From: Pseudanabaena sp. PCC 6802
Lineage (GTDB): Bacteria; Cyanobacteriota; Cyanobacteriia; Pseudanabaenales; Pseudanabaenaceae
Assembly: GCF_000332175.1 (NCBI RefSeq)
Contig: NZ_KB235910.1
Span: forward strand, 373,278-437,277
Length of the DNA: 64,000 nt
Direction: 5' to 3'
Shown one piece after another: positions 1 to 64,000 of this stretch. The position numbers and the translations under genes are program-made. Below the pieces are notes generated by a model. It was not told where the DNA came from. It worked only from the letters and a program-made list of their open reading frames with translations, and ran no database searches. The first letter of the stretch is position 1. Every line of letters starts with the position of its first letter.

Positions 1-2
1 TG

Positions 3-557
3 GGACGATTGCAAATTCGTCGATGGCCAAACCTGCACTTAAAGCAAGCCGCAGACCATCCCTTTACACTCATTCTGGTCGAACGTCTTGATATGCCTGA
101 ATCGAAACCCCTGTGGTTGATTTGGGTCGCTAAAGACGAGCCAATCTTGAGTGAGGTATGGCAAAAATATCTGCGCAGATTTGCCATTGAGCATTGGTAT
201 CGCTTGGTGCGTCAACGTCTCCATTGGACAATCCCTCAGCTTTCTACCCCTGCTCAGATGGAGACTTGGTCGGACTTGATGCCTTTACTTACTTGGCAAT
301 TGTGGCTCGCTCGTGAACTTGTCCAAGACTCTCCTCTGCCTTGGCAGAAACCGATGACTAAATTGTCTCCTGGTCGAGTTGCAAATGCTTTTGCTTTAGT
401 TTTGGTCAGGATTGGCTCTCCTTCCCCTGACCCTAAACCTCGCGGTAAGTCTCCAGGTTGGCCTCTTGGGAAAAAACGAACCCAACGGATTCGTTATCCT
501 ACTGTCAAAAAACGCTATGCCAAGCCCCTCAAAAAAGCTTCCGCTGCAACTGCTTAG
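3..557 (+). CDS. Transposase, C-terminal part (cut by window edge)
   Basis: The reading frame is open to the left edge, so this is the C-terminal part (about 184 residues) of a longer protein. The segment has the FAIEHWYR and WSDLMPLLTWQLWLAREL pattern that I associate with large DDE transposases common in cyanobacteria, with the acidic E of FAIEHWYR as the probable last catalytic residue. A basic tail rich in K and R ends the protein. The catalytic D residues and the left end of the insertion sequence lie outside the window, so neither completeness nor terminal repeats can be judged. The family assignment is from memory of similar proteins and is moderately sure. Confidence 0.65.
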   Translation, partial: GRLQIRRWPNLHLKQAADHPFTLILVERLDMPESKPLWLIWVAKDEPILSEVWQKYLRRFAIEHWYRLVRQRLHWTIPQLSTPAQMETWSDLMPLLTWQLWLARELVQDSPLPWQKPMTKLSPGRVANAFALVLVRIGSPSPDPKPRGKSPGWPLGKKRTQRIRYPTVKKRYAKPLKKASAATA

Positions 558-624
558 CTCAACTTCTTCCCTTTTATCCTCTCTCTCGCTAGTTTCTATC
601 TAGCGAGATGCTTCTTGTTGCCTT

Positions 625-1146
625 TTAGTCTAAACTCCAGAATTCACAAACTAATTCAACAGCGGTCTCAGACTGGCACCAATGCCTTGTAACTTGTTTT
701 GGGATCTGCCACTTAATTCGCTCGTCAAGGGCAGTTGACAACCGCCTCAATGCAAGGAGCATCAGTGCTAAGATGGCTGACGGATAACCTGACCCCTCAA
801 ATACCTCCGGCGACAGCATGGGGAACCGATGTACCTTCTCCAGTCGAATCATCTCCAGATTTGCGATCGCTGCCTCTACGCCCCAAAGTCGATGCAGTCT
901 TTGCCAACCCATTGCGATTTGTTGGACTAACAGATGTTCGACAGGTGTTTGGGGATTGTATTGGTCGATCAAGCCTTGCACAATCCCCTGAAATGTCTCT
1001 AAATCCTCACTCGCCAAGATCGGAGGCTGTTGAGCCAACAGCCCATGTTTTGTGGCATTGCGAGAAGCGATCGCCTTACCTCTTTTGGTAATTGCCCCGC
1101 GAGACCTAGCTCCATTTATTCGACTAATTTCGGGGGGGCAACTCAT
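625..1146 (-). CDS. Hypothetical protein, element-associated type
   Basis: A 173-residue soluble protein of unknown function. It begins with a basic motif (ARSRGAITKRGKAIASRNATKHGLL), which resembles the N-terminus of a group of short proteins often found on mobile DNA. The rest is predicted mainly helical, with no catalytic motif that I recognise. It ends within about 70 bp of the transposase gene on its left, so its C-terminus may have been altered by that insertion. It is followed on the right by the end of the helicase gene on the same strand, 63 bp away. No function is proposed. Confidence 0.5.
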   Translation of the reverse strand: MSCPPEISRINGARSRGAITKRGKAIASRNATKHGLLAQQPPILASEDLETFQGIVQGLIDQYNPQTPVEHLLVQQIAMGWQRLHRLWGVEAAIANLEMIRLEKVHRFPMLSPEVFEGSGYPSAILALMLLALRRLSTALDERIKWQIPKQVTRHWCQSETAVELVCEFWSLD

Positions 1147-1209
1147 AAAACTTTCCTCATTTCAAGCCATATTAGCAATTAGGGGCGATCGCGCCTTGAA
1201 AAAGGAAAT

Positions 1210-2601
1210 TCATGCCGCTTCCCTCTTTCTGAGTTTGAGTTCCGAGAATTTTAACCAGACCCAACCAGGCTTGTAGCCACAAGCGATCGCACAAGCCCGT
1301 AATGCTTCGAGACTCGGATCGATCTCCAAAAACTTATGCGCGACCCAACCCAGCTTGTAATCGTACCTCTTCGCCACTTCCAGTAATCTATCGAGTACCT
1401 CCAACTCGTCCGCCAGTCGCGCCTCATCCTCTGATATCTCCGTAAGCTCACAGTCAGCCTCAGCGATCGCCACTTCCTCAGACTCGATTATCTCCCCATC
1501 AGGCGATCGCTTCAGCCTTTTGCACTGGGTATTGGGATCTACGCCCTCTAGCGTCCACGTGCGATTGGCATCCGGTAGACCGTGAATACCCCAATTGTTC
1601 GTATGGTCGAGAATTGTCGCGTACTCTTTGTCATGAGAGGGTCTCAAAACACGTCCCACCATCTGCAACCACAGCGCTAAGGATTTAGTCGGTCGGGCAA
1701 TCTGAACGCACGCGATCGCAGGTAGATCGAAGCCTTCGCTGACGATGCCGCAATTGGTCAGCACCAGAGTCTCACCACTACGGAAACGATCTAAGATTGC
1801 CCTGCGCTCGTCACTAGGAGTAGTGCCATCTAGATGCTCTGCGGATATTTCTTCGGAGGAATAACGATCGCAAATCTCCTTTGAGTGATTCACATTTATC
1901 GCGAAAACTACACAGCGCTTTCGATCGGCATACTTGCGGTATGAGGCGATCAGGTTGCCACTGAGTAATGCCGCATCGACAGCATTAGCCAATTGTTTTT
2001 GATTGTAGTCGCCGCCAACCGTGCGCACGCCCCTGGTATCGATTGGGTTGGCATCGGCATAGAGCTTGAACGGGCAGAGATGCCCGTCAGCAATTAACTC
2101 TTTGACGGAAATACCAGTTACCATGTGGTCGAAAAGACCGTCAAAGCCGCTCCCATCAGTGCGAATAGGCGTAGCGGTGACCCCCAGAATTTTTGATTCG
2201 GGGTAGTTATCTAAGACTTTGCGATAGGTATCTGCCGTGCTGTGGTGTGCTTCATCAATTATTGCTAAGCCAGCTTTAGGCAACTCTCGTCTGACCAGGC
2301 TCTGGATACTAGCAACCTGAATCGGGAATAGAGGGTTAGATGGGTAACCGGCTTTGATAATACCTACGGGGCGATCGCACCACCGCTGTAGGTGTTCGTT
2401 CAGTTGCACGACTAACTCCTCACGATGGGCGATCGCCACGACACCCTCATGCTGCAACTCGCGTGCGATCGCGCTCAGGATTACGGACTTACCACCGCCT
2501 GTGGGTAATTGCATCAGTACCCGTCTATTACCCGATTGCCAAGCTCTAAATACTTTTTCTACGAGCGATCGCTGGTAAGGTCTCAATTTTACTTCTGTCA
2601 T
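1210..2601 (-). CDS. SF2 DEAD/DEAH-box helicase (SSL2/type III Res-like)
   Basis: A 463-residue ATP-dependent DNA or RNA helicase. Motif I (PTGGGKS) is near residue 33, motif II (DEAH) near 117, motif III (VTATPIR) near 142, and motif VI (QMVGRVLRPS) near 335, so both RecA-like lobes are present. The arrangement matches the RadD/SSL2-like helicases often carried by phages and integrative elements. The C-terminal 120 residues are acidic and then basic and have no recognised domain. The start overlaps the stop of the upstream 116-residue gene by four bases (ATGA), which supports this start and translational coupling. It is part of an apparent operon with the broken DUF3987 gene of element A. 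The biological role within the element is not known. Confidence 0.85.
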   Translation of the reverse strand: MTEVKLRPYQRSLVEKVFRAWQSGNRRVLMQLPTGGGKSVILSAIARELQHEGVVAIAHREELVVQLNEHLQRWCDRPVGIIKAGYPSNPLFPIQVASIQSLVRRELPKAGLAIIDEAHHSTADTYRKVLDNYPESKILGVTATPIRTDGSGFDGLFDHMVTGISVKELIADGHLCPFKLYADANPIDTRGVRTVGGDYNQKQLANAVDAALLSGNLIASYRKYADRKRCVVFAINVNHSKEICDRYSSEEISAEHLDGTTPSDERRAILDRFRSGETLVLTNCGIVSEGFDLPAIACVQIARPTKSLALWLQMVGRVLRPSHDKEYATILDHTNNWGIHGLPDANRTWTLEGVDPNTQCKRLKRSPDGEIIESEEVAIAEADCELTEISEDEARLADELEVLDRLLEVAKRYDYKLGWVAHKFLEIDPSLEALRACAIACGYKPGWVWLKFSELKLRKREAA

Positions 2602-2948
2602 AGATCGCCATCCTCCCAGCGCTCCAATTCTTCGGCATAAAGCCAGGTCGTAATGTTGCCATCAGGTAGGGCTGCATTTCCTAGCCCATCGTGATGCCAG
2701 CAACGAAAAATCATCGGTACACCACCGTACTGCACGGCAAATCTCTTGCCAATGTATCGAACGCGATCGCCTGGCTTTAGCTTTTGGGTTGGCATCTTCC
2801 AGCGAGTAATCGCGGCTATGGGCACCCGTTTTAATCCACTGGGTGTCTGCAACACTACCCGATCGCCCTCGTTCTGGGCAACAGTGCAACCAACGCCAGA
2901 CTTTCCGAAGGCGATCGCACCCACTGGAGGCTTAGAACTCTTCAGCAT
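2598..2948 (-). CDS. Hypothetical protein, 116 aa, coupled to helicase
   Basis: A small basic protein with many beta-prone segments (GDRVVLQTPSGLKRVPI, KPGDRVRYIGKRFAVQYGG). This pattern is reminiscent of small SH3-like or KOW-like barrels, but no family is assigned. Its stop overlaps the helicase start by four bases, and its start lies inside the last codons of the ORF upstream, so it belongs to the same transcription unit. It may assist the helicase, but this is inferred from position only. Confidence 0.6.
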   Translation of the reverse strand: MLKSSKPPVGAIAFGKSGVGCTVAQNEGDRVVLQTPSGLKRVPIAAITRWKMPTQKLKPGDRVRYIGKRFAVQYGGVPMIFRCWHHDGLGNAALPDGNITTWLYAEELERWEDGDL

Positions 2949-3213
2949 CTTCGATAGCCTCCGAGTCAGGCCGTTTTGGTTCGTTAAGGCTAACCCCCTC
3001 AGATTTCAAATCAGGAATTTTTTCCTTTAAAGAAGTAGTCCTTGTAGTCCAAAGCCCTTGGATCTCTTTTCCCTCCTGTATTTCGTCTTGGACTACTGGG
3101 TAGTCCGTTGGATAGTCCATGCGTTCCACGTAGTCCAAAATTTGCTCTGGTGCAAACGAGTTATGACCATTTGAACTGCTTTGGACTACATCTTGGACTA
3201 CCGGATAGTCCAT
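2932..3213 (-). CDS. Possible 93-aa ORF across the repeat array
   Basis: This frame lies between the DUF3987 gene and the 116-residue gene on the same strand and overlaps the latter by 17 bp. Much of the peptide (repeated MDYP and VVQD) is simply the translation of the GGACTA/TAGTCC repeats in the DNA beneath it. It may therefore be an open frame kept by the repeat unit and not a functional protein. The overlap with the next gene is the only argument for translation. Confidence 0.3.
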   Translation of the reverse strand: MDYPVVQDVVQSSSNGHNSFAPEQILDYVERMDYPTDYPVVQDEIQEGKEIQGLWTTRTTSLKEKIPDLKSEGVSLNEPKRPDSEAIEDAEEF

Positions 3214-3256
3214 GCTTAATGCTTTGCCCAGATTAGTTTCTAGCGTTTTTGGACTA
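3036..3256. repeat. GGACTA/TAGTCC repeat array (origin-like, element A)
   Basis: Ten exact copies of GGACTA or its complement TAGTCC start at 3036, 3045, 3090, 3101, 3113, 3131, 3183, 3195, 3206 and 3251. They are in both orientations, often 9-12 bp apart, and many extend to TTGGACTAC. Two sub-blocks near 3088 and 3182 repeat the same order of sites. The array sits just downstream of the DUF3987 gene, the same relative place as the GTGACGAT array in element B. An iteron-type origin or a set of operator sites is the likeliest reading; this is inference. Confidence 0.6.
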
Positions 3257-3309
3257 TTGTGACTACTTTCATGATTAATTTGAATTTGATAGTTGGTACT
3301 ATCTTCGGG

Positions 3310-4122
3310 TTAACCATTATTAATTGCGTAACCGAGAGACACCACTTTGGACATAAACTGACGGCATAAGTTGGAACTTGGTTTGGGTTTAGTCGTCCAC
3401 CAATCTCTGATTTGCCTCGATCTCAGCCACCCACACCCTTTAAACCGATTCACGAATCGGACGATCCTCGATGCTTCGGGGCTATCAGACGTACCGATCT
3501 CGCAATACAGCATCTTAGTCTGACCCAATAACCAGCGGGTGAACTGGATCGCCTGAAATAGGGTATCCCCTGGAATAGTTGTTTCTGGGTATACGCCAGC
3601 TAACTTTGCGTTGGCAATGTGTGTAATCAGGGCAATCCGTGCTGCAACTTCTTTTAGCTTTGGATAAGCTGCCCTCAGAATTCCTGAGGGTTCTTGCTTG
3701 ATAAAATCGCCTATCTCGCTGTTCCACTGGTTCCAGAAAGCGATCGCCTCACGAGATAATCTATAAGTCTGCGCTGGGTGCTGATTAAGGCCGAGATACA
3801 AAGCCTTTAGAAGTGGAGACAGATCGACGTGGGTTCGCTCGGAGATACCAGGGGGAGTAGTTATAGGTAGTCTAACCCAGATAAAACGCGCCCATAGTCC
3901 ATCCTCTGACGTGGCATCGTCTAGAACCTGCTTTTCAAGAACCGATGGCTGGATACCACCTAAAAGGCTGATTGAGGTGCGGTGAAGGTAGATAGGTTCT
4001 GAGGATTTCCGATTGACCTTGATTGCGCTGCCACTGTAGGAACTAAGCCAACGTTGCCGATCGCTTCCTTTCCCATTTCTGTAAGCATCCATACTCTTAA
4101 GAAACCCTGCTAGCTCGTCAAT
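3310..4122 (-). pseudogene. DUF3987-type replication protein, C-terminal fragment
   Basis: The last 270 residues of a DUF3987-like protein, a family of helicase-like replication proteins on plasmids, phages and integrative elements. The reading frame is open through to the insertion sequence boundary at 4122 and begins IDELAGFLKSMDAYRNGKG, which corresponds to the conserved DE(L)xG region in the middle of the family. The upstream half, with the nucleotide-binding site, is gone. The DNA on the other side of the insertion sequence belongs to an integrase gene, so the missing part was deleted and not simply displaced. An internal ATG at 4092 could start a shorter product. The stop is followed by a repeat-rich region. 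Confidence 0.7.
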
Positions 4123-5070
4123 AGACCTCTTGCAAATTAGCCAACTGAGGAGCCTTGAGAGCGTTCAAAATTGTAGAGACCAGCAATTAGATTGCAACGC
4201 AAACCAAAGCGGTGACGACGATTGCGATAGCGTCCAGATAAGATGCGGAAGATCTTCAAGCGGCGATTAACATGCTCAATGCCAACCCGTTGGCGCGCAA
4301 GTTGGCGGTTGAACGCTTTCTGCTCAGGCGTAAGCTGACCACCTTTCGGTTTCTTGTGGGGTAAGCGGCAGTAGAGATGCAGTTTCTGGATGCCTTGATA
4401 ACCCTTGTCCTGCAAACTCTCGGTTTGAGGATGGAAATGGATGCCAGAAGCTTTGAACAGCTTGAAATCATGCCGTCGCCCCTTGCCGAAAAACGTACAG
4501 ATAATCTGCCCAGTAAGAGCGTCAATTATGAGTTGACATTTGAGCGTGTGCCCTTTCTGTTTGCCGCTATAAAAGGCACGTTGGTGCCGCTTAGGACGCT
4601 CAATGCGAGTTTCAGTCACATCAACGATCGCGACTGTAGGTATCCCAAAGCCCCGCACCAACTGGCGCTTCCCAGGTAGTCGAAAGCGACGTGAGCGGAT
4701 TAAAGTCTCCTCTACCCAATGCACTATTCGACAAACTGTAGACTCGCTGATGCCCCAACTAGTGGCGATGTGAAAGTAGGTGCGATATTCCCGCCAATAC
4801 TCGAAGGCAACCAATATGCGGTCTTCTAGTCCGAGTTTAGGCTTGGCTCCAGGTGTTGGCGTTGCTCGCCACTCTGGTTTAAGCACTTTCACAATTGCTT
4901 TGAACGTATTAGTCTCGATACCAAATCGACGCTTAAAGTGTGCAGCAGGTAGGGTTTGCGCTATTATATAGTTCATCATCAGGACGCTTTTTCGTTATTG
5001 CTATGTCCTGATATTTTCCTATCTTGGGGTTCTTTGGCAACTCAACCTCAACCTAATCTGCAAGAGGTCT
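4123..5070 (-). mobile_element. IS5-family insertion sequence, copy 1 (948 bp)
   Basis: A complete insertion sequence with ends AGACCTCTTGCAAATTAG at the left and the complement of AGACCTCTTGCAGATTAG at the right, an 18-bp inverted repeat with one mismatch. It carries one transposase gene. The left flank ends AAT and the right flank starts ATT. Each fits the three-base ANT target of the ISL2 group, but they differ from each other, and the flanks are parts of two unrelated genes. The copy is therefore probably the product of recombination between two earlier insertions. It encodes the same transposase as the copy at 8128-9075 and has the same length. Confidence 0.9.
4137..4979 (-). CDS. IS5-family transposase (DDE_Tnp_4 type)
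   Basis: A 280-residue transposase. An N-terminal helix-turn-helix (ILVAFEYWREYRTYFHIATSWGISESTVCRIV, about residues 55-88) precedes a DDE nuclease fold. Likely catalytic residues are D in VAIVDVTE near 120, D in SLQDKGYQG near 192 and E in VGIEHVNRR near 235. It cuts and joins the element ends. The length and domain order are those of a full enzyme, so this copy is probably active. It is identical in protein sequence to the enzyme at 8142-8984. Confidence 0.92.
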   Translation of the reverse strand: MMNYIIAQTLPAAHFKRRFGIETNTFKAIVKVLKPEWRATPTPGAKPKLGLEDRILVAFEYWREYRTYFHIATSWGISESTVCRIVHWVEETLIRSRRFRLPGKRQLVRGFGIPTVAIVDVTETRIERPKRHQRAFYSGKQKGHTLKCQLIIDALTGQIICTFFGKGRRHDFKLFKASGIHFHPQTESLQDKGYQGIQKLHLYCRLPHKKPKGGQLTPEQKAFNRQLARQRVGIEHVNRRLKIFRILSGRYRNRRHRFGLRCNLIAGLYNFERSQGSSVG

Positions 5071-5355
5071 ATTAGTCAGGTTTTTCTCTTTTGCGATCGC
5101 CTCGACATAGCGATCGAATAAATCCGGTACGTTAACCTCAATGGCACTCTTACCTATTGTTTTTGGGCTGTATTTCATTAGCGTTGAATCGAAGTAGCCA
5201 GCAGCGATATCAACCTCGATAGTTGCTGCTTTCTGCTTGGCTACTGCCCTACCTGTGGCATTATCATCAACGCCTAAACTCAAACCGTATCGCTTACCTT
5301 GATAGTGCCATCTGAGCCTCAAGCGATCGTCATTACTCTCTATCCAAACTGTCAT
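5071..5355 (-). pseudogene. Tyrosine recombinase of element A, N-terminal stump
   Basis: The first 95 residues of an integrase closely similar to the intact one at 13948-15048: both have the RLRWxYQGKRY start, the GRAxAxQKAAxIExDIxAGYFDxxLxKY stretch and the DLFDRYVEAIAxxKNLTN segment. Only the arm-type DNA-binding domain and the first part of the core-binding domain remain. The frame enters the insertion sequence and stops after RPLAD at 5053. The catalytic domain is absent from the window, so element A cannot excise with its own integrase. Confidence 0.88.
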
Positions 5356-5359
5356 TTTT

Positions 5360-5386
5360 TCTGGGTGTATTTCTGGGTGAATTTAC
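5360..5386. other. Doubled GGGTGAA-type motif, possible integrase arm site
   Basis: CTGGGTGTATTTCTGGGTGAA followed by TTTAC lies just upstream of the integrase stump. The same layout (CGGGGTAAAAATCGGGGTAAA then TTTAC) lies at the corresponding place before the intact integrase at 15050, and a related doubled motif lies at 5605. The repeated spacing at element ends suggests binding sites for the N-terminal domain of the integrase. This is inferred from position and repetition. Confidence 0.4.
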
Positions 5387-5485
5387 TAACCCAAACAACC
5401 CCTAACAGCCTATTTTCGTTGGCTTATTGACAACAAAAACGACCTTCAAGAGTTCTTTGGAACTCCCAAAAGCCTTACCAGTAGC

Positions 5486-5546
<61 letters not shown>

Positions 5547-5604
5547 GGTCATCATTGGCTGGAGTTCTTGGTAGGCAAGGCTTTTAGGCATTTTCAATAA
5601 AGTA

Positions 5605-5626
5605 GCGGGGTGAATATCGGGGTGAC
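5605..5626. other. Doubled GGGGTGA motif, possible left arm site of element B
   Basis: GCGGGGTGAATATCGGGGTGA is a near match to GCGGGGTAAAAATCGGGGTAA at 15050-15071 at the other end of element B. The pair sits about 60-120 bp inside each att-like repeat. This is the layout expected for integrase arm sites, but binding is not shown by sequence alone. Confidence 0.4.
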
Positions 5627-5646
5627 AGTGAGATGTCAATCACCAT

Positions 5647-6108
5647 TCACTGGTGTGCTAACAGGCGATCTACTTTGTTCTCAATTGCATTGAGTTTTCT
5701 GAGGATAGTGGGACGGTCTTCGTCTAAGTTGGCAAGTAGCCTTGCTATCCCCTCCTGGGTATCGGCTAAACGAATCATGGCTTGATTCAACTGTGACGAT
5801 GACTGCTGTTGAGTTGAAACTAGCTGAGCGACATCGCGACCGATTGCCTGGGTTACTGCTCTTAGATCGTCCATCTGTTCGTTACCGCTACTAATGAAAT
5901 GCTCCAACCGTTCGTCAATGCGGGTTATTGCTTCACTATTAGCGGCGATCGCCCTAGCGTTGCTTTCCTGGATTTGTTCGATGCGAGTTAAGCGATCGTT
6001 ACTGGCAGCGGTAGCTTCGCGTATTGCTTCATGATTAGCAGCGATCGCAGTTGCCACCGTAGCAGCAAACCGATCTAGCGTCTCATCTGTCCAGCGTTCG
6101 ACCGTCAT
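5647..6108 (-). CDS. Coiled-coil protein of element B
   Basis: A 153-residue protein that is almost entirely heptad-rich helix (repeated TRI, AIA and RID patterns with polar residues between), predicted to form a long coiled coil. There is no signal peptide or membrane segment. It overlaps the upstream ribbon-helix-helix-like gene by four bases (ATGA), so the two are made together. A DNA-binding protein plus a coiled-coil partner next to a candidate origin could serve partition, copy control or replication, but I recognise no family and do not assign a function. Confidence 0.65.
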   Translation of the reverse strand: MTVERWTDETLDRFAATVATAIAANHEAIREATAASNDRLTRIEQIQESNARAIAANSEAITRIDERLEHFISSGNEQMDDLRAVTQAIGRDVAQLVSTQQQSSSQLNQAMIRLADTQEGIARLLANLDEDRPTILRKLNAIENKVDRLLAHQ

Positions 6109-6380
6109 TGTTGACTACCTCCCATTAACTCTCGTTGTGCTGCCTCGGTGATGACCCGTCGTAACCATGCCGATCGGTTGGGTAGCGATCGCACTAAAGC
6201 GTCAATGTCTCGGAATAGTCTGACCTGTACTTGTGTTTCAGCTAGAGGTTGTGTGCTGTCATCGCATCGCTGCCAGGGATGACGATTTTCAGGTCTAGGG
6301 TTAGGGTTGCTCACAGATTGACTATATAGTTTGCCGTATACCGTTAATGATGACCCATAGGCTGGGGGTTGGTCAACCAC
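6105..6380 (-). CDS. Small ribbon-helix-helix-like DNA-binding protein
   Basis: A 91-residue protein. The C-terminal half (VQVRLFRDIDALVRSLPNR followed by SAWLRRVITEAAQREL) fits a beta strand and two helices of the ribbon-helix-helix fold used by CopG, ParD and related repressors. The N-terminal half is polar and probably disordered. It is the first gene of a two-gene unit, and its promoter side faces the repeat array at 6915-7394, making it a candidate array-binding protein. Fold assignment is from pattern only. Confidence 0.6.
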   Translation of the reverse strand: MVDQPPAYGSSLTVYGKLYSQSVSNPNPRPENRHPWQRCDDSTQPLAETQVQVRLFRDIDALVRSLPNRSAWLRRVITEAAQRELMGGSQQ

Positions 6381-6914
6381 TGACTGATGATTGTTGTCTA
6401 TAGTTTTGAGGGGTATATATAAGCTCTACTTATAGACGTTGGCGGTTAAGTTGCTAATGCTGACCGCAGCTACTGAACACGAGGTGCAGTGCTGACATGG
6501 GGCAGTCAATGTGTGTAGCGAATAGGTTACAGCGCTCAAAATCGTACAATTTTCAAACAGGCGATGATGGGCAAGGTAAGGGCTACCCTATCATACCCCA
6601 GCAAGGTTAGTGTCGTTTTCACCGCACTACAAATCGTACAAATTCAAACAGGGTGTTACTGCTTAGCTGACGGATGATGTTGTTGACCTTAGCTGACTGT
6701 TGGGCGATCAATAGAGCGATCGCTGCCTTAGCTACTGCGCTAACTGATTGCTTAGTTGCAACGTGGTGACCTTATTGATGCACTACAGCGTACTACAACG
6801 CACTACAAGATGCTAGTCAACCACTGCTACTCGTGGGTGATTACAGCATCCAACTAAATTGGTATGCGCAAGGTGTCTCAAACTCTTTTTCTGACTGGTG
6901 TGTAGAGTTTGCTG
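6381..6914. other. Non-coding region left of the origin-like array
   Basis: I see no convincing gene. Short repeated pieces are present: ATCGTACAA followed by TTCAAACAGG occurs at 6541-6561 and again, with one indel, at 6633-6652, and CACTACA-type words recur at 6628 and between 6781 and 6806. The region also holds the likely promoter of the gene starting at 6380. It may be the outer part of the replication or control region of element B. Confidence 0.4.
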
Positions 6915-7394
6915 GTGACGATGGGTGACGATGGGTGACGATACCCAAATTCATCGTCACCACCTCAAAGCTATGCTGAGTAAGGTTTTCGAGGTGCGGG
7001 TGACGATGGTGACGATGAATTGAAGTCCTTTATATATATACCCCTATATACCCCCTATATATATGATCGCTTTACCTCTCTGGCTATAAAGATTTCAAAA
7101 CATCGTCACCATCGTCACCCGACCTCTGAAAGCCCCTCACAGTAAGGATTCTAGCGGTGACGATGAATTTGGGTATCGTCACCCATCGTCACCAGCGAAT
7201 CCTATAAGTCTCTCGCAGCAAAGGTTACATCGATTTTTAATCTACCAACTATTTACCAACCAAAACATCGTCACCATCGTTACCCGACCAACCATTCAGT
7301 CAGAAATGTATCTAATTGTTACAAATTGCATGGTAAATCATCGTCACCATCGTCACCTAATTTTTGCACTCCAATTTATCGTCACCATCGTCAC
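6915..7394. repeat. GTGACGAT/ATCGTCAC iteron-like array with AT-rich block
   Basis: Sixteen exact copies of GTGACGAT or ATCGTCAC start at 6915, 6925, 6935, 6953, 7000, 7009, 7102, 7111, 7157, 7175, 7185, 7267, 7340, 7349, 7378 and 7387; one more at 7276 has a single change. Most are in pairs 9-10 bp apart, about one helical turn, and both orientations occur. Between the sixth and seventh copies, 7030-7066 is a run of TATATA and CCCC tracts that would melt easily. Iterons plus an AT-rich block beside a replicase gene is the layout of a plasmid origin. The role is inferred. Confidence 0.7.
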
Positions 7395-7525
7395 CAATCA
7401 GCATGACCCACCCACATCATCAGTCAGCAAGTCAGGGATCGTCAGCACATCTGTATGTAGTTGATAGTCACCATCGTCAGTTTTTTGGGCATGATTCATT
7501 AAATGTAAGCAATAGAGAAAAACAA

Positions 7526-7828
7526 ATGACTACCTCACCCACTAACTTTGACAAGCTAGTCTCGCTACCGTCTGATTTAGTAAAATCCCTTGTCTCCATT
7601 TGTGAAGATGCTGCTAAATTTGGCTATGAGAAAATTGGTGCCCATCACGTTCACGATCCTGGATTAGGATCGTGTGTCGATTACGGGGGAGAGATCGGTG
7701 TAGTGGCATCGATCGCTACCACAGGGAAAGGCTTAAAACTTTACGGATGTCAGTTCGTTGATGAGTTTCGCATGTTGGGTCTACACGATTTTTGTTTAGT
7801 ACTTTTGGATGAGGGGGCGATCGCATAG
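7526..7828 (+). CDS. Small hypothetical protein of element B
   Basis: A 100-residue protein when started at the ATG at 7526 (MTTSPTNFDKLVSLPSDLVKSL). The frame is open further left to 7364, but that part is the translation of the repeat array, so the internal ATG is preferred. The sequence is mixed alpha and beta with a Gly-rich middle and no motif that I recognise. It is the only plus-strand gene in element B and lies between the array and the end of the primase gene. Confidence 0.5.
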   Translation: MTTSPTNFDKLVSLPSDLVKSLVSICEDAAKFGYEKIGAHHVHDPGLGSCVDYGGEIGVVASIATTGKGLKLYGCQFVDEFRMLGLHDFCLVLLDEGAIA

Positions 7829-7926
7829 CCAAAAAAAAAAAGGCGATGGCATGTTCACCACCGCATATACCCCCAGCAAGCGATCGCTAGACCACCCCAA
7901 CAGTCGCCTAAGCGATCGCCTACCCC

Positions 7927-8127
7927 CTAGTTAGCCTGCAACTTTCGCACTTGCCACATGACACCTAGCTTACTCTTGCTACCCTTATCAAGCCGATAGC
8001 CCCTAGTTCTGACACCAACCTGAAGTCTGAGCCAATACCCCAGCTTTTTTGTGTCCATACCCCAAAGACCAGTCCCATAATGCTCCTGCAAGTGGTCTTG
8101 CAACTGCACTATTTCAGGACGCACATT
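7927..8127 (-). pseudogene. C-terminal fragment of the split primase/helicase gene
   Basis: This 66-codon stretch continues the frame of the large gene at 9076-11970 once the insertion sequence and one copy of the ATT target duplication are removed: GGI-N at the break is followed directly by VRPEIVQLQDHL. The tail contains a winged-helix-like pattern (KKLGYWLRLQVGVRTRGYRL), as in the C-terminal DNA-contact domains of many element replication proteins. A GTG at 8124 could in principle start a separate peptide, but this is unlikely to be functional. Confidence 0.75.
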
Positions 8128-9075
8128 AGACCTCTTGCAAATTAGCCAACTGAGGAGCCTTGAGAGCGTTCAAAATTGTAGAGACCAGCAATTAGATTGC
8201 AACGCAAACCAAAGCGGTGACGACGATTGCGATAGCGTCCAGATAAGATGCGGAAGATCTTCAAGCGGCGATTAACATGCTCAATGCCAACCCGTTGGCG
8301 CGCAAGTTGGCGGTTGAACGCTTTCTGCTCAGGCGTAAGCTGACCACCTTTCGGTTTCTTGTGGGGTAAGCGGCAGTAGAGATGCAGTTTCTGGATGCCT
8401 TGATAACCCTTGTCCTGCAAACTCTCGGTTTGAGGATGGAAATGGATGCCAGAAGCTTTGAACAGCTTGAAATCATGCCGTCGCCCCTTGCCGAAAAACG
8501 TACAGATAATCTGCCCAGTAAGAGCGTCAATTATGAGTTGACATTTGAGCGTGTGCCCTTTCTGTTTGCCGCTATAAAAGGCACGTTGGTGCCGCTTAGG
8601 ACGCTCAATGCGAGTTTCAGTCACATCAACGATCGCGACTGTAGGTATCCCAAAGCCCCGCACCAACTGGCGCTTCCCAGGTAGTCGAAAGCGACGTGAG
8701 CGGATTAAAGTCTCCTCTACCCAATGCACTATTCGACAAACTGTAGACTCGCTGATGCCCCAACTAGTGGCGATGTGAAAGTAGGTGCGATATTCCCGCC
8801 AATACTCGAAGGCAACCAATATGCGGTCTTCTAGTCCGAGTTTAGGCTTGGCTCCAGGTGTTGGCGTTGCTCGCCACTCTGGTTTAAGCACTTTCACAAT
8901 TGCTTTGAACGTATTAGTCTCGATACCAAATCGACGCTTAAAGTGTGCAGCAGGTAGGGTTTGCGCTATTATATAGTTCATCATCAGGACGCTTTTTCGT
9001 TATTGCTATGTCCTGATATTTTCCTATCTTGGGGTTCTTTGGCAACTCAACCTCAACCTAATCTGCAAGAGGTCT
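8128..9075 (-). mobile_element. IS5-family insertion sequence, copy 2 (948 bp)
   Basis: It has the same ends, length and transposase as the copy at 4123-5070. It is flanked on both sides by ATT (8125-8127 and 9076-9078), a three-base target duplication of the ANT type known for the ISL2 group. Removing the element and one ATT restores an open frame in the primase gene, so this is a simple and probably recent insertion. Both copies face the same way and are about 3.1 kb apart, which permits homologous deletion between them. Confidence 0.93.
8142..8984 (-). CDS. IS5-family transposase, second identical copy
   Basis: A 280-residue enzyme with the same protein sequence as the one at 4137-4979, including the helix-turn-helix and the D, D and E catalytic positions. 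It is intact and probably able to move the element. The start (MMNYIIAQTLP) is 91 bp inside the right terminal repeat. No second frame or programmed frameshift is needed, unlike some IS5 subgroups. Confidence 0.92.
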   Translation of the reverse strand: MMNYIIAQTLPAAHFKRRFGIETNTFKAIVKVLKPEWRATPTPGAKPKLGLEDRILVAFEYWREYRTYFHIATSWGISESTVCRIVHWVEETLIRSRRFRLPGKRQLVRGFGIPTVAIVDVTETRIERPKRHQRAFYSGKQKGHTLKCQLIIDALTGQIICTFFGKGRRHDFKLFKASGIHFHPQTESLQDKGYQGIQKLHLYCRLPHKKPKGGQLTPEQKAFNRQLARQRVGIEHVNRRLKIFRILSGRYRNRRHRFGLRCNLIAGLYNFERSQGSSVG

Positions 9076-11970
9076 ATTTATGCCACCAGACTGATCGGTC
9101 ACCACCTTAGCCAAGTCAGTAGCAGTCCACTCACGATCGCCTAGCACACTATGCACCAGACTCAGAAAGTCACCCAATCGATTAAGGTTCGGGTCTTCCT
9201 CTCTAAGTAGTTTCTGGCTGTCAACGGGATCTGCTTCACCTAACCACACCAACGGCTGTCTGACATAACGATCCCATTGCTCGTAACTGGGTAACGGTCT
9301 TTGCTGGTTAGGCGAAGATTGCAGACAAGCCATAGTCACAGTCAGCAGTGCGCTTACCAACCTGACACGCTCCTTAGTTACATAGGGCAATATCTCGCGC
9401 CTGAACGAGCGATCGCTAGGGTTCTCAAAGGGTGACTCCAGATTAATACCTATCGTTCGCCTGATCGCATCGCTGACCACACCTACATGGTTACCATTGG
9501 CAATCCCCAGAGCAGAGTTAGGCACAGTCAGCATCGCGGTGCTACCCAGAATGCGACCTGAATAAAACTCACTGGTCAATATGCTCTCCAGTGCAGCACC
9601 ACGCAGAGACACGTTATTGCAGTTGTCCAGATTGACTACCTGCGCACCGCTGCCTAACACTGCCAGTAGCTTCTTAGCCATTTCCTCTTCCTTAGCATCC
9701 CAAGCGATCGTACTGGGACAAGCGCGATCGCCTAACAACAGTTTGCTTGCGATCGCGGCAAGAGTTGACTTACCAGTGCCAGGGGATGCTGCATTAATGA
9801 CGTGCATAGGTGCCAATGCATAGCACTTTCTGGTCACGGCAGTTAGCAGCAAGCTTAGTGCGCAAGACCCATCCAGGTCGCTAACAAAGGGGAACTCAGC
9901 CAGCAACTCCTTAATGCAGGCGATCGCATTGACCGCATCAGCTTGAGTTGGTGACTTAGGTATATCTGCATAGTCAGCAGGATCGAATAACAACAGTAGC
10001 TTACTGTCACGGTCATATCCAGGGGTGTTGCACAGGGTACCATCCGATCGGATTGCAGGTATGTGTGAAATACCTCTTAGCTCGCACAACATACTGAGGT
10101 TGTTGAAAGTGCGCAGGCGTTCGGCTAGTTCGGTGGGGCATGTATAGTAGTGAACTGTCGGTGCGCTGTTCTTTGAACCTCCTGTTACGATGTAAAACAC
10201 AAAATGCTCGTTAACCGCTCCAGCCCAATCTTTCTGAGAGAGCAACTGACTAATGGTATAGGAGCGATCGCCTGAGTCATTGTGCGACTCCTGTTGTTTT
10301 AGTCGCACGGGTGTATAACCATACTGACGGTTACCCTGCAAATAAAGGCGCTCGACATCCTCACCCCCTTCATTCAGCAGTTGGAATATTTCACGAATAG
10401 TACTATCCATAGATAGCGCATCGGGCTTACCTAACTCGATCTTGTCACCCCCCGACCACCCATTAGCTCTGGCATGGTAAAACAGCGTCCCGATCGTAAA
10501 GTTGTAGTTGCCATCACGTATCCGCTCCCACTCAGCATCACTCAGATCGCCTCTCTTGACAGCGAACAACTCATCAGCAGTCTCAACACCGTAGGTATTC
10601 TTCACAGCCCAATAGCTTTCAGTGAACTGCTGGTAGGTGTTCTCACCTGCTACCCGCTCCTTAATGTAGGGGATAGCTGACAAGACCTTATCTCTGAGGT
10701 GATACGAAGTAGTACGCATCGCTACCTGGACGTTATCAGAGAGGTCATCCAGATTAATAGGTTCCTTCTGTTTGGTACCTCTGATTTGTGACTTTTTGGT
10801 TTGAAAGCTACTGTTAGCAGGGGTCAGACCCTTAGGTGCGATCTTATGACTATGACTGCTCCTATCTGGCAAAGGTGGCAACCAGTCCTCTATTGCAGCT
10901 AAATCCCAAGGAGTCTCATCGCGAACAAACAACCTGACAGGGGTCATCTCGAAGGTGTTCTCAGCGCTATTGAAAGCTACATGATCGAAACCTGGTACGC
11001 GCATCAGTCGGGCAGCATCGCAAATGCTACTATCGCTACCTTCCATAAAAGCTACCAGTCGCCTTTGCAGGTTTTCTCTAATCGACCAGTCCATACCATC
11101 TACAAGATAGTAGGCATGGATTGACTTTCGAGTGACCACTAGCCAGTTAGGTTTCAGGTCTAACCCGTCAATGAAAGCTACCTGATCGTCCATACCCAGG
11201 TTGTCAAACTCAAACATCAACACAGACGGTGTGTGTTTAGTTCCCTCCCAAGTCACGCACTTATTTATACCGATACCGTGTACGTGCGCGTAGATGCCCC
11301 AGCCCCGTTGGTTAGTCTTCACTAGCGCCTCTAGGTTTGGTGAGGGTGACTGAACCTCCTCCTTAGCCAATGGTTTCAGATAATCACACTGCCAATCTCT
11401 CTTGATGTTGATGTTAACAATAGCAGCGGGGTTTATAGACTTGTTTTTTTTGCTCCGCTCTCTACCCTTAAGGTCGATCCTTTGGGGGTAACACCTACCT
11501 CCATCTGTCACCAGATAGATGGGGGTGGAAGGACACCAAAGATCTTCCTTATTGGTGTACCCCCAGTCTTTATGCTTAAACCACTGTTCGGGGTAACCTT
11601 TGCAGGCGATCGCTTTGAATAGCAACCCTGCACTCTTTTGCAATTCTGGGTATGGGTCGAGCAGTTTTCCACCCACCAGTTTAGAGGGGGCATCACGTAC
11701 ATCATCCACATCGCGATCTAGCAGTTGGATAAATTTACCCACGACTGTAAAGCGATCGCCTGCAACCTCTACGAACTCTGAGGGAATGCTGTAGCTAGGG
11801 GCTATACGCGAGATCCCTGGAGCAGTGGTTGTGGTGCCACTGCTAAGGTCTAAGGTAGACTCCAGATTAGGGGCTAGGTTAGGCTCTAAAGTAGCAACAG
11901 TAGACACTCTGGGGGGTGCAACACCTTTAGAAAAAGTGTTGATAATTGTGTTATTATTAGGGCTATACAT
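9058..11970 (-). CDS. Primase-polymerase/helicase replication protein, truncated by IS
   Basis: This large protein is truncated at residue 965, followed by RPLAD from the insertion sequence. An archaeo-eukaryotic-type primase domain is likely at about residues 220-350: MFEFDN near 251 would be the metal-binding acidic pair, TRKSIHAYYLVD near 278 the conserved S-x-H, and CDAARLMRVPGF near 318 the third motif. A P-loop ATPase follows, with Walker A (SPGTGKST) near 731 and an acidic Walker B-like VVNLDN near 775, consistent with a replicative helicase. Such primase-helicase fusions start plasmid replication. It is 9 bp downstream of the 185-residue gene on the same strand. Domain names rest on motif reading only. 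Confidence 0.75.
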   Translation of the reverse strand: MYSPNNNTIINTFSKGVAPPRVSTVATLEPNLAPNLESTLDLSSGTTTTAPGISRIAPSYSIPSEFVEVAGDRFTVVGKFIQLLDRDVDDVRDAPSKLVGGKLLDPYPELQKSAGLLFKAIACKGYPEQWFKHKDWGYTNKEDLWCPSTPIYLVTDGGRCYPQRIDLKGRERSKKNKSINPAAIVNINIKRDWQCDYLKPLAKEEVQSPSPNLEALVKTNQRGWGIYAHVHGIGINKCVTWEGTKHTPSVLMFEFDNLGMDDQVAFIDGLDLKPNWLVVTRKSIHAYYLVDGMDWSIRENLQRRLVAFMEGSDSSICDAARLMRVPGFDHVAFNSAENTFEMTPVRLFVRDETPWDLAAIEDWLPPLPDRSSHSHKIAPKGLTPANSSFQTKKSQIRGTKQKEPINLDDLSDNVQVAMRTTSYHLRDKVLSAIPYIKERVAGENTYQQFTESYWAVKNTYGVETADELFAVKRGDLSDAEWERIRDGNYNFTIGTLFYHARANGWSGGDKIELGKPDALSMDSTIREIFQLLNEGGEDVERLYLQGNRQYGYTPVRLKQQESHNDSGDRSYTISQLLSQKDWAGAVNEHFVFYIVTGGSKNSAPTVHYYTCPTELAERLRTFNNLSMLCELRGISHIPAIRSDGTLCNTPGYDRDSKLLLLFDPADYADIPKSPTQADAVNAIACIKELLAEFPFVSDLDGSCALSLLLTAVTRKCYALAPMHVINAASPGTGKSTLAAIASKLLLGDRACPSTIAWDAKEEEMAKKLLAVLGSGAQVVNLDNCNNVSLRGAALESILTSEFYSGRILGSTAMLTVPNSALGIANGNHVGVVSDAIRRTIGINLESPFENPSDRSFRREILPYVTKERVRLVSALLTVTMACLQSSPNQQRPLPSYEQWDRYVRQPLVWLGEADPVDSQKLLREEDPNLNRLGDFLSLVHSVLGDREWTATDLAKVVTDQSGGINRPLAD

Positions 11971-11979
11971 TTTTCTAAA

Positions 11980-12537
11980 TCAGGGGTGAACTCTCTGGTT
12001 TTTTTGTATCTGTGGGGTGGGCAGCGATATTACCAGAGCACCGTCGGTCAACTCTTCTACACCCCAACCGTTCTCCTCAAATGCAGCAAACTCTCCTGTT
12101 TCCCACTCCTCCATAAAGATTCGATACAGGTCACTTGAGGGGAAGGCTACAGAAGTATCCGAACCGTCCGTGGGTGAGTACCATAGTAAACTCACATGGT
12201 GCTGCAAATGGGGGTGCTGAGAAAAAATAAATCTAGGGTTGAACCTAGCAGGTATTGTCTTTAGAAACACGTTGGTACACTTGGTATGAATTAGTTCGCG
12301 CCGCCTCTTAGTCAGATACCGATAGCAACGTGCGTACTCTTGTGTTTGACGTAGGAGATATTCAAAGTCCCTAACATGATCGGTGTGCTTAGTCGATCGA
12401 TTAGAAGGTTTGTTACTGTTTCTGTGTGCGGCTCTAGCCAGGTAAATCATTCTAGCTGGGGCACTCCTTGTGGAGTCTATAGGGGCAACTAGATCTATAG
12501 AGTCGTTAAATATCATAAACGTCTGAGAATCAGTCAT
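11980..12537 (-). CDS. Hypothetical protein, 185 aa
   Basis: The start at 12537 (MTDSQTFMIFNDS) is chosen because its ATG overlaps the TGA of the upstream gene by four bases; a longer frame to 12669 would overlap that gene by more than 130 bp. The middle is basic (RDFEYLLRQTQEYARCYRYLTKRRREL) and the C-terminal third acidic. No known domain is recognised. It sits directly before the primase gene, in the same unit. Confidence 0.6.
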   Translation of the reverse strand: MTDSQTFMIFNDSIDLVAPIDSTRSAPARMIYLARAAHRNSNKPSNRSTKHTDHVRDFEYLLRQTQEYARCYRYLTKRRRELIHTKCTNVFLKTIPARFNPRFIFSQHPHLQHHVSLLWYSPTDGSDTSVAFPSSDLYRIFMEEWETGEFAAFEENGWGVEELTDGALVISLPTPQIQKNQRVHP

Positions 12538-12800
12538 GATGCTCTCTCCATTGCTAAGGTTGATAAATACTGTTCGACCAAACGTTGATGCTGTGGACTG
12601 TTGCCATTCAGCAGGTAGTCCTGCACCAGGGGTAGGTTCCAAAGGATTTTGCGATTGGGCTGAATCCAATACAGCGGACTGGGTAACTCTCTGCGTAGTT
12701 CAGCTTCAAGAGACTTTCCTAGATCGAAGTACGATCGGAGTGTGTTGGTGCTGACGAACCTCCAGCGAGCGTAAATGTTTTTCTTAGTCTTCATAGGCAT
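12534..12800 (-). CDS. Small protein, possible excisionase-like or regulatory
   Basis: An 88-residue basic protein, first gene of the run leading into the primase. The middle (NRKILWNLPLVQDYLLNGNSP) resembles the wing and recognition region of small excisionase-like proteins on cyanobacterial elements, but this is a weak resemblance. Its promoter region contains a perfect inverted repeat at 12895-12913. A role in control of replication or excision is plausible; no family is claimed. Confidence 0.5.
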   Translation of the reverse strand: MPMKTKKNIYARWRFVSTNTLRSYFDLGKSLEAELRRELPSPLYWIQPNRKILWNLPLVQDYLLNGNSPQHQRLVEQYLSTLAMERAS

Positions 12801-12894
12801 ATATTGGCTGGGGAAGCTAATAAGGCTTTTAAGATTACACAGCCATCATCTCAGCCCCCCAAACCTCCCCATGTGTAAACGGGGAAAAATGCGA

Positions 12895-12913
12895 AAAGTT
12901 TTACAAAAACTTT
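12895..12913. promoter_or_regulatory. Perfect palindrome upstream of the primase operon
   Basis: AAAGTTTT-ACA-AAAACTTT is an exact 8-bp inverted repeat with a 3-bp spacer. It lies about 95 bp upstream of the 88-residue gene that heads the primase operon. The size and symmetry fit a dimeric repressor site. Which protein binds is unknown; the ribbon-helix-helix-like protein at 6105 is one candidate. Confidence 0.45.
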
Positions 12914-12930
12914 ACAATAGGTCGCCCTGT

Positions 12931-13004
12931 AGGGTTAGCTCTCTCCATTGGTAGAGAGAAGAATTGACTACTCCCCGCTCTAAAGAGACGAGGCTACCAA
13001 CCCT
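12931..13004. other. Nested hairpin structure in the primase operon leader
   Basis: The outer arms AGGGTT (12931-12936) and AACCCT (12999-13004) enclose two inner hairpins, CTCTCT/AGAGAG (12939-12958) and CTCT-AA-AGAG (12978-12987). The right half (CCCCGCTCTAAAGAGACGAGG) resembles the subterminal hairpin of some IS200/IS605-type ends in cyanobacteria. It could be a relic of such an element or a structured leader RNA. No transposase gene accompanies it. Confidence 0.35.
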
Positions 13005-13025
13005 ATTGAAAATTTTTTGTGTTGA

Positions 13026-13943
13026 CTAAACTTTGCCCCGTGAGCGCGGTAACCGTGTTACATAGGTGTACCTACCGTATTGTTTGGTCATGTTGTTGAA
13101 GTGCTCCATAGCATTTAGGAATTGACGAATGTGTGATGCTAAGTCTTTTCCGCGCCCATCACCACCCTCAGCATCAGCTACCAGTGCGATCGCCTCTTCT
13201 ACTAGCAACTCAACGATGAAGAACCGCCAATCAATAACCCCTTCTTTTAGTCGCTTGACTATAGTGGTTAGTTGCTCTTTAACGCGAGGACGTGGCGACA
13301 TACTGTCAATATAGGCATCCCAGTTAAACCTATCTGGCTTTATCAGATCGTCCAAAGTAAGAGAGACGATAGGGTCACCATCCTGCGCGGACTTGAGTTT
13401 TTTTCTCTGCGCTCTAATCCAATCTGTCATCATAGGGTGAATAACGTCATCCTTGGGTGTTAGCTTCGCATCTATAGGAAACAGTTTCTCTAGGCACTCA
13501 GCATATTCCATGCAAAACCATAGTTCATTTTCTCCCCCTGCTCTCTGTGCGAGTTCGGAGTAGCTATAGATTTGACGGGCAAACTCGCGCTTAGCTACCG
13601 AGTAGTCAACAAAAAATTTGATAACACCTTCATCTGTACCGTATAACTTTCGGCGTAACTCCTCTTTCTCGGGTGAGTCAGGCATCTCTATGTGAGCCAA
13701 CCCGTGCCCTAGTTTTTTGTAAAGGTCAGATGTGACATCTAGTTGGTCTTTACCGATAGGCGACTCTATGCCTTGAGGGGGGAAACTCCATAGTTGCTGG
13801 ATGACATCATCCTTACTGATCGATCGGAAGTGGCTCTTAAACGATTGCGAAGTCACCCATTTTTTTGCAGGGTCTTTAGCTAAACCCCATTTATGGCGAT
13901 CGTCTCCCAACAACAAATTAGGGTCATTCCAGTTAATCTGCAT
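13026..13943 (-). CDS. Hypothetical protein, 305 aa, next to integrase
   Basis: The start at 13943 (MQINWNDPNLLLGDDRHKWG) is preferred because it follows the integrase stop by 4 bp; a longer frame overlaps the integrase by about 110 bp. The protein is hydrophilic and mostly helical with no membrane segment or known catalytic motif. The middle contains many charged helices (AKREFARQIYSYSELAQRAGGENELWF). Its coupling to the integrase suggests a role in integration, excision or maintenance, but nothing more can be said. Confidence 0.6.
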   Translation of the reverse strand: MQINWNDPNLLLGDDRHKWGLAKDPAKKWVTSQSFKSHFRSISKDDVIQQLWSFPPQGIESPIGKDQLDVTSDLYKKLGHGLAHIEMPDSPEKEELRRKLYGTDEGVIKFFVDYSVAKREFARQIYSYSELAQRAGGENELWFCMEYAECLEKLFPIDAKLTPKDDVIHPMMTDWIRAQRKKLKSAQDGDPIVSLTLDDLIKPDRFNWDAYIDSMSPRPRVKEQLTTIVKRLKEGVIDWRFFIVELLVEEAIALVADAEGGDGRGKDLASHIRQFLNAMEHFNNMTKQYGRYTYVTRLPRSRGKV

Positions 13944-13947
13944 CTTT

Positions 13948-15048
13948 CTAAAACTCCACAAATACTGACTGTTGTTCAATTGCACTGGCATAGCTCTGAT
14001 GCAGCACCCTAGGATCGTGTCCTGTCGCTTCAGCCACCTGAAGATAGTTAGCACCATTGGCTAGGGCGTGGCTGATAGCTGTGTGTCTAGTGCTGTAAGG
14101 TTTGCGATACTCGATGTGACACTGTTCTAGAATGTGCTTCCACGCCCTATTTCTGAAGTTATGGCTATCGATATAACCCCCCTTAGGTGATGGGAACACT
14201 AGGTCATCAGGCTTTGGTTGTAATGCCTCATGACGCGATCGCAGCATCTCACTTACCTTAGAACTGAGCAGAATAGTCCTGGCTTTACCTGTCTTGGTGG
14301 ACTTGCGCTTACCGTCAGCGATGCTCTGACCGATCCATGCAGTCTGATAGTCAGCACCTAAGTGTTTCCATTGCAAGGCGATCGCTTCACCTAACCTGCA
14401 CCCCGTCCCGAACAGGAACTGAACGAAAGGGTAGTAGTGACTGTAGTAGCGATCGCCCTCAAAGGCAGCCAGGATCGCTTTGATTTCAGCAGTGGTGAAC
14501 GGTCTGACTTTCTGCTTAGGTTGGGGCTTGATGCGAGCAAGTGGAGCGATCCAGGGGTTTTCATCAGCGATGTGATATTTACCCCTTGCCCAGTCCCAGC
14601 AACTCCTAAGCATCCAGAGGTACTCTTTAGCGGTGCGATCGCTGACATGCTCTTTTAGGTAGGCAGCAAAGTCACCAGCTATGCGATCGCTTACTGTGAC
14701 TGCTGGTAGAGTTAGGTGCTGCCTGACATGGGCTTGAATGCCTTGATATCGTCGTAGCGAACCATTAGTCAGGTTTTTATCACGGGCGATTGCCTCGACA
14801 TAGCGATCGAATAGCTGAGGTGCAGTTAACTCTGTGGCATTCTTGCCTAGAAGTTTGGGCTTATATTTCAGCAGACTTGGATCGAAGTAGCCAGCGCTGA
14901 TATCTAACTCGATCTGTGCTGCTTTCTGACGGGCTAATGCTCTGCCAGTAGGATTATCGCTAACCGCTGCTGACAAGGTGTATCGCTTGCCCTGGTACAA
15001 CCAACGCAGTCTGAGTCTGCCGTTGTGGTTTTCTATCGTGACTTTCAT
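13948..15048 (-). CDS. Tyrosine recombinase (integrase) of element B
   Basis: A 366-residue integrase. Residues 1-80 form an arm-type DNA-binding domain, about 85-175 a SAM-like core-binding domain, and 190-366 the catalytic domain. Catalytic residues visible are R in GTGCRLGEAI, K in the beta-hairpin region (KRKSTKTGKART), H-x-x-R replaced by TRH in YSTRHTAISHAL, H in ATGHDPRVL and the nucleophile Y in HQSYASAI. It inserts and removes the element at the 3' end of tRNA-Val, whose gene lies 141 bp from its start, the usual position. It appears intact. Confidence 0.9.
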   Translation of the reverse strand: MKVTIENHNGRLRLRWLYQGKRYTLSAAVSDNPTGRALARQKAAQIELDISAGYFDPSLLKYKPKLLGKNATELTAPQLFDRYVEAIARDKNLTNGSLRRYQGIQAHVRQHLTLPAVTVSDRIAGDFAAYLKEHVSDRTAKEYLWMLRSCWDWARGKYHIADENPWIAPLARIKPQPKQKVRPFTTAEIKAILAAFEGDRYYSHYYPFVQFLFGTGCRLGEAIALQWKHLGADYQTAWIGQSIADGKRKSTKTGKARTILLSSKVSEMLRSRHEALQPKPDDLVFPSPKGGYIDSHNFRNRAWKHILEQCHIEYRKPYSTRHTAISHALANGANYLQVAEATGHDPRVLHQSYASAIEQQSVFVEF

Positions 15049-15049
15049 A

Positions 15050-15071
15050 GCGGGGTAAAAATCGGGGTAAA
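15050..15071. other. Doubled CGGGGTAAA motif, possible right arm site
   Basis: GCGGGGTAAAAATCGGGGTAA overlaps the leader of the integrase gene and matches the doubled motif at 5605-5626 at the other end of element B, with a related copy at 5360. Repetition at both ends suggests integrase arm binding, which would also let the protein control its own gene. Confidence 0.4.
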
Positions 15072-15187
15072 TTTACAACCCAAATAACCCTTATCAGCCT
15101 ATTTTCATTGGCTTATTGACAGCAAAAACGACCTTCGAGAGTTACTTGGAACTCCCAAAAGCCTTACCAGTAAAGGTTCCCCAACCG

Positions 15188-15261
<74 letters not shown>

Positions 15262-15403
15262 TAAAATTTTGACTTTTAGGATTGTAGCAGACTTATATTA
15301 CTTTATCCTAGCACTCAGACAAAATTCGCTGTTCGCCTTACAATTTTGTAAATATGCTATGTTTTTGCCAACTTAGCGGTATTTGCCGCGATCGCCTTTA
15401 TTA

Positions 15404-15820
15404 ATGACACCACAAGACCCACCACCAAACTTACCAACTCCTGCCAAAGGACAACAGCAAACAAAATTAGGTAGGCTCACCGAAACGCTTTTACAAAATA
15501 TCTGGGAACCACTTGACTTGGTGGGCAAGGGGTTAATGGGGGATTTATGGCGTACAGTCTACCTTTCAGTTCAAGATGCTATTGCGCTCGGTGTTCTGGT
15601 AAAAGTCCCAAATTTAGTGGGGCAGTTTTTTATTGGCAAGAGTTTTACGAGCTTTGATATTTGCCTTAAGGAAAATCCTCTAGGTTCTGTGTTCTATGCC
15701 TGCTTTATAATCGTAGCAGCAGATTTTTTTGCTCTGGATCGTTTTAGCGAAGCGCATTGTCAGACGCTTCTTAACAGAGTGGTCGGAGATAAGCGATCGG
15801 CAAAGGCACGAGGGAGGTAA
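15404..15820 (+). CDS. Small membrane-associated hypothetical protein
   Basis: A 138-residue protein with start MTPQDPPPNLPTPA at 15404; an upstream TTG is less likely. The N-terminus is Pro-rich and polar. Two hydrophobic stretches (AIALGVLVKVPNLVGQFFIG and SVFYACFIIVAADFFAL) suggest membrane association. Its stop overlaps the start of the next gene (TAATG), so the two are co-translated. No family is recognised. It lies 140 bp outside the tRNA and hence outside element B. Confidence 0.6.
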   Translation: MTPQDPPPNLPTPAKGQQQTKLGRLTETLLQNIWEPLDLVGKGLMGDLWRTVYLSVQDAIALGVLVKVPNLVGQFFIGKSFTSFDICLKENPLGSVFYACFIIVAADFFALDRFSEAHCQTLLNRVVGDKRSAKARGR

Positions 15821-16155
15821 TGAAGATGACTCTCAGTAACTGTAGAGAAATAAGCCTGGATGAGGAGGCTAAAACTGGGTTGCTCTCCCTTGTAAAGCAA
15901 TCTGCCCAGGTAGGAGCAGGTCTGTTCGGGTTACTCTTGCTGACAGGTGGAAATCCACCAGTGTATGTGATGGCACTAGGTGTAGTTGGTGGAATTGTCT
16001 TTGTGGCATGGCAAGATAAGAATGCTCGTTTTACAAATAGTGTTGGTATCTCTGAAGAACTCAAGCAGGATTTAATAGAATGGGGCGCTATCTTTGAGGA
16101 TAACCCTCCTTCAGGGGAGTCTGTATCCTCTCCCCGATCGCCAGTCAAAAAATAG
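15820..16155 (+). CDS. Small membrane hypothetical protein
   Basis: A 111-residue protein with one or two membrane helices (VGAGLFGLLLLTGG and VYVMALGVVGGIVFVAW) and a polar acidic C-terminus (ISEELKQDLIEWGAIFEDNPP). It is coupled to the preceding gene by a one-base overlap. The pair may act together in the membrane. No function is assigned. Confidence 0.6.
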   Translation: MKMTLSNCREISLDEEAKTGLLSLVKQSAQVGAGLFGLLLLTGGNPPVYVMALGVVGGIVFVAWQDKNARFTNSVGISEELKQDLIEWGAIFEDNPPSGESVSSPRSPVKK

Positions 16156-16223
16156 CTTGAATACTAGAATATTCAATTACAGAGTTCTCTTGGCAAATAT
16201 CCAATGCAAGGAGAATGAAAGCA

Positions 16224-17915
16224 TCAAATTCCATAAGGTCGTGGGTAGGGTTTAAGCAGTTTGGTGCATTTGTAGATATGAAAGACCTGCACTGGTTGAC
16301 CGCCACGTATGATATTCATTTCACCGATTTTTTCAACTGCTTGAAATAGGTTTTTATAGATCTCCAGTGCCTCGATTTTATCGTCAACTAGTCTGGGCAA
16401 TAGCTTTTGGACGAGGTCGTTTGCACCTAGCTCGGCTAGCTCGGCAAGGTTTTTACGATCGCTATATTTAAACAAGTCGCTGGTTACATATAGGGCATTC
16501 TTACTCACCCAATCTGAGGCGGACGACCAGTAGGCAAAACCGCGCAGGTCGGTGTCGAATGTGGTGAGTGGTTTATGGAAGGGGGCGATCGCCATGGCAA
16601 TCTGTCCGGCGAGGAAGAAATTATTGCTGAAAACAAAATCGGTATTGGCGATCGCAGTGGCAAGTGACGATTGATTTTTAAAAGCTTGACGGAGTTGCTG
16701 GATATCGATTAGTTGGGTGGAGGGATCGTCTTTGGCTGGCCAGAAGCCCCCGGCAATGGCGTAGTCGCCACCTTTCTGGACGATGCCATTGGTGACATGT
16801 AGCAGTGCCAGACTGAGTAAGATCGCGATGGTCATGCCAGAACCCCACACCCAGTTACGGATGCGATGGGGATATTTGGTTTGGATATTTGCCGCCCATT
16901 GTCCCAAAAGTAAAGTCGCGCCAAAAAATCCGGGCATGTGCCAACTGGGAAGGATTTGGCGATATCCACCCATCAGCGTAAATCCTAGGAATATGGGGAG
17001 CGATACGGATAGGATTAATATCTGTTTCTGGGCTTGAGAGCTTCTCAAGATCTGAGATTTCAGGTTGCTCAATATACGCCCGAGCGATCGCAGGCTTACC
17101 CACCAGATTGGAAAACCGAAGGTGGGAAAGAGATAGCCTACTGCGGCAAGGAAAGTAACTAGTAAGCCCTCAAAGTTATAGCCAGATTGGGGAACGGCTC
17201 GTACTGACTGGAACCGAAATGATGCCCAGTCGTGTTGCCAATTCCAGATCAGTATGGGCGAGATCGCGATCGCAAATAGAGCGATCGCAGCCAGCGTCCA
17301 GGGCGACCGCAACACTTTGCGGTGGGCGGGACTAACCAGGCAAAATAGAACTAAACCTAAACCTAAAATAAAGCCGTGGTATTTACCGAGGCAGGCAAGT
17401 CCTACCAGCAAACCAATCCCAGCGATGCGATAGGTGGGGCGATAGATAAAATCGCGATCGCCTGGATCTGAGGTGGTGGGTGGTGGGAAAAATTCATAGG
17501 CGGCGAGGCACAAACATGCCGACCAGAAAAACATCAAGGGAGTATCGGGTAAGGTGAGCGTGCCAAAGCCGACTTGAAAAAAGGGAATGGTGGTAGCGAT
17601 CGCCAGCGATAGAGTTGCAGTCTTCTGGGAAAATAATCTGGCACTGGTGAGGTAGAACAGAAACAACGTACCCGTGTAGAGCAATACTCCACCGAGGCGA
17701 ATCGAAAATTGCGACACATCGCCGCCAGTCAGCCAGATGCCAATGGCGGTGGTCAAAGCCACCAATGGCGGATGGTCGAAATAGCTCAAGCTGGGGTGGA
17801 GCGTGTAGACGTAGTAGTAGGCTTCGTCAAAGCCGGGTTGCAAAAAGCAGGCGATCGCGCCTCTAAATGCCAAACCCCATGCGAGTAAGGCAATGACCCA
17901 ACTATTTATTCTCAT
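16224..17915 (-). CDS. Glycosyltransferase family 39-like membrane protein
   Basis: A 563-residue multi-pass membrane protein with about 11-12 helices. The first loop has FDEAYYYVYTLHPSLSYFDHPPL, matching the acidic DE motif of the GT39/ArnT/PMT families that use lipid-linked sugars as donors; the motif is near residue 30. The C-terminal 200 residues are a soluble domain facing the periplasm. It probably moves a sugar onto lipid or protein. Its start overlaps the minE stop by four bases (ATGA), so it is co-translated with the Min system, an unusual partnership. Confidence 0.8.
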   Translation of the reverse strand: MRINSWVIALLAWGLAFRGAIACFLQPGFDEAYYYVYTLHPSLSYFDHPPLVALTTAIGIWLTGGDVSQFSIRLGGVLLYTGTLFLFYLTSARLFSQKTATLSLAIATTIPFFQVGFGTLTLPDTPLMFFWSACLCLAAYEFFPPPTTSDPGDRDFIYRPTYRIAGIGLLVGLACLGKYHGFILGLGLVLFCLVSPAHRKVLRSPWTLAAIALFAIAISPILIWNWQHDWASFRFQSVRAVPQSGYNFEGLLVTFLAAVGYLFPTFGFPIWWVSLRSLGRILSNLKSQILRSSQAQKQILILSVSLPIFLGFTLMGGYRQILPSWHMPGFFGATLLLGQWAANIQTKYPHRIRNWVWGSGMTIAILLSLALLHVTNGIVQKGGDYAIAGGFWPAKDDPSTQLIDIQQLRQAFKNQSSLATAIANTDFVFSNNFFLAGQIAMAIAPFHKPLTTFDTDLRGFAYWSSASDWVSKNALYVTSDLFKYSDRKNLAELAELGANDLVQKLLPRLVDDKIEALEIYKNLFQAVEKIGEMNIIRGGQPVQVFHIYKCTKLLKPYPRPYGI

Positions 17916-18289
17916 TCGGGTGGGGACTTGGGGGTGTCTGAACTATTAAGTTCGAGATCGCGATCCGGCTCTAGATCGGGTAGCTCAAAATCCGCTTCTG
18001 GGGCTTCTGGTAATGGTTCGTCATTGCGCTTGATCGCCTTAATGGGGAGGCTAGCAATTACCGCCGTCAGATCGCGATTGCTTTCCAGATTGATTTCGAT
18101 ATCTTCTTCTTCCAGTTCGACATATTTAGATACCACTTGCATAATTTCGCGGCGCAACTGCTCGAACATCTGGGGTGAGATGGCAGCGCGATCGTGCGCC
18201 AGAATAAACTTGAGGCGTTGTTTGGCCTTGGTACGGCTTGTAGCGTGGGCGCGACCAGCAAAAAGACGTTCGAGCAGCTCTGTAATCAT
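17912..18289 (-). CDS. minE: Cell division topological specificity factor MinE
   Basis: A 125-residue protein. The N-terminal part (LLERLFAGRAHATSRTKAKQRLKFILAHDRA) is the MinD-interacting and membrane-contact region, followed by the MinE dimer domain (LRREIMQVVSKYVELEEEDIEINLE). An extra acidic tail of about 30 residues follows (LPEAPEADFELPDLEPDRDLEL), longer than in E. coli. MinE releases MinD from the membrane and sets the mid-cell division site. It is third in minC-minD-minE, 8 bp after minD. Confidence 0.95.
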   Translation of the reverse strand: MITELLERLFAGRAHATSRTKAKQRLKFILAHDRAAISPQMFEQLRREIMQVVSKYVELEEEDIEINLESNRDLTAVIASLPIKAIKRNDEPLPEAPEADFELPDLEPDRDLELNSSDTPKSPPE

Positions 18290-18297
18290 GATTGACC

Positions 18298-19104
18298 TTA
18301 CTTGGAATTGCCACTGAGCCAGCGTTTTAGACGACTAATAAACGAGTCATCGATCGCATTGAAGTCGATAAAATCTACCGCCTGACCGTCCAAGCGCTGT
18401 GCAGTATTTTCATATGCCAAACCTGCGAGTGGCACCTTCTCAGCCAGAACTAAAGGTTCGCCTTTATTTGTCGAGACAATTACTTGCTCGTCTTCTGGAA
18501 TGACTCCCACAAGTTTAACCGACAAAACCTCCAGTACATCCTCAACGCTCATCATGTCGTTGGTTTTCACCATTGTCGGGCGCAGGCGATTGATGATTAG
18601 TTTGATGTCCTTGATGCGGTTAGCTTCCAGCAGACCGATGACGCGGTCGGCATCGCGCACGGCGGAGATTTCTGGAGTGGTGACGATAATTGCTTCCTTG
18701 GCACCGGCGATCGCATTTTGAAATCCCGTCTCAATCCCTGCCGGACAATCGATTAGAACGTAGTCAAAGTAACGACTCAAAACTTCAACCAATGCCTTCA
18801 TATGATTGGCGTTAATCGCAGTTTTGTTACGGGTCTGTGGTGCCGCCAGGAGGGAAAGGTTGGGCTGTCGCTTATCCTTAACCAGTGCCTGATCCAGCTT
18901 GCACTCTCGCGCAATTACTTCCAAGGCTGTATAGACGACGCGATTTTCTAAACCCAGGAGTAAGTCGAGGTTGCGCAAGCCAAAGTCAGCATCGACCAAA
19001 ACCACCTTGCGACCAATGCGAGCCAGAGCCATACCCAGGTTGGCGGTAGAAGTGGTTTTGCCTACTCCCCCCTTACCGGAGGTCACAACAATGATACGAC
19101 TCAT
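18298..19104 (-). CDS. minD: Septum site-determining ATPase MinD
   Basis: A 268-residue deviant Walker ATPase. The P-loop GKGGVGKTT at residues 10-18 has the signature lysine, and DADFGLRNLDLLLG and DCPAGIE follow. The C-terminal amphipathic helix (FISRLKRWLSG) binds the membrane. MinD recruits MinC to the pole and is released by MinE. The start overlaps the minC stop by four bases. Length and motifs are typical. Confidence 0.97.
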   Translation of the reverse strand: MSRIIVVTSGKGGVGKTTSTANLGMALARIGRKVVLVDADFGLRNLDLLLGLENRVVYTALEVIARECKLDQALVKDKRQPNLSLLAAPQTRNKTAINANHMKALVEVLSRYFDYVLIDCPAGIETGFQNAIAGAKEAIIVTTPEISAVRDADRVIGLLEANRIKDIKLIINRLRPTMVKTNDMMSVEDVLEVLSVKLVGVIPEDEQVIVSTNKGEPLVLAEKVPLAGLAYENTAQRLDGQAVDFIDFNAIDDSFISRLKRWLSGNSK

Positions 19105-20024
19105 GATTGGGAATGTCTCATAGAAGAAAAATAGTCAGCCGCCGATACGATACAAATGCTAGGCGTGCCAGACATATTAACATAGGCAACTTCAGGCAGG
19201 TACTGAGTGCTGGGTGGTTCGACGCGAGCCACCAGATCGCCAATCCGCAGTTGGGTTGCCTCCAGGTGCAGTGCCAGGATCCTGGCTTGCTTGTTACCAT
19301 TGGCTCCGGCATGGGCTACACCTTTCAGCTTGCCCCATACGAGAATATCACCATCGGCAATCACTTCGCCGCCAGCATTAACGTCGCCGAACACGATCGC
19401 GCTACCTGGGTGGCGGATCTCTGTCCCGGAGCGTACAGTCATTTTGACATACAAGGGTTCCGCGATCGCACTGGCGGCCTGGATTAGATCGTTGGCAACT
19501 CGACCCTGTTCTACGGATAAACCCATCGTGGCGGCAGCGATCGCGGTCTGCCGCCGTAGAGTAATGACGCAGTGCAAAACCAGTTGCTGCGTTTGCAGGG
19601 CAGTGGCGATCTCGTGCAATTGTCCGGCATCGAGCAGGCGATCGCCACCCTGTAAATACACTAAAGTACCGGGCGACCAAAAGCGATCGGAACCGTTCAG
19701 GCATTGTTGCAACTGCTCCAGGACATCCGACCAGGTAATACCGTTATGCTCGGAGCCATCTTCAGCTTTGACGATCTGCTCGTCTGGCAGGAGTAGCATC
19801 AGCTTGCCATCGATCGCCTGCAATCTGACCTTGAGGATTTTTGTGCTGGCCAGAGTTGTGGTTGGGGAGGAAGCCTCGGGTTTCTTTTGGGCTGCTGCAT
19901 TTTCTGGGCGATCGGCAGCAATTTCATCGGGTATGTCAACAGTCAAAAAGCCCTCCTCAGCCAGGGATTTAGGTAAGGGGGGAGGACTTTTTGTTTCTAC
20001 AGGTTTTGACTCTTCTACACTCAT
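19101..20024 (-). CDS. minC: Septum site-determining protein MinC
   Basis: A 307-residue FtsZ assembly inhibitor. The C-terminal beta-helix domain (about residues 190-295) is clear: RSGTEIRHPGSAIVFGDVNAGGEVIADGDILVWGKLKGVAHAG. The N-terminal domain that touches FtsZ is at about 60-170. The first 55 residues are polar and Pro-rich, an extension usual in cyanobacteria. It heads the minCDE operon and is divergent from the WGR gene at 20196, with a 170-bp gap that must hold both promoters. Confidence 0.93.
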   Translation of the reverse strand: MSVEESKPVETKSPPPLPKSLAEEGFLTVDIPDEIAADRPENAAAQKKPEASSPTTTLASTKILKVRLQAIDGKLMLLLPDEQIVKAEDGSEHNGITWSDVLEQLQQCLNGSDRFWSPGTLVYLQGGDRLLDAGQLHEIATALQTQQLVLHCVITLRRQTAIAAATMGLSVEQGRVANDLIQAASAIAEPLYVKMTVRSGTEIRHPGSAIVFGDVNAGGEVIADGDILVWGKLKGVAHAGANGNKQARILALHLEATQLRIGDLVARVEPPSTQYLPEVAYVNMSGTPSICIVSAADYFSSMRHSQS

Positions 20025-20195
20025 ACAGGCTTTGAGCTACTGGCCATTGGTGGTTAGCCTAGATTACACGACTTAGGAGGTTGGCGATCGAAAATCAGGT
20101 CTGAAAATAACCTTCCCAGCAGTGCTTCATAAACTATGATTTTCGGGAATCATAAGCTGTATTGGCTCAACGCACGATCTCACTACCCATAAACC

Positions 20196-21671
20196 ATGAC
20201 TGGCGAAGTAACCTATTTAGAATTTTCTGATGCAGGCAGCAATAGCCAAAAGTTTTACGAAGTATCTGTAGCCGCACAAACTCTGACTGTCCGGTTTGGC
20301 CGAGTTCATACCCAGGGCACGACCCAAACAAAAACTTACCCTACTTTTGAGCAAGCTCAAGCGGAGGCTCGTAAACGCATTCGCGAGAAGCAACGCAAGG
20401 GTTACCAAATCCGGTCAACTGTGGCTAAGGCAGTTACACCAGCCCACTCAGAAGCACCCAATTCGCAACCAGCCTTACCTGTTGTGTCAGGCGATCGCCT
20501 TCCTTCTGTCAGTAGCCCCGAGCCAATTTCACCCGAGCGAGCGCCAATCCTCTGGCGATTTGATTCCGGCTCCAGCACCTTCGGCTTAGCTGTCGAATCA
20601 GAACATTGTTGGTTGGGCAATGAAAAAGGCCAGGTCTTCAAGCTCGATCGCCAGGGGCAAATCTTGCAGCAGTATCAGCTCCCAGATGCGGTTAAATGTA
20701 TCGTCACTGATGATATCTGGATCTATGCTGGCTGCGACAATGGCAATGTCTATGACTTGACGGGCAAATTTCCCTATCTTGCCTATGAATTAGAAAAGGG
20801 TGTCGATATTTTCTGGCTGGCGATTTATGACGGTATGCTGGGGGTTTCCGATGCCAATGGCGGCATCACCAAAACCGACCCCGAAGGAGAAATTCTTTGG
20901 ACGAGGTTGAGCAGTGGCAAAATGGGCTGGATGTTGTGTTGTGATGCTCAGGGGTTCTATCACGGTCACAGTAAAGGAGTGACTGGGTACGACTTCTCGA
21001 CCGGTCGCCAAATCTGGCACCAACCGACGCATGGCAAGGTGCTGTTTGGCTGCCAGAGTGGCGATCACCTCTATGTTGCCACCAGTGGCAAGCAAATCCA
21101 AAGCTTTAGTACGGATGGTACGCTCCTGGAAAGCTATCCCTGCGGTGCATCCGTTTATGCCTGCACTACCGACAGCCAGGGACAGTATCTCTATGCTTCG
21201 GATAGTTCGGCTTTTATCTACTGTTTTAGCCAGCAAGGACAGTTGCTTTGGAAAGTTTCGACTGGCTGTGGTTCTGCCCTGTCGATACAGTGGTTTGACG
21301 ATCGGCTTTACATTGTGACAAATCAAGGTGTAATGGCTTGTCTGGATATCAGTACGACGGCACTGCAAAGCGCTCGGAATGGGAATTTACCCCTGACCGC
21401 GAGCGTTACCCATCCTGCCAGCCTTCCCACCCAAACAGCAACGACCTTAGAGATCGCGTCTGAGCCAACCCAGGGGGTAGTTTTGGAATGTTTCCGAGAA
21501 GGTCAAAAATTACGGGTACGCGCTGTTTCAGAGGGATATTGTCAAGACTGGATGGTGCAATTTCCGCGAGATATCCGTCGAGAGGGCGATCGCTATTGGG
21601 TAGAAGCCTTAAAAGAAGCCAAACAGGGAGGATATTACCGCACCTACGGTGAAATTAAACGTTTGGGTTGA
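20196..21671 (+). CDS. WGR-domain beta-propeller protein
   Basis: A 491-residue protein. Residues 1-75 form a WGR domain (KFYEVSVAAQTLTVRFGRVHTQGTTQTKTYPTFEQAQAEARKRIREKQRKGY), a fold found in poly(ADP-ribose) polymerases and in MolR-type bacterial proteins. About 120-405 is a beta-propeller of PQQ-like repeats (WRFDSGSSTFGLAV, GNVYDLTGKFPYL, GLLESYPCG-like blades). The last 60 residues (LRVRAVSEGYCQDWMVQFPRDIR) form a separate conserved-looking domain. No signal peptide is seen, so it is cytoplasmic. The partner gene follows 12 bp downstream and shares the propeller. Function unknown; a ligand or nucleic-acid sensor is possible. Confidence 0.75.
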   Translation: MTGEVTYLEFSDAGSNSQKFYEVSVAAQTLTVRFGRVHTQGTTQTKTYPTFEQAQAEARKRIREKQRKGYQIRSTVAKAVTPAHSEAPNSQPALPVVSGDRLPSVSSPEPISPERAPILWRFDSGSSTFGLAVESEHCWLGNEKGQVFKLDRQGQILQQYQLPDAVKCIVTDDIWIYAGCDNGNVYDLTGKFPYLAYELEKGVDIFWLAIYDGMLGVSDANGGITKTDPEGEILWTRLSSGKMGWMLCCDAQGFYHGHSKGVTGYDFSTGRQIWHQPTHGKVLFGCQSGDHLYVATSGKQIQSFSTDGTLLESYPCGASVYACTTDSQGQYLYASDSSAFIYCFSQQGQLLWKVSTGCGSALSIQWFDDRLYIVTNQGVMACLDISTTALQSARNGNLPLTASVTHPASLPTQTATTLEIASEPTQGVVLECFREGQKLRVRAVSEGYCQDWMVQFPRDIRREGDRYWVEALKEAKQGGYYRTYGEIKRLG

Positions 21672-21683
21672 GGTTAACTACTC

Positions 21684-22925
21684 ATGAGTGAAGAACGATA
21701 CTATTTACATCGGGATGGAAAGGGACGTTTTCTGCTCCAAAGCGCGACAACAGGAGTTGTAGACGGCTTTTTATTCCCAGCTATGCCTGGAGAAAGTGCC
21801 CGTGCCTTTTCCTACGATTACGGTTCGGTTGAGTATCCCGATCGCCTGATAAATCTGGCTGACTTTCCCGAACTGGCAGACATGCCATTCTTCACCATAG
21901 AATCCTGCGCCCATTATCAATTAAGTAATTATTTCCAGCAGACAGAATCTCAATCCTTATGGCCTCTGTTAGGCAGTTTTGCGAGATTTGCAGGCTTTAG
22001 TCTCGATCCCGATCGCGGTTCTCCTCCCACACAGAAGCGTACCAACCAGATTGTTTGGCAATACAAAGTTCCTAATCCCAAAGGGAGCTGGACGATTCCC
22101 ATTTTAGATTTGTGGGTGAGCGAGCAGGGCTGTTGGTTCTGCACGAGGGAAGGAGAGGTTTTGGTAATTAATCATCAAGGCGAGCCGATCCAGCAATATG
22201 CCTTGCCCAAACTGACTCGTTGTTTGGCAGGATGCGAAGACGCTCCCTACGTCAGTTGCGACGATGGCAATCTCTACGACCTGACGGCTAAATTGCCCCA
22301 AGCCATTTATGCAATGCGATCGGCCAATAATTACAGTTACGCATATCAAATCCTGGCAGTCGAACAAACCCCTCATGCCTTGTCGATCGCGGATGCCTAC
22401 GGTCACCTCCAGGTCTTAAATACCGATCTAGAGCTACAGTGGCAGCAGCACCGAGCCGACTACTGGCAAAGCTGGTTTCTGCGTAGCGATCCGGAGACCG
22501 TTTATCTCGGACACTCTCGCGGGGTGAGTGCCTATAATCTCAAAAGCGGTCAGGAGCAACGGATGCACCCGCTAGCCGCACCCGTCCTGTGTGGCGATTT
22601 GACCCAAACAGAAATAATTGTTGGCTGTAGCGATCGCAACATTTACGGATTGCAGAAAACAGCAGATTCGCAAACTGGCGAGACAAGGATGAGAACAATT
22701 TATACCTGTACTGGAATGCCCTACGTACTGACGCTGTCGGCAGACCAGCACTCGTTTTTTGTCGGGGATTACACGGGTAAGATCGAGCAACTCGACCTGA
22801 ACGGCAACCTCAAGACATCTATCCAACTGCAAGCAGGAGCGATCGCCGCTTTAAAAGTTTGGGGCGATCGCTTGTATGCCACTACGAGTCAAGGCGTTTT
22901 AATTTGCCTGGAGCGATTGGCATGA
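21684..22925 (+). CDS. Beta-propeller protein paired with the WGR protein
   Basis: A 413-residue cytoplasmic protein with the same propeller repeat style as its upstream neighbour, including near-copies of the same blades (CDDGNLYDLTAKLPQAIYA against CDNGNVYDLTGKFPYLAYE; LGHSRGVSAYNLKSGQE against HGHSKGVTGYDFSTGRQ). It lacks a WGR domain; residues 1-110 are a different N-terminal domain. The pair looks like the result of a duplication that kept both genes adjacent. No function is assigned. Confidence 0.7.
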   Translation: MSEERYYLHRDGKGRFLLQSATTGVVDGFLFPAMPGESARAFSYDYGSVEYPDRLINLADFPELADMPFFTIESCAHYQLSNYFQQTESQSLWPLLGSFARFAGFSLDPDRGSPPTQKRTNQIVWQYKVPNPKGSWTIPILDLWVSEQGCWFCTREGEVLVINHQGEPIQQYALPKLTRCLAGCEDAPYVSCDDGNLYDLTAKLPQAIYAMRSANNYSYAYQILAVEQTPHALSIADAYGHLQVLNTDLELQWQQHRADYWQSWFLRSDPETVYLGHSRGVSAYNLKSGQEQRMHPLAAPVLCGDLTQTEIIVGCSDRNIYGLQKTADSQTGETRMRTIYTCTGMPYVLTLSADQHSFFVGDYTGKIEQLDLNGNLKTSIQLQAGAIAALKVWGDRLYATTSQGVLICLERLA

Positions 22926-23012
22926 GCCATTGATTGTAGGAGCGCTGCGCGAATTTCCTGCAAATAACGCTGTGCGATGCAACGCTTATTGCTTAAGAAA
23001 TTTATAACGACT

Positions 23013-23765
23013 TTAGCTTGTTGGTGCGATTACCTTAACCTTTTGGGAAAAGTCATTATTAAAAAATGTCCCTTTACCATCAAGGTTGTTGACACACCAA
23101 GGCAACAATTTGCCTTGAAAACTGGAACTGGGTTTATGAACACTAACTTGACCGTTAGGCAGTGCTCGATTGATATATGCATCGACTAGTAGCTGGCATT
23201 GTGTTTGGGTAAGATTTGCATCAGCCACATTTATTTGAATTCGATTGCCTTTACTGCCTAGTGAAGAAGGGATTACTTGATGAGGAGGTAGAGCAGCAGT
23301 TGGGGTTGAGATGGTTGGAATGGGTTTGTTAGGCTGGCGTGATTGGTATGGGGTGGCTACAATATCCTGTTGTGGTTGTTTCCCTACAATGGCACGTTGT
23401 TCCTCTTCGGCCAGATTGCGTGTATCAATCACTAAGCGCCCCAAATAGCCACCCCCCAAGATAACGAATATTCCAACTAGCAGAATTGTTATTGCCACAT
23501 TGTCGCTTCTACTCACATTCTTTTGTTTGAAGTTTTGCTGTTCTTTCTGTTTTTCATCTCCCAGACTAGCTTTACCTGCTGGAGTAATGCTCCAAATCCA
23601 ACAAAAGGGTGAGCTCGCCAGCAAAATCAATAGACTGCCAAAAAGCTTTGAGAAAAGACCAGCACCAGTCCAAAATTGTACGATCGCAGCAATAAAAAAA
23701 ACTGTAGCGATACCAAAGCAGACCCAGCCGATAAAGTTAGCAATTCTGATGGGCAGTTTTTTCAT
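23013..23765 (-). CDS. Membrane protein with periplasmic C-terminal domain
   Basis: A 250-residue protein. Two membrane helices lie near residues 8-30 and 38-60 and a third near 92-112, followed by a Pro/Thr/Gln-rich linker and a C-terminal soluble domain from about residue 170 (NRIQINVADANLTQTQCQLLVDAYINRALPNGQVSVHKP) with two Cys. Similar domains end several cyanobacterial proteins of unknown role. No enzyme motif is seen. It lies alone between the WGR pair and clpC. Confidence 0.55.
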   Translation of the reverse strand: MKKLPIRIANFIGWVCFGIATVFFIAAIVQFWTGAGLFSKLFGSLLILLASSPFCWIWSITPAGKASLGDEKQKEQQNFKQKNVSRSDNVAITILLVGIFVILGGGYLGRLVIDTRNLAEEEQRAIVGKQPQQDIVATPYQSRQPNKPIPTISTPTAALPPHQVIPSSLGSKGNRIQINVADANLTQTQCQLLVDAYINRALPNGQVSVHKPSSSFQGKLLPWCVNNLDGKGTFFNNDFSQKVKVIAPTS

Positions 23766-23817
23766 ACAAGCTGTTAGTTTTTTGAGCTAATAGCCATCAA
23801 CAATTAACTGGATTCAG

Positions 23818-23838
23818 AGGGTGGGCATTGCCCACCCT
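23818..23838. terminator. Hairpin downstream of clpC
   Basis: AGGGTGGGC-ATT-GCCCACCCT is a perfect 9-bp stem with a 3-base loop, 45 bp past the clpC stop. No long T run follows on the clpC strand, so it is either a weak terminator or a copy of a short palindromic repeat. A nearly identical stem occurs downstream of hoxH at 62789. Confidence 0.4.
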
Positions 23839-23882
23839 ACTTATGGTCTTTTATCGGCAGATTGCTGATTAGCGATCGCGTT

Positions 23883-26369
<2,487 letters not shown>

Positions 26370-26670
26370 GGCGTGTGTCCCACTAATCGCTGCGTTCTGG
26401 TTAGTGTTAATACTAACATAGGGGTAATGTATTTAACGCAGTTCGGATATCACGTCATTCTGGAGGAATAGTCGCCTTTATGGGCTTATAGAGGGTGCTG
26501 GGCGCGATCGCAATAACCGAAATTAAATAGTTCAGAGCGAACTATTTCTACTAGGCAGAAATACATGGTTCTAGATTAACCTTACTGATTCTTGGAACCT
26601 TCACCCCTATCTATCTCCCTGAGTTGAGAGGGGAATAGAACCAGAGTGGGGACTGTGCTTCTACGATCCC
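26370..26670. other. Intergenic region, no gene seen
   Basis: About 300 bp between clpC and the nuclease-like gene. It must carry the clpC promoter. AGTTCAGAGCGAACT at 26530-26544 is a short palindrome (AGTTC/GAACT arms) in this stretch. Nothing else is recognised. Confidence 0.4.
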
Positions 26671-27312
26671 TTAGTACAGAGCTAATTCTCCCAGCTTTTT
26701 CAAAATACTTAAAACCTGATACAGATCGTTGCCATGTCTAATCAGGGTAAACAAGTCAGACAAGGCGTATTGCGCTACTTCATGTTTTGCCAGCTTTGCA
26801 AAGATAAATTCGCTGCCATTAGTGACCAAACCAAATACGGGCTGCCCCACGTGTAGATTAGACATCATGTAAGTCAGGGTTTGCGGTATCGCTAAAGTTG
26901 CTGAATAGCCAGCTTTTTTAGACTCAATTACAACTACCCAAATCTGCTTGTGCCTGAGATGGTTGCTGACAACTAAAACGTCAATTCTGCCTTTGATAGT
27001 TTCGTCTTCGTCTGAAACGTCGATTTCGATTTGAGTTTCAGTTTCTATGTAAAAGGGAGCGTGATAAAAACCTGCCAAGTCAAGTAATGGCGATAGAACC
27101 ACCATTTTGATCGCATCTTCTAGCATGGGGCGCTTAACTAGATACAGGTAGTTAGCTTTAACTTTGTCCAGTATCTGTTTTTCTGTCGAAGTAACTTCGG
27201 GTAAATCCTCAAGCCACTCTTGAAAGAAGCGATCGTCTTCTATGGAGATTAAGTTGAATTTTCGCTCTACATCAAATAGCGTTAAATTATTAGCCTGAAT
27301 TGTTTGAATCAT
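26671..27312 (-). CDS. HsdR-N/PD-(D/E)XK nuclease-like protein
   Basis: A 213-residue solitary protein similar to the N-terminal nuclease domain of type I restriction subunits. The likely active site is D in IKGRIDVLVV near 115 and E-x-K in VVVIESKKAGY near 133. No helicase, specificity or methyltransferase gene lies nearby. Stand-alone proteins of this kind are common in cyanobacteria and their role is not settled. The start (MIQTIQANNLTLFDVERKFN) is the only good ATG. Confidence 0.7.
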   Translation of the reverse strand: MIQTIQANNLTLFDVERKFNLISIEDDRFFQEWLEDLPEVTSTEKQILDKVKANYLYLVKRPMLEDAIKMVVLSPLLDLAGFYHAPFYIETETQIEIDVSDEDETIKGRIDVLVVSNHLRHKQIWVVVIESKKAGYSATLAIPQTLTYMMSNLHVGQPVFGLVTNGSEFIFAKLAKHEVAQYALSDLFTLIRHGNDLYQVLSILKKLGELALY

Positions 27313-27334
27313 TGAGGGGTTCTCCTTGGTGGTT

Positions 27335-27447
27335 TATAGCGGTTTTCAGATGAAAACGAGAAGGGGGTTTGGGGGCGTTGCCCCCAAGAAGGGGTGGAAC
27401 CCCTTCACCCCATAAACTAACCCCTTTCTCAATTGCAAAGCGCTATA
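27335..27447 (+). repeat. Palindromic repeat type I (TATAGC ends)
   Basis: A 113-bp unit starting TATAGCGGTTTTCAG and ending GCGCTATA. Inside are two hairpins, GGGGGCGTTGCCCCC and AAGGGGTGGAACCCCTT. Four other copies lie at 43173, 45651, 48520 and 63081. The terminal inverted repeats and the TA at each end suggest a small non-autonomous transposable unit. Confidence 0.75.
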
Positions 27448-27537
27448 CTTATGCTGTCATGATTTCTCTCTCATTGACTGACAAAAGTCTCAAGAAGCCC
27501 AGTTTGTGGTACGGGCGGATTTTGTCTAGCCATTCGT

Positions 27538-28290
27538 TCAGCCCCAAATCACCTGGGCAGTAGCAATACCAGACCACTGTACCTGTGGCGATCTAGAAAT
27601 GTTACCAGGATCTTCCAAGCAATTGCGGCGGTAGGAAAAGAAATGCCGTGCATCAGTGAGGGTGCAGTAGGGCGCGATCGCAATTCGCTCTTTCGCGATC
27701 CCCATTTCGATCAACTGCTGCCGCTGTACGGCTCTGAGATCCAAACGACACCGATCTGGTTGCGGATCGATGGATATGCCTTGTGGGGTGGCAATCGTTA
27801 ACAACACGCGATCGGCAACCTCCTGCGATACCTGGTAGGCATCGCCAGAAATGGCAGGTCCCAGTGCCACGCACAGATCGTCTAACTGACTGCCCCGTTC
27901 TAGAAATTTCGCGATCGCTACCGCCAATATTTTGCTTGCCGTGCCACGCCAACCCGCATGTACCGCCGCTACGCTGCCCAAACGGCGATCGCCAATTAAT
28001 ACGGGGACGCAATCTGCGGTACAGACCCAAACCGATCGAGGCATGTCCTCTGTCTCGAACGCGCACACCCCATCTGCTTCCGGTAATGGCAGATCCGGTG
28101 CGATTTCTGTATTGTGCAGTACGCGATCGCCATGTACCTGTTTGGCTCTATAAGCCTTCCCTTCAGCATGCAGGAACTGGTGCAACCGATCGGGTGTGTG
28201 CGGTGCGTGCGATCGCGTGAAAAAACCATGTCGCCAGTCAGAGAGTAGATCGCAGACCAGGACTTCGTTTTGCCATTGCCAATTATTCAT
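27538..28290 (-). CDS. pgeF: PgeF/YfiH multi-copper polyphenol oxidoreductase family protein
   Basis: A 250-residue protein of the DUF152/laccase-domain family, now known as purine nucleoside phosphorylase LACC1-like or peptidoglycan editing factor. The zinc-binding residues are seen in AKQVHGDRVL (His), TADCVPVLIGDR (Cys) and AAVHAGWRGTASKIL (His). It may act on adenosine or keep wrong amino acids out of cell-wall precursors; both activities are reported for the family. It stands alone between repeats. Confidence 0.88.
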   Translation of the reverse strand: MNNWQWQNEVLVCDLLSDWRHGFFTRSHAPHTPDRLHQFLHAEGKAYRAKQVHGDRVLHNTEIAPDLPLPEADGVCAFETEDMPRSVWVCTADCVPVLIGDRRLGSVAAVHAGWRGTASKILAVAIAKFLERGSQLDDLCVALGPAISGDAYQVSQEVADRVLLTIATPQGISIDPQPDRCRLDLRAVQRQQLIEMGIAKERIAIAPYCTLTDARHFFSYRRNCLEDPGNISRSPQVQWSGIATAQVIWG

Positions 28291-28372
28291 GTTTCCCCGT
28301 AATGATTTACTCAGTCTGTTACCAACGCTAAACAGCGTTGTCTTTATAGCCGCGCACTTTTGTTTAAGGTGG

Positions 28373-28399
28373 TGAAGTGGGGGCTATGCCTCCACTTCG
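28373..28399. repeat. Short hairpin in the intergenic region
   Basis: GAAGTGGGGGCTATGCCTCCACTTC folds into a stem of about 10 bp (GAAGTGGxGGC/GCCTCCACTTC, one unpaired base) with a short loop. It lies in the 510-bp gap between pgeF and the exporter gene and is followed by a type II repeat. It may be a decayed repeat unit. Confidence 0.4.
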
Positions 28400-28433
28400 C
28401 AGAGCCACATCAAGAATTGTTCGGGATTTTATT

Positions 28434-28532
28434 TATAGCCATAGACAGATATGTTAGGACAGGGGGGTGTGGGGGCTGCGCCCCCACGCAGGGGTGGAAC
28501 CCCTGCACCCCGTCCTAAGCCTGTTGGCTATA
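28434..28532 (+). repeat. Palindromic repeat type II (TATAGCC ends)
   Basis: A 99-bp unit starting TATAGCCATAGACAG and ending CCTGTTGGCTATA. The core has GTTAGGAC/GTCCTAAGC arms and two hairpins (GTGGGGGCTGCGCCCCCAC, CAGGGGTGGAACCCCTG). A second copy is at 62987. The ends match type I in the first six bases, so both probably move with the same transposase. Confidence 0.7.
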
Positions 28533-28799
28533 GCTATGATTAAGTACGAATTGACTATGCCATTCGGTTTTACAGTCCCTTCTATCTAAGACTAGTAAAT
28601 ACTAGATTCAGTTCAGATAACTTTCACGAACGTGTATACAGGTGTGCTTCATTGTGTAACCTAGTGCTTACCCTACTAGGGTTATCCTGAATAAAATCGC
28701 GATGGTATTTTTTACCTAGCGATCGAATCGATTTGACCCAATACCTAATAGTAGTTAAATTAGACTAGCTTCTTGGTTTACTTTGCAACCTAACTGTCC

Positions 28800-31781
28800 A
28801 TGCCGCAACTTATCTCACACACCCAACTGCAAGACTTTCTAGCCCAAACGTCACCTTTCGATCGTTTGAGTGCAGATGTACTGAGGACGATTGTATCTAA
28901 GTTCCAATTTTTGCAGTACCGCATGGGTCAAACAATTCTGTTGCACGAAGCTCTGCCTACGCAAATAACTATTATTTACCAGGGACAAGCTCGACTGCTA
29001 GGCTACGGTAACACTAATATTCCGATTAGTCTTGGCGTACTGAACCCAGGAGAAATATTAGGCTGGATTAGCTTAGTACGCGGTATTCCCTGCGAGACAG
29101 CGATCGCCTCGATCGAGACTGTAGTTGCAACCTTACCAGCTAAGGACTTTCTAGAGCTTTTAGATAAAGAGCCAACCCTAAAACAATCTTTCCAAGAGCG
29201 TCCGGCACTCAGCGAAGTATTTGAGCTGGTGGTGGCGGAACTCAAGCGTCGTGCCATTGCCACTGCCGATCCCAAGAGCCTGGCCGCCAAAATCATTCAG
29301 GAGGCAGCGATCTTAAACCTCCCCAAAGGCAAACTTGCTGCTAGCAAGCTCGATCCCAACCTCATCTGGCTGGTCAGTAGCGGTGATATCGCCAACTATC
29401 CTGTTGGCAGCCGCCTTAACCAGGCTGAAACCGATATTGTGGTCCAGAGTAAAGCTGCGAGGTTACTGGGCTTTCGCGACATACTGACTGATAGCCCAGA
29501 CCATGCCGACACCCCTGAGGATGCCAGCGATCGCTCTGCCGAACCCTCGATTCCGTTTGCACCCGATCGCCCTGCCGCCGCTATTAACGAAGAAACGATC
29601 AGCGGCGAGGACATGCGCAGCTATCCCTACGTGAGGGGGCGCGGGCCAGCGGATGGTTTGCTAGCCTGCTTGCAGATGTTGAGCAAGCACATGGATGGCA
29701 GCTTTAGGCGGGATACTTTGGAAAGGATACTGGAAAACCAGGTTGCAAAAGTAGGTAGCATTCCCCTGCAACTCAGTGGGGCGCTGGTGGAAATAATTGG
29801 CTTGACGGGGCAAATGATCCAGATCCCCAAGGTTGCCATCAATCGCATCAAAGCACCGGCCCTGATTCAGTGGCAAGACAGTTTTGCGGTGATCTACAAA
29901 ATTACATCAACGGAAATTGCGTTCGCATCACCGGAATCTGGAGGTGTCAGGCGACAAAAAATCGATGCCTTCCTGCAACAATGCCCTGAAATGATGCCCA
30001 TGCTGTTGGTGAGGCCGAGGCTGCGCGATCGCACCGAAAGGTTTGGCCTGAGATCTTTCTTTCCCTACATCAGCATGTACAAGGGCATCTTGACGCAGGT
30101 ACTGATTGCCTCCTGCTTCATCTTGCTGTTTAGCCTTGCTAATCCGCTGATTACGCAGATCATCATTGACAAGGTGTTAGTGCAAAATAGCATCGATACC
30201 CTGGACATTTTGGGCTGGCTGTTAGTTGGTGTGGCGTTATTTGAGGGCTTGCTAACCGCGTTGCGCACCTACTTGTTTGTCGATACCACCAACCGTATCG
30301 ACATGAGCTTGGGTTCGGAAATCATCGACCACATGCTGCGCTTGCCGTTATCTTACTTTGATAAGCGGCGCGTCGGCGAACTATCGACTCGGATTAACGA
30401 GCTAGAGAACATTCGCAGTTTTATGACAGGCACGGCGCTAACCGTGGTTCTGGATGCGGTTTTCTCGCTAATCTACATCGTAGTCATGCTGTTCTACAGC
30501 GTGCTCCTAACATTCTGGGCATTGGTGACAGTGCCATTCTTTATTATCTTGGCAGTGATTGCCTCGCCAATCATTCGCAGGCAGTTGCGGGTAAAAGCCG
30601 AGCGCCATGCCGACACGCAGTCCTACCTGGTGGAAGTGCTCTCAGGTATCCAGACAGTCAAAGCTCAAAATATCGAGCTTAAATCCCGCTGGCAGTGGCA
30701 AGAGAAATATGCTCGTTACGTTAATGCTGGGTTCCAGACTGTATTGACCTCTAGCTGGGCGGGTTCGCTCAGTGGCTTTTTAAATAAGCTGTCCGGTTTA
30801 ATCTTGCTTTGGGTAGGTGCGCATTTAGTCTTGCTACCTCAAACCGATGCTTCCCATATTACTCTGGGGCAGTTAATTGCATTTAGAATCATTGCTAGTT
30901 ACGTGACCAGTCCCTTGCTGCGTCTAGCTCAGTTGTGGCAGAACTTCCAGGAAATCGGCCTGTCAATCGAACGCCTGAGCGATATTATCGATGCCGAGCA
31001 GGAAGTACCCGAAAGCGATCGCACCAATATTCCCATGCCAGAAATTGACGGCGCGGTTAAATTTGAGGATGTCTCTTTCCGCTTTACTACCACTGGCCCA
31101 TTGCAACTCGCCAATATCAATGTCGATTTCCCGGCTGGCAGTTTTGTAGGAATCGTGGGTCAGAGCGGTTCCGGTAAGAGCACGCTCACCAAGCTAATTT
31201 CCCGACTTTACGAACCATTAAGCGGTCGCGTTCAGATCGATGGTTACGACATCAACAAGGTAGAACTTTACTCACTGCGCCGTCAGGTGGGGACAGTACT
31301 GCAAGATACCCTGTTGTTTAACGGTACGGTTCAGGAAAACATCGCCCTCACCAATCCGGAAGCTACATCCGATGACATTATCCACGCTGCCAAAGTCGCT
31401 GCTGCCCACGATTTTATTATGACCCTACCAAATGGTTATAATACAGTTGTGGGCGAACGCGGTGCTGGTTTATCGGGGGGGCAAAGACAGCGGATCGCGA
31501 TCGCCCGTACTGTCCTGCAAGGTCCGAGATTATTAATTTTAGATGAAGCCACCAGCGCCCTGGACTACGACTCCGAGCGTCAAGTTTGCAATAACCTGGC
31601 CGAGACATTCCACGATCGCACCGTGTTTTTCATTACCCACCGTCTGAATACGATTAAAAACGCAGACGTGATTATCATGATGGATCAAGGCGCGATCGTC
31701 GAACAAGGCACTCACGAAGAGCTAATGCAGATGCGCGGTCGCTACTATTGCCTCTATCAACAACAAGAATCCCAGACCTAA
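28800..31781 (+). CDS. Type I secretion ABC transporter with N-terminal cNMP-like domain
   Basis: A 993-residue exporter of the HlyB type. Residues 1-150 form a cyclic-nucleotide-binding-like domain (YRMGQTILLHEALPTQITIIYQGQARLLG). About 285-400 is a C39-peptidase-like domain with YVRGRGPADGLLACL where the catalytic Cys is expected to be absent, so it probably binds but does not cut substrates. The membrane domain follows at 425-720, then the ATPase with Walker A GQSGSGKST near 783, signature LSGGQRQRIAIAR near 891 and Walker B LLILDEATSALD. It sends a protein across the inner membrane together with the HlyD protein encoded next. Confidence 0.88.
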   Translation: MPQLISHTQLQDFLAQTSPFDRLSADVLRTIVSKFQFLQYRMGQTILLHEALPTQITIIYQGQARLLGYGNTNIPISLGVLNPGEILGWISLVRGIPCETAIASIETVVATLPAKDFLELLDKEPTLKQSFQERPALSEVFELVVAELKRRAIATADPKSLAAKIIQEAAILNLPKGKLAASKLDPNLIWLVSSGDIANYPVGSRLNQAETDIVVQSKAARLLGFRDILTDSPDHADTPEDASDRSAEPSIPFAPDRPAAAINEETISGEDMRSYPYVRGRGPADGLLACLQMLSKHMDGSFRRDTLERILENQVAKVGSIPLQLSGALVEIIGLTGQMIQIPKVAINRIKAPALIQWQDSFAVIYKITSTEIAFASPESGGVRRQKIDAFLQQCPEMMPMLLVRPRLRDRTERFGLRSFFPYISMYKGILTQVLIASCFILLFSLANPLITQIIIDKVLVQNSIDTLDILGWLLVGVALFEGLLTALRTYLFVDTTNRIDMSLGSEIIDHMLRLPLSYFDKRRVGELSTRINELENIRSFMTGTALTVVLDAVFSLIYIVVMLFYSVLLTFWALVTVPFFIILAVIASPIIRRQLRVKAERHADTQSYLVEVLSGIQTVKAQNIELKSRWQWQEKYARYVNAGFQTVLTSSWAGSLSGFLNKLSGLILLWVGAHLVLLPQTDASHITLGQLIAFRIIASYVTSPLLRLAQLWQNFQEIGLSIERLSDIIDAEQEVPESDRTNIPMPEIDGAVKFEDVSFRFTTTGPLQLANINVDFPAGSFVGIVGQSGSGKSTLTKLISRLYEPLSGRVQIDGYDINKVELYSLRRQVGTVLQDTLLFNGTVQENIALTNPEATSDDIIHAAKVAAAHDFIMTLPNGYNTVVGERGAGLSGGQRQRIAIARTVLQGPRLLILDEATSALDYDSERQVCNNLAETFHDRTVFFITHRLNTIKNADVIIMMDQGAIVEQGTHEELMQMRGRYYCLYQQQESQT

Positions 31782-31893
31782 TCGCGGGTGGGGTGATGGT
31801 GCAAATCACCTACCCCACGTAAGTAAGGGTTAAGCATTTGCTAAACAATCTTGGGATTAAATGCAGAGATACCCTGCAAATGCTTAACCCCTT

Positions 31894-31956
31894 CGATATC
31901 CCCGATATCCCTGATATCCCCGATATCCCTGATATCCCTGATATCTCCCATATCCC
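31894..31956. repeat. Seven 9-bp tandem repeats (YGATATCCC)
   Basis: Units CGATATCCC or TGATATCCC repeat six times from 31894, the sixth with one change, followed by a diverged CCATATCCC. They end 22 bp before the HlyD start. The number of units is likely to vary between strains. A role in linking expression of the two exporter genes is possible but unproven. Confidence 0.75.
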
Positions 31957-31978
31957 CAACCCATAATCTCTAAAAAAC

Positions 31979-33400
31979 ATGAAATCTCTGAAAAAAAACG
32001 ATAAAGCGGCGCTTAAAACCTCCGAACAACCAGTGATTCTGGAGCGTTCCATCTTTTGGTCCAGCGCTTTTGTGTGGTTGATTATCGGTCTTACAGTTTC
32101 GGCGGTTACCTGGGCGTGCCTTGCTCAAATTGAAGAAGCAGTACCAGCAGCGGGTAAATTGGAACCGGAGGGCGCGACTAAAGAGATTCAGGCTCCCACT
32201 GGCGGGGTAATTCGTACTGTAGAAGTAAAAGATGGAGACCATGTCAAAGCAGGGCAGTTGCTAATCACCCTAGACCCCACATCGCCCCAAGCGGATCTCG
32301 AATCTTTAAGTCGGACTAAAGCGGCACTTACTCAGGAAAACCGCTTTTATACAGCCCAGGTGAATGGCTTCAGGTTGCGAGGCACAGCGGAGGAAAATGC
32401 CACCCCAGACTTCACCCGGAACCAGGAGCAACTTCTGGTTGCCAGTCGCGTTGAATTTAATACTCGTGTTGAAGCCGCTCGACTTGAGGTTATACAGTTG
32501 CAGACGCAGCTAGCCCAGGCTCAAAAACAACTTGCTACCGCTAGAGATGTGCTGGCAGCCAATCAAGGTATCCTCGCCCAAAGCATACAGATTAGGGACA
32601 CTAACAAGCAAATCCTAGATGATATGAAACCAGTAGCCGAGTCCGGCGCGCTCTCGCAATTGCAATACAAACAACAACAGCAAAGATTCCAGTCTGCGGA
32701 GTCAGATGTATTGAACCGTCAGGCTGCGATCGCCACGGCACAAGGTGATATTGCAAGATACACCAAGGAAGAACAAAGGTTGAGCGCCCTGATTTCTCAA
32801 GCTCAGGAACGGCTCAACAACACGGCATCGCTCACGTACAAGGAAGTCCTGTCAAAAATTGCTGACAATCAGAAGAAAATCTCCGAGATCGAAGCGCAAA
32901 TGAGTAAGGCGAAGCTCGCTCTAAGTTATCAGGAAATTAGATCGCCAATCGAAGGTACGGTATTCGATATGAAAGCCAAAGGCCCTGGCTTTGTAATTTC
33001 GGGAAATACCACCACTCAGCCTTTAATGACAATTGTCCCCAAAGGTAGGCTAGTTGCCAAAGTTTACATTACCAACCGAGACATCGGCTTTGTTAGGGAA
33101 GGTATGCCCGTTGAAGTCAAAGTCGATACTTTCCCAAACCTGGAATTTGGCAGTATAAAAGGGAAATTGGTTAATATTGGCTCCGATGCCTTACCTCCAA
33201 CTCAAGAAAGACCATTCTACGCTTTCCCTGCCAAAGTCGAAATAGAATCCCAAGAATTTGATATTGGCGGCGGGCGCAAGATTCCACTGCAAGCAGGCAT
33301 GTCTGTTAACAGCAGCATTTTAATCCGCAAGCGCAGTGTAATGACGATTTTCCTCAGTCAGTTCACTAATAAAGTTGACAGCTTTAAGTACGTGAGATAG
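31979..33400 (+). CDS. HlyD-family periplasmic adaptor
   Basis: A 473-residue membrane fusion protein. One membrane helix lies near residues 20-42 (FVWLIIGLTVSAVTWACLAQI). A lipoyl/barrel-sandwich half follows (GVIRTVEVKDGDHVKAGQLL), a long coiled coil at about 95-310, the second lipoyl half (YQEIRSPIEGTVFDM) and a beta-barrel domain (NRDIGFVREGMPVEVKVDTFP). It joins the inner-membrane ABC exporter to an outer-membrane channel. No TolC-like gene or RTX substrate is present in the window. Confidence 0.92.
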   Translation: MKSLKKNDKAALKTSEQPVILERSIFWSSAFVWLIIGLTVSAVTWACLAQIEEAVPAAGKLEPEGATKEIQAPTGGVIRTVEVKDGDHVKAGQLLITLDPTSPQADLESLSRTKAALTQENRFYTAQVNGFRLRGTAEENATPDFTRNQEQLLVASRVEFNTRVEAARLEVIQLQTQLAQAQKQLATARDVLAANQGILAQSIQIRDTNKQILDDMKPVAESGALSQLQYKQQQQRFQSAESDVLNRQAAIATAQGDIARYTKEEQRLSALISQAQERLNNTASLTYKEVLSKIADNQKKISEIEAQMSKAKLALSYQEIRSPIEGTVFDMKAKGPGFVISGNTTTQPLMTIVPKGRLVAKVYITNRDIGFVREGMPVEVKVDTFPNLEFGSIKGKLVNIGSDALPPTQERPFYAFPAKVEIESQEFDIGGGRKIPLQAGMSVNSSILIRKRSVMTIFLSQFTNKVDSFKYVR

Positions 33401-33408
33401 GCCGTTTG

Positions 33409-34296
33409 GTGAAGAGTCCCTCGATCTATTTTCTGACTGTTAATTACCATTCTACCGAACTAATTCGCAGGTTAATTAGTTCTATTTATGCATGCGAAGA
33501 TAGCGATCGCTCTAACCATCAACTAATAATTGTGAATAACGCGATCGACGATCTCGCAATTTCCAGTCTTGAAGATGCCAGGGTTACGGTCATCCACGCG
33601 CTCGATAATCTGGGATTTGGACGTGCTTGCAATCTAGGTCTAAATTGGATTTACGAGCGAGATGCGTCGGCAACTGTCTGGATTATCAACCCCGATGCTT
33701 ACTTAGTGGATGGCGCGATCGCACAGCTAAACAAGCTTTTGCAAGCGCATCCAGAAATTGCGATTTTGGGTACGTCAGTGTACGATACCTCCGGTCAACT
33801 CTGCTTTGGTGGCGGTAAGTTTATCCCTGGTAATGGAGCAATCTGGGAAGAGACTGATTCGACCTCAACGATTCAGCAAGATACTGAATGTGTCCTGACG
33901 GATTGGGTAACAGCCTGTAGTATGGTACTTAACCTCAAACACTTTTCCCAATGCCCCTACTTCGATCCAGACTATTTCCTCTATTACGAAGATTTTGATT
34001 TTTGCCGCCGTTATGCCTCGCAGGGACATCAGATTTACTTCAGCGATCGCATTAGGGTCGTCCATCAAACCTCAGCGATCGCGAGCCGCAATCGGCACTT
34101 TAAGATTACCAACGAAATCTACAGCTACTTGCTGAGTTTAGAAAAACATGCCAGTATCCCGATCCTGAGCTTCCGATTGACGCGCATTGCGATCGCTTCG
34201 ATCTTACAAATGTTTTACAACAGGCAAAAAGCCACTAGCAAACTAACTGGTGTAGTGATGTACTGCCAAAGAATATTGAGAAATCCAAGCCACTAG
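33409..34296 (+). CDS. Glycosyltransferase family 2
   Basis: A 295-residue enzyme starting at a GTG (33409) 8 bp after the HlyD stop; a TTG three bases earlier is an alternative. The GT-A fold shows FLTVNYHSTELIRRLISSIY at the N-terminus, a DxD-like PDAY in VWIINPDAYLV near 102, and YYEDFDFCRRYASQGHQIYF near 196 as the catalytic ED region. It resembles rhamnosyltransferases. It is probably in one unit with the exporter and the next glycosyltransferase, so it may decorate the exported product or the cell surface. Confidence 0.85.
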   Translation: MKSPSIYFLTVNYHSTELIRRLISSIYACEDSDRSNHQLIIVNNAIDDLAISSLEDARVTVIHALDNLGFGRACNLGLNWIYERDASATVWIINPDAYLVDGAIAQLNKLLQAHPEIAILGTSVYDTSGQLCFGGGKFIPGNGAIWEETDSTSTIQQDTECVLTDWVTACSMVLNLKHFSQCPYFDPDYFLYYEDFDFCRRYASQGHQIYFSDRIRVVHQTSAIASRNRHFKITNEIYSYLLSLEKHASIPILSFRLTRIAIASILQMFYNRQKATSKLTGVVMYCQRILRNPSH

Positions 34297-34305
34297 ATCG
34301 AACCC

Positions 34306-35388
34306 GTGACCAATTCCACTGATTCACTGTTAGTTAATCTCGCTTTCCTTAGCAAAAAGCCAACTGGCTTAACAGTTTACGCTCAAAATATCTGTCCGTA
34401 TCTCGCTCATCTCAATCCCACCTGCTTAGCATCTCATCCCATTCCCGACCTTCACTGCTATAAAATTGCCGAGAATCTCAACTCCGACTATGGAGCCAAA
34501 GGACATCTCAGACGCTTGATCTGGACGCAGTTTAAATTAGCTGGCATTCATCGTCAATTAGGTGCGAGCTTGCTCTTTTCACCCATTCCCGAAGCGCCGC
34601 TCTTCTCATCTTGTCGCTATATCGTCACCGTTCACGATTTAATTCCCCTGCGGTTTGGCAAACCCTTTTCCAGACTGACAACCTATTTCCGTTACTATAT
34701 CCCTCAGGTTCTACACCAGGCCGAACATATTATTTGCAACTCCGAAAGCACCAGGCAGGAAGTGATGGCATACTTCGGTATTCCAGGATCGAAAATTACA
34801 GCGATTTTACTGGCGTACGATCGCAGTCATTTCCGCCATCTCAACTTGTCAACTGGCAACTATTTTCTCTATATTGGGCGACACGATCGCCACAAAAATC
34901 TAGATCGTTTAATCTCCGCTTTTGCTACCTTATCCCATCACCAGGATTGCGAATTGTATCTAGCAGGGTCTTACGATCCTCGCTATACACCTGCTCTAAA
35001 AACTCAGATAGAGGAATTGGAGATATCGCATCGGGTGAAATTTCTCGACTATATTCCCTACGCCGATTTGCCTGTGCTAATCAATCAGTCGATCGCGCTA
35101 GTTTTCCCTAGTCTATGGGAAGGATTTGGTCTGCCAGTTTTAGAGGCGATGGCATGCGGTACGCCTGTAATTACATCTAATCTCTCAGCTTTGCCGGAGG
35201 TAGCGGGCGACGCAGCAATTTCGATCGATCCCTATAATGTGGGTGCGATCGCGGATGCTATGCAAGCTCTGCTCGACTCATCTGCGCTGCGATCTCAGAT
35301 GCGCGTTTCTGGTTTGGCGCGGGCTGAACTGTTTAGTTGGGAGCTTACTGGCAGAAGTACGGCAGCAATTCTATCCAAATATGTATAG
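34306..35388 (+). CDS. Glycosyltransferase family 4
   Basis: A 360-residue GT-B enzyme starting with GTG 9 bp after the previous gene. The donor-binding half carries [21 protein letters not shown] and the E-x7-E motif in [22 protein letters not shown] (near residue 270-290). The N-terminal acceptor half includes [14 protein letters not shown]. It transfers a sugar from a nucleotide donor. Placement after the GT2 and exporter genes suggests shared surface polysaccharide or glycoprotein work. Confidence 0.9.
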
Positions 35389-35599
35389 ATCGAGTGTGAA
35401 TGGCGATCGTGAAGTATAACTGCCAACACGTTTAGGAAGTGGTGTAGGGGTTCTACCCCTCTGTGCAGGAGCGTAACGCTCACCCCCCTATAGCAGTCCG
35501 AGAATGTTACGAAAGGTAAATATTGGATATCTTCAGTAATTTTTGGGGTACTATAAATAGTGTTCCAAATAAGTATAAATACCTTTTTGGAGGTGTTTT

Positions 35600-35773
35600 A
35601 TGAGTTACAGTGAATGTCCCGATCGCAACCACCAACACTACTGCGAACATCCAGGGAAATGTTCTTCACAGTGTTTGCTCCAGCGCTGCATGGCTATACT
35701 TAACGAAAGAGATGCAAATCCTCCTACTTATGTTGCTTGGGCCGAACAAGTGCTTAAGCTAGTTGGAACCTAA
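35600..35773 (+). CDS. Small Cys-rich protein, 57 aa
   Basis: A short frame MSYSECPDRNHQHYCEHPGK... with six Cys (in SECP, HYCEH, GKCSSQC, LQRCM-type contexts) and several His, so metal or iron-sulphur binding is possible. A strong ribosome binding site (TTGGAGGTG) lies 6 bp upstream of the ATG, which argues that it is translated. No family is recognised. It lies in a 400-bp gap after the glycosyltransferases and is followed 18 bp later by the end of a gene on the other strand. Confidence 0.6.
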   Translation: MSYSECPDRNHQHYCEHPGKCSSQCLLQRCMAILNERDANPPTYVAWAEQVLKLVGT

Positions 35774-35791
35774 TAATTGCTAGGAAACATC

Positions 35792-36196
35792 TCAATTACG
35801 GTTGGCGATCGATGCGAGCAGCGCTGTCGCTTGCATTAGGGAAATTAGCAATGTAGCTGCAAGCAATCCAAGTGAGACGGGCAGCCGAAAGGCATCGTCA
35901 CCTTGTAAAAGGAAATATGAGTGAATGCTAACTGCGGTGATGCCTCCTGCCACTAGCAACCAGGAGACAGCAATACCAGCAGTGCGACCTTGAGCTAGAC
36001 GTTGCTGACCGAATAATATCAACGCGACCAGCGGAATATTCAGTAGCAGATTTAGTTGAATTCCTCCTGGCATCCCGAACAGTTCCCACTCATGCCAATA
36101 GGCAGCATCAATCTGATGTGCAATGAGGACGGTCGAGTTGGCGAGGTAGAGCCAGGGAAGCGTTGATTTCGCGAGCATTGAACTTTTGGTTAGCAT
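35792..36196 (-). CDS. Four-helix membrane protein (DUF6713-like)
   Basis: A 134-residue hydrophobic protein with four predicted helices (LYLANSTVLIAHQIDAAYW, NLLLNIPLVALILFG, IAVSWLLVAGGITAVSIHSYF, LGLLAATLLISLMQATALL). A His in LIAHQIDAAYWHEWELF near residue 26 and other conserved-looking His suggest a ligand site. A shorter start at 36178 is possible. I think it belongs to the DUF6713 group but this is from memory. Confidence 0.6.
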   Translation of the reverse strand: MLTKSSMLAKSTLPWLYLANSTVLIAHQIDAAYWHEWELFGMPGGIQLNLLLNIPLVALILFGQQRLAQGRTAGIAVSWLLVAGGITAVSIHSYFLLQGDDAFRLPVSLGLLAATLLISLMQATALLASIANRN

Positions 36197-36299
36197 ACTC
36201 TTTCATAAGGGTAATAAATCTAATATAGACATCAGTACTTACAGCCAGCATTTACCTCACAGGTAATGCAGACTCAGTTGCTGATGGCACTTGTAAACG

Positions 36300-36635
36300 C
36301 TAATCTGTAATGATTTGGGCTGTGCTGAGTATTTCTTGGCGACGAATCCAATTAGGGCCATTTACAACCGACTTTTTAGTCGATAAGTCTACTTTTCGAT
36401 GAAAGAGAGCTTCCAGTTCATACTGCATATCTACGAGATCGAGAAGACTGACTCTGATATCGGCTTGAAATCTGACAAGAATATCAATGTCGCTATCTAG
36501 GTGAAAGTCATCTCGAAGAATGGAGCCAAACAGAGCAAGCTCAGCGATATGTCTACGCTGACAAAATTCTTTTAGCTGCTCGGGCTTGATGAGCAGTCGA
36601 GTGTAAATCTCTGGCTTGACTGAAAGAATATCCAT
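36300..36635 (-). CDS. MNT-type nucleotidyltransferase
   Basis: A 111-residue minimal nucleotidyltransferase. The active site is LFGSILRDDFHLDSDIDILV (GSxxR...DxD, near residue 36-55). Such proteins are often the antitoxin MntA beside a HEPN toxin. No HEPN gene lies next to it here. Either the partner was lost or it acts alone. Confidence 0.8.
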   Translation of the reverse strand: MDILSVKPEIYTRLLIKPEQLKEFCQRRHIAELALFGSILRDDFHLDSDIDILVRFQADIRVSLLDLVDMQYELEALFHRKVDLSTKKSVVNGPNWIRRQEILSTAQIITD

Positions 36636-36674
36636 CCTTAGTTACTGCTAATTAGTATTCTTACTTATATCGAC

Positions 36675-36887
36675 TTAAGATGCGATCGCTGTCTGACTAA
36701 TCGTGTATTCAATGGCTTGAGGATTATCAGTACGCTTAGAAGCCTGAAGAATTTCGATGCCTACCACATTACCACCCGAGTCGAAATCTAAGATAATACC
36801 TGCTGTTTCTTCATCGCTTTCCTCAATCGGCACATCCTTAAGGATAATCTGAATAACATCAACGTCGGGATCGTATTTAATTTTCAT
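36675..36887 (-). CDS. DUF2283 family protein (putative antitoxin)
   Basis: A 70-residue protein starting at 36887 (MKIKYDPDVDVIQIILKDVPIEES), chosen because the ATG overlaps the stop of the gene upstream by four bases. The N-terminal pattern matches DUF2283. It is coupled to the DUF4258 gene, the usual arrangement for this pair, which is considered toxin-antitoxin-like though little tested. Confidence 0.8.
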   Translation of the reverse strand: MKIKYDPDVDVIQIILKDVPIEESDEETAGIILDFDSGGNVVGIEILQASKRTDNPQAIEYTISQTAIAS

Positions 36888-37150
36888 GGGTTTCTCCAAT
36901 GTTTTTTAATCTGGCTGGTTCGATAAGCTGTTACAACGATGGCAGGATAGTTCTTTGCATTGATAAAAACTCTAAGTAAGTAAGGTTTACCTGTGCCAAA
37001 ATCAACTTGAGACTGATGAATAACGATCTCCTCATCTTGTTTAACGATCTGCTGTGGATTGCCTAAGACATCTTCTATAAGTGAAATGGGAATTTTTCGC
37101 CTTTCTATTTCTTCTAAAGCATGGTTTGAAAATTTGAAATTCATTCGCAT
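36884..37150 (-). CDS. DUF4258 family protein (putative toxin)
   Basis: An 88-residue protein starting MRMNFKFSNHALEEIERRKIP, with the H-A-x-x-x-x-x-R-x-I pattern and a C-terminal VVTAYRTSQIKKHW as in DUF4258 and RelE/BrnT-like small ribonucleases. A start at 37177 would add nine residues. Overlap with DUF2283 supports a two-gene module in which this would be the toxin. Confidence 0.75.
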   Translation of the reverse strand: MRMNFKFSNHALEEIERRKIPISLIEDVLGNPQQIVKQDEEIVIHQSQVDFGTGKPYLLRVFINAKNYPAIVVTAYRTSQIKKHWRNP

Positions 37151-37208
37151 GTTTTTACGATGTAGATAGAATAGCATTAAGCAACTGCTCGATTATTAGA
37201 CTAGCATT

Positions 37209-37439
37209 ATGAAAGCATACGATTTTTTTGCTAAGGTAACCCCAGAAGGCAAGCTGGAACTCCCTTCCACCTTATTAACAGATCTAGACAGCAATCAAAA
37301 GGTAAGGGTTGTTGTTTTAGTTGATGAGTCAACCAACGAAAGTAAATCTAATAATGAAGAGTCTGAAGGGCAACGCCTTGCTATCGAGCATTTCTTTACA
37401 GAATATAGTGAAGCAGATGCAATCTACGACAAGATTTAA
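37209..37439 (+). CDS. Antitoxin-like small protein without partner
   Basis: A 76-residue acidic protein. MKAYDFFAKVTPEGKLELPSTLLTDL resembles the N-terminus of cyanobacterial antitoxins that precede MazF/PemK-type toxins. The following 90 bp have only a 25-codon frame before crcB, so no toxin gene is visible. It is probably an orphan left after loss of the toxin. It is divergent from the DUF4258 gene with a 58-bp gap. Confidence 0.55.
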   Translation: MKAYDFFAKVTPEGKLELPSTLLTDLDSNQKVRVVVLVDESTNESKSNNEESEGQRLAIEHFFTEYSEADAIYDKI

Positions 37440-37532
37440 ATATGCAAAATTACTTATCTGGTACTTGGGAGCAGATGCAGCAAGGTATTCATCAACTCTG
37501 GCTTTCTATAAAGATATAAAGGAGGAAGTGAG

Positions 37533-37988
37533 TTGCTAGCTAGCCTGTTGCATTCTCTCTTCAGTGGGTTCAGGCAAATATTCGCTACGCTGGGTAACAT
37601 GAGTCCAGACATGCGCGCCCCCATCGCGATCGCCCTTGGAGCTATCCCCGGAGCCTTAAGCCGCTATTACCTCACGATCTTGTTGGCAAAATGGTTGGGT
37701 ACGGATTTTCCCTATGGCACGTTTGTGGTGAATATCACTGGTGCCCTGATCATGGGGTTATTTACCACCATAGCTGTAGAGCGTCATCTGATTCCTTCTG
37801 ACCTGAGTCTGTTGGTTGCTACGGGTTTTTTAGGCTCCTACACGACTTTTTCCACCTATGCCTTAGATGTATCCAGACTTTTGCACCAAGGTAGCTACGG
37901 ATATGGCTTATTCTATTGGATAGGCAGTGCTATGCTCGGATTAGTGGGCTTAGAAATTGGTAGTGCGATCGCCAGGAGGCTGCTATAA
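37533..37988 (+). CDS. crcB: Fluoride ion channel CrcB/Fluc
   Basis: A 151-residue protein with four membrane helices and the family signatures GTFVVNITGALIMG and GFLGSYTTFSTYALD. It starts at a TTG (37533) with a strong AAGGAGG 7 bp upstream. Fluc channels are dual-topology dimers that release fluoride. No fluoride riboswitch was recognised before it. The P-type ATPase gene follows 25 bp later. Confidence 0.9.
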   Translation: MLASLLHSLFSGFRQIFATLGNMSPDMRAPIAIALGAIPGALSRYYLTILLAKWLGTDFPYGTFVVNITGALIMGLFTTIAVERHLIPSDLSLLVATGFLGSYTTFSTYALDVSRLLHQGSYGYGLFYWIGSAMLGLVGLEIGSAIARRLL

Positions 37989-38013
37989 GTACCTGAGCGT
38001 GTCGGGGATATTT

Positions 38014-40800
38014 ATGAGCAAGTGGTATCAGTTAGAGACTAGTGTAGTGCTGGAGCATTTTAAAACTGATGCTACCAGGGGTCTGAGCCATACGGAGGTC
38101 GAACAGCGGCTCGCACAATTTGGCTTTAACGAGATCGAAGAGAGGGCGCTTAAAAACCCCTGGCTGATTTTATGGGAACAGCTAACGGCCTTGATTGTGG
38201 TGGTTCTGATTGTGGCAGCAGGTATATCTGCTCTAGTCGGAGACTACAAAGATACTATTGCCATCCTTGCCATTGTCTTATTCAACGCCTTACTAGGATT
38301 TAATCAGGAATATCAAGCAGGGCAAGCTTTAGCTGCGCTCAAAAAGATGGCGATTCCGAAAGTCAAGGTCTACCGCGATCGCCAATTAGTAGAAATATCG
38401 GCAAGGCAACTGGTACCTGGCGATATCGTTTTGCTAGAAGCGGGAAATCTGGTGCCTGCTGACTGTCGCTTGTTAGAGAGCATCAACCTGCGCGTGCAGG
38501 AATCGACATTTACAGGCGAAGCGGAACCAGTTGAGAAAACCAGCGTGGCGCTGGCAGGAGAAGAACTGGCGCTCGGCGATCGCCGCAACATGGTTTATAT
38601 GGGTACGGCAATTGTCTACGGGCGCGGCAAGGCTGTAGTCACAGAGACGGGGATGCGTACTGAATTGGGGAAAATCGCCGATTCCATTCAGTCGATTGAC
38701 GGCGAACTCACGCCGCTTCAGCAGCGCCTCGATCGATTGGGGCAAAAGCTGGTGATTGCTTCGCTGATATTGGTGGGATTGATTTTCGGCATTGGTCTCC
38801 TACGCGGTGAGTCGCTCAAACTGATGTTTATGACGGCGGTGAGTATGGCTGTTGCCGTTATTCCGGAAGGATTACCCGCCGTGGTGACGATTACGCTGGC
38901 TTTGGGAGCAAATCGGATGCTGAAACGAAATGCTCTGATTCGCAATCTGCCTGCAGTAGAGACTCTTGGTTCGACGATTGTCATTTGTTCGGATAAAACT
39001 GGTACTCTCACTGAGAATCAAATGACCGTCAATGTTCTTGCTATAGAAGGACAGAAGATCGATCTCAATGGCGGTACGCCGAACTCTGCGTTTAACCTTT
39101 TACTAACTGGTGCCGCTCTCTGTAATGATGTTCGTAGCAATCTCAGTTTTACTGGCGATCGCTCGCCATTAGTCAGCAATCGCCCCAGTGCAGAAAATTA
39201 TTTGGGCGATCCGACGGAGGTTGCCCTCGCGATCGCCGCAAAACGTCTGGGGTTAGATAAGATCGCTCTGGATCGGAAATTCCGCCGTATTTTTGAAATT
39301 CCCTTCGACTCCGAACGTCAGCGCATGACAACAGTTCATCAGTGTTCGCTGGCAGATGTGCAGAGTATCTTGCCCGATATTCACGACGATCCCGAATCTT
39401 CAACTCGATACATTGTTTTCAGTAAAGGAGCAGTCGGCAGTCTCTTAGAAATTACTAACTTAGTTTGGGTAAAGGGTGGCATTGAGAAATTGGACGATCG
39501 CGATCGCGATCGCATAATCTCTAGTAATGACGAACTCGCTCAAACTGGGATGCGAGTTTTGGGAATAGCGTTTCGATACCTGGATCGCCCTCTAGATCAT
39601 AGCAATGACATTACTTTATTAGAGCAGGAGCTAATAAATCTATTAGAACGGGATTTGGTTTTCATTGGCATGGTGGGGATACTCGACCCACCGCGCCCTG
39701 AAGTGAGAGAGGCCGTTCAAACCTGCAAAAAGGCTGGGATTCGTCCCATCATGATTACAGGCGATCACCCATTGGCGGCACAGTACATTGCCAAGGAACT
39801 GGATATCGATACCAGCGGCAAGGTGTTGGTGGGCAGCGATCTCGCTCGGTTATCCCCAGCAGAACTATCCGAACAAGTGGAGCTGGTGTCCGTGTACGCG
39901 CGGGTTTCGCCGCAGCAAAAGCTGAGAATAGTACAAGCTCTGCAATCGCGAGGTCATATCGTAGCGATGACAGGCGATGGGATCAACGATGCACCCGCCC
40001 TGCGCAAAGCCGATATTGGCGTGGCGATGGGCTTGGTGGGAACAGATGTCTGTAAAGAAGCTGCCGATATGGTGTTATTGGATGATAATTTTGCCACAAT
40101 CGTGGCTGCGGTTGCGGAAGGCAGAGTCATTTACGACAATATTCGCAAGTTCATCAAGTACAGCATGACTGGCAATGCCAGCGGTGTTTGGATTGTCCTT
40201 CTGGCTCCGTTTTTGTCCATGCCTCTGCCATTATTGCCATTGCAAATTCTCTGGATTAATCTCTTGGCGGATGGTTTGCTAGCACTATCTTTGAGCGTTG
40301 AACCGGCTGAAAGCGATACCATGCAGCGATCGCCCTATCCCAAACAATCTAACATTTTTAACTATCGCACGGTTAGAGATATTGTCTGGGTGGGTTTAAT
40401 GATGGGTGTAAGTATCTTACTTTTAGGATACGAATATCGATTAGCTGGAGAATTAGTTAACGGACACAACTGGCAGACAATGGTATTCGTCACTTTGACC
40501 TTTTCGCGGATGAGTTTGGCATTGGCAATGCGATCGGAGCACGACTCGTTATTTAAGATTGGCCTGCTTAGTAACCCACCACTATCGATCGCGGTCGTTC
40601 TGACTTTCTTGCTTCAGATTGCTGTAATTTATCTACCCTGGCTGCAAGCTTCATTTCAGACAGTCGCTTTATCGGCGTATGACCTGACTCTCTGTTTGGC
40701 AGTTAGCACGGTGGGTTTCTGGCTAATTGAGATAGAGAAATGGTTGTACAGGCGATCGCGATCCCATGCTAAAAGCGCTTCAGCCAAATTGGAATCCTAA
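38014..40800 (+). CDS. P-type cation-transporting ATPase (P2A, Ca2+ type)
   Basis: A 928-residue pump starting at 38014 ([16 protein letters not shown]). An upstream extension overlaps crcB and is rejected. Seen in order: N-terminal cation ATPase domain, TGES-like [10 protein letters not shown] near 175, PEGLPA in helix 4 near 285, [12 protein letters not shown] with the phosphorylated Asp near 328, KGA in the nucleotide domain near 472, and [21 protein letters not shown] near 652. The PEGLPA motif fits calcium pumps of the PacL/SERCA group. Its 3' end overlaps hypF by 21 bp, tail to tail. Confidence 0.9.
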
Positions 40801-43134
40801 ATTTTGCTGGCGCGCAACGGCCATGACTTGTCCCACCGCGATCGCGCCATCGTTGGGGGGAATGTGTTGGTGCCAATAGGGAGAAAATCCTTCTGCTTTT
40901 AATCTTTGGATTGTTCTTTCGGTTAAGTATTTATTTTGGAAACAGCCACCCGTCAGTACGACTTGCGATTCACCCGATCGCTTGGCAACGGCAACAATAA
41001 TTTCAACCAGAGTATTGTGAAATTTCGCAGAAATTCGATGCGGCGGAATTTCTTGCTCTAGATCGTGCAGGATGGCAGCGATTGCGGGCGACCAGTCGAT
41101 GATCTTCTCTTGCAGCTCAAATTCGTAATGTTCTTCCACCTCCGGATCGTCGAGCATAAATTCCAATGCCATAGCCGCTTGGCCTTCAAAACTGGCTTGC
41201 TGGCAAGCACCCAGTAGGGAAGCGATCGCGTCGAACAACCTACCCACGCTGGAGCATAAGGGTGCATTCAGACGCTTGCATAGCATAGTTGAGATCGCGG
41301 TTAGTTCCTGGGTAGAAAAAGCTAGCAGAGGCTTGAGATGGGACATCGACTGCATATCTGCGCCAAACATTTCCCATAGTAACCCCAGTGCCGCTCGACG
41401 CGGCTGTTTGACTGCTTTATCGCCGCCAGGAAGGAGAAAGGTACGGAAGTGCGCGACACGCTCCCAGTCTGTCTGCTTAATCCGAAAGAATTCTCCGCCC
41501 CAGATCGTGCCATCTAGGCCGTAGCCCGTGCCATCCCAAACAACTCCGAGAACGGGCGGTGCGATTTGATTGTCGATCGTACAAGATAAAGCGTGGGCAT
41601 AGTGATGCTGCACGGGAATAACAGGAATACTTAATTGCTGCCCTAGTTTTTGCGCAAACTGGCTGGAGAGATAGTCGGGGTGAGCGTCGCAGGCGATCGC
41701 CTCGGGTTGAAATTCATAGATGCTGCTCAAACTAGAGATGACGCGCTGGAAATGCTCGAAAGCTGGCACGGTTTCCAAGTCGCCTACGTGCTGGCTTAGG
41801 AAAATCTGTCCGTCGAAACCAAGCGCGATTGTATTTTTGAGATGACTGCCGAGAGCCAGGATTTTAGCTGGAGAATTAGAAGATGGAACTGGAGAATTGA
41901 TAGGAAGAGGAGCATAGCCTCTGGCGCGGCGCAATATTACGGGGCGATCGCCCATAACTCTTACGATCGAGTCATCAACGGGACGAACGATGGGGCGATT
42001 GTGGACTAAAAATAGATCGGCGATGTTACCTAAGCGCTCTATGGCTTCAGATTCATTAATGCAAATCGGTTCGTCGGCAAGATTGCCACTGGTGGCGACG
42101 ATGGGAAATTGCAACGATGCCATAAGCAAGTGATGGAGGGGCGTGTATGGCAGCATGACACCGAGATAGGGATTGGCAGGAGCAATAAAATCGCACGAAA
42201 ATTTTCGTGCTTTTCTTTTACGCAAAAGCACGATGGGAGCCTCAGGCGATCGCAACAGATTCGCTTCCAATTCGGAGATGATGCAGTCCGCTCGAATTTG
42301 CTCAAGGGATGGATACATCAACGCAAACGGCTTGTGAGGCCGATGTTTGCGCGAGCGTAACTGGCCGACAGCTTCGGGATTGCGGGCATCGACAATGAGA
42401 TGAAACCCTCCCAATCCTTTCACTGCCAGAATCTTACCGCGTTCGATCTGAGCTGCGGTTTCTAACAAAGCGCGATCGCCGCGTTCTAGAACTCTGCCAT
42501 CCCGATCCCACAATTCCAATTGAGGGCCGCAATGGGGGCAGGCATTGGGTTGGGCGTGAAAGCGGCGGCTGCGCGGATCGCTATATTCTGCTTGGCATTG
42601 GGGGCACATCTGAAAGTCTTTCATGGTGGTGCCAGAGCGATCGTAGGGCAGCGCTTCGATAATGCTGTAACGGGGGCCGCAGTTGGTGCAGTTGGTGAAG
42701 GGATAGCGATAGCGGCGATCGCTGCAATCGAAGATTTCGCGTCGGCATTCAGGGCACGTGGCAAGATCGGGAAGGACGATCGCCGATTTAAGTCTGCTTC
42801 CTTCTTCGTTCGGTTCGGTGTCCGAAGTGCGAATGCTAAATTCCGTATACCCTACAGGTGCGAGCCATGTGGACTCTATAATGTGAATTTGCGATCGCGG
42901 CGGCTTTTCTAATTCCAACCGTTCCCAAAAAACCTGCAATTGCTGGCGAGTTCCTTCCACTTCAATCGAAACTCCACGCAGCGAATTGTTTACCCAACCT
43001 GTAAGATTCAACTCAAGCGCAAGGCGATAGACAAACGGACGAAACCCCACCCCCTGAACTGCCCCGCGCACGTTCAGGCTCAGGCGCTGTTTGGATGTAT
43101 CCGGTGCGATCGTCGCTTCTCTGATGATGTGCAC
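40780..43134 (-). CDS. hypF: Carbamoyltransferase HypF
   Basis: A 784-residue [NiFe]-hydrogenase maturation protein. It has an acylphosphatase domain (VQGVGFRPFVYRLALEL) at residues 15-100, two Zn fingers (CPECRREIFDCSDRRYRY, CTNCGPRY; CPQCQAEY, CPHCGP) at about 115-210, a YrdC-like domain at 215-395 and a Kae1-like domain with HHYAHALS near 485. HypF turns carbamoyl phosphate into the carbamoyl group later made into cyanide ligands of the NiFe centre. HypC, D and E genes are not in the window. Confidence 0.95.
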   Translation of the reverse strand: MHIIREATIAPDTSKQRLSLNVRGAVQGVGFRPFVYRLALELNLTGWVNNSLRGVSIEVEGTRQQLQVFWERLELEKPPRSQIHIIESTWLAPVGYTEFSIRTSDTEPNEEGSRLKSAIVLPDLATCPECRREIFDCSDRRYRYPFTNCTNCGPRYSIIEALPYDRSGTTMKDFQMCPQCQAEYSDPRSRRFHAQPNACPHCGPQLELWDRDGRVLERGDRALLETAAQIERGKILAVKGLGGFHLIVDARNPEAVGQLRSRKHRPHKPFALMYPSLEQIRADCIISELEANLLRSPEAPIVLLRKRKARKFSCDFIAPANPYLGVMLPYTPLHHLLMASLQFPIVATSGNLADEPICINESEAIERLGNIADLFLVHNRPIVRPVDDSIVRVMGDRPVILRRARGYAPLPINSPVPSSNSPAKILALGSHLKNTIALGFDGQIFLSQHVGDLETVPAFEHFQRVISSLSSIYEFQPEAIACDAHPDYLSSQFAQKLGQQLSIPVIPVQHHYAHALSCTIDNQIAPPVLGVVWDGTGYGLDGTIWGGEFFRIKQTDWERVAHFRTFLLPGGDKAVKQPRRAALGLLWEMFGADMQSMSHLKPLLAFSTQELTAISTMLCKRLNAPLCSSVGRLFDAIASLLGACQQASFEGQAAMALEFMLDDPEVEEHYEFELQEKIIDWSPAIAAILHDLEQEIPPHRISAKFHNTLVEIIVAVAKRSGESQVVLTGGCFQNKYLTERTIQRLKAEGFSPYWHQHIPPNDGAIAVGQVMAVARQQNLGFQFG

Positions 43135-43172
43135 GTTCTTAATTGCAACTACATTACAATCGATTTAATCAA

Positions 43173-43329
43173 TATAGCGTTTTTCAATTGAGAACAGGTC
43201 TTATTGATGGGGTGAAGGGGTTCCACACGGCAGTGGCTCTAGCGGGGAAACCCCAAGACCGCCCTGCCTCCCCTTCTTGGGGGCAACGCCCCCAAACCCC
43301 CTTCTCGTTTTCATCTGAAAACCGCTATA
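43173..43329 (-). repeat. Palindromic repeat type I, expanded copy
   Basis: It runs from TATAGCG to CCGCTATA in the opposite orientation to the 27-kb copy. About 40 bp of extra DNA (with GCGGGGAAACCCC) sits in the middle, so it is either a longer variant or a copy that received a smaller insertion. It lies between hypF and hicB. Confidence 0.7.
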
Positions 43330-43369
43330 TCATGGTGTTATCGTCAGGCTTGATTTCAATCTACTAATG

Positions 43370-43585
43370 TTATGCCGCCACCTCAATATATGCAGAGACA
43401 GTGGATGGTGTTGGGATTTCCAAACCTTCTAGCCTCAACCCTTCAAGGTGAAACTCTATAGCTTCGCGCATATTTTGCTCCACTTCCGCCGGAGTTGAAC
43501 CAGTAGAAATACATCCTGGTAGATCGGGTGAGTAGGCCGAGTACCCAGTTTCTGTTTTTTCAATCAATATAAGATATTTCATCAT
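43370..43585 (-). CDS. hicB: HicB-family antitoxin
   Basis: A 71-residue protein with the HicB partial RNase-H fold (YLILIEKTETGYSAYSPDLPGCISTGSTPAEVEQNMREAIEFHLEGL). It overlaps hicA by four bases. HicB neutralises HicA by blocking its active site. The usual DNA-binding extension is not present, so this is the short form. Confidence 0.88.
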   Translation of the reverse strand: MMKYLILIEKTETGYSAYSPDLPGCISTGSTPAEVEQNMREAIEFHLEGLRLEGLEIPTPSTVSAYIEVAA

Positions 43586-43767
43586 TTAAGACCTGCTTGC
43601 TTTAAAATACTGTCCAATGTTCCTGGCGCAAGATCGTCACTTGGCTTCCCGGGTACCGTAACTAGCCCAATCTTGGTGGGATGCTTGTACTGACGATGGC
43701 TACCTCTTGTTCGAGCTAAGAACCAACCATCTTCTTCAATAAGCTTGATGACTGCTTTGACCTTCAT
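43582..43767 (-). CDS. hicA: HicA-family mRNA interferase toxin
   Basis: A 61-residue double-stranded RNA-binding-fold protein. The active-site His is in RTRGSHRQYKHP near residue 24. HicA cuts mRNA when free of HicB. The hicA-hicB order and overlap are typical. The pair lies beside a palindromic repeat. Confidence 0.9.
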   Translation of the reverse strand: MKVKAVIKLIEEDGWFLARTRGSHRQYKHPTKIGLVTVPGKPSDDLAPGTLDSILKQAGLK

Positions 43768-43909
43768 TATTCAAGCCTAGAGGCGTACCAAAGATTTGTC
43801 AATCAATCGTACTAAACTTCCATCCCAGTACTAGTCAGGATTCGAGCTTGTGGTGCGATTGTCGGATATTCCTACAGGTACTGTTAGGACGCATACACTA
43901 CAATTGGTA

Positions 43910-45466
43910 ATGTATTTCCCAACACTTTTGACTCGATCGCAAAGATCTAGAAAATATGCCGCTATGCAATACGCACAAATAGAACGATCGCTGGCTGCCC
44001 TGCAAACATTTTTCCACACGCCATTGGATGAAATCCTGGCGAGATCGCCTGTGCGTGCTGATGCTGAGAACGCAGTGCTAGCCTTGTTTCACAAGGTAGC
44101 AACCTCAGTACCTGCTTACCAGGCATTTCTGGCAGAGCACGGTATCGATCCAAAAGAGATTCAGAGCTTCGAGCAATTCACATCTTTGCCTCTAGTTGAT
44201 AAGGATAATTACCTGCGGCGCTATCAGCTAGAGGAACTTTGCTACGACGGCAAGCTAGTCAATTGCGATACGATCGCCGTGTCGTCCGGCTCGACTGGCA
44301 AACCTAGCTTTTGGCCGCGTTTCGTGACGGATGAGTTGCAGATTGCTACGCGATTCGAGCAAATTTTTCACGATAGCTTTGAGGCGGATCGGCGCAGTAC
44401 CCTCGCAGTAATTTGCTTTGCGCTCGGTACGTGGGTGGGGGGCATGTACACCACTAACTGCTGCCGCTATCTTGCTAGTAAAGGCTATCCCATCACAATC
44501 GTAACGCCAGGAAATAACAAAGACGAGATATTTCGAGTCGTGCGCGAACTGGGCGATCGCTTCGAGCAGGTGGTACTGCTGGGCTATCCGCCCTTTCTCA
44601 AAGACGCGATCGATAGCGGTAGGGAGCAAGGTATTGATTGGTCGCAGTATCGAATTAAGTTGGTGATGGCGGGGGAAGTCTTCAGCGAGGAGTGGCGCAG
44701 TTTGGTAGGCGATCGCACTGGAGCGAGCAATCCCTGCTACGACTCAGCTTCTCTGTACGGCACGGCGGATGCGGGCGTGTTGGGGAACGAAACCCCATTG
44801 AGCATTTGCATTCGTCGTTTTTTGGCCGCGCAACCTGAAGCAGCACGAGCGCTGTTTGGTGAATCGCGGCTTCCCACTCTGGTGCAATACGATCCGCGCA
44901 GCCGCTATTTCGAGACTACCAACGAAGGCACGCTGGTATTTTCGGGCGACAATGGCATTCCTTTGCTACGCTATCACATTGCCGACAATGGCGGTACGAT
45001 CTGCTACGAGGAGATGTTGGAATTCCTAGCAAAGCAAGGTTTCGATCCGAGAGAGCATTTGGGCAATCGCGGCATGCGACCTCTGCCGTTTGTTTACGTG
45101 TTTGGGCGATCGCACTTCACGGTTTCCTACTTTGGTGCCAATATTTATCCCGAAAACGTGACGGTGGGACTGGAGCAACCCACTATTAGGGAATGGGTAA
45201 CGGGGAAGTTCGTCCTACAGGTAAAGGAAGATAGCGACAAAAATCGATTTTTATCCGTTGTAGTCGAACTCGCGCCTGGGGTAGAGAGTAGTGAGGACAA
45301 AAGATCGGCGATCGCGGCATCTATTCAAACACAGCTATTCCGCCTCAACAGCGAATTCGCCAACTACGTTCCGCCTGAATACCAAACTCCACAAATTACA
45401 CTGGCTAGTATGGGAGATCCGGAATATTTCCCAGCAGGAGTCAAGCATCGCTATACTCGCGCTTGA
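43910..45466 (+). CDS. Phenylacetate-CoA ligase-like adenylate-forming enzyme
   Basis: A 518-residue enzyme of the PaaK-like family. The phosphate-binding loop is VSSGSTGKPSFWPR near 138; DSASLYGTADAG near 282 corresponds to the adenine-binding motif and RYHIADNG near 365 to the hinge region. The start is uncertain: ATG at 43910 is used; ATG at 43964 would also give a full enzyme. It would activate an aromatic or other carboxylic acid through an adenylate. No other aromatic breakdown genes are seen nearby, so the substrate is unknown. Confidence 0.75.
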   Translation: MYFPTLLTRSQRSRKYAAMQYAQIERSLAALQTFFHTPLDEILARSPVRADAENAVLALFHKVATSVPAYQAFLAEHGIDPKEIQSFEQFTSLPLVDKDNYLRRYQLEELCYDGKLVNCDTIAVSSGSTGKPSFWPRFVTDELQIATRFEQIFHDSFEADRRSTLAVICFALGTWVGGMYTTNCCRYLASKGYPITIVTPGNNKDEIFRVVRELGDRFEQVVLLGYPPFLKDAIDSGREQGIDWSQYRIKLVMAGEVFSEEWRSLVGDRTGASNPCYDSASLYGTADAGVLGNETPLSICIRRFLAAQPEAARALFGESRLPTLVQYDPRSRYFETTNEGTLVFSGDNGIPLLRYHIADNGGTICYEEMLEFLAKQGFDPREHLGNRGMRPLPFVYVFGRSHFTVSYFGANIYPENVTVGLEQPTIREWVTGKFVLQVKEDSDKNRFLSVVVELAPGVESSEDKRSAIAASIQTQLFRLNSEFANYVPPEYQTPQITLASMGDPEYFPAGVKHRYTRA

Positions 45467-45650
45467 TGTCTTCTGCTATTAGCCCTACTGTTAGTAGCCC
45501 AATTGCCCCCCAACGCAACAATTCTCTTCAAATTTGTGGCAACTAATATCAAAAGTTGCTGAATTCAATATTCTGGGCAGACTTAGGTGGCTAACTAAGG
45601 AAAATAACGATAGATTTCTTTACGATGTAATACACGAACGAAAATCACAG

Positions 45651-45763
45651 TATAGCGGTTTTCAGATCGGAAAGAGCAGGGGGTTTGGGGGCGTTGCCCC
45701 CAAGAAGGGGTGAAACCCCTTCACCCCAAAAATAAAACCCGTTCTCAAGTGAAAACCGCTATA
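45651..45763 (+). repeat. Palindromic repeat type I
   Basis: A 113-bp copy, TATAGCGGTTTTCAG to GAAAACCGCTATA, with the terminal arms nearly perfect (AGCGGTTTTC against GAAAACCGCT). It has the same core hairpins as the 27-kb copy. It occupies most of the 330-bp gap between the ligase and pyruvate-kinase-like genes, where no other gene is seen. Confidence 0.75.
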
Positions 45764-45796
45764 AGTCTCATGTATGAAATATAGTCACCCCGTTTC

Positions 45797-47329
45797 TTAC
45801 CAGGAGCGTAGCGCGCGCAATTGAGGAGTTTTTTTCATCTGGTGCGTCTCCATTCTGGTTAAAACATCGTCCAGAATCGTTACTGCATCGGCAATAAACG
45901 GGCCTTTATTCAACATGACGCATTCCGCACGCTCGGCCATCGCTGCATCGGTCATTTCTGCCCGAGAAGGGATTCCTTTCTTAACAAGATTTTCTAAGAC
46001 CTGAGTTGCCCAAATTACGGGAACGTGAGCGGCTTCGCACAACCAGAGAATTTCTTCTTGTATTTCCGCAAGGCGCTGGTAGCCGATTTCGACCGCTAAA
46101 TCTCCCCTAGCTATCATGATCGCAAAAGGCTGTTTCCCAGCCGCCTGGACGATTAATTCGGGCAGATTACGAACGGCCTTGGGAGTTTCGATCTTGGCGA
46201 CAATTGCTGGCAAGGGCGATCTTTCTGGCAACCGCGCCCGCAATTCTCGCTGTAACAGTTCGATATCCGCAGGTTCCTGAACGAAAGAATAACCAACAAT
46301 ATCGGCATGAATGGCAACAAAATCTAGATCCTGGAGATCTTTTTCTGTGAGCGGACTGAGATTCAGGTCGGTATCTGGGAAGTTAAGACCTTTATCGGGG
46401 AGTAGTTTGTTGCCCTTCGAGCTAGCATGGGTAACGCGCAGTAAAACTCCCTCCTCCGTTATAGATTCAATGCGAGCGCCAATATGACCGTCATCGATCC
46501 AAACAGCTTCCCCAACTTGCACCTGGTCGAGTACTTCTGGCAAAGTGCAATTCGCTTGGAAACAGGTAGCCCCCACGATCGCTGGGGGAGTGCGAGTTAG
46601 CAAGAGATATTCATCTCGGAAAATGCGCTGTTTGGTATTGGGGGCGATCGCCACGCCCATGCGCGGTTTGGGGCCGCCCAAATCCATCAGAACCTTACAG
46701 GAATTGCCGATTTCAGCTTCTGCCAAGCGGACGTTATCGATCGCGGCTTTCCAAATGTCAGCATTATCGTGACTGCAGTTAATGCGAGCGCAATCCATAC
46801 CTCGCCTTACTAGATCGCGGACGAACTCGTAATGACTCGCTGCTTCTGTAGGCAGGGTTAACATAATCCTGACTCGGCGGGTTGCTTTAGTTTTGTTAAA
46901 GATATCTTCTGTATTTAACTGAAGGAGTTGCTCTCCTTCAAAAAATTTCTCTACGATCGGACGACTGGGTAGTGAATGGGGATCGGCATGACAAACCGAT
47001 CCCAAAGTCGCGATCGCGGCATCGAGATTGGGCAATACTCTAGATTCCAATCGCCCTAGAGATGACAAGCCCCAGGGCATTAAAGCAGTTTGTAAGGCTC
47101 GCAAGTCGTGTCGCCTGAGAGCCAGGTAATAGGAAAGATTGAGGCAACTTTTGCGAAAAGCCTGGCGCTCGATTCGCGATCGCCATTGCTCGAAAATTGC
47201 CTGCCCTCCCACCACGACCGACTGACGCAAATGTTGGAGCGCTGCGAGCAATATCGTTGGATTGGAAAGATCTAAACTTGCAAAATCGAGAATGGAATCT
47301 TTATTGCGCACTAAAACAGGAGCGAACAT
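45797..47329 (-). CDS. Divergent pyruvate kinase-like protein
   Basis: A 510-residue protein. About 130 N-terminal residues have no match to the family; residues 145-510 follow the pyruvate kinase barrel and B domain (VRRGMDCARINCSHDN, DLGGPKPRM, VAKIETPKAV, ARGDLAVEIG, WATQVLENLVKKGIPSRAEMTDAAMAERAECVMLNKGPF). The start of the barrel lacks the usual TIGP, the SGETA loop reads LNKGPF and the C-terminal allosteric domain is missing. It may be an unregulated kinase, an enzyme with a changed reaction, or a sensor. Its place beside the nifJ-pfk operon suggests a link to sugar fermentation. Confidence 0.75.
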   Translation of the reverse strand: MFAPVLVRNKDSILDFASLDLSNPTILLAALQHLRQSVVVGGQAIFEQWRSRIERQAFRKSCLNLSYYLALRRHDLRALQTALMPWGLSSLGRLESRVLPNLDAAIATLGSVCHADPHSLPSRPIVEKFFEGEQLLQLNTEDIFNKTKATRRVRIMLTLPTEAASHYEFVRDLVRRGMDCARINCSHDNADIWKAAIDNVRLAEAEIGNSCKVLMDLGGPKPRMGVAIAPNTKQRIFRDEYLLLTRTPPAIVGATCFQANCTLPEVLDQVQVGEAVWIDDGHIGARIESITEEGVLLRVTHASSKGNKLLPDKGLNFPDTDLNLSPLTEKDLQDLDFVAIHADIVGYSFVQEPADIELLQRELRARLPERSPLPAIVAKIETPKAVRNLPELIVQAAGKQPFAIMIARGDLAVEIGYQRLAEIQEEILWLCEAAHVPVIWATQVLENLVKKGIPSRAEMTDAAMAERAECVMLNKGPFIADAVTILDDVLTRMETHQMKKTPQLRALRSW

Positions 47330-47385
47330 AAAACCTCCTCAACATTTCGTATAAAAATGAATGCAGTAAAATATCGTGCCCAGAG

Positions 47386-48387
47386 TCAGGTGGTTATCTG
47401 CTGCATTAACGGCTCCAGAATCATTTGGTGCAATTGGTAGCGAAAGTCAGCACTGAGATACTTCTGTCTCACTGATTCCCAATTGACGGTTGCTCCAATC
47501 AGATTGTCCTGAATTGCGCGCTGAAGCTCGGGCAAATCTGCTCCTTCAGGCAACTCGCGCAAAAGTAATGCTTGAAAGACTTGCATATCCTGCACTTTGC
47601 CCAAGCTATCTTGTAGTTCCTTTAACTCATCAATCCATTCCTTAAATGTCGCACCGTAGAAGTCAGTGAAAAACTCAGCTTGATATCGGACGTACTTACA
47701 GGTCTTGCGCAAATCGTGAAGAACTTCGCTATTTGACTCTGAAATCCCTGTAGTTTCCGCAATGGGAATCGACCAGCCGGGGTGCAGGAGTAAAGCAGAT
47801 AGGAGAGGGCTGAGTAAATCTGGCAGTAGCAGTCCTAAGGGAAAGTGGACGGGAGATGAGAACTGAGGATGCTCCAGCCAGCTTTCGCATCCTGCTTTCA
47901 GCTTCTCGTAGCTGGGATGAGTCAGGATAGATTCCACCTTGGCAAAGGCTCGTTGTCGCTGTTTATCCAGCGATGCCAGCACTTTATCCAGTATCTCGCG
48001 CTCGGCAGAACTCACGCGATGGCAGTAATCCTCACGCAAGGAATCAATCTGAACGTCTAGATCGCGCAATGCACCCAAGGTTTTCGTCAGGGAGCGAACG
48101 CGCTTTTCCTGCGCGGCCTTTGGGAGATCGACAACATGGCTAAAGACCTGCAAAGCCGTACTCAAGCGCCGACCGCCAACGCGCATCTGGTGCAGGTACT
48201 CTGGATCGAGATCGGCTAACACGCCCCGTTCTTGGGTAACCATATATTTGTATTGCCTAGCGATGACCGCGCAGACAAATTCACCGATTGTCAGCGATCG
48301 CCGGTCGATTTTTTCGCCCTTAAACGGACTCTTACGCGGTTTTTGGGGCGGTTTTTGAGGCTTCAATGGTGTTTTGGGTTTCGCCAT
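47386..48387 (-). CDS. CHAD-domain protein
   Basis: A 333-residue helical protein. Conserved His and Lys/Arg of the CHAD domain are visible in YLHQMRVGGRRLSTALQVF (near 68) and DLRKTCKYVRYQAEFFTDFYG (near 225). CHAD proteins bind polyphosphate. The first 25 residues are rich in Pro and Lys. It lies 57 bp upstream of the pyruvate kinase-like gene on the same strand, a weak sign of co-transcription. Confidence 0.88.
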   Translation of the reverse strand: MAKPKTPLKPQKPPQKPRKSPFKGEKIDRRSLTIGEFVCAVIARQYKYMVTQERGVLADLDPEYLHQMRVGGRRLSTALQVFSHVVDLPKAAQEKRVRSLTKTLGALRDLDVQIDSLREDYCHRVSSAEREILDKVLASLDKQRQRAFAKVESILTHPSYEKLKAGCESWLEHPQFSSPVHFPLGLLLPDLLSPLLSALLLHPGWSIPIAETTGISESNSEVLHDLRKTCKYVRYQAEFFTDFYGATFKEWIDELKELQDSLGKVQDMQVFQALLLRELPEGADLPELQRAIQDNLIGATVNWESVRQKYLSADFRYQLHQMILEPLMQQITT

Positions 48388-48519
48388 GAGATATAAAGCC
48401 TCGCTTAATGAATACGAGCAACATTAATACCTAAGCTATAGAATACACCACATAGTTAGAGCCTGTAGGTAAAGAAAAGTAACTAGCGATCGCCTCTAAA
48501 GTCCCATTAGCAATGCAGA

Positions 48520-48632
48520 TATAGCACTTTTCAATTGAGAACGGGTTTTATTGATGGGGTGAAGGGGTTCCACCCCTTCTTGGGGGCAACGCCCCCAAAC
48601 CCCCTTCTCGTTTTCATCTGAAAACTGCTATA
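48520..48632 (-). repeat. Palindromic repeat type I
   Basis: A 113-bp copy in reverse orientation (TATAGCACTTTTCAATTG to AAAACTGCTATA). It lies between CHAD and hypB, just past the hypB stop, so it may end or stabilise the hyp transcript through its strong GC hairpins. Confidence 0.75.
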
Positions 48633-48634
48633 AG

Positions 48635-49504
48635 CTATACAGAAGCCATGCTGGCAAAGGGTTCGCGCATCTTTTCTTTAAGGAACTCATACCACGTTTC
48701 CATGCCCGCGCCCGTACGAGCAGAAACCTCTATAATCCTTGCTTGTGGAGCGATTTGCTGGATATTTCCGATGGCTGAGTCGCGATCGAAGCCCACGGCT
48801 TCGGCAATATCTATTTTGCTAATAATTACGACATCGGCAATTTTGAACATTGTAGGATACTTGAGCGGTTTATCCTCTCCCTCTGTGACGGAGAAAACTA
48901 CGACGCGCAAGCCTTCACCCAGGTCATAGGCTGCAGGGCAAACTAGATTGCCAACATTTTCGATAACTAATAGCTTAATACTGTCGAGATGCAGTTGCTG
49001 AACGGCACGACCGACCATCTCTGCTTCTAAATGGCAAGCATCGCCAGTGGTAATTTGAATTGCTTCTGCACCAGTCCGCCGCAGGCGTTGGGCATCGTTA
49101 TCCGTTGCCAGATCGCCTACAATGACGGCAGTAGGAAGGCGATCGCCTGAATCTGCTAACATGCGTTCGATTAAAGCCGTTTTCCCAGAACCAGGCGAAG
49201 AGAGTACGTTCAGCACCAGCAAACCTTTCGCCATAAAGAAGCCGCGATTGCGCTCTGCTAAGCGTTCGTTTTTCGACAAAATGGATTGCACGATCTCGAC
49301 ATGGCGGCGATCGCCGTTACGTGTAGCAGAAATAGTTCCATCATGGTGATGGTGATGCTCTCTACCATCTTCATGTTCGGCGTGATGGTGATGGTGGAGA
49401 TGCTCCAAGTTGCGACCGCGATCGTGGTGATGGTGATGATGTTCGCGATCGTGCCCGCTCACCGTGAATTCCCCTACAGCACTACATCCGCAGTTCGTAC
49501 ACAT
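48635..49504 (-). CDS. hypB: Hydrogenase nickel incorporation GTPase HypB
   Basis: A 289-residue protein. CTNCGCSA at residues 2-9 is the high-affinity nickel motif. A stretch of about 45 residues packed with His (runs of H in residues 20-55) follows and probably stores nickel. The GTPase domain has [14 protein letters not shown] near 105, GDLATDND and ISKID. It delivers Ni to the hydrogenase large subunit with HypA. It begins 2 bp after the hypA stop. Confidence 0.95.
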
Positions 49505-49506
49505 GG

Positions 49507-49848
49507 TTAAGATACCTCCAGAGAAGTTAATTGTAATTCCCGTCCTTGCAATAGGTCGCTGCTAATTTGCCCGCAATCGGGGCAGGCATAGATTAGATCC
49601 GATGGAGCAAACTCGCGATCGCAGTTCTTGCAGTAGCACAAGGCTGGCACCAACTCTATCTTAAGATCTGCTCCTGCGGCGATCGTATCCTGCGTGCAGG
49701 CATCAAAGGCAAAGGCCAAAGCTTCCGGCACTACGCCCGATATCGCTCCCACGCGCAGATTAATCTGATGGATCTTCTGCGCTTTCTGGTTCCTGGCATA
49801 CTCCAGTGCGATTCCTAAAGTTGATTCCATGAGGCTGAGTTCGTGCAT
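49507..49848 (-). CDS. hypA: Hydrogenase maturation nickel metallochaperone HypA
   Basis: A 113-residue protein. The start at 49848 gives [10 protein letters not shown], in which His2 and Glu3 bind nickel, so this start is certain despite an open frame further upstream. Zinc is bound by [10 protein letters not shown] and CPDCG. It works with HypB. The unit nifJ-...-hoxW-hypA-hypB reads on one strand. Confidence 0.95.
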
Positions 49849-49931
49849 GGGTTCGGAAGATTTCTCGTCAATAATATGCAATCGTGTCTGTAGGGAAGAG
49901 CGCCTCGCAATCGCGCTTGGGTTCGGGACAG

Positions 49932-50456
49932 TCACGGGGGCGCTGCTCCTAGGATTTCTGTAATTTTCTGTAGAGCCTGGTCAATGCCCTCTGTGGTAAG
50001 GGGCGATAGGCGATCGCCAAACTCAAAATTCAAAGCGGGAATAAGAATCCACCAAGCAGGGGGAGCGTGACCGTAGACCACTTCGGCTAAGCACAGCAGA
50101 GAGTGCGGATCGGTAGTATGTCCGAATCCTTCGTTTGTAGAGCAATGCCTATAGGTGGAAGGATGAATATGTATAACTCGAATGGCGTTCTCTTCTGCCA
50201 TCCCCGGTTGCTCTGCGACGGGATAAACATCCACAAAGATCGCTAATTCCGATTCGGCGATCGAGGCAGCACATTCTGGGGTGAGTTGATGGGTGGCGAT
50301 CGCTCGCACCTGCGGTAAATTCCAATTATCGACTATCTCCGCTACTTTTTGTCCCGCGCCATCGTCACTGCGCAGTGTATTGCCATAGCCGATCGCGATT
50401 ACTTTTTCATAGTGGGAGCGAGCGATCGAATTTTCCAGTTTGGTAACCACTTCCAT
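49932..50456 (-). CDS. hoxW: Hydrogenase maturation endopeptidase HoxW
   Basis: A 174-residue protease of the HyaD/HybD/HoxW family. AIGYGNTLRSDDGAG near residue 22 carries the first metal-binding acidic residue, and FVDVYP near 75 the second; FGHTTDPHSLL near 110 has the third ligand (His). It removes the C-terminal peptide of HoxH after nickel insertion, and its sequence fits the HoxW branch that goes with the bidirectional enzyme. Its stop is 83 bp before hypA and it begins 1 bp after pfk. Confidence 0.92.
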   Translation of the reverse strand: MEVVTKLENSIARSHYEKVIAIGYGNTLRSDDGAGQKVAEIVDNWNLPQVRAIATHQLTPECAASIAESELAIFVDVYPVAEQPGMAEENAIRVIHIHPSTYRHCSTNEGFGHTTDPHSLLCLAEVVYGHAPPAWWILIPALNFEFGDRLSPLTTEGIDQALQKITEILGAAPP

Positions 50457-50457
50457 C

Positions 50458-51663
50458 TCATCCTCCTGTGCGTTCCCCTATATAGATACCGATATCGCGT
50501 GCCGTGCAGACCAAGAAACTATGTGGCTCGACCCGCGAGGGCGCTATTTTCTGTTTGCGGGCGATCGCGATCTGCTCGACAACGTGACTAATGGGAACGC
50601 TACTCACTCTACCATTCTGCCAAATTACCATCTGGTTGTAGTTACCGTTAGCAATTAGCTCTACGGCTTCTCTGCCAAAAGCCGTTGCCAGCAGGCGATC
50701 GGTCGATGTCGGCGTACCACCGCGCTGCAAATGCCCCAGCGTCGTCACGCGCGTATCGATCTTATCCAGGTTGCTGTATTCGGGCTGCCCCGTACCGCAA
50801 AGTTTGCTGCTGTATTCCTGAATTTGATTGGCTAGATAATCGCCGATATAGTGCTCTTTCTGACCGAGATGATTTTTGACTCCCTCCGCCACAACGATGA
50901 GGGCAAATCGTCGTCCCTGCCAGCGCAATTGTGAGATGTGCTGGCAAATTCCTTCGATCGTGTTTTCGTCAAGGATGGGAGTCAGTTCGGGGATTAGAAT
51001 TGCATCCGAGCAACCAGCAATCCCCGACTCCATCGCTAGATAACCAGCATCTCGCCCCATGACCTGGACTACCATAACGCGATCGTGGCTGGCAGCGGTA
51101 AATGTGAGGTCGTAGAGTGCCTGAGTGACGTGGTTGACCGCCGTATCAAATCCCACTGAAACTTCGGTATAGGGAACGTCGTTATCGATGGTTTTGGGCA
51201 CTGCCACCCAATTCCAAGGTTTGCCTAGCTCATCCGCTTTGCGCGCCAAGTTATTTAAAATCTCAATGCTGCCGTCTCCACCCATGACAATCAGAGCATT
51301 TAACCCCAGCTTTTCATAGCCTTGCAAGATCTCATCGGCATGTTGAGAGGGATTGCCTTTGTTTACCGATCCCAGGACGCTACCGCTTAAAAAGTGGAGA
51401 ATGTCCAATCCCTGCACTAACCCTGGGATATCGTAACCGTGTTCTTTAATTCGCAATTCCTCGGGATGGCGCTTGTTCAGGAGTAAATCAATAAAACCAT
51501 CAGTGCCATAGGGAATCCCATACACTTCCCAACCGTATTTGTTAGTTGCTACTTTAACTACAGCCCGAATTACAGCATTGAGTCCGGGGCAGTCACCACC
51601 GCTGGTAAGAATACCAATGCGTTTGGGTTTGCGATCGTTTGTACTTGTTGGTGTATTTGTCAT
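50458..51663 (-). CDS. pfkA: 6-phosphofructokinase
   Basis: A 401-residue enzyme. SGGDCPGLNAVIR is at residue 20, MGGDGSIEIL near 127, PKTIDNDVPYTEVSVGFDTAV near 152 and VMGRDAGYLA near 198. In the family, Gly in GGDGS marks ATP as donor, while Lys in PKTIDND is the residue also found in pyrophosphate-using relatives. The combination is usual in the long cyanobacterial and actinobacterial ATP clade, so ATP is more likely. It commits hexose to glycolysis. It lies in the nifJ operon, a direct link to fermentation. Confidence 0.93.
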   Translation of the reverse strand: MTNTPTSTNDRKPKRIGILTSGGDCPGLNAVIRAVVKVATNKYGWEVYGIPYGTDGFIDLLLNKRHPEELRIKEHGYDIPGLVQGLDILHFLSGSVLGSVNKGNPSQHADEILQGYEKLGLNALIVMGGDGSIEILNNLARKADELGKPWNWVAVPKTIDNDVPYTEVSVGFDTAVNHVTQALYDLTFTAASHDRVMVVQVMGRDAGYLAMESGIAGCSDAILIPELTPILDENTIEGICQHISQLRWQGRRFALIVVAEGVKNHLGQKEHYIGDYLANQIQEYSSKLCGTGQPEYSNLDKIDTRVTTLGHLQRGGTPTSTDRLLATAFGREAVELIANGNYNQMVIWQNGRVSSVPISHVVEQIAIARKQKIAPSRVEPHSFLVCTARDIGIYIGERTGG

Positions 51664-51672
51664 GCATTTAAT

Positions 51673-52686
51673 TTACCTTGGTAACGCATGCTTTGGTTTG
51701 TAGCTCTGGATAGCTTTCATGTACTGCGCGCGCTCGAAAGCGCTCTCATCGGGGCAGTTGATCTGGCTCATGCTGCCCTGCATCTGTTGGACTGATTCGT
51801 ACTCGTGTTCTTCCATCCAGTGAAGGATATCCTGTTCGATCGCGCGAATGTGCTCGATGCCGTGACGCAATAACACGGAGCAAAGCTGCGTTACTTTTGC
51901 TCCTGCCATCAACATCTTGATTGCGTCACTACCCCTCTGAATGCCGCTGGTAGCAGCGAGATCGGCTCCGATCCGACCGTAAAGGATAGCAATCCAGCGC
52001 ATGGGGAGGCGAGTGTCGTTGGGAGAACTCAAGACCAGGTGAGGGTAAACCTCCAAATTCTCTAGATCGATATCTGGCTGATAGAAGCGATTGAACAGTA
52101 CCAGCCCATCGGCACCAGCATAGTCCAGTCGCTTTGCCATATTTGCCATGTTGCTAAAGAAAGGACTCAGCTTAATGGCAACTGGAATCGTTACTTCTGC
52201 TTTCACATCGCGCAGGATGTTGATGTAGTTTTGCTCCACCTCCGCGCCAGTCATATTGGGATCGGTGGGCACGTAGTAAATATTCAACTCGATCGCATCT
52301 GCCCCAGCCTGCTGCATCAGTTGCGCGTACTCCACCCAACCCCCTGAGGTATAGCCGTTCAGGCTGGCAATAACGGGGATTGCTACGGATTCCTTGGCTT
52401 TGCAAATATGTTCCAAATAGAGTTCTGGCCCTACGTGGAATGTTTCCGGTTCGGGGAAATAGGTGAGCGATTCGGCAAAGCTTTCGGTGCCGTAGGTGAG
52501 GTGGTGGTGCAATTCAAATTTTTCCTGCACCAGTTGTTCCTCAAACAGGGAGTGGAGGACGATCGCCGCTGCCCCCGCATCTTCCATGCGCTTGATATTA
52601 TCGATATCTTCGCTTAAGGGTGTGGCAGAGGATGGCACGAGGGGCGATCGCAATTTTAACCCGAGATAAGTAGTAGTTAGATCCAT
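51673..52686 (-). CDS. Dihydroorotate dehydrogenase-like flavoprotein
   Basis: A 337-residue TIM-barrel protein of the DHOD-like group. [14 protein letters not shown] at the start, [17 protein letters not shown] near 105, ELNIYYVP near 138 and [14 protein letters not shown] near 170 follow the FMN-binding pattern. The 37-residue C-terminal tail ([15 protein letters not shown]) is not part of the barrel. Genes of this group often lie next to nifJ in cyanobacteria, so it may pass electrons in fermentation and need not act in pyrimidine synthesis. The true substrate is not known. Confidence 0.85.
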
Positions 52687-52726
52687 AGGGATTTATTCGG
52701 TAGGCGTTTGCGTCATGGTACGGAAG

Positions 52727-55700
52727 TTATGGCGTGGAAGTTTGGGCGGCGCGATCGCTGTCAGCGGAATTGTTGGCACTGCGATGGTTACCGTGACCGT
52801 TGGAAGCCTTAGCGCCATTTCCTCCCAAATGCTGGCTTGCTAGATATTCGTACATTTGCCAGCGTCGATCGACATCTGTCTGTGCTGCTTGCAGCAGTTG
52901 CTTGGCATCGGCGGGCTTGCTCTTAGAAAGCATCTTGAAGCGGTTTTCGGCATACATAGATTCCTCCACTGTCTTTTTAGGCGATCCGGAATCAAGATGC
53001 AGGGGATTTTTGCCTTCTGCTTTAAGAGTGGGGTTATAGCGATAGAGCAGCCAGCGCCCGCTTTCTACAACTGCTTTTTGATGGTTCATCGCCGTTTGCA
53101 TATTGATGCCGTGGGCAATGCAGTGGCTGTAGGCAATTATCAGGGAGGGACCATCGTAGGCTTCGGCTTCTAGGAATACTTTGAGGGTATGTTCGTCCTT
53201 GGCTCCCATTGCTACGCTGGCGACATAGACGTTGCCATAGGACATGGCGATTAGTCCCAGATCTTTCTTGGGCGCGGGTTTACCGCCGGAAGCAAATTTG
53301 GCGACAGCGGCACGCGGTGTTGCCTTGGAGGATTGCCCGCCCGTATTAGAGTAAACCTCGGTGTCTAAAACCAGGATGTTAACGTTGCGTCCGCTAGCCA
53401 GGACGTGATCGAGACCGCCAAAACCGATGTCGTAAGCCCAGCCATCTCCGCCGATAATCCAGACGCTCTTTTTGACAAGATAGTCGGCAAGGTGTCGCAG
53501 CATTGCGATTTTGGATAGGAGCGGCGAAGCATCGTCGCCACCTCGCAGGGGCGAAGCATTCGGATCGAGATCTGTAGGAGAATCCGAAGAGTTATCGTCC
53601 GAATGCTTCGCCCTTACACTCACCGGATCGTCCGATTGCATCGCCTGTGGCGTCATCGGATCGCCACCATGCATCGCCTCATCCAGACGTTGTTTGAGTT
53701 GGGCGACCCGCTCCCTTTGTTCCCAGATATCCGCTTCGGAATGTTGTTCTGTCTGGAGGATGGCGGTGGCGAGTTCGCCTCCCACCACATCGCCGAGATC
53801 GTGCAATAGTTCCGCAGCGTAGGCAGCTTGTTTGTCTATAGCTAAGCGGAATCCCAGACCAAATTCGGCATTATCTTCAAACAGGCTATTCGACCAACTA
53901 GGACCGCGCCCATCTGCGTTCTGCGACCAGGGGGTAGTGGGCAGGTTACCGCCGTAGATCGAAGAACAACCCGTAGCATTGGCAACCAGCATGCGATCGC
54001 CGAATAGTTGGGTCACCAGCTTGATATAGGGAGTTTCGCCGCAACCAGCACAGGCACCGGAGAATTCAAATAGAGGTTCTTCCAGTTGTTGCTGGCGCAC
54101 GAGATGAAGTTTCAAATTGCGGCGATCGGGATTGGGTAAGTTGAGGAAGAAGTTCCAATTATCGCATTCGGTTTCGCGTAGGGGTAACTGAGGTTCCATA
54201 TTAATCGCTTTGCGCGATGGCATGGACTTATTCTTGGCAGGGCAGACATCGACGCAGATGCCGCAACCCGTGCAGTCTTCAGGCGCAACCTGAATTGTGA
54301 ACTTCTGACCCTCGAAGTCGCGATCCCTGGCATCGGCAGATTTAAACGTAGGCGGTGCATCAACCAGTGCTGTCGGTTCGTAGGCTTTGCCTCGAATCAC
54401 GCCGTGCGGGCATACCATCACGCACTTACCGCACTGAATGCAAACATTTGGATCCCAAGTGGGAATTTCCTGGGCAATGTTGCGCTTCTCCCACTTTGCC
54501 GTACCTGTAGGATAGGTGCCGTCTACGGGCAGGGCGCTGACCGGCAGTGCGTCTCCCCGATGGGCGATCATCTTACCCAGCACGTCGCGCACGAAGTCAG
54601 GGGCATTTGCGGGAACGGGCGATCGCATGGTTATCTTACTGGTGGCGGTGGCGGGTACGCTCACCTCGTGCAAATTCTCCAGCGTGCTATCGACGGCCTG
54701 GATGTTCATGCGCACGATTTCCGGGCCTTTTTTACCGTAGGTCTTTTCAATTGTCTGTTTGATTTTGGCGATCGCTTCTGCGCGCGGTAGTACGCCCGAC
54801 AGGGCAAAGAAACATACCTGCATGACTGTATTGATGCGGCTGCCCATGCCGTTGTTGCGAGCCACCTGGTTGGCATCGATCGCGTAGACTTTGAGTTGCT
54901 TGCGAATAATTTGCTCCTGCACGTCAAGCGGCAGGCGATCCCATACTGCGTCGGCAGTGTAAGGACTGTTGAGCAGGAGCGTAGCGCCAGCGGCGGCGGA
55001 TTGTAAAACATCGAGCCATTCCAGGAAATTCCATTGATGACAGCCGACAAAATTGGCGCGATCGATCAGGTATGTGGAGCGAATGGGATCGGGTCCGAAG
55101 CGCAAATGGGAAACGGTAATGGAACCGGATTTTTTGGAGTCGTAGACGAAGTAACCCTGGGCGTAGTTGTCGGTTTCTTCGCCAATAATCTTGATCGAGT
55201 TTTTATTCGCTCCCACCGTACCGTCGGAACCCAACCCGTAGAACATGGCTCGCACCACGTTACTCGGTTCGGTGGAGAAGCTGGGATCGTAGTCTAGCGA
55301 AGTTTGGGTGATATCGTCGTTAATCCCAATCGTAAAGTGATTCTTCGGCTTGACCTGCAATAAATTATCGAAGACGCTCTTTACCATAGCAGGCGTAAAT
55401 TCCTTCGATGACAGACCGTAACGCCCGCCCACAATTTTGGGCACGGCCTGTAGGGGCGAACAGCCGTTTGCCCCTACCAATTCGTTCGCTCCTACCTGTT
55501 CGTATAATGCCGTAACGACATCGAGATAGAGGGGTTCGCCCGCCGACCCTGGTTCCTTAGTGCGATCGAGTACGGCAATATGCTTGACGGTAGCGGGGAG
55601 AGCCGCCACCAGGCGCTGGGCATCGAAGGGTCGATAAAGCCGCACTTTCAGCACGCCGACTTTTTCACCGCTGGCATTGAGGGTATCGACGGTTTCGCAG

Positions 55701-56551
55701 ATTGCCTCGCACCCCGATCCCATCGCAACTATGACGCGATCGGCATCGGCAGCACCGTAATATTCAAAAAGGCGATAGTAACGCCCGGTCAGGTCGCCGA
55801 ATCGATCCATCGCCTTTTGTACGATATCGGGACAGGCATTGTAATAGGTATTGACGGATTCGCGGGCTTGGAAGTACACGTCGGGGTTTTGAGCCGTGCC
55901 GCGCAGGACGGGGCGATCGGGACTCAGCGATCGCGCGCGATGGGCGAGAATCCACTTATCCGCGATGAGGGCGCGCATGGCATCCGCCGACAGCAACTCT
56001 ATCTTCTGAATTTCGTGGGAGGTGCGGAATCCATCAAAGAAGTGAACGAACGGTACGCGCGATTCCAGAGTAGCAGCTTGAGCGATCGCGGCAAAGTCTT
56101 GAGCTTCCTGCACGGAAGCCGAGCACAGCATGGCAAAACCCGTGGCGCGCACTGACATGACATCGCTGTGATCGCCAAAAATCGAGAGTCCCTGTGCTGC
56201 TAGCGATCGAGCCGCGACGTGAACGACCGTACTGGTGAGTTCGCCAGCGATCTTGTAGAGATTGGGAATAGTCAACAGCAATCCCTGGGATGATGTAAAG
56301 GTAGTGGAGAGCGAGCCCGCTTGCAAAGCACCGTGGATCGCACCGGCTACGCCGCCCTCGCTTTGCATTTCCATCACGCTCGGTACCGTTCCCCATAGAT
56401 TCGCTTTGCCTTCCGCAGACCAGGCATCCGCCCATTCGCCCATTGGTGTAGCTGGTGTAATGGGGTAAATGGCAATTACTTCATTCATAGCGTAAGCAAC
56501 GCGGGCTACCGCCTCATTCCCGTCCAACGCTGCATAGTTTTTACTACTCAT
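52727..56551 (-). CDS. nifJ: Pyruvate:ferredoxin (flavodoxin) oxidoreductase
   Basis: A 1274-residue single-chain enzyme that turns pyruvate and CoA into acetyl-CoA, CO2 and reduced ferredoxin. Domains I-II lie at 1-400, then the gamma-type domain, two [4Fe-4S] sites in the ferredoxin-like domain (CIQCGKCVMVCP near 725, CTGCGICVDVCP near 785), and a C-terminal TPP domain (CAGCGETPY near 845, GGDGWAYDIGFGG near 1045) that also binds a third cluster. It is about 75 residues longer than usual because of two insertions, near residues 351-369 and 955-1005, both encoded by repeat DNA. Its 5' end faces the hox operon. Confidence 0.95.
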   Translation of the reverse strand: MSSKNYAALDGNEAVARVAYAMNEVIAIYPITPATPMGEWADAWSAEGKANLWGTVPSVMEMQSEGGVAGAIHGALQAGSLSTTFTSSQGLLLTIPNLYKIAGELTSTVVHVAARSLAAQGLSIFGDHSDVMSVRATGFAMLCSASVQEAQDFAAIAQAATLESRVPFVHFFDGFRTSHEIQKIELLSADAMRALIADKWILAHRARSLSPDRPVLRGTAQNPDVYFQARESVNTYYNACPDIVQKAMDRFGDLTGRYYRLFEYYGAADADRVIVAMGSGCEAICETVDTLNASGEKVGVLKVRLYRPFDAQRLVAALPATVKHIAVLDRTKEPGSAGEPLYLDVVTALYEQVGANELVGANGCSPLQAVPKIVGGRYGLSSKEFTPAMVKSVFDNLLQVKPKNHFTIGINDDITQTSLDYDPSFSTEPSNVVRAMFYGLGSDGTVGANKNSIKIIGEETDNYAQGYFVYDSKKSGSITVSHLRFGPDPIRSTYLIDRANFVGCHQWNFLEWLDVLQSAAAGATLLLNSPYTADAVWDRLPLDVQEQIIRKQLKVYAIDANQVARNNGMGSRINTVMQVCFFALSGVLPRAEAIAKIKQTIEKTYGKKGPEIVRMNIQAVDSTLENLHEVSVPATATSKITMRSPVPANAPDFVRDVLGKMIAHRGDALPVSALPVDGTYPTGTAKWEKRNIAQEIPTWDPNVCIQCGKCVMVCPHGVIRGKAYEPTALVDAPPTFKSADARDRDFEGQKFTIQVAPEDCTGCGICVDVCPAKNKSMPSRKAINMEPQLPLRETECDNWNFFLNLPNPDRRNLKLHLVRQQQLEEPLFEFSGACAGCGETPYIKLVTQLFGDRMLVANATGCSSIYGGNLPTTPWSQNADGRGPSWSNSLFEDNAEFGLGFRLAIDKQAAYAAELLHDLGDVVGGELATAILQTEQHSEADIWEQRERVAQLKQRLDEAMHGGDPMTPQAMQSDDPVSVRAKHSDDNSSDSPTDLDPNASPLRGGDDASPLLSKIAMLRHLADYLVKKSVWIIGGDGWAYDIGFGGLDHVLASGRNVNILVLDTEVYSNTGGQSSKATPRAAVAKFASGGKPAPKKDLGLIAMSYGNVYVASVAMGAKDEHTLKVFLEAEAYDGPSLIIAYSHCIAHGINMQTAMNHQKAVVESGRWLLYRYNPTLKAEGKNPLHLDSGSPKKTVEESMYAENRFKMLSKSKPADAKQLLQAAQTDVDRRWQMYEYLASQHLGGNGAKASNGHGNHRSANNSADSDRAAQTSTP
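53548..53613. repeat. 16-bp inverted repeat inside nifJ (in-frame insert)
   Basis: GGGCGAAGCATTCGGA at 53548-53563 is the exact complement of TCCGAATGCTTCGCCC at 53598-53613. The unit lies within an extra, polar, low-complexity stretch (NASPLRGGDDASP, AKHSDDNSSDSP) absent from the usual PFOR between the helix ending LKQRLDEA and the domain starting LRHLADYLVKKS. The reading frame is kept. Confidence 0.75.
55450..55477. repeat. GTAGGGGC/GCCCCTAC repeat inside nifJ
   Basis: GTAGGGGC and GCCCCTAC arms 12 bp apart encode an extra VGANGCSPLQ-type segment (nifJ residues about 351-369, with VGANE repeated beside it). The same arms occur between hoxY and hoxH. It fits a dispersed palindromic repeat that entered the gene without breaking the frame. 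Confidence 0.65.
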
Positions 56552-56814
56552 AGGTGCAAACCTCTACAAATTTTTCAGATAGATTGTGATGAGTTGGCTA
56601 TATTAGCTATCAAAACTATCAAATATAGAATTCCGTTGGGCTAATTAATTGAAGAGTAAAAGCTATTTAAACATCGATTCGAGTAAAAACAAAAAACTAA
56701 AAAATATTAAGTTCGCTTTAAAAAGTTAAACCCATTGATAGTTTAGCAGGAAATCATCTTAAATTTATGCGTTATCGAACAACAATCTGCGAAAATAATT
56801 TCCACACAACAAAC

Positions 56815-56888
56815 ACTAAAATAACAAATTTGTTGTTTAATTAACAACGTTTACAAGAGAACTAAAATAACAAATTTGTTGTTTAATT
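56815..56888. promoter_or_regulatory. Two 28-bp direct repeats with AACAAATTTGTT palindrome
   Basis: The 28 bases at 56815-56842 recur exactly at 56861-56888, 46 bp apart. Each holds the perfect palindrome AACAAATTTGTT, and the first is followed by an extra TTAACAAC that makes a second dyad with GTTGTTTAA. They lie about 265 bp before nifJ and 650 bp before hoxE. The arrangement is that of two operator sites. The regulator is not known; consensus sites of NtcA or LexA are not matched. Confidence 0.6.
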
Positions 56889-57243
56889 GACACCTTAGAT
56901 AATGTCTAGATTTGTTACTTAGTTGACAGCAAAAATAAATCTCCACTACGATCTAAAACCGCGATCGCTGCTTCGCCTTCCCTATTATAGCACCAACAAA
57001 TTGTCATCGCGACATAGCATGCAAGCCGTTCTCAGCAGGCACCCGTATCTTTGCATGCCAAGGTAAAGATTGGTAAAGAAAATGACATTATAGTTCCCGC
57101 TCGCAGTCGATCGCTTTCGAGAAGTTCGCTCGATTACTACTATTAAAGTTCCCGAACGCGGTTAAAAATTACTGAAACGCGATCGCGGAAATAATTGTAA
57201 AATTTAACAAAGTCAATGCGTATTGACATGAGATTAGTTTGTG

Positions 57244-57271
57244 TTGACATTAGGTTAATTCGTGATAAATT
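57244..57271 (+). promoter_or_regulatory. Candidate hox promoter
   Basis: TTGACA at 57244-57249 is followed after 16 bp by TAAATT (57266-57271), a fair sigma-70-type pair. Another TTGACA at 57223 in the same local context (TTGACATxAGxTTA is repeated) suggests a duplicated control element. The distance to hoxE is about 270 bp. Confidence 0.4.
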
Positions 57272-57541
57272 CAATAGCAGTTAAACTGAATGAGAAATCC
57301 AAGGAAAATTTAACTTTTGAATTCCTTAGCAACCGTAATTAGGTCGGATAATTAAGCTAAAATAGAAAACGTCTGAGATTTATCGCATGCCGATGTATTC
57401 TCTCTAATGAGTTTTAGTGAATTTGCCAGAGGCAATTATTTACAGGTACCTGGAAGTTTTTCCAGCAAGGAGAATGTAGATTCAGGATATTGTGCGAAGT
57501 TTGGACCTGGAGATTATTGGTTCGTTTAAAGGAAAGTAACT

Positions 57542-58084
57542 ATGCCACCCTTAGAAACAGCAACAGAAGAAATCGCGACAAAATCGCCAGAGGAGAAGAA
57601 ATCGGCTTCAGAGCATGCAAGTGGCGATAAGCGGTTCAAGACGCTCGATCTGACCATGAAGCGTAATCACTATCGCCAGGATGCTTTAATCGAGGTCTTG
57701 CACCGCGCCCAGGAAGCTTTTGGGTATTTAGAAGAAGACGTACTTATCTACATTGCACGAGGGCTAAAACTGCCTCTAAGTCGCGTCTATGGTGTTGCGA
57801 CCTTTTACCACCTGTTCTCTCTCAAACCCCAGGGAGAACATACTTGCGTGGTTTGTATGGGAACCGCATGTTATGTAAAAGGAGCTAGTGCGCTGTTAGA
57901 AGCGATCGCTGGAGAAATTGGCATCCATCCGGGCGAAACGACTGCCGATCGCAAAGTATCGTTACTGACCGCCCGCTGCATTGGTGCTTGCGGTATTGCC
58001 CCCGCCGCCGTACTTGACGGTCAGGTGCATGGCAAGCAGTCGCCAGAAGGCGTGCTGGCAAATATGCAGAATTGGCTGCACTAG
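57542..58084 (+). CDS. hoxE: Bidirectional hydrogenase diaphorase subunit HoxE
   Basis: A 180-residue thioredoxin-like [2Fe-2S] protein related to NuoE. Cluster ligands are in [13 protein letters not shown] near 98 and 103 and in [10 protein letters not shown] near 139 and 143. The first 35 residues are polar. HoxE, HoxF and HoxU form the diaphorase that links NAD(P)H or ferredoxin to the hydrogenase. First gene of hoxEFUYH. Confidence 0.96.
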
Positions 58085-58172
58085 CTGCTTTATGCACCTG
58101 CCTTGAAAGAGATAATTCTCATTCGTTACTCGTTTGACATTGGTTGCGAGTTCAAGATTAAGGATAAAGAAA

Positions 58173-59819
58173 ATGGACTTAACCGAACTGCTTGAGATGG
58201 GACAAAAGGAGCGCGATCGCGCCAAAACGATTCGCTTGCATTGCTGCACGGCGGCGGGTTGCTTGTCTTCAAAATCTGATGCCGTGAAAGCAGAATTGGA
58301 AACTGCCGTGCGAGATGCAGGGCTGGAGGCAACTGTGGAAGTGTGCGGCGTTGGTTGCATGAAGTTTTGCGGTCGAGGACCTTTAGTAGAAGTAACCCCC
58401 AATGGCCTTCTCTACGAACAGGTCACACCGGAAAATGCCAGCGCGATCGTAGCAGCACTAAACGGTCAGATCGAATCGGAGCGATTGCCACCACTGGGAG
58501 ACTACAACCATCCTTTCTTTACGCGGCAGATGCCAATCGTGCTGGAAAACAGCGGTAAAATCGATCCCGAACGGATTGAAGCTTACATCGCAACCGGTGG
58601 CTATCAACAACTCTATAAGGTGCTGTATGAAAAGAAACCGGCAGATGTAGTAGAGGAAATTACCCGCAGTGGGTTGCGCGGGCGGGGTGGTGGCGGCTAT
58701 CCTACGGGTCTAAAATGGGCAACGGTTGCTAAGATGTCCAGCAAGCAAAAGTACGTCATTTGTAACGCCGATGAAGGCGATCCTGGCGCGTTTATGGATC
58801 GCAGCGTACTGGAGAGCGATCCCCATCGCATCCTGGAAGGCATGGCGATCGCGGGTTACGCCATCGGTGCCGATCGCGGTTACATCTACGTGCGAGCTGA
58901 ATATCCCCTTGCGATCGCGCACCTGCAAAAAGCCATTCAACAGGCAAAACGACTGGGCTTGTTAGGCACTCAGATCTTCGACTCGCCATTTGACTTCCGC
59001 ATTGATATCCGTGTCGGGGCTGGAGCTTTTGTCTGCGGGGAGGAAACGGCTCTGATTGCATCAGTAGAGGGTGGCAGAGGTACTCCTCGTCCTCGTCCTC
59101 CCTATCCAGCGGAGTCAGGTTTGTGGGGCAGTCCCACCCTTATTAATAATGTGGAAACCTTTGCCAATATCGTGCCAATTATCCGACAGGGAGCAGAATG
59201 GTTTGCCAGCATCGGAATCGATCGCAGCAAAGGGACAAAAGTTTTCGCCCTGACCGGCAAGATTCAAAATACCGGCTTGATTGAAGTGCCAATGGGAACG
59301 CCAATCAGACAAATTATCGAAGAAATGGGAGATGGCGCGCCCGACGGAGGCGCGATAAAAGCCATCCAAACTGGAGGGCCATCGGGTGGATGCATTCCCG
59401 TCGATGCTTTAGATACGCCCGTTTCCTATGAATCTCTAGTAGCATTGGGAACGATGATGGGTTCTGGTGGCATGATCGCGATCGACGATGCCACGAATAT
59501 GGTAGATGTGGCGCATTTCTACATGGAATTCTGTCGCGATGAATCCTGTGGCAAGTGCGTTCCCTGCCGTGCCGGCACCGTACAGATGCTGCATCTTTTA
59601 ACTAAAATCCTGAAGCGACAAGCAACTCTAACAGATTTAGAGAACTTAGAAGCTATGTGTTACATGGTTAAAGATACGAGTCTGTGCGGTCTGGGCATGA
59701 GCGCACCCAACCCCGTTTTAAGTACGCTGCGCTACTTCCGAGACGAATACGAGGCATTGCTGCAAGAGAATTCCCCCAGCGTAGCGAACGGCCATGCGCC
59801 CCCACCGCAATTAGTATAA
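58173..59819 (+). CDS. hoxF: Bidirectional hydrogenase diaphorase subunit HoxF
   Basis: A 548-residue NuoF-like subunit. The start at 58173 ([15 protein letters not shown]) has AAGGA upstream. An N-terminal [2Fe-2S] domain ([20 protein letters not shown]) is at 15-85, the FMN/NADH-binding part with [14 protein letters not shown] near 183 and [19 protein letters not shown] near 290, and the [4Fe-4S] ligands [11 protein letters not shown] near 467 and a further Cys near 512. It binds NAD(H) and FMN. Confidence 0.97.
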
Positions 59820-59889
59820 CGGTCAGCCTGCCTGGTTGCGATCGATACAGTCGATTCACGCGAAAGATATACAGATAAGGATAGACAGT

Positions 59890-60606
59890 ATGTCAGTCAA
59901 AACCCTAACAATTAACGGCGAAATGATTAGCGCCCGCGAAGGCGAAACAATTCTCATTGCAGCCCGAGCGGCGGGTATTCGCATCCCTACCCTCTGCTTT
60001 TTAGAAGGAGTTACCGCCGTAGCTGGTTGTCGCATGTGCTTAGTAGAAATTGAGGGAAGTAGCAGACCTCAGCCTGCCTGCGTCACCCAGGTAGCAGAGG
60101 GGATGGTCGTCCGCACCGACACTGAGAAGCTGCAATCCTATCGTCGCATGGTTGTAGAACTGCTATTCGCCGAAGGCAATCATGTCTGCGCCGTTTGCGT
60201 AGCAAATGAGAATTGCGAGCTGCAAGATATGGCGATCGCCGTGGGCATGGATCACTCTCGCTTCCCCTATCAGTTCCCCGTTCGGGATGTCGATGTCTCT
60301 CATCCCATGTTTGGTCTCGATCGCAACCGCTGCATTCTCTGCACCCGTTGCGTGCGGGTTTGCGACGAAATCGAAGGGGCGCACGTTTGGGATGTCGCCA
60401 GTCGAGGCGGCAAGTCGTTTATCGTAGCAGGAATGAATCAACCCTGGGGCGAGGTGACGGCCTGCACTTCCTGTGGTAAGTGCGTAGAAGCCTGTCCGAC
60501 AGGTTCGCTTTTCCGTGCGGGTTCGACGGTAGCGGAAATGCAGCACGATCGCGGCAAATTGGAATTTCTAGTGACAGCAAGGGAGAAAAAAGAATGGACA
60601 AGATAA
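59890..60606 (+). CDS. hoxU: Bidirectional hydrogenase diaphorase subunit HoxU
   Basis: A 238-residue protein starting [21 protein letters not shown]. It has a plant-type [2Fe-2S] domain ([15 protein letters not shown]), a His/Cys-liganded [4Fe-4S] ([15 protein letters not shown]) and two classical [4Fe-4S] motifs ([27 protein letters not shown]). It passes electrons from HoxF to HoxY. Its end overlaps hoxY by 13 bp. Confidence 0.97.
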
Positions 60607-61139
60607 GATTTGCCAGCGTTTGGTTGGCAGGTTGTTCCGGGTGTCACATGTCATTCTTAGACTTAGACGAGTGGCTGTTCGAGCTTGCCAAACATGTTGA
60701 AGTTGTCTACAGTCCGATCGCCGATGTGAAAGAATATCCCGAAAATGTCGATGTCTGTCTGGTGGAAGGCGCGATCGCCAATGAAGATAATCTCGAATTA
60801 ATCCATAAAATCCGCGATCGCACGAAATTAGTAGTCTCATTTGGCGACTGTGCCGTTACTGCCAACGTGCCCGCCATGCGGAACATGCTGGATGGCTCGG
60901 GAGCGGTTCTGCGGCGCAGCTATTTAGAACTCGGCGACGTGACACCGCAATTACCCCATGCTCCCGGCATCGTCCCCGAACTGCTGGAACGGGTCGTCCC
61001 CGTTCACGAAGTCGTCAATGTCGATCTGTTTCTACCCGGTTGCCCGCCTTCCGCCGATCGCATCAAAGCAGCAATTGAGCCTTTACTGCATGGCGCAATG
61101 CCTTTGATGGAGGGGCGATCGATGATTAAATTCGGATGA
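60594..61139 (+). CDS. hoxY: Bidirectional hydrogenase small subunit HoxY
   Basis: A 181-residue small subunit starting at 60594 ([23 protein letters not shown]). The proximal [4Fe-4S] cluster is bound by C of CSGCHMSF, C of FGDCAVT near 85 and C of [11 protein letters not shown] near 148. It has no leader peptide, in keeping with a cytoplasmic enzyme. It pairs with HoxH. Confidence 0.97.
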
Positions 61140-61158
61140 TTTTGGTAGCGATGATCCT

Positions 61159-61226
61159 GTAGGGGCAGGTTTAGCTAGAGATCTTTGCAAATTGACGCGA
61201 TCCGCTCGGCCAAAAGCTGCCCCTAC
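61159..61226. repeat. GTAGGGGCAG inverted repeat between hoxY and hoxH
   Basis: GTAGGGGCAG and CTGCCCCTAC arms enclose 48 bp in the 148-bp gap between hoxY and hoxH, a gap that is unusual in this compact operon. The arms match the repeat in nifJ at 55450. It could fold in the mRNA and lower hoxH expression relative to hoxY. Confidence 0.6.
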
Positions 61227-61287
61227 CTGTACTGCAAATGGAGAAAGCGATCGAACGCATCGCATATGAAAGATGAGGAATGGATGT

Positions 61288-62715
61288 ATGAGTAAAACAA
61301 TAGTTATCGATCCCGTCACCCGCATTGAAGGTCATGCCAAAATCTCTATCTTCCTCGACGATGCTGGCGAAGTTTCCGACGCGCAGTTTCACGTAGTCGA
61401 ATATCGCGGATTTGAGAAATTTTGCGAGGGTCGCCCCATGTGGGAAATGGCGGGGATTACGGCGCGTATATGCGGTATTTGCCCCGTCAGCCACCTGCTG
61501 GCATCAGCCAAAACGGGCGACAAGTTGTTAGCCGTGCAGATTCCCCCTGCGGGCGAAAAATTGCGGCGGTTGATGAATCTCGCTCAGATTACGCAGTCCC
61601 ATGCCCTTTCCTTTTTCCATCTCAGCAGTCCCGACTTTCTGCTCGGTTGGGATAGCACTCCCGCCACGCGCAACGTCTTCGGTTTAATGGCAGCCGATCC
61701 AGAACTGGCCAGAGGTGGCATCCGCTTGCGTCAGTTCGGTCAACAAATTATCGAACTGTTGGGAGCGAGAAAAATCCATGCCGCCTGGGCGGTTCCCGGT
61801 GGCGTGCGATCGTCCCTCAGCACCGAAGGCCGTCAGTGGATTCGCGATCGCTTGCCAGAATCCTTTGCCACAATTGAAAACGCCCTGAGTTTATTTAAAC
61901 AACTGCTCGATCGCGAACTGCAAACCGAAGTGCAGGTGTTCGGCGACTTCCCATCCCTGTTTATGGGTCTGGTGGAAAAAAACGGCGAATGGGAACACTA
62001 TGGCGGTCGCATTCGCTTTAAAGATAGCAACGGCAATATCGTGGCGGATAACCTGAGCGAAGATGATTACCAGCAATATATCGGCGAAGCGGTCGAACCC
62101 TGGTCGTACCTGAAATTTCCCTACTACAAACCGCTGGGCTACCCCAACGGTATCTATCGCGTCGGCCCCCTAGCGCGTTTGAATGTCTGCGATCGCATTG
62201 GCACGCCCAAAGCAGATCGGGAATTACAAGAATTCCGCGAGCGATCGGGCGGCATGGCTACTTCTTCATTCCTCTATCACCACGCCCGTTTAGTGGAAAT
62301 TTTGGCAGCGATTGAAAGAATTGCCGAACTGATCGAAGATCCAGATATCCTATCGCCGCATACCCGTGCCAAGGCAAGCATTAACTGTTTGGAAGGAATT
62401 GGCGTGAGCGAAGCACCGCGCGGCACGCTATTCCATCACTATCACATTGACGAACACGGCGCGATTCAGAAGGTCAATTTGATTATCGCAACAGGCCACA
62501 ACAATCTGGCTATGAACAAAACCGTAGCGCAGATTGCCAAGCACTACATTCATAACGGTAACGTAGCCGAAGGATTTCTCAATCGCGTCGAAGCTGGCAT
62601 TCGCAATTACGATCCCTGCCTGAGTTGCTCTACCCACGCGGCGGGGCAGATGCCTTTACAAGTGCAACTGGTCAGTAAGGATGGCTCTATCCTCAAACAA
62701 ATTCGGCGAGATTAG
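61288..62715 (+). CDS. hoxH: Bidirectional hydrogenase large subunit HoxH
   Basis: A 475-residue subunit holding the NiFe centre. The N-terminal ligands are in [10 protein letters not shown] near residue 60, and the C-terminal pair in [12 protein letters not shown] near 447. The peptide after the final His ([14 protein letters not shown]...) is the part removed by HoxW. The start [20 protein letters not shown] at 61288 gives the conserved beginning. It takes up or makes H2 in the cytoplasm. Confidence 0.97.
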
Positions 62716-62788
62716 TTCGGTCAAAGCCCCTCTCCCGCTCTGGGAGAAGGATTTAGGGTGAGGTTAATGGGGGAATTTGCACATCGCG

Positions 62789-62811
62789 TAAGGTGGGCAA
62801 TGCCCACCTTA
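62789..62811. terminator. Hairpin downstream of hoxH
   Basis: TAAGGTGGGC-AAT-GCCCACCTTA is a perfect 10-bp stem about 75 bp after hoxH. A T run does not follow directly. It closely resembles the stem after clpC. It may end the hox transcript or be a short repeat. Confidence 0.45.
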
Positions 62812-62843
62812 CAAATATTGCGATTATTGCGATCCGTAATTAC

Positions 62844-62916
62844 GGGCTAGGAGGGATTCGAACCCCCGACACCGTGGTCCGTAGCCACGTGCTCTAGTCC
62901 ACTGAGCTACAAGCCC
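62844..62916 (-). tRNA. tRNA-Arg(ACG)
   Basis: A 73-base cloverleaf with D arm GCTC/GAGC, anticodon stem CGTGG/CCACG, loop CTACGGA (anticodon ACG, probably edited to ICG) and T arm GGGGG-TTCGAAT-CCCTC. The acceptor stem GGGCTTG/CTAGCCC has one T-T mismatch at the sixth pair. CCA is not encoded. Confidence 0.93.
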
Positions 62917-62986
62917 TTAACTTGCGTTCCTTAGCATAACACAAGTTCGCTCGAGTTTAGCTCAACCTCAAAAGAATTGGGAAAAA

Positions 62987-63083
62987 TATAGCCATGGACA
63001 GATCTGTTAGGACAGGGGGGGTGTGGGCTGCGCTCCCACGCAGGGTTTTCACCCCTGCACCCCGTCCTAAGCCTGTTGGCTGT
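62987..63083 (+). repeat. Palindromic repeat type II
   Basis: The second copy of the unit at 28434: TATAGCCATGGACAG, the GTTAGGAC/GTCCTAAGC arms and the end TTGGCTGTA. It abuts a type I copy with the ends shared, so one unit entered the terminus of the other or both used the same TA. Confidence 0.7.
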
Positions 63084-63193
63084 AGCGGTTTTCAGATGAA
63101 AACGAGAAGGGGGTTTGGGGGCGTTGCCCCCAAGAAGGGGTTCCACCCCTTCACCCCAAAAATAAAACCCGTTCTCAAGTGAAAACCGCTATA
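63081..63193 (+). repeat. Palindromic repeat type I, next to type II
   Basis: It runs from TGTAGCGGTTTTCAG to GAAAACCGCTATA, 113 bp, with the family's two GC hairpins. Its first bases overlap the last bases of the type II copy. Confidence 0.72.
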
Positions 63194-63322
63194 TAGCTAT
63201 AAATTCTGGATAGTCGATCGGCTTGCGTATATAAAATAAGTTTGTAGTTTTGTATACTATGGTTATTAACTTTTAATAAAGTCACAGGCTTCCTCATTAT
63301 TGCGATGGGGAGAATGCCAAAG

Positions 63323-64000
63323 ATGAATTCAGAGGTTCTTATTAGAGTGAGCGACCATCCTCTTGCCCAGTTAAAGGGCTATGACGCAAAGGCCATTGCC
63401 AAATACTACATCCGGAGACCGTGGCAGGTGATTTGGCGAACCCTCTCGATCGTATTCATGTTCGCAGGGTTTTTATTGGGGTTACTGTGGGACAGGGCAG
63501 CAGGAAAGAGCGATCGCCACCAACCAGAACGCGCCGCCCACCTCCGCGAAATTATTACCAAACTGGGCCCCACTTATATCAAAGTCGGTCAGGCACTGTC
63601 CACCAGACCAGATCTCGTCAGAGAGGACTATCTGGCAGAACTGACCAAGCTACAGGATCGGTTGCCCCCCTTTCCCACACCGCAGGCATTCAGCATTATC
63701 GAGCGCGAACTGGGCAAGCCCGCAGACAAAATCTATAAATCGATCTCGGCAGAGCCAGTTGCGGCTGCTAGTTTGGGGCAAGTTTTCAAAGCCACTTTGT
63801 ATACGGGTGAAGACGTAGCAATTAAAGTCCAAAGACCTGACTTGCTACCCGTAATCACCCTGGACTTGTTTATCCTGCGCGTCATTGCCAAATTGCTGGC
63901 TCCTTTGCTGCCATTAAACATGGGTGTGGGTCTCGACGCGATCGTGGATGAATTTGGCATCAAGCTATTTGAAGAGATCGACTATGTCAACGAAGCCCAT
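63323..64000 (+). CDS. ABC1/UbiB-family kinase-like protein (cut by window edge)
   Basis: The first 226 residues of an ABC1 atypical kinase. A GGGGAG ribosome site lies about 10 bp before ATG 63323 (MNSEVLIRVSDHP); an in-frame ATG at 63314 is possible. A membrane helix (LSIVFMFAGFLLGLLW) is near 48. The family KxGQ motif is YIKVGQALSTRPDLV near 95, and the A-rich AAASLGQVFKA loop replaces the glycine loop near 150, followed by VAIKVQRP. These proteins influence quinone or tocopherol metabolism. The C-terminal half is outside the window. Confidence 0.88.
   Translation, partial: MNSEVLIRVSDHPLAQLKGYDAKAIAKYYIRRPWQVIWRTLSIVFMFAGFLLGLLWDRAAGKSDRHQPERAAHLREIITKLGPTYIKVGQALSTRPDLVREDYLAELTKLQDRLPPFPTPQAFSIIERELGKPADKIYKSISAEPVAAASLGQVFKATLYTGEDVAIKVQRPDLLPVITLDLFILRVIAKLLAPLLPLNMGVGLDAIVDEFGIKLFEEIDYVNEAH

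Follow-up and report, generated by a model that had tools for sequence, protein, structure and literature searches.

What is the dense cluster of short repeats at 6915–7394 of the window (the whole 64-kb stretch of DNA analysed here), which lies inside a mobile element integrated at a tRNA-Val gene? We propose, with a probability of about 0.85, that the region 6903–7480 is the replication origin of this element, served by the element's own Rep protein. Judged from its sequence, it is of the same kind as the primase-helicase iteron origins of P4 and the PICIs, and it would provide a concrete candidate origin for a cyanobacterial integrative element.

An iteron array mirrored about an AT-rich spacer

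The array, whose extended unit is GGTGACGATG, holds 16 exact copies of an 8-bp word (GTGACGAT/ATCGTCAC), six on the plus and ten on the minus strand. Our recount agrees with the original prediction, which had counted 16 exact words in 480 bp and described them as mostly paired one helical turn apart: start-to-start spacing is 9–10 bp at 6915/6925/6935, 7000/7009, 7102/7111, 7175/7185, 7340/7349 and 7378/7387. The 64-kb window contains 25 occurrences of GTGACGAT/ATCGTCAC, compared with a mean of 1.5 and a maximum of 5 in 100 dinucleotide shuffles, and each of 2000 shuffles of the local 1.2 kb yielded at most two copies. No second GTGACGAT cluster was found in the element or the window.

Eleven of the words (6915–7192) belong to a symmetrical core, 6903–7204, which forms a single large dyad, a feature that the original prediction does not mention. 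Their order is + + + − + + to the left of an AT-rich stretch and − − + − − to its right, and 10 of the 11 have a mirror partner on the opposite strand within 1 bp about a centre at 7059, which was set from the inner pairs and falls within the AT-rich stretch. The dyad includes a perfect 38-nt inverted repeat (6924–6961/7156–7193) and a 47-nt inverted repeat of 79% identity (6984–7030/7088–7134). Between the inner pairs lies an 85-bp spacer (7017–7101), the proposed melting block, with an AT content of 67%, rising to 73% in the previously noted stretch at 7030–7066, compared with 52% for the whole element. The locus combines a cluster of a short repeated word with an adjacent AT-rich block, as iteron origins generally do, and its two inverted sets of iterons flank an AT-rich region, as in origins of the P4/PICI type. 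The remaining five exact words (at 7267, 7340, 7349, 7378 and 7387, the last ending at 7394) lie outside the dyad in a flank to one side (7205–7480), all in the same orientation, accompanied by four one-mismatch copies, one in the array (7276) and three just beyond its edge (7438, 7464 and 7473).

The element at tRNA-Val

The element spans approximately 5486–15235 from att to att, or about 9 kb. Its 61-nt att repeat at the far end (5486–5546) is identical to 15175–15235, in the 3' part of the tRNA-Val gene (15189–15261, minus strand), confirming the tRNA-Val island setting that had been proposed. Genes for the integrase, a 343-aa protein, an 88-aa protein, a 229-aa protein, Rep, a 91-aa protein and a 153-aa protein are all on the minus strand, with one small plus-strand ORF (7364/7526–7828) adjoining the array. 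The tyrosine integrase (13948–15048, minus strand) matches Pfam PF00589, PF12167 and PF13102, and the 88-aa protein (12534–12800, minus strand) is excisionase-like by eye, with a correspondingly putative function. An integrase and an att site are shared with PICIs, but scans of the element's proteins with Pfam, PHROGs and NCBIfam recognised no genes for phage induction, interference or packaging, and we do not class the element as a PICI; the same scans recognised no capsid, terminase or partition ATPase. The genome is cyanobacterium-like; its assembly amounts to 5.6 Mb in six contigs, and GCGATCGC words appear abundant by eye.

Rep and its interruption by an insertion sequence

The candidate initiator is the element's Rep, which appears to combine, in one polypeptide, a primase of the archaeo-eukaryotic type and a helicase of the hexameric type. 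Its first 970 codons (9058–11970, minus strand; the last few derive from the end of an insertion sequence) have PHROG primase/helicase matches and a Walker A motif recognised by eye, with an AEP-like primase region at residues ~205–520 and a P-loop helicase at ~610–960, a division also seen in the tblastn matches. The last 65 codons, the proposed origin-binding part, are detached (7927–8124, minus strand) and were recognised by a match to a profile of the relatives' Rep C-termini (E 9e-7, in a small search set). Separating the two, just before the conserved C-terminal region, is an IS5-type insertion (8127–9078, minus strand). It is 100% identical to the copy at 4122–5073, which has an NCBIfam transpos_IS5_4 match at 4137–4979, and to many others among the more than 20 full-length, near-identical IS5-type copies in the genome; because of this identity the insertion into rep looks recent.

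By analogy with P4 alpha and ORF904 of pRN1, the C-terminal part of Rep is likely to be its origin-binding domain, and sequence likeness suggests that it is a winged helix; a single-sequence structure prediction for the C-terminus of a related Rep (L305, see below) reached a pLDDT of 47, too poor for a fold search. In the mechanism we envisage, Rep would bind the GGTGACGATG iterons via this region, and the iterons on both mirrored arms would load a pair of helicase rings at the AT-rich spacer, which would melt and allow both strands to be primed by Rep.

Since the likely origin-binding part has been cut off by the insertion, the present copy probably cannot start replication, and the origin would now be silent, though its iterons are still intact. 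The loss of the last 65 codons bears on present function and not on descent. No other Rep of the same type was found in the genome, and a Rep protein search of genome and viral collections found no close relative. The suggestion that the element replicates when excised is thus only partly supported, and it is not supported for this copy, in which rep is split and to which no second Rep of its type could be matched in the genome. The primase-helicase gene that had been reported beside the array is present but interrupted. It is an adjacent initiator gene nonetheless, as iteron origins generally have: the array lies 0.5 kb past the rep stop at 7927, on the 3' side, with a small ORF in between. 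This distance is greater than in most relatives, but the side is the one they share and the one on which P4/PICI-type origins lie relative to the primase-helicase gene. The insertion would exemplify a recent way of freezing such a replicon in the chromosome.

Several further features surround the insertion sequences. The identical IS5-type pair, which has one orientation (4122–9078), flanks the array, an att repeat and fragments of two elements, and the origin would be lost if the two copies recombined. At 4122–5073 the insertion sequence lies between a truncated integrase and a truncated DUF3987 helicase, a junction that looks as if the middle of a second element had been lost by IS-mediated deletion. 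The window also encodes, at 1210–2948, a RadD-like helicase and a 116-aa protein; a 114-aa protein similar to the latter comes after rep in the syntenic element L345 described below, and the array-bearing contigs L189, L298 and L235 have RadD-like helicases too.

Most Rep relatives examined keep the position of the array and vary its word

We collected Rep homologues by protein search and looked beside them for inverted arrays without assuming any word. The array-bearing relatives are distant ones, from cyanobacteria and phages as well as from a plasmid and an archaeal virus, and their words mostly differ from GTGACGAT. Among relatives of the helicase part, 8 of 12 have an inverted array just past, or in the last part of, rep: L253 (GCAGGAT), L254 (GGTGACTC), L256 (CGGGTAGT), L345 (TGCTGAGGA, a weak array), L346 (TGCGGGGG), L348 (GGTGACGAT), L358 (TGCGGGTA; virus vir525, recorded host Methanosarcinales) and L360 (AACCCACT; an Azospirillum plasmid). 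Relatives of the primase part only carry an array inside the 3' part of rep in four of seven cases, L258 (GTGAGTCA), L259 (GGTTGGTA), L260 (GGTGAAGC) and L332 (GGTAGTTGA). No clear array was seen at L255, L359, L361 and L362, nor at the primase-part-only relatives L257, L331 and L333. The relatives' arrays are mostly missing from the rest of the locus and from shuffled sequence. Place and layout thus stay while the word changes, as expected of an origin that co-evolves with its initiator, and the simple rule of inverted iterons at the 3' end of a primase-helicase gene held in most relatives examined.

Two relatives deserve particular mention. L345 is a syntenic element at tRNA-Pro, with an integrase 66% identical to that of the window, a homologue (48%) of the 88-aa protein between int and rep, a Rep of 34% identity and the array at the 3' end of rep, all in the same order as in the window; a protein that by eye is like a phage terminase follows. 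L305, a viral contig retrieved solely for its inverted GTGACGAT words, encodes a Rep helicase 36% identical to that of the window over 300 aa (E 7e-45), and its array, approximately 10 bp from rep, includes an 18-mer, GGTGACGATGGTGACGAT, identical to that in the window. This L305/L348 module (IMG/VR) resembles the present locus in its helicase, its 18-mer and its inverted array beside the 3' end of rep, but differs in having four exact copies and in lying inside a 96-kb phage contig. The inverted 3' arrays of homologous rep genes and the shared 18-mer lend good support to the original prediction of an integrated replicon's origin with its own initiator. Close relatives of the element are rare, which leaves little against which to judge the conservation of this very array; its exact inner pairs were found in no other of 386 genomes of the phylum. 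When plasmids were searched by BLAST with the array DNA, the sole match was a 27-nt one attributable to chance; among the papers listed by a literature search for GTGACGAT there were only primers and similar matches, and we found no described origin for this Rep family.

Comparison with known systems and alternative roles of the array

The closest parallels come from replicons whose initiator joins a primase to a helicase. PICI origins lie immediately 3' of rep, consist of two iteron sets around an AT-rich region and have been shown to support replication (PMC6092414). Our element shares with the PICI/SaPI pri-rep-ori arrangement an integrase-carrying island of ~9 kb, a (here proposed) origin 3' of rep and two iteron sets flanking an AT-rich region; it differs in its lack of recognised induction, interference and packaging genes, its cyanobacterial host and its IS-split Rep. 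The archaeal plasmid pRN1 has its origin 3' of the gene for a primase/SF3-helicase that ends in a winged helix (PMC4234260). Plasmids of this type (ORF904) resemble the element in combining an archaeo-eukaryotic primase, a helicase and a C-terminal DNA-binding domain, in having the origin downstream of rep and in carrying a small repressor gene (PMC4234260), although for pRN1 the description is of a 100-bp stem-loop origin instead of an iteron array. A stem-loop 3' of rep has also been reported for phage BIP-1, which is near-identical to Bordetella phage BPP-1 (PMC4234260). In BPP-1 we observed inverted tandem TTTGCCTCG words around an AT-rich stretch approximately 0.5 kb 3' of the primase gene (L356:2600–2720), where an iteron reading may be worth testing.

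P4, whose alpha protein joins primase, helicase and a C-terminal winged helix (PMC4234260), offers both a parallel and the better of the alternatives. Its crr region, 46 bp 3' of alpha, consists of 8-bp units in 9-bp pairs, the type I repeats reading GGTGAACA. Common to P4 crr/ori and the present array are 8-bp iterons starting with GGTGA, 9-bp tandem pairs, both orientations and a location 3' of the initiator gene; P4 differs in the TOPRIM primase of alpha, in a second, distant ori and in the word after GGTGA. With its two iteron regions, crr and an ori ~4.5 kb away, P4 raises the question of whether our array, whose arrangement is most like crr, could be a copy-control or incompatibility region, replication starting elsewhere in the element. 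The five outer iterons (7267–7394), outside the dyad and in one orientation, would suit such a role. Yet neither the element nor the window offers a second GTGACGAT cluster from which replication could start, and the iterons lie on both sides of an AT-rich block, as in PICI origins (PMC6092414), so that we regard copy control as improbable.

The array could instead be an operator or partition site of the 91-aa protein (6105–6380, minus strand), comparable to omega heptads or CopG sites, and control divergent genes or segregation. Ribbon-helix-helix proteins do bind arrays of short repeats, and the array, located upstream of the gene for the 91-aa protein, also extends into the region where the plus-strand ORF at 7364/7526–7828 starts. 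The gene is present near the array as had been noted, but its ribbon-helix-helix character, judged by eye from the sequence, is only plausible: the protein has no Pfam match, and its single-sequence model, of low confidence (pLDDT 61) and too poor for a fold search, shows two C-terminal helices and no strand. A second 91-aa/153-aa pair (61% and 78% identity), beside an integrase remnant on contig 5 of the same genome (L252:7881–8877), lacks the GTGACGAT array, which makes the 91-aa protein unlikely as the main ligand of the array. Moreover, none of the element's ORFs was recognised as a ParA-type ATPase, the arrays of the relatives go with rep genes, and an operator would have no need for mirror symmetry about an AT-rich block. 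We therefore consider this role very unlikely. Finally, a chance or decayed, functionless tandem repeat, as might be imagined in an IS-interrupted and possibly dead element, can be dismissed: there are 16 copies (approximately none expected) mirrored within 1 bp, Rep genes both related and unrelated to this one have the word next to them, and the shuffles and control-word scans exclude chance.

Recurrence of the word beside unlike primase-helicases

Viral contigs were scanned for the inverted pattern GTGACGAT N0–12 GTGACGAT N65–95 ATCGTCAC, which occurred in 75 contigs, compared with one for the reversed and none for a permuted word. A primase-helicase adjoins the pattern in 63 of the 75, within 250 bp in all but four. 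Fifty-six of these 63 are one BT4734_N/PriCT_1 clade, the others being Prim-Pol with D5, D5/DUF5906, TOPRIM with ATPase and the L305 type; as the 56 share a common ancestry, only about six of the cases are independent. Three of the 75, of the L268 type, adjoin an 811-aa protein of unknown type and were left out of the primase-neighbour count. Two more cases came from a looser scan: L103, where the array lies within the gene of a DUF3987 helicase, and L235, again of the D5/DUF5906 type. A three-copy direct pattern matched many coding repeats and was filtered for both orientations. The P4 word with a 30–60 bp gap gave nine matches. As a neutral control word GGTGACTA had to be rejected: it had four matches, of which L352 and L353 are located 3' of primase genes at a distance of 70–80 bp (L354 has the same sequence as L352), and it was therefore counted as a further GGTGAC-type array.

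The frequency of exact GTGACGAT beside unlike primase-helicases is out of the ordinary. A tentative explanation, possible rather than probable, is that GTGACGAT, with its core GGTGA, is an origin word common to several unlike families (BT4734_N/PriCT_1, Prim-Pol with D5, D5/DUF5906, TOPRIM, DUF3987 and the present cyanobacterial type), either because they share a C-terminal DNA-binding domain or because they have converged. Because several relatives use quite different words, the GGTGA core is a lead and no established rule. If a shared recognition domain lay behind the recurrence, the origins of many metagenomic phages and satellites would become predictable and testable; a shared origin word would allow those of many unclassified phages and satellites to be found by sequence alone.

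A separate observation concerns a fragment of a large contractile-tailed phage with a Gp23 capsid and a tail sheath (IMGVR_UViG_3300038466_000036), which carries a 12-copy GTGACGAT array at L232:8754–9064. No primase-helicase was recognised among the proteins scanned on this 55-kb piece. Seven successive iterons of its array (the second to the eighth) match those of the window in order and orientation, with offsets agreeing to ~2 bp.
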